Under the pieces are notes generated by a model, which saw only the letters and a program-made list of their open reading frames with translations, was not told the DNA's origin and ran no database searches. From a virus, in the IMG/VR virus record IMGVR_UViG_3300031857_000857, positions 1 through 31,793 of that record: a DNA stretch of 31,793 bases, one strand, 5' to 3'. A program made the position numbers and the translations under genes. Positions 1-31,793 of this stretch are shown one piece after another; positions within the stretch are counted from its first letter, which is position 1, and each line of letters begins with the position of its first letter.

Positions 1-478
1 TAAACTCAAAATTGTTTGGATCCTCACCATATGGAATTACTGCATCAAACCAATAAGGATTGTCTATTCTATGATTCATTCCATAATAATAGTGCATCAT
101 CGCATATGATTTAAAGACTTTAAATTGCGCAAAGACACCATGAGGTGTATAACCGATCACTGGCTCAATAATTTTCAGTTCACTTTGATATTTCTCAATT
201 GCCGTTTTATTTTCATGCCCAAAAAAACATAAAACAAGATCATGCGGTTCTTTCATGTCGCCAATAATAACTGATGCTGCTTTGTTGAAAAGTTCAACAT
301 TGTTTGGTAATGTGTAATGTTCGCAGTCGACTTTTGAACCTTCTAATCCATAATGAATAAAATTGTATTTGTGCTTTAAATTTTCAATATATTTGTATAC
401 AATAACAGCGAAAGGATCAAAGTCAGCATAAATTGGAGATGTTGCTCTGTGTGGATTCGATAATACATGAACATTCAT
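1..478 (-). CDS. Glycosyltransferase-like protein, 3' end cut by window edge
   Basis: An open frame starts at an ATG at 478 (reverse strand) and runs off the window start, giving 159 visible residues. A GAGG ribosome-binding sequence lies about 8 nt upstream of the ATG. The protein begins MNVHVLSNPHRAT and later contains VIGYTPHGVFAQFKVF and FDAVIPYGEDPN. This layout (N-terminal Rossmann-like strand, then a D-x-V-I-P-x-x-x-D/E stretch) resembles group 1/GT4-like glycosyltransferases that many marine T4-like phages carry downstream of their fibre genes. The C-terminal half, where sugar-nucleotide binding residues would be, is outside the window, so donor and acceptor are unknown. It could glycosylate phage DNA, a structural protein or a host surface glycan. 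It is the last visible gene of the oxygenase cluster, 14 nt after the preceding gene, so co-transcription is likely. Confidence 0.55.
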   Translation of the reverse strand, partial: MNVHVLSNPHRATSPIYADFDPFAVIVYKYIENLKHKYNFIHYGLEGSKVDCEHYTLPNNVELFNKAASVIIGDMKEPHDLVLCFFGHENKTAIEKYQSELKIIEPVIGYTPHGVFAQFKVFKSYAMMHYYYGMNHRIDNPYWFDAVIPYGEDPNNFEF

Positions 479-492
479 AACAACGCCTCAAT

Positions 493-1101
493 TTACAATT
501 TCCAAAATATCAGATTAGCAATACTAAATCTTCCGTTCATATACCCTGGTTGTTTCATTGTAACTTCAGTTACACCATGAGAAACAATAGAGGGAAACAG
601 TATCAGTTGATTGTTTCTAACTGGTAGGGTGTAGTTATACTCTTCAAAATGTAAGTCGCCACCTTCAAACTTTTTGGGTTCTTTGTAAAACGTATATATT
701 GCTGTGAAAAAAGATTCATCTTGATGCTGTTTGTAGTAATTGCCTTCTTCATAATACTGAAGCATGGTCGAATCCCAATTTGTTTTCTTGAACATGTTAA
801 ACATCGGGCTATTCAACTCAACTATTGATTTCTTTACTTCCTCATCATGAAATATTTTTCTGGTGATGTTTAGTAGATCAGAAAAATCTCTGCGCTTGTA
901 TACATCGTCAAGAAATATTCCTTTACCAGATTTCTTTCTGGTTTCACCATCTTCTTCTAATGCTGCGCTAGTTTCATTTTCATCACCAAGTTTATCAAAC
1001 AGAAACTCAGTCTCTCTCCAAATTAGTTTTAGTTCTTCTTTGCTGTAGATTTCCTTTATTATCAGATGTTCGAATGGTTTCTTGTTTACTGTTATTTTCA
1101 T
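493..1101 (-). CDS. 2OG-Fe(II) oxygenase (prolyl-4-hydroxylase-like)
   Basis: A 202-residue protein with the full signature of the 2-oxoglutarate/Fe(II) dioxygenase double-stranded beta-helix. The metal triad is visible as H126-Q-D128 (in YKQHQDES) and distal H175 (in SHGVTEV), followed by the 2OG-binding R191 (in NGRFSIAN). A GGDLHF turn sits between them, as in prolyl hydroxylase-like and PKHD-type members. Such enzymes hydroxylate protein side chains or other substrates using O2 and 2OG. The target is not readable from the sequence; neighbouring fibre proteins or host proteins are possible. Its first 95 nt overlap the end of the upstream oxygenase gene in another frame. The start at 1101 is kept because the residues just after it (FEHLIIKEIYSKEEL) look like a normal N-terminus of this family. 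Confidence 0.85.
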   Translation of the reverse strand: MKITVNKKPFEHLIIKEIYSKEELKLIWRETEFLFDKLGDENETSAALEEDGETRKKSGKGIFLDDVYKRRDFSDLLNITRKIFHDEEVKKSIVELNSPMFNMFKKTNWDSTMLQYYEEGNYYKQHQDESFFTAIYTFYKEPKKFEGGDLHFEEYNYTLPVRNNQLILFPSIVSHGVTEVTMKQPGYMNGRFSIANLIFWKL

Positions 1102-1696
1102 TCAATCTCTCCAAAAATAATCTTTCCGCTTCAAGATTTCTATCCTTAGCAGCTAAAGATGTTCTGAAATCATACTTGCATCCTGCATATGGACCATTAG
1201 CATCGACATAATGCATAAACACTTGAGTTTGGTATACTCCGATAAATTTCTCTCTCCAATGTTCAATCTCACATCCTTTATATACTAAGGCGTCTCCAGG
1301 ATATAGTTTAATCTTTATATCTGGTTCAACATATAAATCCCAAGGTTCGTCATCAAATGTATCGTATTCTAAAGTTGCTGTAATTGATATTTCGCAAGAT
1401 GGTCTATCGCTATGTCTTTTCAAAATTTCTTTTGGTGAATACACTCTACAGTAATTGTACGTTGGGTGTAATGTATAACCAATTAAATTTTCTAGTTTAT
1501 TTCTGTATAGTTCTTGATATTCTGAATTTACCGTATCCGCATAAACTGAACTAGATAGTTGACATTGATCGTCGACTACAAGATTATTGGTTCTTTTCAG
1601 AAACATCATTCTCTTAGCCATTCTTTCAACATGCTTTATATTGAAGAAATTGCGTAAAACAATAAACTTATTATGATCAAATTCATCTTTATGCAT
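1007..1696 (-). CDS. 2OG-Fe(II) oxygenase-like protein
   Basis: A 229-residue protein opening with HNKFIVLRNFFNIKHVERM, a typical start for 2OG oxygenases. The core shows H95-S-D97 (RHSDRPSCEIS) and a distal H146 (CEIEHWREK), separated by a beta-rich stretch with YPGDALVYKG, the usual position of the G-D turn. The canonical Arg after the distal His is not evident; QTQVFMHYVD occupies that position, so the co-substrate contact may differ. The last ~30 residues are polar, charged and low complexity, and are encoded in the region that overlaps the next gene. It lies 3 nt downstream of another oxygenase gene, so the three oxygenases probably share one transcript. The substrate is unknown. Confidence 0.75.
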   Translation of the reverse strand: MHKDEFDHNKFIVLRNFFNIKHVERMAKRMMFLKRTNNLVVDDQCQLSSSVYADTVNSEYQELYRNKLENLIGYTLHPTYNYCRVYSPKEILKRHSDRPSCEISITATLEYDTFDDEPWDLYVEPDIKIKLYPGDALVYKGCEIEHWREKFIGVYQTQVFMHYVDANGPYAGCKYDFRTSLAAKDRNLEAERLFLERLNENNSKQETIRTSDNKGNLQQRRTKTNLERD

Positions 1697-1699
1697 AAC

Positions 1700-2269
1700 T
1701 CACCTAAATTTTGGTCCAACGACCCAACATACAACAGAATGCCTAACTCCACGTGTTACTGGCATTATTCCATGCGTCATTACTGATGGGAAAACAATCA
1801 CACTACCTCGTTTACGAAAATCGGAAATAAGATCAAATTCCCCATTATTTTGTGCGGATTGTATGACGAAATCGCCACCCTCGTAATCATTTGGATTTGA
1901 TAATTGAATTGCAACCGATAGTTTGCGCATTTCATTTTGATTTGGCCCACAATTATCATCTGTGTGTGGTGTGTAATGTTGGTCTGGGAAATATTTTGCA
2001 TATTGAACGTTCTGCGGATATGCTAAGTCGAAATTCCAACCAGCATTAATATTGGCGCAGGTTGCATAATTTAAACATATCCCCTCGACCCAGTGAAATC
2101 TATCAAAGAAAGATACGTTGGTGTTTCTGACATCTATATTGAAAGAAGAGTTGCCACCATAACCAGTAACACCCTCACCGAATAATAATTTATCGGATTC
2201 TAGAACGATAGCATCGCAAAGTTCTTCTGATAAAACACCACACCAAACCCAATACTTATTATAAAACAT
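1700..2269 (-). CDS. 2OG-Fe(II) oxygenase (PKHD-type)
   Basis: A 189-residue 2OG-Fe(II) dioxygenase. The iron ligands are H102-T-D104 (in YTPHTDDN) and H166 (MTHGIMPV), and the 2OG salt-bridge residue is R176 (GVRHSVV). EGGDFVIQ and VIVFPSVMTHGI are classic PKHD-type hydroxylase blocks. N-terminal residues such as WCGVLSEELCDAIV form the usual helix. It is the first gene of a run of three related but clearly divergent oxygenases placed directly after the fibre genes. GGAAA lies upstream of the ATG at 2269 as a weak ribosome-binding site. Its substrate cannot be deduced; modification of fibre proteins is one idea consistent with its position, host-metabolite or protein hydroxylation is another. 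Confidence 0.85.
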   Translation of the reverse strand: MFYNKYWVWCGVLSEELCDAIVLESDKLLFGEGVTGYGGNSSFNIDVRNTNVSFFDRFHWVEGICLNYATCANINAGWNFDLAYPQNVQYAKYFPDQHYTPHTDDNCGPNQNEMRKLSVAIQLSNPNDYEGGDFVIQSAQNNGEFDLISDFRKRGSVIVFPSVMTHGIMPVTRGVRHSVVCWVVGPKFR

Positions 2270-2300
2270 ATTGTTTCCATTTTAATTAATTTGGCAAATT

Positions 2301-2612
2301 TTATGGAGTCGGTAAATCCACCACAACAGCTTTTTGTTCGTTTATTTCTGCTGTTAATGTGGCAATTAAATTGTTGCTCACATCCAAAATTTGTTTTTGC
2401 CTCAATACAATTGGCGCACCGAAAGTTGCAATTATTGTATTTAGTTCTTGCTCTGTTACATTATCCATACTAGAAGATATTGCAACTTCATAAGGTCCGA
2501 TTTCAGACTGAAACCTTTCAATCGTTGCACCATCAGCCCAATATTTAACATACATGACACCGCGATCGCTGTTGACGCCTGTTATTTCAAAATTTACATT
2601 TATCGTTGACAT
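2301..2612 (-). CDS. Small protein of the fibre operon, unknown function
   Basis: A 103-residue protein beginning MSTINVNFEITG and ending VVVDLPTP. The frame is open further upstream (to 2660), but the ATG at 2612 is preferred: it has AGGAG ten bases upstream and starts 5 nt after the stop of the adhesin gene, whereas the longer form would overlap the adhesin by 43 nt. There is no signal peptide or membrane segment. The C-terminal half (TEQELNTIIATF..., then LRQKQILDVSNN) looks helical. I do not recognise the family. Its place directly after the poly-Gly adhesin suggests a small virion component or fibre assembly factor. Confidence 0.6.
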   Translation of the reverse strand: MSTINVNFEITGVNSDRGVMYVKYWADGATIERFQSEIGPYEVAISSSMDNVTEQELNTIIATFGAPIVLRQKQILDVSNNLIATLTAEINEQKAVVVDLPTP

Positions 2613-2617
2613 TATTC

Positions 2618-3655
2618 TTATACTCCTGCTTGACCTTGTTGTGTTCCAGGAGCTATCCATGTAACACGACTATTACCAACTATATAATAACCAGCAGCCC
2701 CACCTAGAGCACCAAAAGTGTGTGGTAGTCCTGTTTGACCAGCGTTTTGTCCAGAATTTCCATTTTGACCCCTCCCACCACCAGCGCCACCGCTACCTCC
2801 AGTTGGGAAAACTCCAGGTTCGAATACCCCACCATTTCCACCAGCAAATGCAGTTCCAGCTGCACCATTTCCAGGTTGACCTGCCTGATTCACATATTGT
2901 TCTAGTGAAGTGCCGCCAGTACCTCCAGTTTGACCAGCGCCCCCACCACCTCCTCCACCAACAAGAGGGGCGAACGGAGGAGTAGCGCCGCCACCGCCAC
3001 CGCCACCACCACCGCCAGCAATGGTACCAGCATTATTAATATAGATAGGTCTTTGCGCATCAATTGCAGTTCCACCACCTTGTCCTGGCTGCGCATTTGT
3101 GGGAGGGGCAAATCCTTTAGCGCCCTGTCCGCCTGCACCACCAGCCCCAATAATTACTCCTTGATTCACGATTCGAATTTGAACACTTGGGTGCCACCCA
3201 GAGACACTATCTGTTCCTGTTACTAATGCTGCTTGCGATGCAAACGCTGAACCAACGAAAACTCCAGGATTAATTACAAACTCAATACCATATCCTGGTT
3301 GGTATGCATCATACCTCCTGTTTTGGTCGTATCCGTTTGATACATCTTGAGATGTTGGTCTTTGTACTGAGCTGGCGTAAGTAAACAAATTCAAATTTTG
3401 AACGTTGCTAGAAATTACGTGCCTCAAAACTAAACTACCACCATTATTATATTGTCCAAAACTTCTAGTTGTTGTTGCTGGTCCTGCTGGAATATTATTG
3501 TTAATTGGGTGATCGGCGACATATGGTCCGCCTCTATAAAATTGTGATAGCGAGAATGGTGGCGTGGCTGCGAATGCGACAGAAATACTTTTATTTATCG
3601 GCGATAGCGTTGGACCTAAACTGATCTGATCTGGACCATCTGCGTCTAATGGCAT
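2618..3655 (-). CDS. Poly-glycine tail fibre tip/adhesin-like protein
   Basis: A 345-residue protein with a Pro/Ser-rich N-terminal part and a Gly-rich body at about residues 170-322, including an uninterrupted run of 10 glycines (214-223) and one of 7 (233-239). Gly-rich motifs separated by short non-Gly loops resemble the polyglycine-II sandwich of T-even gp38 adhesins, which sit at fibre tips and bind the host receptor. The C-terminus (GYYIVGNSRVTWIAPGT) looks like a fibre-end motif of other marine phage fibres. It starts 2 nt after the stop of the collagen-like fibre gene, matching a fibre-then-adhesin order. Homology to gp38 is inferred from composition, not alignment; a capsid-like or tail-fibre chaperone role is less likely. 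Confidence 0.6.
   Translation of the reverse strand: MPLDADGPDQISLGPTLSPINKSISVAFAATPPFSLSQFYRGGPYVADHPINNNIPAGPATTTRSFGQYNNGGSLVLRHVISSNVQNLNLFTYASSVQRPTSQDVSNGYDQNRRYDAYQPGYGIEFVINPGVFVGSAFASQAALVTGTDSVSGWHPSVQIRIVNQGVIIGAGGAGGQGAKGFAPPTNAQPGQGGGTAIDAQRPIYINNAGTIAGGGGGGGGGGATPPFAPLVGGGGGGGAGQTGGTGGTSLEQYVNQAGQPGNGAAGTAFAGGNGGVFEPGVFPTGGSGGAGGGRGQNGNSGQNAGQTGLPHTFGALGGAAGYYIVGNSRVTWIAPGTQQGQAGV
2690..3148 (-). repeat. Poly-glycine-coding segment of the adhesin
   Basis: This stretch codes for the Gly-rich body of the adhesin. It reads on the plus strand as long runs of cca, ccg and ccacc units, e.g. around 2940-3020. Such simple, GC-richer runs stand out from the AT-rich surroundings and are candidate sites for replication slippage and recombinational swapping of receptor loops. 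Confidence 0.65.
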
Positions 3656-3657
3656 TT

Positions 3658-5115
3658 TTAGATTTTACCTCTTAATTCATCAACTTCTTTCTTAAGCTCT
3701 TTAATCGCCTCAATTAAAAGAGGAACTAGTTTGTCGTAATGTACTGTCATGTATTTATTATCGATCGGAGCATCGGCAATTACTTCAGGTAAAATTTCTT
3801 TGACTTGCTGAGCAGAAACACCGACCATTCTTTCATCACCAACATATCCAAGATCTTTTGCAGTTTCGTTAAACTTAAAGAAAAATCCATTGAGTTTCTG
3901 CACTTTATCTAAAGCGCCACCAATATTTCCTTCAATGTTTTTCAATCTTTCATCAGAAACGAATGCGCTAATTTCATTTATTGCATATAGATTGTTAACA
4001 TAAAGATCGCCAGCATAATTTATTCTGGTCGTACCAGATGGATTTGTGGTTCCACCATAAAATTCACCAGCGGCAGAAGTGTGTCCATTATAGGATACAG
4101 CACCAGCAGAGGTGCTTGATGCAGCTCTCGGAATTCCTATTCCTGTTAAATTAGAACCATCTCCATAATGCGTTCCAGAAATTTCTGTGGCTGTTAATCT
4201 TCCAGAGTTGGCGTTGTATGATAATTTTGATGTTGATGCTTTTGCTGTTTGGTCGCTGCCAGTTGCACCAACTAAAACAGGATATAATGGATTGGTTGAT
4301 GTGTCATTGGTTGCGTTGATTACGGTAGATGGTCCAGTTGCGCCTTGAGCGCCAGCTGCTCCTTGTCGACCTTGAAATCCTTGGTGACCTTGAAATCCTT
4401 GATTTCCTTGTGCACCAGCTGCTCCCTGAAATCCTTGATGTCCTTGAGCGCCAGCTGCTCCTTGAAATCCTTGATTTCCTTGTGCACCAGCTGCACCTTG
4501 TACACCTTGAGCACCAGCTGCACCTTGTACACCTTGCGGTCCTTGTGCGCCAGAACCTGGGCTTCCACCACCAGGAGCTCCTTGCGCGCCAACTGCACCT
4601 TGAACGCCTTGTGCGCCAACTGTGCCTTGAACGCCTTGTGCACCAGCTCCACCACTGACTGTAAATGATACGTTAGCATTCCCATTAAGTCCAGAAGTAA
4701 CTGCGACCATTACTGTTGATGTGTTAACAAAATTTAATCTTGAAGCGGTTAATGTTGCGCCATTATTTGCAGATATCATAACTGTATTCGCAGCATTTGA
4801 CAGAGCCTGAGCTATGTTCACACCTGCTAATGTTAATGTTCCAGTAATATTTGCATTTGTTGCTGTAAGATTATTTGTAATGTTTGCATTTGCTGCAATC
4901 AGATTTCCAACTGTTAATGTTTTTTGTACAGTTGCATTACCACTAACCAACAACGCTGTAGAAATATCCGTGTTCGAGAGATAGAGAAGTCCAGCTTCTT
5001 TTTCGTATGTGGTACTTCTTAATTCATTAACAGCATTAATTGTATTGTTCGTGTATATTCGCCACTGATCGAATGTATTTGCTGTTTGTACCTGAGGAAT
5101 ATTTGGAGTCGGCAT
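3658..5115 (-). CDS. Collagen-like tail fibre with S74-type intramolecular chaperone domain
   Basis: A 485-residue fibre protein. Residues 1-155 are rich in Asn/Thr/Ala beta repeats, probably a trimeric shaft. Residues 157-262 are Gly-X-Y triplets (GAQGVQG, GNQGFQG types), interrupted once by GGGSPGS, which should form a collagen-like triple helix. Residues 263-380 form a beta domain. The C-terminus carries a Peptidase_S74/endosialidase-type chaperone: SDERLK at 387-392 holds the Ser-Asp self-cleavage pair, followed by GVSAQQVKEILPE and a final helix KLVPLLIEAIKELKKEVDELR that should trimerise. Known members fold the trimer and then cut themselves off just before the Ser. The ATG overlaps the stop of the preceding 70-codon gene by one base (TAATG), so translation is likely coupled. 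Confidence 0.8.
   Translation of the reverse strand: MPTPNIPQVQTANTFDQWRIYTNNTINAVNELRSTTYEKEAGLLYLSNTDISTALLVSGNATVQKTLTVGNLIAANANITNNLTATNANITGTLTLAGVNIAQALSNAANTVMISANNGATLTASRLNFVNTSTVMVAVTSGLNGNANVSFTVSGGAGAQGVQGTVGAQGVQGAVGAQGAPGGGSPGSGAQGPQGVQGAAGAQGVQGAAGAQGNQGFQGAAGAQGHQGFQGAAGAQGNQGFQGHQGFQGRQGAAGAQGATGPSTVINATNDTSTNPLYPVLVGATGSDQTAKASTSKLSYNANSGRLTATEISGTHYGDGSNLTGIGIPRAASSTSAGAVSYNGHTSAAGEFYGGTTNPSGTTRINYAGDLYVNNLYAINEISAFVSDERLKNIEGNIGGALDKVQKLNGFFFKFNETAKDLGYVGDERMVGVSAQQVKEILPEVIADAPIDNKYMTVHYDKLVPLLIEAIKELKKEVDELRGKI
4330..4647 (-). repeat. Collagen-like Gly-X-Y tandem repeat region
   Basis: Imperfect nucleotide repeats built from 9-nt units (three codons Gly-X-Y), grouped into longer units of about 45-57 nt that end in GAAGAQG or GFQG in the protein. 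Blocks around 4371-4500 are almost identical to each other, which suggests recent duplication or slippage. The units are contiguous and in frame, with no spacers, so this is a coding repeat and not a CRISPR array. Confidence 0.8.
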
Positions 5116-5327
5116 TATTTCTCTCTATCGATAAGAAGTTGCAACATTTGCTTTATATCAGACATTTCGTTTTTTAGACTTTCAACGTCATTTGCTAGTT
5201 TTTTAGCGTTCTCTTTTTGTCTCATAATCATGTCATGTTTTTTCAATGCACCCTTGTTCACATTTAACAATGAATTGGTATTCATATCACGGACAAGACT
5301 ATCATTATCTTTTACTTTGACTAGCAT
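5115..5327 (-). CDS. Small coiled-coil protein of the fibre operon
   Basis: A 70-residue protein starting MLVKVKDNDSLVRDMNTNSLLNV. The N-terminal half is a compact K/D-rich block and the second half (residues ~30-68, LKKHDMIMRQKENAKKLANDVESL) is a heptad-like helix, likely a coiled coil. Small proteins with the V-K-D-N-D-S-L-V-R-D start are recurrent in marine T4-like phages beside large structural genes, but their function is not established. The start is 2 nt after the stop of the 988-residue structural gene, and its stop overlaps the fibre ATG. It could be a fibre connector or an assembly factor. Confidence 0.65.
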   Translation of the reverse strand: MLVKVKDNDSLVRDMNTNSLLNVNKGALKKHDMIMRQKENAKKLANDVESLKNEMSDIKQMLQLLIDREK

Positions 5328-5329
5328 TA

Positions 5330-8296
5330 TTATCCCTCTGGTAATGCGATAGCTCTAAAATTCTTTATTGCTGGCGCAACGCAACCACACTCAGCCAACA
5401 ACACAATTTTAACTGCGAAATATTTGAATTTTCCGCCAACAGGATAAGTCACGCCATCCTCAGTATACGATAATTTATTTATTCTTGGATCTTCAGAGGG
5501 ATTGTATCTAAACTCAACTGGTGTATTCAAATCAGGAGAATATGCCTTACTGTTTTCTAAATACATTCTTCTCCATTTAATATCAGAGAAATTACGAGTG
5601 TCGGAAGCTGATTGAACTTTATAGTAAACGATAATGTTTGTCCCTTGAGGTCTTACAGCATTCAAACCAACTCTGAGATCGCCAGAATCAAATCCATCTG
5701 CCAAAGAAATCTTTCTAGTTATATATCTAGCCAGAGCATTACCACCAAATTTAGAATCTTCAGAAGTAATTACTGCCGTTGCGTTAGTTGGATTTTCTGG
5801 TTCTGTTATCGTAATTGTTGGCGATTCAATGTAACCTTTTCCTGGGTTAATGATATTCACAGAAGCTACACTGCCGCTGGCATTTAGCGTGACGTTTGCT
5901 GTAGCTCTAGCCCCAGTTTCACCAGCATATATATTCGAATCACTTATTGTTACAACAACATTACTCGCATTCGAATGTTGACCGCTATCAGTAACACTTA
6001 TGTTTCCATCATAGAGCTCCCCATTGTTAATCAAATTTTCAGAAACTACAGCTAGATAAGTTTCTGAATCGAAGAATGGGGAAACTGTGTCATCATTGGT
6101 GTCCAGCGAAACTTCAAATTGTAGTCCTGCTGTGTTGGCGGCTGGGATCACTCTTCTTCTGCCGCTGGTGACTAAAGAGTCTGGTTTCTCAGCAAACCAA
6201 AATGCTCTATTTGGTTCTATACTGGTAAATGCTGCCTCAAGACCAGAAGTCGACAGTAATGTCGTTTTCATTTTATGATCAATGTTTGCTACTGGAAATT
6301 CTCTTTCTTTCGCGTTTAAAATTATTTCATCATATGGAATTGAAATTGGTTGTGGGAGAGGACCGAATGTTAAAGTTATCGGAGATGTATCATATACAGC
6401 TCGATTGATCTTAAACATCAAATCTTCGTTTTGATATGCTGTCCAAGTAGAAGCATTTGTACTTCTGAAAAAGCTACCCACATAAGGTTGTTCCGAAACT
6501 CTCCTACCATCAGGATCGCCAACAATTTCTCCACCGAGTTCGGCTACCCAAACGTCGTATGATGGAGATTCAGAAGTAACAACAATCGCATACTCAGTTT
6601 CAGGTAACAAGAAAACAGGATCATCAAATGTAAATTTAGTTGAAGTTGATGTATTTGAACTTCTAGGGAAAGTTTCAACACCATCTGTTGTTTTTACATC
6701 AAAGCATTGAACGGTTGATGCTGCAAGAGCATTTCTTGTTGGATATCCATTTAATGTTGTTACAATTTTAACTGTGACTGGTAACTGAGCATCATCGCTA
6801 TCTGGTTTCGTTTTGAAGAAAAGGTCAATAGACGAAACAAAAATACCATTGTTTAGACCTTTTGGTGTTGTAAATGTCTGAGCAACAGGATCACCAGTAA
6901 CAACACCAAGAGTTCCGAATCTGTAATTAAATCCAGGAATGGGAGAAGTAAATCGATTGTCAATAACTGTTATTGGCTCGCCAGTTCCAGTTCCAGCATT
7001 TGTTGTATCATTTTCTGAAGTTTCACTATCGACTGTTGTGTCTGCTGTCCCAGTTCCTGGTTGTCCTGTTGCCCCACCACCTGTCGTTCCAGATCCAACT
7101 GTTCCTGCACTAGTGCCAGTTCCAGATGTTCCAGATCCACCACCAATTCCGCTTAATCCTCTGGATCCAGCGCTGATGGCACCGCCGAGATAAAAAGTCG
7201 AAGCTCTCATCGTTGCGTCGCTACCATTATATGTTGACGCGTCAGTAATCAAAAATACCTTTGCGCCATCAGCTCTAAATTTAGCAGTTTCGCTTTCTGG
7301 TAATTGGAAGATCCCACCAATATTTGAATTAGCATCGACTATGTGAGATCCAATCGAATATGTACTATTTGATCTTTGTCCCGTTATTGCTGCGTCAAGA
7401 ACTGCAACAGTGTTACCAGATTCGACTGAGGTTATGTTAGCTGATTGTCCAACGCCACCACCATCTGTAATTTTTATTGACACTGGAAATGTTGTCCCAG
7501 TATATGTTGAGTTTAAGTTAATTTTTGAAGTTGATGCATTCGGAATAGTTATTGTTCCGCTCAAATGTGTGTACGAAGATACTGTTGACGTTTTCGTTGG
7601 CGTTTTCAGAGCTTTAATCGTCGATCCAGCTGGAAATTTGTTACTAACATTTATTGAAGAAAGATTTGCTTTCGGTGTAATCCCAGCTGTGTTCCATAAA
7701 ACTTTAGTGTCTGTTGTATTTGCTATTCCGAAAATTGGGCTTACGACGAGAGATCTTGTCGACACTGTCCATTGCTGTACTGTACCAGCAAACACGCAGA
7801 AATTTGGATTATATTGTAATCCAAAATCAGATCCTCTGTCGAATGTGAGGAAAGGAGCATCTCTATCAGTTCTACCGCCTTGGAATAAATTATTTTTCGT
7901 TTGAACTATGTGATCGTTTTCAGTGAAAGTCGTCGAAGATAATGCAGTTGCACCATATTGCGAAACATTCAATGTTATAAAATTTTCATTGATGAGTAAT
8001 TTATTTGGAGAAAAAGACCCAACAACAACTGCATATGCGTTTGTTGTTTCGCAAATAATTGCTTCTCCAATATTATATTTCGCAGCATCTGTACCAGTAA
8101 TGAGTATTTCTGATGCAGCTTGCACATACTGATCTACAGGAAGATTATCAAAGTAAAATTTCGCAGCTCTATCTGGTCTTAAATTTGTTGCTGAAAAATT
8201 TAACACATTTTTGTGAAGCCAATCTATCGCTGCATGATTAAAGCTAAATCCTAGATAGTTCATTGACACCAAATTTTCTGAAAAATTAACATTCAT
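5330..8296 (-). CDS. Large virion structural protein (baseplate/fibre-associated), 988 aa
   Basis: A 988-residue protein without signal peptide or membrane segments. The first third is beta-rich. Around residues 370-445 there is a Gly/Thr/Ser-rich linker (GTSGTGTSAGTVGSG). A lectin-like or jelly-roll-like block follows (AQTFTTPKGLNNGIFVSSID, then PETEYAIVVTSESPSY), and a late GKGYIESPTITI motif matches modules in gp6, gp7 and gp8. The C-terminus has DIKWRRMYLENS and a cysteine pair CGC. In marine T4-like phages, large proteins of this kind lie between the gp8-type wedge and the fibres and are found in virions, in the place where T4 has gp9-gp12. Its exact position in the baseplate is inferred. 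A good AAGGA ribosome-binding site precedes the ATG at 8296. Confidence 0.65.
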   Translation of the reverse strand: MNVNFSENLVSMNYLGFSFNHAAIDWLHKNVLNFSATNLRPDRAAKFYFDNLPVDQYVQAASEILITGTDAAKYNIGEAIICETTNAYAVVVGSFSPNKLLINENFITLNVSQYGATALSSTTFTENDHIVQTKNNLFQGGRTDRDAPFLTFDRGSDFGLQYNPNFCVFAGTVQQWTVSTRSLVVSPIFGIANTTDTKVLWNTAGITPKANLSSINVSNKFPAGSTIKALKTPTKTSTVSSYTHLSGTITIPNASTSKINLNSTYTGTTFPVSIKITDGGGVGQSANITSVESGNTVAVLDAAITGQRSNSTYSIGSHIVDANSNIGGIFQLPESETAKFRADGAKVFLITDASTYNGSDATMRASTFYLGGAISAGSRGLSGIGGGSGTSGTGTSAGTVGSGTTGGGATGQPGTGTADTTVDSETSENDTTNAGTGTGEPITVIDNRFTSPIPGFNYRFGTLGVVTGDPVAQTFTTPKGLNNGIFVSSIDLFFKTKPDSDDAQLPVTVKIVTTLNGYPTRNALAASTVQCFDVKTTDGVETFPRSSNTSTSTKFTFDDPVFLLPETEYAIVVTSESPSYDVWVAELGGEIVGDPDGRRVSEQPYVGSFFRSTNASTWTAYQNEDLMFKINRAVYDTSPITLTFGPLPQPISIPYDEIILNAKEREFPVANIDHKMKTTLLSTSGLEAAFTSIEPNRAFWFAEKPDSLVTSGRRRVIPAANTAGLQFEVSLDTNDDTVSPFFDSETYLAVVSENLINNGELYDGNISVTDSGQHSNASNVVVTISDSNIYAGETGARATANVTLNASGSVASVNIINPGKGYIESPTITITEPENPTNATAVITSEDSKFGGNALARYITRKISLADGFDSGDLRVGLNAVRPQGTNIIVYYKVQSASDTRNFSDIKWRRMYLENSKAYSPDLNTPVEFRYNPSEDPRINKLSYTEDGVTYPVGGKFKYFAVKIVLLAECGCVAPAIKNFRAIALPEG

Positions 8297-8311
8297 TTAT
8301 CAGTTTTTCCT

Positions 8312-11300
8312 TTACAGAAGATCGTAGTCTGTGAATACGTCGTATCGATCGTTGTTGTTAGCAGCGCCAGATTGTCCTAAACCAGCTCTCGCAGGATTAG
8401 CTCTCGGAGCTTCTTGTTCTGCAGCTTGTAGTCCATAAGATGGATCATATCCAGCAGTAAACATAGCAATTCCACTATATGCAGCCAAATATTGCGAAAA
8501 CGCAGCACCATCGGCAATTGCTGAACCTATACCCAGCAGATATGGATTGACAACTGAAGAGGCATCAACAGCCGCTGCAACTGTAGAAGAATCGTTTTGC
8601 CTATTATCAAACATTGTTGTTGTATATCCTGTTTGATTCAACGTCTCTTGAGTTTGAGTCGTCGCTTGCTGTTCTGTTTGCTGTGCAGTATCAGAAGAAT
8701 TAACAGTTGTTTGTGGATCTCCTGTTGTTGTAGACCCACGATTCGTTATACTTGATACCGTTTCATTTGCCAATGAATCTGTACTAGTAACCTGTGCTGC
8801 TAAAGTTTGAGAAGTCTGAGGATCAGATGAAGGTGATAATTGAACTTGTCCACTATTGAATGTTCCAAACAAATATGGTTGAACATTTGCAACTTTAGTT
8901 GCTGTATTTTGCGAAATAATTTCTTGTTCGACATACGACAAGGAATATGTTTTACCTTTTACTTTGTAATCGCCACTGTTTGATGTGAGTTGCAATGGAA
9001 TATATGTGACTTTCTTGTATGGTTTCAGTTCACTGTTTGATATATGACAAATTAAATCTGGATTTCTATTATCCGCAATATTAAACCCATCAAACTGTTC
9101 AACAAGAATACCATATTTCTCTTTTTCAGTTGTACCATCTTCGTAAAAGTATGTTTCATTAGTTGCTGATTGTTCAAGCAATGATAATCTTGTAATATAC
9201 TCTAACCTTTGAACTCTCTTATCAATTCTTGCGATATCTTTCATCGTGTATCTACGATGTTCGTGAGTTGTAAATTTCACATGACTCGCTTTTTTAGTAT
9301 ATGGTGGAACAAACATTGTGTACAGCGTCATTGTACCTGCAACATCATTTGGCGATTTTGGATACTTCGATGGTGTACCAGAAAGTATTTTAAACTTCTT
9401 ATCAGAAGTTGCTACAATCTTATCAACTCTTGGTAGATAATACCCATATGACAATTCCATTGAATCGTCAGTATACGGTAAAAGATTACCACCAAATGTA
9501 GATGCAGTTGTTCCGTCTGTTCTTCTTGGTCTAAAGTCGATCGCATCAGAAAGAGATGTCGTTGGAACTGATGTTGATGAATATACACCAACATAATTGT
9601 TTGAAAAATCGCCATCTGAATATGAAGCTGCACTGAAGAATCCATCTAGACCACTGTGTTCAAAGTAACTCAATAAAACAACTGTTTGACCAGATGGCGG
9701 AGATTTACCATCTCTCAGAATAATTGATCCATGGTCATAATAATTGTCTCGCTGTCCAGTATCAAACAAATAGTGATCAGTGATGTCAATAGCGTTTACT
9801 GAATTTGGTCTATATGAAGTATCGCCCGAATCAAAGACTTTATTGATTTTTACCACATCTGAGATATACAGTGATTGTCTAACTCCAGGTATTTTGTTTA
9901 TATCCGAGTAACTGGTAAACCAAACTGCACCATTCGCTTGGTCAATTTTAGTATTTGTTTGACCAGTAACGCTTAAAGTTGCATTACCATAATCTACATC
10001 TGTTATAGATGATTTTCTACCCTTTAGGGTTTTCTGTCTAACAACAGCTGGGCTAACTTCTGCGTTGTCAATTTTAATGTTAACAAAAACATCACCAGTA
10101 AACGTCAACGTTCCTGCGTCGATGCGCATTTGCGTTTCACCAAGACGATATATTCCATTTGATCCGCCGTCATACGAAAGCGAAAGCAATTGACCGTGTT
10201 GGTAACTTGATGATCCTTTATCTCTCACTATGACAATAAAATTATCTTCTGCTGTTGAATCTGACAGATATGAACTATTAGAACCATAGAAAAACTTTTC
10301 TTTACCAGTTAAAGTGACGGTATATGATCCACTGGTGAAAGTTGCATTAGTAATTAATTTTCTGTAAACGAAATCTACATTACTGAAATCGTTTCTAGAA
10401 ACATATGTTTCTGGAAGTGGATAGAGTAATCGATTGATACTTGCTCCTTTAATGAAAGTATCACCAACATCATTTTGACTTAGACTATCGACGTCCATCG
10501 ATGGGTAGTATGCAGTTTGAGTATTTTGCCCACCATAGACATTACTTTGATATGTTGTTGGTCTTACTGTGATACTATCGACGTCTTTGATTGCATAGTT
10601 TAATGTTACTTGAGAGCTTGTGTCTAAATTTGTATCAAATTCTCTATCAACTGTCGCTAATCTGGATGTGTTATAATCTACTATTCTTCTTGTTTGTCCA
10701 GATCCAGTTCCAGCTGTAACAGTAAACGAAACACCATTATACAAACCAACAGGATTGATTGGATATGTTGACGGGAAAGTAAATGAAGTTGCGTTTGATG
10801 TTGCCGCAACATTAAATGTATTCGTCGTCATCGTTTGATCGATGATATAGAGATCTAATTTTGAACCGTTATTTCTTTGTAACGATTTAGCCCGAGCAGT
10901 TCCAGCTAATGTATAATTGTATGATGCAGAGGAAGAAGTATTAATGTTCGCTGTTGGAACAATATGCATATCTAAATTTGCAAAATTTGTGGTACTAAAA
11001 ATTCCACTATTTGCGCCATAAAAGTTTTTAACAGTTATGTAGTTACCAAAATCTAAAGAAAGATCATAATCCGAAACTGTTGCTGTTGTTCTTGCTTTAT
11101 TAACTTTTATAGTTGTTGGTCCGACAGTTTCAAATTCAAATCCATTTACATATGCTTTACCAGGACCAAGATTAACATCAATTTTAGAATCATCTGTTGA
11201 TATATCAGATGCACTTGCGGAAAATGGAATTATTACATAGTCTCCAGATTCATCTGCTGTTCTTCTTGCCCATGTTTTTTCAATCTCAGAGTATACGGGA

Positions 11301-12115
11301 TATCTAACCCATTTGGTTATGACACCGTTTTCAACTCGGAGTAATTCGAAAAAGCTACTATCGTCTATTGAATCTAAAGCTCTTTTGCTCAAGTTTAAGC
11401 TAAATTGATATCTATCTGCACCAGGTGCTTGATAGTTAAATGATTCTTGCGCTGGATCTAAAAGCGAAGTATCAACAGAATCATCAACTATAGTTTCTTC
11501 AATTTCCAATCCAACTCTATAAGATGGTTTTCTGGAATATGGATCTAGAGTGATTGTTTGTGATGGAACATTGACGAAAAATCCATTTACATAAAACACA
11601 CCATCATTAATTGATATTACCGATCCAACATTCGTAGAATTTACGGCAATCAATTTAGCTTTTGGTGAATCACCAGGAACAACTTTAATCTCATCACCAT
11701 TCTGAAATTCGATACCACGAACGTAACGAATCATCAATGTTTTATATTCTTGAGTGTCGTCGATTGCGATAACTTTAGCTTTTTTGTTTTGTACAGCCCC
11801 AATATTATTGGTGATGATTTGTTTATCAAACTCCGTAACGTCGATGTCAGTGTTCCCAAATTGATCTTCCAATTTCAGAGAAATTACTGACGTGTCGAGA
11901 GTTAACTCACCACCAAGAACTTGCGATCCATCTTTGAAAATATGATCGCCAAATAGTTTAATCTGATTTTGTATTGCGGTTTGTAGTTGTGTTAATTCAC
12001 GAGCTTGTACAGCATATCCTGGTTTAAACAGAATACGCATGTAATTGTTTTCTCGTGGTCCATTATCCGCATTAAAATCATCATTGTAGGGATTGACATT
12101 AAACTCAATTGGCAT
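8312..12115 (-). CDS. Giant structural protein with DUF4815-like N-terminus
   Basis: The longest gene, 1267 residues. The N-terminus (FNVNPYNDDFNADNG, then YMRILFKPGYAVQAREL, then FGDHIFKDGSQVLGG) has the strong signature of the DUF4815 family, common in marine T4-like phage virions. A long beta-rich body follows. Residues about 1100-1190 are Ser/Thr/Gln-rich and low complexity (DTAQQTEQQATTQTQETLNQ), a flexible tether, and the last ~70 residues are Ala/Gly-rich. By position, directly after the wedge gene gp8, it may replace T4 gp10/gp11 as wedge pin or fibre socket; this is inference. A GGA sequence lies about ten bases before the ATG. Confidence 0.75.
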   Translation of the reverse strand: MPIEFNVNPYNDDFNADNGPRENNYMRILFKPGYAVQARELTQLQTAIQNQIKLFGDHIFKDGSQVLGGELTLDTSVISLKLEDQFGNTDIDVTEFDKQIITNNIGAVQNKKAKVIAIDDTQEYKTLMIRYVRGIEFQNGDEIKVVPGDSPKAKLIAVNSTNVGSVISINDGVFYVNGFFVNVPSQTITLDPYSRKPSYRVGLEIEETIVDDSVDTSLLDPAQESFNYQAPGADRYQFSLNLSKRALDSIDDSSFFELLRVENGVITKWVRYPVYSEIEKTWARRTADESGDYVIIPFSASASDISTDDSKIDVNLGPGKAYVNGFEFETVGPTTIKVNKARTTATVSDYDLSLDFGNYITVKNFYGANSGIFSTTNFANLDMHIVPTANINTSSSASYNYTLAGTARAKSLQRNNGSKLDLYIIDQTMTTNTFNVAATSNATSFTFPSTYPINPVGLYNGVSFTVTAGTGSGQTRRIVDYNTSRLATVDREFDTNLDTSSQVTLNYAIKDVDSITVRPTTYQSNVYGGQNTQTAYYPSMDVDSLSQNDVGDTFIKGASINRLLYPLPETYVSRNDFSNVDFVYRKLITNATFTSGSYTVTLTGKEKFFYGSNSSYLSDSTAEDNFIVIVRDKGSSSYQHGQLLSLSYDGGSNGIYRLGETQMRIDAGTLTFTGDVFVNIKIDNAEVSPAVVRQKTLKGRKSSITDVDYGNATLSVTGQTNTKIDQANGAVWFTSYSDINKIPGVRQSLYISDVVKINKVFDSGDTSYRPNSVNAIDITDHYLFDTGQRDNYYDHGSIILRDGKSPPSGQTVVLLSYFEHSGLDGFFSAASYSDGDFSNNYVGVYSSTSVPTTSLSDAIDFRPRRTDGTTASTFGGNLLPYTDDSMELSYGYYLPRVDKIVATSDKKFKILSGTPSKYPKSPNDVAGTMTLYTMFVPPYTKKASHVKFTTHEHRRYTMKDIARIDKRVQRLEYITRLSLLEQSATNETYFYEDGTTEKEKYGILVEQFDGFNIADNRNPDLICHISNSELKPYKKVTYIPLQLTSNSGDYKVKGKTYSLSYVEQEIISQNTATKVANVQPYLFGTFNSGQVQLSPSSDPQTSQTLAAQVTSTDSLANETVSSITNRGSTTTGDPQTTVNSSDTAQQTEQQATTQTQETLNQTGYTTTMFDNRQNDSSTVAAAVDASSVVNPYLLGIGSAIADGAAFSQYLAAYSGIAMFTAGYDPSYGLQAAEQEAPRANPARAGLGQSGAANNNDRYDVFTDYDLL

Positions 12116-12124
12116 TTATTTTTC

Positions 12125-13732
12125 CTAAAATGAAACTAGTATTCTAATTTGTTCTGTTTGATCATCATCTCTTTCAATAGCAGTGTTATTTCTAACATAA
12201 AGAACATCGCCACTAAATGCTTGTATTTCTGGTTCTTGTATGGCAAATACCTCAACAGAAATTGTTGAATTATCAACTTCACTATAGCTCTTTAGTTCTG
12301 CATTATCTGATATGGTTCCGCTAGTGTTATTTATCCAGATTTGACTAGAACTTTCATCCCAGAATGCTATTGTACCGACGAATGTGGCTGCAGCATAAGA
12401 TGGACCTTGATAGACTTTATCATTCAAATAAAACCTACCAAGACCAAGTGTTGTTGATGTTGTTACAATATACGTTGCAATGTAACTTGAATCGTTTCCG
12501 ATCGCACCACCATCAGTTTCTCTAACATTCTTAAGTAGAGAAATTTGTCTGTATTTGAAGTTTTCTTGATCATTTTCTGTTGGGAAATTCCCACCAACAG
12601 TTCCATCAAGTTCAACTGATAGCATTAAATGTGTGGCGCCAAGTTCAACATCGACATTTGATCCATGACCACCACGAGGACTGATAACGGCGATTAAATT
12701 AGCATTCGCCCCAGTTCCTGTTGCTTGTATCGTTGCGTTTGTATATCCAGAACCACCATCCAAAATATTTACGCCAACAATAACACCGCTCACAACATTT
12801 GCTGTTACGTTCGCGCCAGTTCCATCGCCAACGATTGATATAATATTTGCTGAGGGTGACGTTCCACCAGAAACATAACCAGTCCCACCATTCACGATAT
12901 CAATGATGTCTATTCTGCCGTTGACTGCAGCATCACCTACAATCTCATCATTGATTACAGGCATCCACTGAGAATCGAAAAACTTTTCTTTCAGACCAGA
13001 AGGAATCGTATACAGATATTTCCATCGATATCCATCTGACGTTTGAATGTATGCGTTTTCTGGTAATTGCCCACCAATATCAATTTCTGGCATAACAGTT
13101 GATTCTTCGCCGCCATTATTAAACATACACTTGAAGACTTGGTCTCTGGTATTTCTCACATAAAATTTATTTGCATACTGAGGATATAAATTCTCAACTA
13201 TATTATAGGTGTTTTGAGTATATGTGTAATCAAACGAACTATTCACCATAAGATGACGATTATTTGTGATCGAAACAATTTCTTTTCTGACCTTTGGTAC
13301 ATTGATGCCATCACCGTCGATTAAAATAATATCTCCAATACTCAGGTTCGATGTAAAATATGTGTCTGCGCTACCAACAACATTCATGGTTGATATCGTT
13401 GCAGAAACATTCGCTGGAAGTTGAGTTTTGGACTCGTAAGTAAACAACTCAGCTTTTTCAGTGTATTCAGTATAGACGGTATTATTTGACCAGTCAACTC
13501 TAGGCGCAACTAAATTGATATCAGCACCATTTACCTTCTTAACAGAAACAAGGTTCTTGTATACGTCATTAAGAGCATCAACAGTTTCCATTGAATCGGA
13601 AATCAACACATCACTCTGTGGCCATTCTGTCGATTTGCCAATACCAACATAAGTGTTTGATTCAAGCGTAATGGCTTCTTCATACTCTTTAGCCATATAA
13701 ACTCTATTTTGTATGGTGCTTAGGCTCTTCAT
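12125..13732 (-). CDS. gp8: Baseplate wedge subunit gp8
   Basis: A 535-residue homologue of T4 gp8 (334 residues), a wedge protein that bridges gp10/gp7 and gp6. Matching blocks include the N-terminal YVGIGKSTEWPQSD, DINLVAPRVDW (like IPRRDW of T4), a central DGYRWKYLYTIPSG (like DGYVWEYLFEIPP), FKYRQISLLKNV and the C-terminal GDVLYVRNNTAIERDDDQTE, which parallels the T4 C-terminus. The extra ~200 residues are explained partly by an insertion at residues 281-350 with two GGxGY repeats (NGGTGYVSGG, DGGSGYTNAT) followed by Gly-rich turns. The gene lies in the same operon and order as T4 (gp25-gp6-gp7-gp8), 11 nt after the preceding small gene. Confidence 0.85.
   Translation of the reverse strand: MKSLSTIQNRVYMAKEYEEAITLESNTYVGIGKSTEWPQSDVLISDSMETVDALNDVYKNLVSVKKVNGADINLVAPRVDWSNNTVYTEYTEKAELFTYESKTQLPANVSATISTMNVVGSADTYFTSNLSIGDIILIDGDGINVPKVRKEIVSITNNRHLMVNSSFDYTYTQNTYNIVENLYPQYANKFYVRNTRDQVFKCMFNNGGEESTVMPEIDIGGQLPENAYIQTSDGYRWKYLYTIPSGLKEKFFDSQWMPVINDEIVGDAAVNGRIDIIDIVNGGTGYVSGGTSPSANIISIVGDGTGANVTANVVSGVIVGVNILDGGSGYTNATIQATGTGANANLIAVISPRGGHGSNVDVELGATHLMLSVELDGTVGGNFPTENDQENFKYRQISLLKNVRETDGGAIGNDSSYIATYIVTTSTTLGLGRFYLNDKVYQGPSYAAATFVGTIAFWDESSSQIWINNTSGTISDNAELKSYSEVDNSTISVEVFAIQEPEIQAFSGDVLYVRNNTAIERDDDQTEQIRILVSF
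12683..12892 (-). repeat. GGxGY beta-module repeats inside gp8
   Basis: Encodes residues 281-350 of gp8: two units of the type GGxGYxxx followed by a G-x-G-A-N-x-x-A turn. Related units occur in gp6 (16706-16912), gp7 (14745-15308) and the 988-residue protein (about 5790-5870). Confidence 0.6.
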
Positions 13733-13743
13733 TAAATCTACTC

Positions 13744-14232
13744 TTAAATTTGTTTAAGTATCTCGAAAGAAACATTATCGAAGTATGGGTAAACAGCATA
13801 ACTCACCAGATTTGCGTTTGCCGTGAATGTCGCAGAAGAAGTATTTATTGTGTATGTCTTCCCGCTTCCGCTCAATATTTTTCCAGTGATTATGCTGGAA
13901 TCGAATTCGAATTTCACAATATCATTTGCCGCAAGGTTCAAAGTATATGTATTTGATGTGAATGTAATCGTGTTAGAATTATATGGGACGTTAATATATC
14001 CATCACCATAGAATTTTGTATTACTTTCCAAAGTCAATAATGAAGACGTATTGACATTTACAACAAGTTTAACTTGTTTTCTGCTTTCAACATCATTATT
14101 TAAAATGATAATGTCATTGCTCGAGATGCTTGATGTGAAATTCACAGAAAACCCAACAGCATTTCCTGTTATATTTAATGGATCTAAAGTGACAGTCCCA
14201 GTTATCGCTGTATTCTTAGTAAAAATTTTCAT
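13744..14232 (-). CDS. Baseplate operon protein of unknown function
   Basis: A 162-residue beta-rich protein, Thr/Asn/Ser-heavy (TNTITFTSNTYTLNLAAND), without signal peptide or membrane segments. It lies between gp7 and gp8, where T4 has no gene, and its start overlaps the gp7 stop by 4 nt, so it is translated with the baseplate proteins. I do not recognise a family. The pattern of short strands with SGSGKTYTINTSS and NNDVESRKQVKLVV resembles the N-terminal strand repeats of the neighbouring gp8 (SIGDIILIDGDGINVPKVRKEI), so an accessory wedge or decoration role is plausible but unproven. Confidence 0.6.
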   Translation of the reverse strand: MKIFTKNTAITGTVTLDPLNITGNAVGFSVNFTSSISSNDIIILNNDVESRKQVKLVVNVNTSSLLTLESNTKFYGDGYINVPYNSNTITFTSNTYTLNLAANDIVKFEFDSSIITGKILSGSGKTYTINTSSATFTANANLVSYAVYPYFDNVSFEILKQI

Positions 14233-16439
14233 GAGAAAGTAAATCCTGTAGTTATCACATCAACAACTTTCTTTGTACCCAATGCTTTCGTCCCGATTGG
14301 GTGTAGAATATCCAATAATGCTTGTTTATATGTGTTTAGTGACTGTTCCGTCACAACAACATATGAGAAGTTATGATATTTTCTGGAGTCTTGCAACTTT
14401 TTATCCGAACTCAGGAATCCATCAGTATTTAGATAGTATCCATCATAGTTAATCAAACCATTTAGGAATTCAGCGTTCGCACGCGCGAGACCATTACCAT
14501 AAGTTGTTTCTGATGTTACATCAACATTATATTCTGGTGATGCGTCGGTTGCAGTTATTATTAAATTCGCAGAAGTATCTAGATTGCCATTGTAATTATA
14601 AACCCTCAGAACGCCACTTGATGATATGTATTGATCAACATTTGCTCTAAATGTTGGAGAGGATAAATCGCCTTGATAGACCATTTGTTTTTCAACAAAG
14701 GTGACGATTGGATCGTCAATCACAGCAATTCCAATATCTTTTACTTTAAGAGAAACCACTGGTGTATCAACATAACCACTACCTCTACTCAATAATCTGA
14801 AGTTTCTAATTCTACCAACATCTTCTACAGTAGAAACTATTTCGTCACCTTCGCCATATCGATATGCAAGTAGACTTGCCCCAGTTCCTGCAGCTGATGC
14901 ATAAACATTATTTTTATTTCTGACAACCAATTCTACAGAACCTTTTGGTCCAGTGTATCCTTCACCGCCAGAAACCAACGTCAAAGAATTAATCTTACCA
15001 GTTCCATCAACTGTGAACGTGATATCAGCACCATATCCGCCACCACCATTTCTATTTACATAGATTTTATCTGTGCTTGTACTGTATCCAGTCCCACCAG
15101 TTACAATCTGAACATTCGCTATTTTACCAAGACTGAGAATTGCTTGCCTTGATGATTCCCAGGCAGTTCTGTTTGATGGTGTATCTTCGCCAGCAAAGAA
15201 AATATCATTGAAATAATTTTCTGAATTTGATGTATCATAAAAAGAATTGACGTCAATAGTTGGAATCTCAGTATACTTTGACCCAGGAGATCTGATTTTA
15301 ACTTTGGAAATTGTTCCAACATTCGTCGTATCATAATCAAACGCCAGATTTAATGATGTTGTTATACTTGCTGATGTTAAATTTGGAAATCCATATGATG
15401 CTGCATCTAACTGAATTGATGCATATTGATCAATCGAATCAATGTTGTACTTGAATGAAACTTCGTCGATAACTTCAATAACTTCAACAATAGCATCTAC
15501 AACATCACCACGAGCAACATCAAATGCAGCTGGAATAATATCAACTTCAGTATTTGGTTTTACTCTAAAACCAAACCCACCTTTTGCTACTGCAACTGTT
15601 TGTATTCTACCATCAGTAACTTCGTTAACAATTGCTCTTGCTTCAATTGTTGATATCGCTGGATTATCAGATAATCCACCAATTAAAACTACAGGATCTC
15701 CTGTCTTATATTTTAATCCTCGATATCTTGGATTTATGCGCATGTTTGATAGTGCGCCAATGATTCTTTCTGATAGTAAAATGCCTTGTTCACCATTATC
15801 ATCGACATAAGTAACGTCAAGTAACTCTCCATTGTTGAATGCCTTTCGAACATTCGAAACATAGATCTCAATAATTTCTGCACCAGTTCCAACGTCAATT
15901 GTTCTGTATGCCCCTTCAATAACGCAAGATGCTTTCGATAATCTTCCGACCGCCAATCGCTTAACAATTGAACTCAGATCAAAACTCGATGGTGTATTTT
16001 CAACTGTCAGTCTGAGTGTTCTTGGAATTCTCCACTTACCATCAGATGCTCTGAGAATATTTTCTTTTGGTAGTACAATCTCAATGTCTTCGTTGTAAAG
16101 AATTCTGAATAGAAACTTTAAGGATTCAATGCTTCCCTTTTTAGCATAAAAATCATTGATCGTTTTGATCAACTTGGCTTTGTCGTTGATCAAATCTTCA
16201 GGAAAATATGGTAGAAACTTTTTACTGAAGTATTGAATGAACTCTGAAGATGTTTTATCAACATCAGCGTAAGACAAAAGATTTCTGGTCTCAGCTGTTA
16301 TTCCATTTTCTTCTTCTAACCATTCATAATATGCTTTTACGAATGCAACAAATTTTCCATAATTGTTGTCTAAATCGTCCCGAATAAATTCAGGAAGTTG
16401 ATTCTTTACAATAAATGATATTGGATTAGATGTTGACAT
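14229..16439 (-). CDS. gp7: Baseplate wedge subunit gp7 (short form)
   Basis: A 736-residue protein whose N-terminal ~130 residues match the C-terminal half of T4 gp7 (1032 residues). KFVAFVKAYYEWLEEENG corresponds to FCEAYIQYLSDGYG in T4, and FYAKKGSIESLKFLFRILYNEDIEI corresponds to FYSTKGIEASYKFLFKVLYNEEVEIE. The end (LDILHPIGTKALG) parallels RFVHPVGFGFI. The ~550-residue N-terminal beta-propeller-like part of T4 gp7 is missing, and the middle is enlarged with GGxGY-type repeats (residues ~378-565). gp7 joins gp10 to the gp6/gp53 wedge core. The ATG overlaps the gp6 stop by one base (TGATG). Confidence 0.8.
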   Translation of the reverse strand: MSTSNPISFIVKNQLPEFIRDDLDNNYGKFVAFVKAYYEWLEEENGITAETRNLLSYADVDKTSSEFIQYFSKKFLPYFPEDLINDKAKLIKTINDFYAKKGSIESLKFLFRILYNEDIEIVLPKENILRASDGKWRIPRTLRLTVENTPSSFDLSSIVKRLAVGRLSKASCVIEGAYRTIDVGTGAEIIEIYVSNVRKAFNNGELLDVTYVDDNGEQGILLSERIIGALSNMRINPRYRGLKYKTGDPVVLIGGLSDNPAISTIEARAIVNEVTDGRIQTVAVAKGGFGFRVKPNTEVDIIPAAFDVARGDVVDAIVEVIEVIDEVSFKYNIDSIDQYASIQLDAASYGFPNLTSASITTSLNLAFDYDTTNVGTISKVKIRSPGSKYTEIPTIDVNSFYDTSNSENYFNDIFFAGEDTPSNRTAWESSRQAILSLGKIANVQIVTGGTGYSTSTDKIYVNRNGGGGYGADITFTVDGTGKINSLTLVSGGEGYTGPKGSVELVVRNKNNVYASAAGTGASLLAYRYGEGDEIVSTVEDVGRIRNFRLLSRGSGYVDTPVVSLKVKDIGIAVIDDPIVTFVEKQMVYQGDLSSPTFRANVDQYISSSGVLRVYNYNGNLDTSANLIITATDASPEYNVDVTSETTYGNGLARANAEFLNGLINYDGYYLNTDGFLSSDKKLQDSRKYHNFSYVVVTEQSLNTYKQALLDILHPIGTKALGTKKVVDVITTGFTFS
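14745..15308 (-). repeat. GGxGY beta-module repeats inside gp7
   Basis: Encodes residues 378-565 of gp7 with at least four related units: SPGSKYTEIPTI, TGGTGYSTSTD, SGGEGYTGPKG and SRGSGYVDTPVV. The units share a glycine turn, an aromatic residue and a following Thr/Pro strand, spaced by 40-70 residues. Confidence 0.6.
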
Positions 16440-18487
16440 CAGTCAGAAACACTCAAGTTAACTGTAACAGCACCTGGATCAAACTGGTCCAAAGTTGTTA
16501 GAGACTGCCTTTGACTCTTAAATGTCAGAGATTTCGGTTTGGCATTAAACCTCAAGAATCCTTCTGGGTCATCAATTGATATTGGATTTAGATTTAAAAT
16601 TGAAACGCGACCTGAATCGTAATTTATAATTCCAGCGTTTTCGTTTAGAACAGTTTTAATATCATTATCGTTGTAATAATATGATCTTAGCCTCCCAGTT
16701 CTGCCTTGAATAATTGCTGTCAATTCAGCCCCTGTTCCACCGCCACCAGTAATTTCTATTGTTGCAGTTGTATACCCAGTGCCAGGCTCAACAACTCGGA
16801 CACTTTTAAATTTTCTATTAACAATTACAGCTTCAACTTTTGCTCCAATACCATCGCCAATTACAGTTAGAACTGGTGTTGATGTGTAATTTCTACCAGA
16901 CAATGCGACTTGAACTTCTTCCACGCCAGTAAAGGATTCGGGGACTTCTTCAATATAGCATGTTCTAAGAGCACCAGATACATCTAATTGTGTAAACCCT
17001 GGAGTGCTATACATTCTTTCGGTCGCAGATGTACATCGTTCTAATTCTGTGCCATACTCAAGAACATAATCTTTAGCAACGTTCAATGTAACTGGAATTC
17101 TTTTCTGAATGTATAAATCAACAGTTGAATTGATGATTGATGTGTCAGAATCATCAATCAACCTCAATAGTCTTGATGCTTTGAATGATGAATTGAACGT
17201 GTTTAGATATAGATTGGAAAAATTCTGGACTGCATTTTTTATTGTCGTTACAATTTGACCTGCGTTCCTTGACGTTAATCTTGGATCGTAGGTCGCTTGA
17301 ACTTGTAGTAGAAGATAATTGTAATCGACGTCAACGAATTGCGGAGTAACTGTCATCACACTGATTGGTTTCAATACAGTGTTAATTAGGTAATCTTTTT
17401 CTGCCTGAGTTACTTCAAATCCTAGTTTTGGTTTTGCTGTGACAAATACCTTACCGTAAATTGGTGGTATATTTTCTTCGCCACCCCATACATTTACTGC
17501 ATCGAAAAATGGATATTTGCGATTAATCAACGCAATGTAATCGTTCTTTGTTACTGCTCGATTGTTTGACAGATATTTTTTCGGCGCATTAAATTTAACA
17601 TCATCAATGGTTTCGCGCTCACTTCCTGCAGCAGATTTCATCGATGTTGTTACAGCAACAGTAGATCCTGATAAAACAGAACCAGAAAGTCTAAAGTTTT
17701 CAATGTCGTTCGCATCTGCGCCATTTGTAACGATATAAGAAACAATTACTATGTTTCCGTTGTCAAGTTTGTTTCCAAGAACTCCATCCCCAAAATAAAT
17801 TCTGTATCTACCAGCGTCACCTTCCTCAAGATAATATATTTCTGAATTTGTTGCAACTTCTGTTGCATCATCGGCAAGAACGTATGTTCTTTGCGTTGTT
17901 TCTGTTGAAGATTTCTGAATTGTTACTTGTAGAGTTGACGTATCAATCAACGCATCAGGAAGTTCAAATATTTGTTTTGGGTTGATTAAATCGTTAACGG
18001 TAAAAACATAACTTGCTGGATTTCCCTCTTTAATTGTAACATTGGTAAAATTAAACAACAACCCGCTGTTTGATGTTGTCACTTCATCGACAGAAAGAAA
18101 CTCAAAAGATTGTCCATCAACAGATTGACTTGTGAATCGAGTAAATCTTGGAATGGTTAGGATTGTTGTTGAATCAGAAACCGATTTAGTCACCGCGACG
18201 TTTACTGTTGCGGTTGCTGATGTTGTTGATCTTGGTGTATACCCGAGAAGTTTAGCGTGAGAAACGACAGACTGACGAAGCGCAGCCGAATCCATAAACA
18301 TTTCATTCGCAATCATATTCAAGTAAAACGAATTATAATGAGTATTGTATGCGAGAACATCGAGAAGAATGTTTAACGCAGAACCTTCGAAATCATAACC
18401 ATCAAATTCTTCTTGATTTCTAAGGTAATCTTTAAGACTACTCTTAATCGCATCAAAGTCTAATTCAGAAACTGAGAGTTTTTCCAT
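16439..18487 (-). CDS. gp6: Baseplate wedge subunit gp6 (Baseplate_J family)
   Basis: A 682-residue homologue of T4 gp6 (660 residues), the protein that forms the continuous inner ring of the baseplate. The N-terminus carries the typical helices FEGSALNILLDVLAYNTHYNSF and LRQSVVSHAKLLGYTPRS, characteristic of gp6 and Baseplate_J proteins. The middle has YRIYFGDGVLGNKLDNG and NNRAVTKNDYIALINRKYP, both conserved in the family. The C-terminal part holds two GGxGY-like units at residues 526-594, absent from the T4 scheme. The ATG at 18487 directly abuts the gp25 stop, so gp25 and gp6 are translated together, as in T4. Confidence 0.9.
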   Translation of the reverse strand: MEKLSVSELDFDAIKSSLKDYLRNQEEFDGYDFEGSALNILLDVLAYNTHYNSFYLNMIANEMFMDSAALRQSVVSHAKLLGYTPRSTTSATATVNVAVTKSVSDSTTILTIPRFTRFTSQSVDGQSFEFLSVDEVTTSNSGLLFNFTNVTIKEGNPASYVFTVNDLINPKQIFELPDALIDTSTLQVTIQKSSTETTQRTYVLADDATEVATNSEIYYLEEGDAGRYRIYFGDGVLGNKLDNGNIVIVSYIVTNGADANDIENFRLSGSVLSGSTVAVTTSMKSAAGSERETIDDVKFNAPKKYLSNNRAVTKNDYIALINRKYPFFDAVNVWGGEENIPPIYGKVFVTAKPKLGFEVTQAEKDYLINTVLKPISVMTVTPQFVDVDYNYLLLQVQATYDPRLTSRNAGQIVTTIKNAVQNFSNLYLNTFNSSFKASRLLRLIDDSDTSIINSTVDLYIQKRIPVTLNVAKDYVLEYGTELERCTSATERMYSTPGFTQLDVSGALRTCYIEEVPESFTGVEEVQVALSGRNYTSTPVLTVIGDGIGAKVEAVIVNRKFKSVRVVEPGTGYTTATIEITGGGGTGAELTAIIQGRTGRLRSYYYNDNDIKTVLNENAGIINYDSGRVSILNLNPISIDDPEGFLRFNAKPKSLTFKSQRQSLTTLDQFDPGAVTVNLSVSD
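16706..16912 (-). repeat. GGxGY beta-module repeats inside gp6
   Basis: Encodes residues 526-594 of gp6: a unit SGRNYTSTPVLTVIGDGIGA and a second EPGTGYTTATIEITGGGGTG, each followed by an A-x-A strand. These are the clearest examples of the module also found in gp7 and gp8. Confidence 0.6.
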
Positions 18488-18880
18488 TTATCGTAGTCTC
18501 TCTAGAAATATTGTTGTTTGTATTGGTTCTGGGAGATTTAACAAAAAGAATTCTATGGTAATATCATAACCATTGTTATCAAAATTTTCAACAACATCAA
18601 TACTTCTGAGTTGAACCCTTGGCTCAAAGTTTGTTATCACATCTTCAATCTCTTTAGCGATAATATTGGCTGTAATTGGATCCATTGGTTCGAACAGCAT
18701 CTTTCGAACATTGCCACCAATTTCTGGGTGAAATGGTTTTTCATAGTGCGAGAGTAGCACAAGATTCTTGACTGATTGAATAACGGCATTGTAACCAGTC
18801 TTTTTGTTTACATCGTTTTTTATTGGATGTTTGGTGAATGCCAGATCCAAATCTTTATAAATTCTAGCTTGATTTTCCAT
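18488..18880 (-). CDS. gp25: Baseplate wedge subunit gp25 (GPW/gp25 family)
   Basis: A 130-residue protein, the same length as T4 gp25 (132). It shows the family pattern: KDLDLAFTKHPIKNDVN at the N-terminus, NLVLLSHYEKPFHPEIGGNVRK in the centre (the E-x-P-F-x-P-x-x-G block), then MLFEPMDPITANIIAKEI and the beta strand EPRVQLRSIDV. gp25 is the sheath-initiation component of the wedge, clamping gp6 and contacting the first sheath ring. A T4-type late promoter box lies 25 nt upstream of the ATG, so gp25 is probably the first gene of a late transcript that continues into gp6, gp7 and gp8. Confidence 0.92.
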   Translation of the reverse strand: MENQARIYKDLDLAFTKHPIKNDVNKKTGYNAVIQSVKNLVLLSHYEKPFHPEIGGNVRKMLFEPMDPITANIIAKEIEDVITNFEPRVQLRSIDVVENFDNNGYDITIEFFLLNLPEPIQTTIFLERLR

Positions 18881-18905
18881 GTATTCTACAGGTTTACCAT
18901 CTTAG

Positions 18906-18913
18906 TATTTATA
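18906..18913 (-). promoter_or_regulatory. T4-type late promoter box upstream of gp25
   Basis: A perfect TATAAATA on the minus strand, 25 nt before the gp25 ATG and overlapping the last codons of gp5. This octamer is the -10 element recognised by the T4 late sigma gp55 with the gp45 clamp. Distance to the start codon is right for a short leader, and it explains how wedge genes can be expressed apart from the upstream hub genes. Confidence 0.7.
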
Positions 18914-20831
18914 TGAGGGTGATAGGATAGCCAGAAACTTGACTCGCTTTCTCTGTGAGTTTTTTCTGTAGTTCCGATCCTAACTTGTTTTTGATATCTG
19001 CAAGGTTTACATCTGGTAAAGATCCAAACGCTTTGTTAATGTTATCGCCACTCAAAGAAGACATCACAGATCTTAATTGTGGTGGTGCGAGTGATGTTAA
19101 CGTATCGCGTATCTTATCTTCAGCTAATCCTTTGAAGAGTTTATCTACATCTTTCCCAGTTGCTTGTGTTATGAGATTGGTCAATTTACCAGAATCTAAA
19201 TTATTGGCTAAGTCTTTAATTTTTCCAACGGGCAATTTATCTACAAATTGAGAAATGATACCATCAGAACCTGGAACACCAACTTCGGATAAGAGTTTAT
19301 CTGTTAACATGTTTGCCGAAAGAGGCGTTAATCCACTAACCATTGATGCTAAACCGAGCGGACTAATCCCACCAACAAGAGAAGCAACACCAAATTCACC
19401 ACCCAAAGAACTGACAATATTCCCAACATCAAAACTGGTTGCAGTTTCCAGTAGTGTATCTAATTGAGCAACATCTAGTTGACCGAGTAAAGATTGAACA
19501 TCAGTTAATGCAGTTAAATCGCCAACAGCAGCTTCAACCTGAGCCATGGCTTCGTTAACTTGAGCCAATATTTCAGAAGCTCCTGGTATAAGTGCTGCGA
19601 AATCTTCAATCCCAGTCGGGAGCGCTGGAACTGCAGGAAGTTCAGGTATTGAGAATCCACCACCACTTGATCCGACACCACTTGCTGAAATTTTACCAGC
19701 AACAGCCATCTTAGATGCTTTGATTGTTGATTGTGATGTAATTGAAGTTGATGTTCCGCTGATTGCCATTGAACCACTTGATGAAACACGCGTGGAAGAT
19801 GTTCCGCTTAATGACGCAGTTCCTTTGGACGAAACGCTGACCTCAGTTCCACCACTCATTGACGTTTTCTTTTTGGCATCAACTTTAACATCATCAGAAG
19901 AAGAAACCTTAAAGTCTTTACCAGAAGACATCTTGCTTTCACCAGCAACCTTCAACTCAAAATCTCCACCAACATCAATCTTGAGGTTGCCAGCAACTTT
20001 AATCGTGCAATCTTTATCCACGCTTACAATAGCTTTACCCATAACATATACAAAATCATCTGCCATGACTATGGTGTAGTTATCTTTGACGATCTCTTCG
20101 ACTTTGGTTCCGCTTGGTTGTATTTCAAACATCGTACCAGATCTGTGCGCCAACTCAACCCTTTCGGCACCAGGAGTATCATCAAGTTCAAATGAATGCC
20201 CCGATTCAGTTTCTGTGGCTCTATTGTATGGATAAACTGGATTGTATGATGGTGCTGGGGTTGTGTATTTTGTTTTTCCAGAACTGGGAATTGTGATTGG
20301 TCCTCTTTCTATTCTGGATGTAACAACATGAGTTTCATTTGGTTTATTTCTGGCAAGAGCGCTGACGCTTGGATTATTGAAGTCTCTTTCTTTTGGATAT
20401 GTTTCTGGTGTTTCTTCTGTTATTTTAGATCCACCACCGCTGCGGCTGTAAGATCTTGCTGTTACTTTCTTTGGTGCTGCAGCAAGTTTAGCTGCATCTC
20501 GAATATCACCAAATCCAATATCAGCTGGACTTTTACCAACTGCATAAGTTGGAACGATGCCGAGGATTAATGGAACCTGAGCATTCCTACCATCAGCAAA
20601 AAAACCAAAAACCATGTCACCTTCTTTTGCCATTGAAGTGGCGCCACCATTTAACGCATTGATTGGAACTGCCCAAGGGAGATCATCAGAAGGAATATCA
20701 CCGAGACTTGGGCTGTGCCAGCCATATACTCTAACTTGACAACGATTCATTTCTAATGGATCGTTTCTGGATTCTACAACGCCCATCCACCAAACGAACC
20801 CATCCAACCCTGCGTAATTCTTATCCATCAT
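18909..20831 (-). CDS. gp5: Baseplate hub/spike gp5 lacking the lysozyme domain
   Basis: A 640-residue hub protein. Residues 12-97 form the gp5 OB-fold (WWMGVVESRNDPLEMNRCQV, LPWAVPI). Residues 203-250 match the T4 segment after the lysozyme domain (ATETESGHSFELDDTPGAER against METESGHIQEFDDTPGQER). Residues ~255-375 carry the repeated strands of the triple-stranded beta-helix needle (VAGNLKIDVGGDFELKVAG). The T4 lysozyme domain, which lies between these parts, is absent; residues ~100-200 are a low-complexity linker. A helical, Ala/Leu/Gly-rich extension follows at residues ~395-640 that T4 gp5 does not have. The start overlaps the preceding gene by 4 nt; M2 at 20828 is an alternative start. 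Confidence 0.85.
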   Translation of the reverse strand: MMDKNYAGLDGFVWWMGVVESRNDPLEMNRCQVRVYGWHSPSLGDIPSDDLPWAVPINALNGGATSMAKEGDMVFGFFADGRNAQVPLILGIVPTYAVGKSPADIGFGDIRDAAKLAAAPKKVTARSYSRSGGGSKITEETPETYPKERDFNNPSVSALARNKPNETHVVTSRIERGPITIPSSGKTKYTTPAPSYNPVYPYNRATETESGHSFELDDTPGAERVELAHRSGTMFEIQPSGTKVEEIVKDNYTIVMADDFVYVMGKAIVSVDKDCTIKVAGNLKIDVGGDFELKVAGESKMSSGKDFKVSSSDDVKVDAKKKTSMSGGTEVSVSSKGTASLSGTSSTRVSSSGSMAISGTSTSITSQSTIKASKMAVAGKISASGVGSSGGGFSIPELPAVPALPTGIEDFAALIPGASEILAQVNEAMAQVEAAVGDLTALTDVQSLLGQLDVAQLDTLLETATSFDVGNIVSSLGGEFGVASLVGGISPLGLASMVSGLTPLSANMLTDKLLSEVGVPGSDGIISQFVDKLPVGKIKDLANNLDSGKLTNLITQATGKDVDKLFKGLAEDKIRDTLTSLAPPQLRSVMSSLSGDNINKAFGSLPDVNLADIKNKLGSELQKKLTEKASQVSGYPITLI

Positions 20832-22111
20832 AATTTTGCTAACTCTCTAAGTTTCTCTAACTCATTATTCGCTGGTGGCATTGACTCATTGATGCTGTCG
20901 GAGATTAGATCTAATACAGTAGCATAAATCTGATCTTCAAATCTATGACAAACTGCTGAAACCAAATATCTTCCACTTCTAGTTTCATTTATATCTACTC
21001 CTGAACTCTTTGGAATAATGTCTGGTAACTCAACCTCAACGACTTGACCTGTTTTCAATAAAACATCTCCTGGTACGGTCGCTCTTATTTTGCATAAATT
21101 TATTTGACCCAACTTGGACGCAGTTTGCGAGAGCCAATCTTGAGGTAACATTTGATTTCTGGTTTGATCGCTGTCAGTTGTCAAAGAATATTTCATCATA
21201 TTGTCATAAGAATCATAGAAACTTTTATCTAATCTATTTCGGAAAAGGTTCATCGTGACTTCTTTATTCAGAACACCTTTATTCTTAAATTCAAATGCAT
21301 TAAATGGAACTACTGTAAATTTCCCAGTAATTAAATTCAATCTTGCAGTTGACGACGAGAACGATCCTTCTCTTGTCGCTCTCATTATGTCAAATTCTTC
21401 CATAATTTTTAGATAGTTGAATGATTCTAAATTCTTAAGAACATCGTTTGGATCTACTTTAAAATCTTTTCTGTATTTCGCATAAGGCTGTTCTTTCAGT
21501 AGGCTCTCGTAAGAAACGAAATTGAACCCATCTCTATTCTCAAAGAAGAAAAATAAACTCTCATTCTTAGCATATGCTCTGTTACTCAGCCAACTAATGG
21601 CTTCGAATGGAGTCATTTTTGGGATGATTATATCATACGCTTTGTCAGTTCGTTGTATTCGATTTATTTTGTCTTTGTGAACTTTTAATTTTGATACCAA
21701 AATATCTCTAATCATATCACTGACTTTGAGACCTCTGTATGATTTCGATATCAATATTTGTGGTGATAAAATGAATTCTTCGCTGCAAAAATGTAATGTG
21801 TAGTTCTGATAGTTTGTTGTAAAATCTCTATCTGAAAGTTTATACAGCCGAAATACTTTCTTTATCGGATCATCGAGCGTCGGTTTATCTATTTCGAGTT
21901 CAAGATATTCATTTCCATGCAGTTTCAGAATCGACACCAGATCAAGACCATCAGTAATTCGAATCTTACACGTCATGCATGGAGAATAGATGTCCTCAAA
22001 TATTTCTATTTGTAACGCTAAATTTCGAATGTCGATTTGATTTCCATCGCTTGTATACAACGATAGATTCTTTATCTCATAATCGCTACTTGATAAAAGT
22101 TGTTTTGTCAT
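20828..22111 (-). CDS. Baseplate hub protein, gp27-like
   Basis: A 427-residue protein directly upstream of gp5. The N-terminal part has IRNLALQIEIFEDIYSPCMTC and a strand-rich DGLDLVSILKLHGNEYLELEI region. A helical block follows (SDMIRDILVSKLKVHKDKI), then TPFEAISWLSNRAYAKNESLFFFFENRDG. The last part (VPGDVLLKTGQVVEVELPDII, then SGRYLVSAVCHRF) matches the general pattern of gp27/gpD-type hub proteins, which form the trimeric torus that holds the gp5 spike. Pairwise identity to T4 gp27 (391 residues) is low by eye, so the assignment rests on fold-like pattern, length and position. Its start overlaps the gp53 stop by 4 nt. Confidence 0.65.
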   Translation of the reverse strand: MTKQLLSSSDYEIKNLSLYTSDGNQIDIRNLALQIEIFEDIYSPCMTCKIRITDGLDLVSILKLHGNEYLELEIDKPTLDDPIKKVFRLYKLSDRDFTTNYQNYTLHFCSEEFILSPQILISKSYRGLKVSDMIRDILVSKLKVHKDKINRIQRTDKAYDIIIPKMTPFEAISWLSNRAYAKNESLFFFFENRDGFNFVSYESLLKEQPYAKYRKDFKVDPNDVLKNLESFNYLKIMEEFDIMRATREGSFSSSTARLNLITGKFTVVPFNAFEFKNKGVLNKEVTMNLFRNRLDKSFYDSYDNMMKYSLTTDSDQTRNQMLPQDWLSQTASKLGQINLCKIRATVPGDVLLKTGQVVEVELPDIIPKSSGVDINETRSGRYLVSAVCHRFEDQIYATVLDLISDSINESMPPANNELEKLRELAKL

Positions 22112-22776
22112 CTAAGCAACAGTGATTTGAATTGTCTTTCTATATCTTGCACGCCAACAGAACGAACAAGTCTAATTTTTCGTTTATCCTCGTTGATGCT
22201 CACTTCATAATCATATTTACTGATTGCGTAATCTGTAACAGTTGTTGTGATGGTTACGCCATCATTAGCGACTTCAGTTGTTTCTGAACTAACTACAATT
22301 GGACTTACCAATGTTGGTAATGTGTTTGTCACAATCGTATTCGTTTCAAAATCATATGATCGTTCTTGTAACTCTACCACATATTCATGTTCATTAATGA
22401 TGCCATCTTTATTTGTGACTATTTTGGTTCTTCTTTCATAATGATGTATTTCTGAACTTGCATTAGCCAAAGAACCATATTTGTATACGATGTAAGAATC
22501 TAAATCTGCATTTGTCAGAGGAACATCATAGTATGGATCAGCCATGTCATTTGCAAACAGAACCATCCAATATCTATTTGGATCGTCATAAAGTTTTTTG
22601 GCAATAATCTCTGGATTGTCAGCGTCCGAGTAATCATACTCATAGAATATTTTCACATTCTGTAAAACTTCTCGAACGAATCTAACTCTCGTTAGGAGGT
22701 TCGTTACTTGTTTATACTCAACATCATTGTTGTCCAATGTGTAAACTAGTTTTGGGAAATAGCTGAAATATTTCAT
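22108..22776 (-). CDS. gp53: Baseplate wedge subunit gp53
   Basis: A 222-residue homologue of T4 gp53 (196 residues). The block KKLYDDPNRYWMVLFANDMADPYYDVPL corresponds closely to the T4 block with PQLYWVLLMCNDNYDPYYGW, and the N-terminal YFSYFPKLVYT with a following LTRVRFVREVLQNV fits the family. gp53 completes the wedge and closes neighbouring wedges into a ring around the hub through its LysM-like interaction region. The C-terminal portion (TTVTDYAISKYDYEVSINEDKRKIRLV) is longer than in T4. The ATG at 22776 overlaps the gp48 stop by one base. Confidence 0.88.
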   Translation of the reverse strand: MKYFSYFPKLVYTLDNNDVEYKQVTNLLTRVRFVREVLQNVKIFYEYDYSDADNPEIIAKKLYDDPNRYWMVLFANDMADPYYDVPLTNADLDSYIVYKYGSLANASSEIHHYERRTKIVTNKDGIINEHEYVVELQERSYDFETNTIVTNTLPTLVSPIVVSSETTEVANDGVTITTTVTDYAISKYDYEVSINEDKRKIRLVRSVGVQDIERQFKSLLLR

Positions 22777-23900
22777 TAGAATGATGCCTTGTCGAACATA
22801 TCTCTTGTTAATGTGTCGACTTCGATGAATCTAAGTTGTAAATTAATTTCGACTGGAGAACCATCAGAGAAAGTTGCAAACTGACCAGCAGAAGAGTAAT
22901 TCACATCAATATTTTGAAGAACGCACGTTGATATTTTTCCGATAAACTGATTCATTTCGTTTTTAAACATGAACTCAATATCAAATTGTCCAGGAATTTC
23001 GAAATAAGCGCCAGCTGTGCCATCAACCAAAGCTGGCGCAGAATACATTTTGAAGTTTTTGATGATGTTTCTGATAATATCAGATTCTGCTGAATCTCTG
23101 GGTTGCATTTTAAAATCAAATGTGAATTGTCTATTCTGTGTTTGTTTATAAACCATTTCAATTTGGGGATTTAAAGCCAATCCAGAACTTCTCAATACGA
23201 GATCAGTAAACCCTTTACCGACAAGACCTGTTGATTCTGCCGCAAATCCACCAAGCTCTTTTCCTGCAGGTGATTCTCCTGTAACATAATTTTTAAAATT
23301 TTCAGTAGTAGTTCCACCATTTGCATTTAATACACCAGCTCCTCTTTGTGCCATTCCAGCAAGACCTGTTGCTTGTGTCACCGAAAGTGCATCGTAATCG
23401 TGAGTGTATGTTTGAAATACTGTGTCTGGCATGTATAGTGCAATTGCTTGAGCGATTCTTTTGTATTTTGGTTTTTTCTGTATACCACTGGCTAAAGTAT
23501 TTAAAACTGATGTACCTATACTTTTCGCTCCTATGTTCTGAAGATCATTTAGATCTTTGGCACCACTTTTTATTGTGTTTATTATCGCAGCAGAGGTAGT
23601 AATGTCTCCGAAATCGCCTTCTCCTATTGGGGTAAATACGGTGTTGCGTCCACCTCTGGTAAGTGCGCTTTGTCTATCAGAAGTTGAATCACCAAGCCCA
23701 GTTCGCACACTACCACTTTTAATAAGTTGAGAAGTTTCAGGTAGATTTATGTAAAAAATAACATAACTTGGAATTTCATCCGTTCCAAGATTATCAGATG
23801 GATATGCTAATCTTTTGAAATCATATCCATCAAGATAACCGTCACCTGATGATAATTTATTTATCTCTGTGGCGCTATCTAGTCTGCGTCTTGTCGCCAT
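22776..23900 (-). CDS. gp48: Baseplate tail tube cap gp48
   Basis: A 374-residue protein similar in size to T4 gp48 (364). The C-terminal half fits: RQFTFDFKMQPRDSAESDII parallels the T4 TWDLTPRSTEDLMAII block, and the end PVEINLQLRFIEVDTLTRDMFDKASF parallels TFTLEITMREIITLNRASLYAGTF. The N-terminal half holds a Gly/Ala-rich stretch (residues ~150-220), less conserved. gp48 sits on top of the hub and starts the tail tube together with gp54. It is the first gene of the minus-strand tail operon, and a TATAAATA box lies 25 nt before its ATG. Confidence 0.8.
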   Translation of the reverse strand: MATRRRLDSATEINKLSSGDGYLDGYDFKRLAYPSDNLGTDEIPSYVIFYINLPETSQLIKSGSVRTGLGDSTSDRQSALTRGGRNTVFTPIGEGDFGDITTSAAIINTIKSGAKDLNDLQNIGAKSIGTSVLNTLASGIQKKPKYKRIAQAIALYMPDTVFQTYTHDYDALSVTQATGLAGMAQRGAGVLNANGGTTTENFKNYVTGESPAGKELGGFAAESTGLVGKGFTDLVLRSSGLALNPQIEMVYKQTQNRQFTFDFKMQPRDSAESDIIRNIIKNFKMYSAPALVDGTAGAYFEIPGQFDIEFMFKNEMNQFIGKISTCVLQNIDVNYSSAGQFATFSDGSPVEINLQLRFIEVDTLTRDMFDKASF

Positions 23901-23924
23901 TTGGCAATCCCGATTGATGATATA

Positions 23925-23932
23925 TATTTATA
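23925..23932 (-). promoter_or_regulatory. T4-type late promoter box for the gp48 operon
   Basis: A perfect TATAAATA read on the minus strand, ending 25 nt before the gp48 ATG. The gap between the two divergent start codons is only 31 nt, and the first base of the box is the first base of the gp4 start codon. The plus strand has no TATAAATA in or near this gap. Confidence 0.75.
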
Positions 23933-24375
23933 TGGCATACTCAGGTAAATTTTTCCCAAAAAACCCAACCAAATATAGGGGCGATGTCCACAACATTTGG
24001 TATAGATCCCTGTGGGAAAGAAAAGCCATGGTGTTCTTCGACGAAAATCCAAATATCCTTGAATGGGCATCAGAGGAATTGGTTATTCCATACAAGTCTC
24101 CCGTAGATAATAAGTGGCACAGGTACTTTCCCGACTTTCTTGTTCGAACCAAAACCAAGTCAGGTGAAATCAAAGTTGTTGTTGTCGAAGTCAAACCAGC
24201 CAGTCAAACCAAACCACCAGAGAAAAACAAAAAAGTCACCAAAGCATACATCAATGAAATCGCAACCTGGGGTGTGAACGAAGCCAAATGGAATGCTGCC
24301 GTTGAGTATTGTAAAGATAGAAACTGGGAATTTCAATTGATTACTGAGCATGAACTGGGTATCAAGTATAAATAA
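23932..24375 (+). CDS. gp4: Head completion nuclease gp4
   Basis: A 147-residue protein, very close to T4 gp4 (150). The start MAYSGKFFPKNPTKYRGD equals the T4 start MAYSGKWVPKNISKYRGD, so the ATG at 23932 is chosen although the frame is open further upstream. The PD-(D/E)XK-type nuclease core is visible: E48/E49 (WASEELVIPY), D68 (RYFPDFLV) and E86-V-K88 (VVEVKPASQTKPP). gp4 (with gp50 in T4) completes filled heads so that tails can attach. It heads the plus-strand operon, opposite gp48, and no good Shine-Dalgarno sequence is visible before its ATG. Confidence 0.9.
   Translation: MAYSGKFFPKNPTKYRGDVHNIWYRSLWERKAMVFFDENPNILEWASEELVIPYKSPVDNKWHRYFPDFLVRTKTKSGEIKVVVVEVKPASQTKPPEKNKKVTKAYINEIATWGVNEAKWNAAVEYCKDRNWEFQLITEHELGIKYK
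24367..24374 (+). promoter_or_regulatory. TATAAATA octamer at the gp4 stop, possible late promoter
   Basis: An exact plus-strand TATAAATA formed by the last codons and stop of gp4. The next ATG is only 6 nt downstream (24380), so a transcript from here would start at or inside that gene and have no leader for it; it could still serve the tube gene at 24949. It may be a chance product of Tyr-Lys-stop codons. Confidence 0.3.
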
Positions 24376-24379
24376 TGCT

Positions 24380-24934
24380 ATGGCAAAATTACTAGACAGA
24401 ATCTCAGCTCAAATTCGTTCTGGTGGAATGCAAACGCGCAGTGCGCAAGCACGAGATTGGCTGAGTAAAGAAGTTTCAAGAGCAACGCTTCCATCGAATA
24501 TTCGAGGCGCGAGCATTCTCAGGGATAACAAACGCAAAACGAGTCGAATAGAACCTGGAAGAATGTATTTTTATATGTATGATCCGAAGACAAAGGATTC
24601 GTTACCATACTATGATAAGTTTCCGTTGGTGTTACCAATCGAACGATATAGTGGTGGGTTCCTCGGGTTGAATTTTCATTACATTCAACCCAACGAACGA
24701 ATAATGTTGCTGGATAAATTATACGATACATTGACAAATACACGTTACGATGAGACGACAAAACTGAGAGTGAATTATAATATATTGAACAGCGTTGCAA
24801 GATTCGAAACATTCAAACCTTGTTTAAAGCGATATCTGTTAAGTCATATTCGAAGTGGTATTATTGAAGTTGGAATTGATGATTGGGAAACTGCTCTGAT
24901 GTTGCCAGTTGATAATTTCGTATACAAAAAATAA
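24380..24934 (+). CDS. Conserved T4-like phage protein, unknown function
   Basis: A 184-residue protein starting MAKLLDRISAQIRSGG. A longer start at 24350 would overlap gp4 by 26 nt; 24380 is preferred because the LLDRI start, a short helix, resembles the N-termini I recall for related marine phage proteins. Recognisable blocks are RIEPGRMYFYMYDPKTKDSL, YYDKFPLVLPIE, GGFLGLNFHYIQPNERIMLLD and LKRYLLSHIRSGIIEV. There is no signal peptide. This pattern recurs in marine T4-like phages next to gp4, but no function is known to me. It may be a neck, head-completion or tail-assembly factor. The gene lies 4 nt after the gp4 stop. Confidence 0.7.
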   Translation: MAKLLDRISAQIRSGGMQTRSAQARDWLSKEVSRATLPSNIRGASILRDNKRKTSRIEPGRMYFYMYDPKTKDSLPYYDKFPLVLPIERYSGGFLGLNFHYIQPNERIMLLDKLYDTLTNTRYDETTKLRVNYNILNSVARFETFKPCLKRYLLSHIRSGIIEVGIDDWETALMLPVDNFVYKK

Positions 24935-24948
24935 AGGAAGATGCATTA

Positions 24949-25650
24949 ATGGCATTCAACATACAAAACTTCATTAGCCATATTGGTAAATATAACGAAC
25001 TTGCTCACGCAAGTCGATTTGAAGTTAGAATACCACTTCCAAGTTCATTGAAGGGCAGTTCATTCGGAACCAGAGAACTGTCTTTTCAGTGTGAAGGCGC
25101 TGAGTTTCCTGGTCGAAACATTTCTATGATTGAATACAGACATCATGCATTTACGCAACGTGTTCCTCATGTTCTGAATTACACTGATGTGAATTTGGTT
25201 TTTATGTGCAACAATCAATTCCTGGAAAAGAAATTTTTTGATTCATGGATGAACTCTATGATTCCAAGTGCCAGTGGAATAGTACAATATTTTCGCAGTG
25301 CATCTGGTGAGAATAATTTTTCATCTGAAATTGTCATTAGACAATATGACGGTCGAGGAAAAGAAGGCGCTGCTCAACTAGATTCCCTTCCAATATATGG
25401 TGTCAAATTGATTGATGCAATTCCAAGTTCTGTCGCCCCACTATCATTAAGTTGGACAGACGAAAGCTATCACAGATTACAAGTCAGTTTCACGTTCAAG
25501 AAAGCAATCCCCTTATCTTATAGAAGAAGTTTTGAGAGTGGATATAATAAAGAGGCGACAGAAGAAGCAGTTTCTACTGCGATTGGTGATTTTCTTACAG
25601 GCAATAGAACCCCATCACCATATAACCCATTTAACATTAGCCTAGATTAA
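24949..25650 (+). CDS. Tail-tube-fold protein, gp54-like tube initiator
   Basis: A 233-residue protein with the tail tube pattern of gp19 and its paralogue gp54: RFEVRIPLPS, then ELSFQCEGAEFPGRNI (gp19 has FTFQCKATALPAG), NLVFMCNNQFLEKKFFDSWM, EIVIRQYDG and a final IDAIPSSVAPLSLSWTDESYHRLQVSFTFK (gp19 has LWPTNVGELQLDWDSNNEIQTFEVTLAL). It is longer than gp19 (163) and shorter than T4 gp54 (320). Its place before the tape measure and close to gp48 favours a baseplate-end tube initiator; the major tube protein itself would be expected next to the sheath gene elsewhere. An AGGAAG ribosome-binding site lies about 9 nt before the ATG. Confidence 0.7.
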   Translation: MAFNIQNFISHIGKYNELAHASRFEVRIPLPSSLKGSSFGTRELSFQCEGAEFPGRNISMIEYRHHAFTQRVPHVLNYTDVNLVFMCNNQFLEKKFFDSWMNSMIPSASGIVQYFRSASGENNFSSEIVIRQYDGRGKEGAAQLDSLPIYGVKLIDAIPSSVAPLSLSWTDESYHRLQVSFTFKKAIPLSYRRSFESGYNKEATEEAVSTAIGDFLTGNRTPSPYNPFNISLD

Positions 25651-25666
25651 ACATACTGGAGTAGTT

Positions 25667-26389
25667 ATGGCATTACCGAAATTAGATTATCCAACATTTG
25701 AAATACCTGGCGTTGAAGTAAAAGGATCGCCAGTAAAGTTCAGACCATTTTTAGTCAAAGAACAAAAAATGCTGATGATGGCAGTTCAGTCAAAAGAAAT
25801 TTCTGAGGTCGTCGACAGCATCAAACAAATCATAAGAAACTGTTGCATCGATGATATTGATGTTGATACGTTATCGTTGTCGCAGTTAGAATTAATATTC
25901 ATATATCTCAGAGCGAAATCAGTCAGCGAGGTTATTAATTTAGTTTATAGATGCAATAACACTCTTGAAGACGAAAATAGATGCAACATGATCATTAATG
26001 TTGACGTTGATCTTTTAAAAGACGTCGAATCCAAGTCGAATCAAAAATCAAATTTGATTTGGTTAAATGATGCAATTGCAATTAAGATGAGAAATCCAAA
26101 TTTAGAAATTACGAACTTAATCAATCAAGATAATCTTGAATTAGCTGATCTCGTTATTGCAAAATGCATTGAACAAATTATTGAAGGCGATGAAGTTCAT
26201 GACGCAGATACAGTGAATGAGAAAGAATTAATCGAATTCGTTTCTCAAATAAGATCAAACGATTATGAAAAGATGTGGGAATTTGTTAAAAATGCACCGA
26301 CTATAAAGTATGAAAAAGTTCATAAGTGCCCTAGATGCGATTATGAACATACAATTAAGTTGGAGGGACTTGCCGATTTTTTTTCCTGA
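25667..26389 (+). CDS. gp26: Baseplate hub/tail assembly chaperone gp26 (T4_baseplate family)
   Basis: A 240-residue protein of the T4 gp26-type family. The start MALPKLDYPTFEIPGVEVKG followed by KFRPFLVKEQKMLMMA is the typical family opening. The body is helical, and a CPRCDYEH motif near the end together with C96/C104-type cysteines suggests a possible small metal site. gp26 is needed for hub assembly but is not a major virion component, which agrees with a chaperone role. It lies directly before the tape measure gene. The last codons are GAT TTT TTT TCC TGA; the T8 run provides a slippery site for -1 frameshifting into the next frame. GGAG is 7 nt before the ATG. Confidence 0.75.
   Translation: MALPKLDYPTFEIPGVEVKGSPVKFRPFLVKEQKMLMMAVQSKEISEVVDSIKQIIRNCCIDDIDVDTLSLSQLELIFIYLRAKSVSEVINLVYRCNNTLEDENRCNMIINVDVDLLKDVESKSNQKSNLIWLNDAIAIKMRNPNLEITNLINQDNLELADLVIAKCIEQIIEGDEVHDADTVNEKELIEFVSQIRSNDYEKMWEFVKNAPTIKYEKVHKCPRCDYEHTIKLEGLADFFS
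26377..26383 (+). other. Candidate -1 ribosomal frameshift slippery site (T TTT TTT)
   Basis: Seven of the eight consecutive T's form a canonical X-XXY-YYZ heptamer in phase with the gp26 frame (T of GAT, then TTT TTT), 3 nt before the TCC TGA end. Slipping back one base gives TTC CTG AGC and continues without a stop to 26595. Confidence 0.65.
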
Positions 26390-26595
26390 GCTTTAGTAAT
26401 GATTGTTTGATAAAATATTATCAAACAAATTTTGATTTGATTCATAAACATAAGTATTCATTGACTGAACTTGAAAATATGATTCCTTGGGAACGTGACA
26501 TTTACATAAATTTGTTAATTCAACATATAAAAGAAGAGAATGAGAAAATTAAACTAAGAAATCAACAAATAAGAGCAGCGAGAAGTAGAAAGTAA
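26383..26595 (+). CDS. -1 frame extension of gp26 (gpT-like C-terminal domain)
   Basis: This frame is open from 26359 to the stop at 26593-26595. From the proposed slip it adds 70 residues (FLSFSNDCLIKYYQ... to ...RAARSRK), giving a 309-residue fusion with gp26. The added part contains HKHKYSLTELENMIPWERDI and a charged helix IKEENEKIKLRNQQIRAARS. If translated independently it would have to start at a TTG at 26407 with no Shine-Dalgarno sequence; its first ATG is 26 codons in. In lambda and many long-tailed phages the analogous gpG/gpGT chaperone pair precedes the tape measure gene, which is the case here (stop overlaps the next ATG, TAATG). Confidence 0.65.
   Translation, partial: FLSFSNDCLIKYYQTNFDLIHKHKYSLTELENMIPWERDIYINLLIQHIKEENEKIKLRNQQIRAARSRK
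26403..26428 (+). other. Perfect 11-bp hairpin downstream of the slippery site
   Basis: TTGTTTGATAA (26403-26413) pairs perfectly with TTATCAAACAA (26418-26428) around a 4-nt loop AATA. No T-run follows, so it is not a standard terminator. It starts 20 nt after the slippery heptamer, longer than the usual 5-9 nt for stimulatory structures. Confidence 0.6.
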
Positions 26596-29477
26596 TGGCA
26601 AGAAGAAGACCTAGAACGGGTTCCCTCAGATCAGTCATGTCTAATCTCCCAGGAACATCTGATCCTCTCAATGACAGAATCGATTCTCTCGTTGAGAACA
26701 GACGGAGGGCGAAAGAAGAAGCTGCTCTAAAGTATGGTGGTGGATTTGGTGGTAGAATTCTTTATGGAATGGCTGAATCCGTTTTTGGCGAAAGAGTAGC
26801 TTCAAAGATCAATACAGCATCTAGAGACAGATCACAAACACAAAAAGCATACTCTGAACTGTATAACCCCTCTGAGCAAATGACAAGAGGGAAAGGAGGA
26901 TCGGCTGTTCGAGAGATTAAACCAATTTTAGAAAAGATCAACAATAAAGTTGATTATCTTGCTTCAAAGATTGAAAAGATTGATGCCAGACTTAGCGCCA
27001 AGAACATTACAATTGGTAAAGGTGACAAACAACAAACTTTCAGATACGACCCATTAGCACCAGAAGGAAAGCAAGTAACAGCGGCAACTGCATCTGGTAA
27101 GTCTGGAAGATTCGCATCAAAAGCAGAATCAGCATCTGTATTGTCTAAAGCGGCATATCTTGGGAATCAAGAATACCAAATGCCACAAACTTCGACTAGA
27201 GTTTCACAAAATGATGCGAAACAGATTATAGAACAACTGAAAAAAGACTTGACAAAGAGTGGTGGTAGAGAAACTCAAAGTCAAATTGCAGCTGCAGAAG
27301 ATAGGAAAGACTATGCTGCAGGTGAAAAAGATGAACGAAATCAAGAGTATCAAGAAGACGTAATTAAAAAACTAGACGAAATATTAGAAAAAATAGAAGA
27401 TGGTGGTGGAGCTTTAGAAGCTCTACTTGGTGGAGCTGCTGGAGCTGCTGGAGCTGCTGGTCTTGCTCGACTTCTACCAATGTTGGCACCACTTCTTATG
27501 AATCCTTATGTATTAGGAGCCATAGGAATAGCAGGAGTTTTATTTGCAGGATATAAAGGCATAGAAAAAGCTCTTGAGGATGGTAAGATTGATAAAAAAC
27601 AAACTACTGAATCTGGTAGAACTGAAGAAGGTAAAGAAAAATCAGTAGATGTAGTAGAGGCTGGCAGCCAGTATGTTCCACAAATGCCAATGCCTGGTAT
27701 GCCTGTTGGGGTTGGATTTGGTGGAACAAATGTTCCAGATAAATTTGAATTGCCAAAAGATGAAAAAACTGTTGTAGAAACCTATTATGATGGAGATGAG
27801 TTGATTGGTTATTTGTCAACTGATGGTAAACTATATGTTGCTCAGGGTAAAAAAGAAGAAGTCTTAGAAAGATATAGAAAGGGTGATGCAACGTCCGTAA
27901 CAGTTGCCAGTGGGAAAATGCCTGACATCCCAAGGCAAGAAACAACTGGAGCACCATCACCATCATCTGATAGTTCTGAACTTCCAGAAGGATCGATGCC
28001 CATACGAAACGCTAATAACGAAGTGGTTGGTTATCGTAAAGAAGGTGGAGGTTATGAAGCATTACCAGGTAGAGAAAAGGAATTAGAAGAACTATCAAAA
28101 GGAGCAAATCAACTTAATCGTGAAATGCGGGAATCTATAGGCAAATCAACATCGGCAACAGCACCAGCGCCAACATCAAAACCAGCAGCAGAAATAGACC
28201 CTCGCTTCGAATCAATGCGAAGGGATTCAGCCCGAAGTGCTGCCGCTACTGAAAAAACAATTCAGATGGCTGAAGAACTGGCTGATAAAATGGGAATACC
28301 AAACGACGGTAAACTTGAGATTGAAGCAGGCGGATTCCCAAGTCAGAGGTATATTAAATCTATTAATGGGCAAACTGTTCCTTTAGAATTATATACGCCT
28401 GAGCAGCTCGAATATAAAAAATCAGATGATCGGTACAATGCACAAAAAGCAGCAGCAGAGCAAGGGCGACCGATACCACAAACACAACCAACAGGATCTA
28501 CAGGCGAAAGTGAAGAACAAATTGAATTTTTCGCAAAAGGTGGACCAGTCGAAGAAGGGAAAAAGATTGTTGTTGGTGAAGAAGGTCCAGAAGCATTTTT
28601 TGATAGTAAAGAAATAGAAAATTATAGTGATTATCAAAATGCTGACACAAAAGGCAAATTAGCAATGGTTCGAGATCTTATTTCATCTGACATTGAAAGA
28701 GCCGCAAGCATAGCTGGTGTTTCGCTATACGAAGGTGGGTGGACCGAAAAAGGAGATGATCCGTTACTGTACGGATTGAGATCGTCGAAAGGCGACTCAA
28801 CAGGAGGATTCTATGATCTTTTTAAAAACAACCCAGATTTTACTGAAAAATTAAATGAATTAAAAGAAACAGGCGCATCAATAGAAGAAATCCGCAATGA
28901 ATATATTGCAATGAAACTCGCAACGCCAGCAGCAAGAAGAAGATTAATTAGGTCCTATGGTTCGATGAAAGCTGGTGATGATTACACATGGAGCAATGAA
29001 TGGTATGAAGATAGTGGAACTAAACCAAGAGCAAAAGGCGGACCAGTAGAAGATGGCAGTGACTATCTCGTAGGCGAACAAGGTCCAGAATTAATGATTC
29101 CTAAGGAAGATGGATTCATTATACCAGCGAAAGAAACTAAAATGTTGCTTAACGGCACCAGAGCACGTGGTGGGCGAGTTGAGAATTCATTGAAGTATCT
29201 TGTCGGAGAAGAAGGACCAGAACTCAATATTCCTAATTTTGGCGATACTCTACGCGAAGTTCAAAATCAACTCGAAATGAGTGAAGAAGAAAATAGAACT
29301 GCATTGGAAACCGCATCACCTGTGATTAACAATATTGACAGTAGAACGATCAATAACGTCGCACCAAGTTCAGCGCCACCACCGCCAATGACAGTTAATT
29401 CAAGAAATGACGAAACTTCTTATGCAGATATTGCTGCAAGAATATTCTCGCATCCAGCAAAACATCCAATAGCATAG
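26595..29477 (+). CDS. Tail tape measure protein (gp29 functional counterpart)
   Basis: A 960-residue protein. Residues 1-100 are basic; 104-135 form a coiled coil (REIKPILEKINNKVDYLASK); 205-270 are helical and charged. Residues 272-325 are Gly/Ala-rich and hydrophobic (LARLLPMLAPLL, then VLGAIGIAGVLFAGY), a membrane-inserting candidate. Residues 397-430 and 470-503 are an internal duplication. Three units of the GG-x-V-x-x-G-x-x-Y-L-V-G-E-x-G-P-E-L type occur at 649-666, 815-834 and 859-877, a motif common in tape measure proteins of siphoviruses and other phages. An unrecognised domain of about 125 residues (680-805) lies between the first and second units. Tape measures set tail length and are ejected first. 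Position after the chaperone pair supports this; similarity to T4 gp29 (590 residues) was not seen. Confidence 0.75.
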   Translation: MARRRPRTGSLRSVMSNLPGTSDPLNDRIDSLVENRRRAKEEAALKYGGGFGGRILYGMAESVFGERVASKINTASRDRSQTQKAYSELYNPSEQMTRGKGGSAVREIKPILEKINNKVDYLASKIEKIDARLSAKNITIGKGDKQQTFRYDPLAPEGKQVTAATASGKSGRFASKAESASVLSKAAYLGNQEYQMPQTSTRVSQNDAKQIIEQLKKDLTKSGGRETQSQIAAAEDRKDYAAGEKDERNQEYQEDVIKKLDEILEKIEDGGGALEALLGGAAGAAGAAGLARLLPMLAPLLMNPYVLGAIGIAGVLFAGYKGIEKALEDGKIDKKQTTESGRTEEGKEKSVDVVEAGSQYVPQMPMPGMPVGVGFGGTNVPDKFELPKDEKTVVETYYDGDELIGYLSTDGKLYVAQGKKEEVLERYRKGDATSVTVASGKMPDIPRQETTGAPSPSSDSSELPEGSMPIRNANNEVVGYRKEGGGYEALPGREKELEELSKGANQLNREMRESIGKSTSATAPAPTSKPAAEIDPRFESMRRDSARSAAATEKTIQMAEELADKMGIPNDGKLEIEAGGFPSQRYIKSINGQTVPLELYTPEQLEYKKSDDRYNAQKAAAEQGRPIPQTQPTGSTGESEEQIEFFAKGGPVEEGKKIVVGEEGPEAFFDSKEIENYSDYQNADTKGKLAMVRDLISSDIERAASIAGVSLYEGGWTEKGDDPLLYGLRSSKGDSTGGFYDLFKNNPDFTEKLNELKETGASIEEIRNEYIAMKLATPAARRRLIRSYGSMKAGDDYTWSNEWYEDSGTKPRAKGGPVEDGSDYLVGEQGPELMIPKEDGFIIPAKETKMLLNGTRARGGRVENSLKYLVGEEGPELNIPNFGDTLREVQNQLEMSEEENRTALETASPVINNIDSRTINNVAPSSAPPPPMTVNSRNDETSYADIAARIFSHPAKHPIA
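27432..27460 (+). repeat. Short tandem repeat (9-nt unit, 3 copies) in the tape measure gene
   Basis: The unit ggagctgct is repeated three times, coding for GAA-GAA-GAA in the hydrophobic Gly/Ala segment. In-frame slippage would lengthen or shorten this segment by three residues. Confidence 0.6.
27783..28103 (+). repeat. Internal duplication of a ~33-residue module in the tape measure
   Basis: Residues 397-430 (YYDGDELIGYLSTDG, KLYVAQGKKEEVLERYRKG) and 470-503 (IRNANNEVVGYRKEGG, GYEALPGREKELEELSKG) follow the same pattern: an N/D-x-x-x-V/I-G-Y turn, a G-x-Y strand, then a charged helix ending in K-G. Confidence 0.5.
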
Positions 29478-29503
29478 CAACTGGGCATTAAAATGCCCAG
29501 TTG
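29478..29503. terminator. Perfect 11-bp hairpin at the convergent junction
   Basis: CAACTGGGCAT (29478-29488) pairs with ATGCCCAGTTG (29493-29503) around TAAA. The hairpin starts immediately after the tape measure stop and overlaps the last codons of the PagL-like gene on the other strand. It is palindromic, so it forms in both transcripts and may act as a shared end point. No T-run follows on either strand, so it is either a non-canonical terminator or an RNA 3'-end stabiliser. Confidence 0.55.
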
Positions 29504-29985
29504 AATCCTACGAACACTCTGTCAATACCATCATTAATATCCGCACGTTCTGCGGTTGAGTTATGAATCCATGCAACCTCAACCTCAGTTCGATTAGACA
29601 ATCTCCAAAGCAATCCAGCACTCAAGTGAAACGTCAATGTGTCACTTACGAGTGGTCGATTATTTTGCGTCAACTCATCATCAGTGTACATAGCACCGAA
29701 CTCTAGGAATGGGTGAACTTTCCAGTCACCAACATGAACACGTCGAGCGAATGTGAATCCCCAAATATCATTATAGTTTTCACCGCCAAACTTTTCAGCT
29801 CTGGCATACCAATCTCCATACGATACTCCAAGCCTTTGGGTTATCAATTCGCTAGACTTCAATGTTCCACCCGTAAGTCCTATGGAAACTTTTGGCTCTT
29901 TGGCTTCAGCTGCAAAAGCTGCAACAAGAAGAATTAAAAACACCACAACTATCCATAAAACTTTTGAGCGAAATATTGCGTTCAT
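29488..29985 (-). CDS. PagL-like lipid A 3-O-deacylase candidate (secreted outer membrane barrel)
   Basis: A 165-residue protein with a clear signal sequence (basic start, hydrophobic VLWIVVVFLILLVAAFA, cleavage near AEA at ~28). The rest is made of alternating short strands typical of a small eight-stranded outer membrane beta barrel and ends with FNWAF, with the C-terminal Phe expected for barrel insertion. The motif AWIHNSTAE (H141, S143) resembles the H-x-S catalytic pair of PagL/acyloxyacyl hydrolase-like lipid A deacylases; the third catalytic acid is not clearly placed. Such an enzyme would remodel lipid A in the host outer membrane. AGGAG is 8 nt before the ATG. It follows the FN3 gene by 12 nt, probably on the gp32 transcript. 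Confidence 0.6.
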   Translation of the reverse strand: MNAIFRSKVLWIVVVFLILLVAAFAAEAKEPKVSIGLTGGTLKSSELITQRLGVSYGDWYARAEKFGGENYNDIWGFTFARRVHVGDWKVHPFLEFGAMYTDDELTQNNRPLVSDTLTFHLSAGLLWRLSNRTEVEVAWIHNSTAERADINDGIDRVFVGFNWAF

Positions 29986-29997
29986 GTTAGACTCCTA

Positions 29998-30375
29998 TTA
30001 GTCTCTGTCCCTTCTTTTACCCTTGAATCGAAGCACGGGTGCTTTCGATTTTCCTGCTGTAAACTTATGATTTACTTCGTTTGAATAATCAGAAATTTCA
30101 AGTTCAGTTGTCGTTACTGTCATTGCGAAGTAATAAGTCCCAGTTGTAAGACCCGTAATTTCGCCCTCTAGTTCTGTTGGACTAACATCAATAGAGTTCG
30201 TGTAACTACCTGTGGTCGTTCCATAGTGAATGGTGTATTTCAATATTTCTTCTGGTAGAATTGCTGTACCATCCTCATACTGTGTTGGAATATCCCATTC
30301 CAACACAGCAGTGTAATTGTTAGCATAGACTATACCAGGAAGAAAGAGTAATAGAGCCGCTAGAATACGTCTCAT
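29998..30375 (-). CDS. Secreted fibronectin type III-like protein
   Basis: A 125-residue protein. The ATG at 30375 is chosen over a TTG at 30390 because GGGAGG lies just 4 nt before it. A signal peptide is evident (MRRILAALLLFLPGIVYA, cleavage after A18). The mature part fits an FN3-like beta sandwich: AVLEWDIPT near the start, YTIHYGTTTGSY in the middle, ITGLTTGTYYFAMTVT near the end, then DYSNEVNHKF, and a basic tail KGKRRDRD. FN3 domains usually bind proteins or sugars. It follows gp32 by 11 nt and precedes the PagL-like gene. Export to the periplasm or cell surface is expected; the exact role is unknown. Confidence 0.7.
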   Translation of the reverse strand: MRRILAALLLFLPGIVYANNYTAVLEWDIPTQYEDGTAILPEEILKYTIHYGTTTGSYTNSIDVSPTELEGEITGLTTGTYYFAMTVTTTELEISDYSNEVNHKFTAGKSKAPVLRFKGKRRDRD

Positions 30376-30386
30376 AAAACCTCCCG

Positions 30387-31253
30387 TCAATCCGCCAGTT
30401 TCCTAAAAAATTCCAGAGTATCATCTTCATCACCAGAATTTGAGTCGCCAGCAGTTACCACTGGTTCGTCGTCGCCTGAATCTTCCTCAACTGTCCGTGC
30501 TTTGCTCGCACCAGCCAGGCTCAGAACACGATTCAGTTTTGCTTTCAGTTCATCATAAGGCATGAACTCTTTCGGACTCAGAAACTCAACAAGTGAATGA
30601 GACTCTTTCCAGACTCGTTCGATTTCAGAATCATCATCCGACACTGGGCTGGGAGAATCGAACTCAGACTTATCATAGTTACGATATCCCTCAACCATAC
30701 GAATCTTCAGCTTGAAGTTCGCACCTTCCCAGAAATTGAAAGGATTTACTGCCGTCTCATCTTCAAACTCAGGCTCAAGCATTGCTTGAATCTTATCGAA
30801 GATCTTCTTTCCAAACTTGTAAAGAAACACTTTCCCGTCATTAGAAGGATTCGCTGAATCTTTGACAACAAGAATATTGGCGACGTATGACAGCTTGCGC
30901 TTCTGCTTTCGCACGATATCTTTGTTAGATTCAATCCCACTATTCCAAAGACTGGAATTGTGTTCACACACTGGGCATGGCTTATTGATCGAAGTCAGAC
31001 AGTTTTCGATCAGCCAGCCACCAGGTCCTTGGAATCCATGATTGAAGATCTGAACCCAAGGCATCGCATCTTCACCATCAACGAAAGGTGCATCGAGGAA
31101 ACGAATCACAGCATAACCATTACCAGCTTTATCAACTTCTGGTTGCCAGAATCGTTCATCCTTAGATGACGTTCCTTTCAGCTTACCAAGTTCTTTGGTC
31201 AGCTTGTCGATTGATGATGACTTCTTTTTCAGATTTGCGAGAGACATTGCCAT
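30387..31253 (-). CDS. gp32: Single-stranded DNA binding protein gp32
   Basis: A 288-residue homologue of T4 gp32 (301). The basic N-terminal domain (SLANLKKKSSSIDKL) contains the LAST-like cooperativity motif. The zinc site is visible as H72, C85, C93 and C96 (FNHGFQ, ENCLTSINKPCPVC), like the H-C-C-C set of T4. The OB-fold body has KLSYVANILVVKDSANP and FLYKFGKKIFDKI. The C-terminus is acidic (DSGDDEPVVTAGDSNSGDEDD) with a final LEFFRKLAD, which binds replication partners. gp32 coats ssDNA in replication, recombination and repair and autoregulates its own translation in T4. It is next to gp59, as in T4. A GGAG is 9 nt before the ATG. Confidence 0.95.
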   Translation of the reverse strand: MAMSLANLKKKSSSIDKLTKELGKLKGTSSKDERFWQPEVDKAGNGYAVIRFLDAPFVDGEDAMPWVQIFNHGFQGPGGWLIENCLTSINKPCPVCEHNSSLWNSGIESNKDIVRKQKRKLSYVANILVVKDSANPSNDGKVFLYKFGKKIFDKIQAMLEPEFEDETAVNPFNFWEGANFKLKIRMVEGYRNYDKSEFDSPSPVSDDDSEIERVWKESHSLVEFLSPKEFMPYDELKAKLNRVLSLAGASKARTVEEDSGDDEPVVTAGDSNSGDEDDTLEFFRKLAD

Positions 31254-31280
31254 ATTTGTATACTCCGTATGTTTTTGTAT

Positions 31281-31286
31281 ATTATA
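31281..31286 (-). promoter_or_regulatory. Possible -10 box upstream of gp32
   Basis: TATAAT on the minus strand, 27 nt before the gp32 ATG, in the 73-nt gap after gp59. No proper -35 hexamer lies 17 nt upstream and no MotA-type box was seen. A 7-bp dyad (ACATTAT, loop TTCC, ATAATGT, 31302-31319) lies just upstream. Confidence 0.4.
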
Positions 31287-31301
31287 GTGTACGATTTGTC
31301 C

Positions 31302-31319
31302 ACATTATTTCCATAATGT
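31302..31319. promoter_or_regulatory. 7-bp inverted repeat in the gp59-gp32 gap
   Basis: ACATTAT and ATAATGT flank a TTCC loop, positioned 15 nt upstream of the -10-like box. It could be an operator-like site or part of the gp32 mRNA leader; in T4 the leader forms a structure that gp32 recognises. Short AT-rich inverted repeats also arise by chance. Confidence 0.3.
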
Positions 31320-31326
31320 ACAACCA

Positions 31327-31793
31327 TTATATATTCTTTCTGTCAGGATGTAAAGAATTTATTAGTTCTTTTTTATAGAGACTTATGTTTAGATCATTAT
31401 ACATGAACAGGAATGGTTTGTATTTGTTCAGTTGCTTTTTCAACATATCAAACATAAAGTCATCAAGTTTATTTGACCAACGATCAATCAATCCAAGTAA
31501 AGCATCGATGATCAAAAAGTTATCCTGAGAAATTTCACCTTGGTACACCATATTCAGTAACTCTGGTGATTGCCCATCGATGACTCGAAGCGATTCACCA
31601 AAGTCAATTTGCTGAAGTTTACATAAATCCTCCTTGAAAAAATACATCCTTGATTGTTGTTCCCTGGTCCAATCCTTGAAGATTTCTTTGGCTTCATCAG
31701 TCAATAGATCACGAATCCATATTCTGTTTTTCTTTTGATAGTATGCAGCTGTGTAATAGGGAAGTTCAGATTCATTACAGATCCTGGAAAGTT
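31327..31793 (-). CDS. gp59: Helicase loader gp59, 5' end cut by window edge
   Basis: The open frame continues past the window end, so only the C-terminal 154 residues are visible; the TTG at 31704 is just an internal Leu codon. The visible part (LSRICNESELPYY, KKNRIWIRDLL, FFKEDLCKLQQI, then ISQDNFLIIDALLGLIDRWSNKLDD) matches the C-terminal helical domain of T4 gp59, where IISFETFILLDSFLNIIDKH occupies the same position. gp59 loads helicase gp41 on gp32-coated DNA at forks and recombination intermediates. It lies directly upstream of gp32 on the same strand, as in T4. Confidence 0.8.
   Translation of the reverse strand, partial: LSRICNESELPYYTAAYYQKKNRIWIRDLLTDEAKEIFKDWTREQQSRMYFFKEDLCKLQQIDFGESLRVIDGQSPELLNMVYQGEISQDNFLIIDALLGLIDRWSNKLDDFMFDMLKKQLNKYKPFLFMYNDLNISLYKKELINSLHPDRKNI

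Follow-up and report, generated by a model that had tools for sequence, protein, structure and literature searches.

A −1 slippery heptamer and an internal Shine-Dalgarno-like element at the gp26/gp51 junction of a T4-like phage: a predicted tail assembly chaperone frameshift conserved among relatives

The window (the whole stretch of DNA analysed, a virus record of 31,793 bases) is a fragment of a T4-like phage, in which T4_tail_cap and gp32-like matches were also found. Two overlapping open reading frames separate the tail tube gene from the tape-measure-like gene, the arrangement of the lambda-type G/GT genes (Table 1). The 0-frame protein belongs by sequence to the T4-like gp26/gp51 chaperone family, matching PF12322 (T4_baseplate; E 5.8e-47, 160.6 bits, cut-off 24.5) and phrog_150 (E 9.5e-49). 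The peptide encoded in the −1 frame matched phrog_634 (E 1e-25), which is annotated as "baseplate hub assembly catalyst" and represents gp51, and covered phrog_150 columns 232-281, i.e., the last 50 columns, placing the gp51 C-terminal domain in register after the end of gp26. The same profile, phrog_634, was matched by all of the sampled −1-frame peptides (46/46, the window's own among them). The tape measure assignment was made from weak profile matches and gene position, the match to phrog_5062 (E 3.9e-7) covering residues 812-850 only. In the relatives with enough sequence, a long ORF in the tape-measure position followed the −1 frame in 61/61 cases, with a median gap of 3 nt from the −1-frame stop to that ORF. 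A PagL-like lipid A 3-O-deacylase (29488-29985, minus strand; PF09411, E 2e-9) adjoins the tape-measure-like gene. Elsewhere in the window, two 2OG-Fe(II) oxygenase ORFs (493-1101 and 1700-2269) lie near the gene of a protein of 485 aa that combines collagen repeats with an endosialidase-type chaperone domain at its C-terminus (3658-5115, minus strand); that these oxygenases hydroxylate the collagen-like fibre is a tempting, speculative idea.

Table 1. Features of the gp26/gp51 region of the window.
Feature	Position	Strand	Remarks
Tail tube protein gene	24949..25650	+	Directly upstream of gp26; phrog_45, E 5.8e-28
gp26-like tail assembly chaperone, predicted short form (TAC-N / gpG-like)	25667..26389	+	240 aa; PF12322/phrog_150
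SD-like GGAGGG inside gp26, proposed frameshift stimulator	26362..26367	+	9 nt upstream of heptamer
Slippery heptamer T TTT TTT	26377..26383	+	In phase, one codon before TGA
−1 frame extension, gp51 / T-like domain	26383..26595	+	70 residues, counted from shift to stop codon (26593-26595)
Possible downstream hairpin TTGTTTGATAA-AATA-TTATCAAACAA	26398..26425 (approximate)	+	Optional stimulator; z -3.1 in a 45-nt window
Tape-measure-like ORF	26595..29477	+	960 aa; weak phrog tape-measure matches and position

The first-pass annotation had proposed a programmed −1 frameshift at the end of gp26, and its description of the site agreed with a direct re-reading of the letters. The gene ends in GAT TTT TTT TCC TGA, with the TGA at 26387-26389 and a T8 run at 26377-26384 that contains the in-phase heptamer. 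From 26359 onwards the −1 frame is free of stops until its TAA, which overlaps the ATG of the tape-measure-like ORF by one base at 26595, as had been claimed for the end of this frame. A tandem slip on the heptamer was computed to join 239 residues to the 70 of the extension, giving the proposed fusion of 309 residues, for which the predicted shift-spanning peptide is LADFFFLSFSND. The length of the T8 run is supported by two independent relatives from other metagenomes (L159 and L163, 65% identity), since both carry the identical GA-T8-CC.

Conservation of the junction was evaluated in two sets of relatives. The first, gathered by gp26 patterns that avoid the junction, comprised 84 loci (80 contigs together with S-PM2, P-SSM4, HTVC008M and the window). 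All of them (84/84) had T TTT TT[C/T/A] in phase, 0-3 codons ahead of the gp26 stop, and the gp51 frame was at −1 wherever the sequence reached far enough. In the second set, seeded by distant proteins, T TTT TTN with gp51 in the −1 frame was present in 73 of 79 loci. The two sets share some contigs and close copies, an overlap that is removed by clustering; after pooling with the isolates, 168 loci, which form 103 clusters below 70% identity, retained the in-phase heptamer together with the −1-frame gp51. The signal spans phages of Sinorhizobium, Rhizobium, Pseudomonas, Caulobacter, Acinetobacter and Stenotrophomonas, and is also found in the Straboviridae ValKK3, avDM12 and S13, members of T4's own family. 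Under a codon-usage null, in which the encoded residues were fixed and the genes' own codon usage was applied, the chance of T TTT in every locus was about 10^-29 for 80 clusters below 90% identity and about 10^-11 for 31 clusters below 50% identity, clusters being taken as independent although relatives are not fully so; the heptamer is therefore not accidental. In 27 independent pairs, the first seven codons past the heptamer show the substitution pattern of −1-frame codons, with 39/27/59 differences at codon positions 1/2/3, and across the −1 domain the window differs from L159 at 10/8/22 sites at codon positions 1/2/3. Relatives with a normal ATG and Shine-Dalgarno sequence for the small frame and with no T-run were sought as a case against the proposal, which stood at the 168 loci.

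The same comparison bears on two explanations that dispense with ribosomal slippage. According to the first, an assembly or sequencing error has broken the frame of what is really a single in-frame ORF. Homopolymer runs are error-prone, and Menderavirus IME-SM1 (L089, NC_054952) differs by one T in this very run from the 99%-identical Marzo (L196, MZ326868). The recurrence of the same-frame break in 168 contigs and isolates, and the T8 shared by the two 65% relatives, leave this explanation barely conceivable for the window, where recurrence of the break effectively refutes it. IME-SM1 itself, in which the missing T makes gp26 a 280-aa ORF, was considered as a +1-frame variant and rejected because its run is one T short of that of Marzo; the T at the frameshift site was probably lost by a sequencing error. 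According to the second explanation, the long form arises by transcriptional slippage on T8, which has the 8-base homopolymer of the window in its favour. In most relatives, however, the run is no longer than T6, with C, A or G next and the phase unchanged (TTTTTTC in 53 of the 103 clusters, TTTTTTA in 5 and TTTTTTG in 1), and T6 is short for polymerase slippage. The phase of the heptamer and the spacing of the Shine-Dalgarno-like (SD-like) element described below suit ribosomes and not RNA polymerase, so that transcriptional slippage is highly improbable.

The absence of a credible −1-frame start in the window was likewise borne out, the sole early start-like codon being TTG 26407, which lacks a Shine-Dalgarno sequence. 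Separate initiation at this codon was ruled out because it is CTG in the nearest relatives, L159 and L163. More generally, a −1-frame start codon within 6 nt of the heptamer was found in 0/103 clusters; in the stretch from the heptamer to the conserved part of the domain, ATG was absent in 66/81 loci and ATG, GTG or TTG were all absent in 35/81, an early ATG being present in the −1 frame of 15/81. These counts weigh against gp51 being a separate, unfused small protein started by termination-reinitiation, whether at the stop of gp26 or at TTG 26407. In favour of such a protein are an ATG that overlaps the gp26 stop or lies just past it in ValKK3 (TAATG), in Cr30 (TGATG) and in 7/73 second-set heptamer loci, as well as the annotation of a separate gp51 in S-PM2 and P-SSM4. 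In the relatives with TAATG or TGATG, slippage could be supplemented or supplanted by coupled reinitiation. Reinitiation nevertheless leaves unexplained both the conserved in-phase T TTT TTN and the SD-like element, whose spacing reaches no start codon, and for the window a separate gp51 is considered very unlikely. In two Straboviridae, Aeromonas phage avDM12 (L088, 3257-3524) and Cronobacter phage S13 (L098, 3170-3332), the gp51 domain is unannotated and no ordinary start codon of the −1 frame occurs close to the end of gp26.

A second component of the site, overlooked in the earlier reading, emerged when 7-mers were scanned against the anti-Shine-Dalgarno sequence. The GGAGGG inside gp26 of the window forms a duplex of -9.8 kcal/mol with the anti-SD sequence. 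Among the relatives, a single sharp SD-like peak was located at positions -15 to -9 relative to the heptamer (mean -6.1 kcal/mol versus +0.7 kcal/mol for the gene background), with energies below -5 kcal/mol in 71% of clusters, compared with 1.4% of the background. An element at or below -3.5 kcal/mol was present at the site in 84/103 clusters, against 6.2% of control positions, and absent in 19/103. Part of the signal is owed to a Leu-Glu-Gly motif. At the Glu codon of the site, GAG is preferred over GAA (39:22), whereas gene bodies use 20% GAG, and the element is retained where other residues are encoded (loci with AAG GGT, AGG GGC and CAA GGG). The possible hairpin of the window sits about 15-20 nt downstream of the heptamer. 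Downstream structure was enriched in the set (z<-2 in 18% versus 2% of controls), but a conserved stem-loop as a universal part of the signal was dropped, its place and pairing differing among loci. A trade-off between the SD-like element and downstream structure (Mann-Whitney p 0.054) is not claimed.

Six loci of the second set (L112-L117), all near Ackermannviridae, were without T TTT TTN and carried N GTT TTN before the stop, while Kuttervirus and relatives carried ATT TTC before the gp26 stop. Some of the Ackermannviridae-type variants (L112-L117, L092, L090 and L192-L194) showed a TAATG overlap and others had no ATG. The site of phiMAM1 is GGTTTTC, which we take to be a site of the T7 gene 10 type. 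The chaperone pair of these phages may use another or weaker decoding trick.

Both T4 gp26 and T4 gp51 fall in PF12322 and are paralogues (blastp E 3e-6). The former terminates where the profile places the shift site (phrog_150 235/282, ...RGLKEFFELL), whereas the latter runs in frame past this position to phrog_150 280/282 and matches phrog_634. Since gp26 stops where the shift would occur and gp51 continues through the domain, the profile positions identify T4 gp26 as the counterpart of the short form and gp51 as that of the long form, which T4 makes from two genes without a shift. In the tree, the T4-type gp26, the T4-type gp51 and the shifted rows grouped apart, on branches too long to fix the order of events or the root. 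The gp51 and gp26 paralogues of RB43 (L097, 2501-3794) are in tandem with an 8 nt overlap, while the T4 pair is divergent; the tandem pair is a possible intermediate of a gene split. The T4 proteins have been listed as hub assembly chaperones, gp51 being essential, with its function given as unknown; gp51 is reported to be required yet missing from the particle, and the presence of gp26 is contested (PMC3004832). In a 2016 review (PMC5009743), the frameshift of tail chaperones is called conserved and T4 the exception. The shift site is present in its family members ValKK3, avDM12 and S13.

The AlphaFold2 model of the window gp26 (pLDDT 92) was compared with PDB chains by VIA-align. The top match was 2OB9, the HK97 tail assembly chaperone (Z 6.9, 83 residues), followed by 3KLU, B. 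subtilis YqbN (Z 6.8, 85 residues), the next row being at 4.8. Both proteins have been treated as tail assembly chaperones (PMC9603447). The matches cover gp26 residues 1-88 with 7-8% identity over 83-85 residues, and with Z below 8 and Foldseek E values of 2.4-2.9, which are not significant, the closeness of the predicted N-terminal fold to the HK97 and YqbN chaperones is supportive rather than proof. For the T4-type gp51 model, these two chaperones were not among the PDB matches listed; its best match, C1QBP (Z 5.1), was unconvincing.

Taken from sequence comparison, the gp26 of the window is very probably a tail assembly chaperone whose −1 slip on T TTT TTT yields a 309-residue long form with the gp51 domain. 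The T4-like gpG/gpGT-like pair put forward in the first-pass annotation is thus supported by the conservation of the heptamer, the absent starts and the chaperone-like gp26 model. Most ribosomes would stop at the TGA and release the 240-residue short form. Pairing of 16S rRNA with the internal GGAGGG would slow a minority, which would then slip by −1 on the heptamer and produce the long form. By analogy with lambda gpG/gpGT, the tape-measure protein would be covered by the part common to the two forms, and the extension would bring in subunits of the tail tube or hub, with both forms departing before the tail is completed.

A broader reading, whose chances we put as evenly balanced, is that the shift of the T4 superfamily is a two-part signal (T-run and SD-like stimulator) that has been held across the radiation and that lineages leave by different routes. 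One route would be gene splitting (T4 26/51, with RB43 in tandem). Ackermannviridae and their kin would have turned to a weaker site (NGTTTTY/NATTTTY) or to an overlap of stop and start. A third route would be to lose the SD-like element, perhaps with compensation by stronger structure downstream, a compensation that is only suggestive at the p value given above. The gp26 and gp51 proteins align as the short and the long product of a single frameshifted gene in marine and other T4-like phages. With the two-part signal present in more than 100 diverged clusters, synonymous mutation offers a direct test of the short-to-long ratio.

Set beside known systems, the window resembles lambda gpG/gpGT in its layout and in its predicted shift, by which a −1 slip close to the 3' end of the first ORF gives a short and a long form just ahead of the tape measure gene; the lambda slippery sequence differs from that of the window. 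In the −1 frameshift of E. coli dnaX, a slippery heptamer is stimulated by an SD-like element that lies upstream within the gene. The window likewise has both, its SD-like element lying 9 nt upstream of the heptamer, close to the spacing of about 10 nt of the dnaX type, but it has a T-run in place of A AAA AAG and, among its relatives, no consistently placed downstream stem-loop. Compared with the HK97 (2OB9) and YqbN (3KLU) chaperones, the window gp26 has about 150 further residues. With T4 the relation is one of homology, the window gp26 sharing PF12322 and phrog_150 with both T4 proteins and its −1 domain sharing phrog_634 with the C-terminus of T4 gp51; T4 has two genes and no shift, whereas the window has one gene with a predicted shift. 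Vladimirov, Gautam and Davidson (2022, Virology 566:9-15) are cited for short and fused long chaperone genes in T4-like phages in the accessible part of PMC10885494, and for poly-T −1 slippery sequences in such genes in that of a 2025 paper (PMC12846349). Because gp26 and gp51 of T4 were earlier recognised as tail assembly chaperones, and poly-T −1 sites were reported for T4-like phages, the window is a divergent example of an already reported type of frameshift, and novelty is limited by the publication of the core idea in 2022. A conserved SD-like stimulator is not mentioned in the accessible parts of PMC10885494 and PMC12846349, and no cyanophage-specific report of this shift was found in a literature search covering few subscription papers. 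The chaperones of Vandenendeviridae and Andersonviridae (PMC12846349) resemble the window in their conserved T-rich −1 site between a chaperone ORF and the tape measure gene, and differ in their motif (GTTTTT) and in belonging to other phage families.

Follow-up and report, generated by a model that had tools for sequence, protein, structure and literature searches.

Phages are known to deal with the outer membrane of their hosts mainly through spanins and related lysis proteins. A quite different activity on this membrane belongs to PagL, a bacterial lipid A deacylase (background in the portions of PMC9804370 used here). According to the portions of PMC4958258 that we draw on, active PagL raises vesicle release in Salmonella, whereas inactive PagL does not, and a His and a Ser two positions apart are essential in the enzyme. 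LpxR is another deacylase, and its gene is not called phage-borne in the sections of PMC6863877 considered here. Among the open-licence PMC papers listed by full-text searches, none was seen to describe a phage-encoded PagL. Outer-membrane proteins of another kind occur in isolated T4-like marine phages: Methylophilales phage Melnitz encodes the curli export proteins CsgF and CsgG, and the authors who described it suggest that the curli pore takes part in lysis (PMC9004378).

In this report, we describe a divergent PagL-family protein and its FN3 partner, encoded in a phage slot that holds different envelope proteins in relatives. We begin with the PagL genes of other phages, and then compare the new locus with them and with the curli loci.

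PagL Genes in Other Phages

A scan of IMG/VR with an alignment of bacterial PagLs returned 145 stretches, of which 110 were PagL relatives and 80 were kept (L267-L346; e.g., L281:4974-5516). A P. aeruginosa-like PagL, 66-73% identical to the enzyme of P. aeruginosa, is thus present in at least 80 contigs of IMG/VR, some of which may include bacterial flanks. Clustering at 80% identity divides the 80 loci into a group of 72 and a group of 8. All three proteins tested pass PF09411 at 148-152 bits, and both of two compared with PHROG match PHROG 15758, which is annotated as "unknown function". Pseudomonas hosts are inferred for these phages only from the identity of their PagLs.

In L281, a PHROG lysis-class holin, the terminase small subunit and the terminase large subunit are among the genes downstream of PagL. 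A PHROG-2 terminase was found in 19 of the 50 PagL records searched. In all 17 of these that were measured by script, it shares the strand of PagL and lies 2.2-4.2 kb downstream; in the other two, G360 and G366, the coordinates likewise put it downstream on the PagL strand, at distances of about 4.9 and 3.6 kb. The 31 records that lack a PHROG-2 match may have other terminase families or be fragments. Because homologues of the L281 holin occur downstream of PagL in only 17 of the 80 loci, and homologues of the gene upstream of PagL in L281 and L267 (PHROG 3412) likewise in 17 of 80, the contexts of these PagL genes vary.

A T4-like Virus with Two Genes behind gp32

The stretch of DNA analyzed here (the window) is a 31,793-base IMG/VR virus record, apparently a fragment. 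Its gp32 (PHROG 224), gp6-like baseplate wedge protein and gp59 mark it as coming from a T4-like virus. The gp6-like protein is nearest to those of Melnitz and Pelagibacter phage HTVC008M (39.5% identity), the gp32 to those of cyanophages (56%, vs. 51% for Melnitz), and the gp26-like hub proteins of the window and Melnitz share 36% identity. Profile A1 matched none of the seven bacterial genomes searched, so no host can be named from this profile. Elsewhere in the window, three adjoining ORFs (493-2269, minus strand) resemble by eye 2-oxoglutarate/iron oxygenases, and a 485-aa protein (3658-5115, minus strand) seems, also by eye, to combine collagen-like G-x-x repeats with a C-terminal part resembling a tail fibre.

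The gene run of interest lies on the minus strand near the end of the window. The gp59 helicase loader (31327-31793; phrog_269, E 2.5e-16) is represented by its C-terminal part, which we take to run off the window; the gene is complete in the relatives L002, L003, L005 and L010. It is followed by the single-stranded DNA-binding protein gp32 (30387-31253; phrog_224, E 4.1e-111; PF08804, 161.6 bits), an exported-looking FN3-type protein (29998-30375) and a PagL-family outer-membrane beta-barrel of 165 aa that starts with ATG (29488-29985). The FN3-type protein has 125 aa counted from its ATG, whereas the mechanical ORF list extends its start to a TTG overlapping gp32. On the plus strand, a convergent gene for 960 aa (26595-29477, from the ORF lists), which stands beside gp26-like and gp51-like genes and has no Pfam match, forms the far edge of the slot.

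The stop codon of gp32 is followed after 11 nt by the ATG of the FN3 gene, with GGGAGG as ribosome-binding site, and the FN3 stop codon after 12 nt by the ATG of the PagL gene, with AGGAG; four relatives have the same spacings (11-12 nt between gp32 and FN3, 12 nt between FN3 and PagL). A sequence-only reading of this DNA had described just such a pair, two ORFs 11-12 nt apart behind gp32 with strong ribosome-binding sites, and had proposed their co-transcription with gp32. The first statement is borne out, and the second is compatible with the predicted arrangement of short gaps, a sigma70-like site upstream and no terminator-like site between. The sigma70-like site, TTTACA-17-TATAAT upstream of gp32 (31326-31354, minus strand), has 11 of 12 matches. 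Since the region shows no excess of promoter-like sites over shuffled sequence (6 found, 6.6 expected by chance), this call rests on its score and on a TATAAT at the equivalent place upstream of gp32 in four relatives. A search for intrinsic terminator-like sites in 29300-31793 gave none. A perfect 11-bp inverted repeat with a loop of 4 and no T-run (29478-29503; RNA fold -22.4 kcal/mol, z -5.3) does sit between the convergent genes, overlapping the last codons and the stop of PagL; it is present in three of five copies, including the window, the other two being L010 and L002 (10 bp), and is absent from L003 and L005.

The motif TATAAATA, which we take to be the T4 late promoter motif, occurs three times in the window, about as often as expected by chance (2.3). 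Two of the three, at 18906-18913 and 23925-23932 (both minus strand), precede by 24-25 nt the genes that start at 18880 and 23900, which are taken as structural, and these two are likely late promoters. In the window, the gp32 unit has no copy on its coding strand; L005 carries one inside its gp32 gene. This pattern of promoter and late motifs fits early or middle expression of the gp32 unit.

Conservation of the Pair

A search of IMG/VR for the PagL protein found six contigs, and a separate search for the FN3 protein found five, all among the PagL contigs. PagL is present in all five FN3 contigs (in one it is cut by the contig end), and the sixth PagL contig is cut inside PagL. Five other contigs from IMG/VR retain both genes as a pair, flanked by gp32 and a convergent baseplate/tail gene. 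In all three contigs that reach far enough (L002, L005 and L010), the order is SleB-type cell wall hydrolase-gp33-gp59-gp32-FN3-PagL on one strand, the gene families having been tested on L010. Where it could be computed, pairwise dN/dS (NG86) is 0.15-0.17 for PagL and 0.08-0.20 for FN3, leaving out two PagL pairs and one FN3 pair with saturated dS; therefore, neither ORF is a chance one, and both are under purifying selection. Relative to L005, identity is 88% for gp32, 82% for PagL and 58% for FN3; by this comparison, FN3 is the fastest-evolving of the three genes. The convergent gene whose end adjoins PagL encodes 561, 932, 960 or 1278 aa among the window, L003, L005 and L010, whose gp32 proteins are 88-99% identical, as if it were exchanged right at the PagL end.

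The PagL Homologue

On PF09411, the window protein scores 38.0 bits against a gathering score of 23, and all five full-length phage copies pass, at 28.1-38.5 bits (37.5, 38.5, 32.5 and 28.1 bits for the other four); with the general barrel family of Pfam, it scores only below that family's cut-off. Its likely signal, by eye, comprises residues 1-28, with a short, positively charged and hydrophobic N-terminal stretch and an A-x-A site (AEA before KE). The C-terminus, FNWAF, reads F-x-W-x-F, and an alternating aromatic pattern at this end is a trait of outer-membrane barrels. With eight strands also predicted (see below), the sequence-only description of a PagL-like outer membrane barrel holds.

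The catalytic-type residues are H141 (codon 29563-29565) and S143 (29557-29559), which align with H126 and S128 of P. aeruginosa PagL (2erv), and D155 (29521-29523), which aligns with E140, presumably the third residue of the catalytic triad in that enzyme. Asp at this position is common in the family: 77 bacterial PagLs have N in 34 cases, D in 28 and E in 8, i.e., one of the three in 70 of 77. In the same 77 proteins, the His is kept in 73, the Ser in 76, N151 in 76 and G153 in 73. These proteins are a subset, chosen by profile score, of 94 listed PF09411 matches in 274 bacterial genomes; this second set, based on profile score only, was made because the first genome scan had selected by the H-x-SNA motif. 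An alignment of nine sequences (two phage proteins and seven bacterial ones, namely 2erv and six plasmid-borne "acyloxyacyl hydrolases") has seven invariant columns: E95, F119, H141, S143, A145, N151 and G153.

The exception is T144. The residue after the catalytic Ser is Asn in 76 of the 77 bacterial PagLs and Thr in all five full-length phage copies. This Asn (HxSN) is, as we understand it, conserved in the family and not itself catalytic. In other words, the window protein shares with PagL of P. aeruginosa the profile, the barrel of eight strands, His and Ser two apart, the conserved N151 and G153, and an acidic third residue, but has Thr for a near-invariant Asn and Asp for Glu. It also differs from bacterial PagLs in being encoded by a T4-like phage beside gp32 and in having only about 20-26% identity to them.

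Apart from Pfam, sequence comparison links the protein to PagL only weakly. BLASTP of the window PagL against a Pseudomonas-type phage PagL is not significant (E 0.07), phmmer against the PDB missed 2erv, and a profile of 80 bacterial PagLs plus 2erv, run at E 0.01, did not pick up the window copy and matched L005 only weakly (13.3 bits). With tblastn against 50,697 phage records, the window PagL and FN3 proteins gave no match at E 1, and the only match to P. aeruginosa PagL was a weak one (E 0.6). A search of plasmids with the window PagL yielded one irrelevant match (E 9), a Cupriavidus megaplasmid has no PF09411, and a scan of genome contigs with the C-terminal part of PagL returned 42 stretches with zero relatives. 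Profile A1 found only haemoglobin noise in the PDB, NCBIfam offered nothing useful, and the defence and counter-defence models of PADLOC gave no family for either protein of the pair at E 0.1. The Pseudomonas-type prophage PagLs described above resemble the window protein in being phage-encoded members of the family, but they pass PF09411 at about 150 bits, match PHROG 15758 (the window protein does not), stand upstream of holin and terminase, and have no FN3 partner that we noticed in the ORF lists.

An AlphaFold2 model of the window protein (pLDDT 76.2, pTM 0.66) is an eight-strand barrel; 46 of the 51 sequences in its input alignment were bacterial PagLs, which favours that fold. The model superimposes on 2erv with Z 15.2 and rmsd 2.5 over 130 aligned residues, and small barrels other than PagL match it about equally (OprF at Z 16.5, NspA, OmpA and a designed barrel). 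Among the 50 chains listed by Foldseek, 2erv has the highest sequence identity (21-22%). Matches in BFVD (such as those from Synechococcus phage S-CBWM1 and Vibrio phage nt-1) indicate predicted barrels in tailed phages too. In the model, H141 and S143 are at the end of strand 7, and D155 is at the start of strand 8. From the strand list and the usual barrel topology, these residues should be at the outer-leaflet end, and the loop between strands 7 and 8 would be extracellular.

Taken in sequence, homology, an outer-membrane barrel and a kept active site are supported, and lipid A deacylation by the phage protein is likely; the latter reading is weakened by the replacement of a near-universal Asn with T144, and activity may therefore be lost or changed. 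The fold could instead have been kept while catalysis was lost, so that the barrel and its FN3 partner bind LPS or peptidoglycan as a plug, an adhesin or a spanin-like link. The Thr in five of five copies, the score of 38 bits beside about 150 bits for prophage PagL copies, the equally good fit of the model to non-PagL barrels, and the strongly basic tail of the FN3 partner all suit such a protein. On the contrary, H141, S143, N151, G153 and D155 are kept in both phage subgroups (L005 being 82% identical), which would be unexpected without selection on the site, and we consider a non-enzymatic barrel unlikely, albeit worth keeping in mind.

The FN3 Partner

The FN3-type protein has a likely signal, again by eye, at residues 1-18, with the same kind of positive and hydrophobic start and A-x-A-type site as the PagL homologue. 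The window copy scores 12.4 on Pfam fn3 (PF00041), below the cut-off of 25, whereas the L005 homologue passes at 26.5. A model (pLDDT 68.6) matches FN3 domains, at best with Z 7.8, middling by the standards of the tool, and rmsd 2.4 over 79 residues; with Foldseek, no match to this model reached an E below 0.001. An acidic domain (net -13) is followed by a basic tail, the last 22 residues (net +7). The earlier view of an FN3-like secreted protein is thus sustained in part, by the exported-looking N-terminus and the L005 copy, and the window copy itself falls short of the family cut-off.

Phage tail proteins often include single FN3 domains, and one could suppose that the FN3 domain and the barrel are baseplate or tail accessories that are beside gp32 incidentally. 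The weak tblastn matches of the L005 FN3 protein, in the best 20 listed, are where named mostly tail or host-specificity proteins. However, both proteins have export-type N-termini, the barrel ends in the aromatic pattern of outer-membrane proteins, and their genes are on the gp32 strand, apart from the tail genes, with no late motif before them in the window. A place in the virion or tail is therefore, in our judgment, highly improbable.

The Slot between gp32 and the Hub Genes

For 70 of 79 IMG/VR gp32 loci, we classified the stretch that separates gp32 from the next large gene on the opposite strand; the nine left out (L077, L086, L088-L092, L094 and L095) have a gp32 match that is cut or very weak. 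Counted as contigs rather than independent lineages, and with "exported-looking" defined by a simple in-house rule, 28 slots are empty (<80 nt), five hold the PagL and FN3 pair, eight hold a small exported-looking peptide on the same strand, seven hold another exported-looking ORF (six of them near-identical), 15 hold something else, and seven could not be assigned. No PagL above the cut-off was found in the 49 other gp32 records searched, of 74 loci without the pair (L023-L096). A weak PagL match in a 140-kb record, L029 (E 0.008, below the cut-off), was rejected, being antisense to other ORFs. The nearest relatives outside the group that have a readable slot, L024 and L025 (gp32 70-71%), have it empty, with 52-54 nt.

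The eight small peptides (L027, L028, L030-L034 and L038) have 54-80 aa and are lysine/alanine/proline-rich. Their net charge after the signal is +4 to +13 in the five of eight for which it was computed, and the two tested have no Pfam match. In L029, an ORF that by eye is HNH-endonuclease-like is located in the slot, 125-595 nt after gp32, and suggests a junction open to insertions. The slot of cyanophage S-H9-2 has one annotated ORF of 120 nt.

In Melnitz, the order is gp33-gp59-(thyX)-gp32, then three small ORFs, CsgF, CsgG, a curlin-repeat protein, FecR, a second curlin-repeat protein and a cyclase, and then the convergent hub genes. By this order, the CsgF-CsgG region of Melnitz is the equivalent of the slot that holds PagL and FN3 in the window, while the last convergent proteins of the two phages are not alignable. 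In HTVC008M, CsgF, CsgG and CsgB are located downstream of gp32 and on its strand. The likeness to our pair is that outer-membrane export proteins occupy the same slot in Melnitz and a place downstream of gp32 in HTVC008M; the proteins and their mechanism are unrelated to PagL and FN3, and several more genes share the slot. From the content of these loci, the gp32-hub junction looks like a slot for envelope cargo.

Possible Role in Infection

We propose that a clade of T4-like phages carries the two genes as a conserved pair of cargo genes, in the variable slot that separates gp32 from the convergent baseplate genes. The host Sec pathway would take both proteins out of the cytoplasm. PagL would be inserted in the outer membrane so that its His-Ser-Asp site, where strands 7 and 8 reach the extracellular side, faces the outer leaflet, and, judging by its family and residues, would remove the 3-O-linked acyl chain of lipid A. 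As a guess, the FN3 protein might serve as its partner or tether, staying in the periplasm or on the periplasmic side of the outer membrane. Expression would be driven by the gp32 promoter from early or middle infection onward. The most likely result would be a looser outer membrane that bends and sheds more easily: given the vesicle effect of Salmonella PagL, deacylation during infection should make this membrane looser and more curved. We put remodelling of the envelope by a PagL-type enzyme at about an even chance.

The specific benefit is less certain. One candidate is the control of superinfection, in which PagL remodels the surface of the infected cell and so lowers the adsorption of further phages, of the phage's own progeny or of phages stuck to vesicles. 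A gene behind a predicted early/middle-type promoter and a predicted surface location would suit this role, and if phage PagL raises vesicle release as in Salmonella (same portions of PMC4958258), the vesicles could serve as decoys. No sequence feature found here indicates receptor masking, and PADLOC, as mentioned above, had no match. Moreover, PagL alters a membrane acyl chain rather than the sugars or proteins to which phages usually attach, and we see this role as a rather poor bet. In this respect, the envelope role suggested by the sequence-only reading is supported in part, by two exported-looking proteins, a PagL-family barrel and an arrangement that fits co-transcription with gp32, while nothing favours superinfection exclusion, one of the outcomes it listed, in particular.

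We favour instead a benefit at the end of infection: PagL would act along with the cell wall hydrolase, whose gene lies upstream in this run, to ease lysis and the release of progeny. This preference is based on that hydrolase gene and on the position of other phages' PagL ahead of holin and terminase; both neighbourhoods lean weakly towards lysis.

A wider and more speculative proposal is that the gp32-hub junction is a dedicated envelope-cargo slot in which PagL and FN3, the CsgF-CsgG pore and the cationic peptides are alternatives for opening or loosening the outer membrane, and that PagL-type trimming of lipid A is a general phage route, acquired separately in T4-like and temperate phages, and near the holin in the latter. 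Taken as a whole, this proposal seems to us rather unlikely.

The PagL gene is small, and expression in E. coli with mass spectrometry would make the enzymatic reading easily testable. The comparison of slots also places the curli pores of isolated marine phages, so far unexplained, within a broader pattern. If true, a lipid A-trimming enzyme carried by a phage would be a different, chemical way past the outer membrane.
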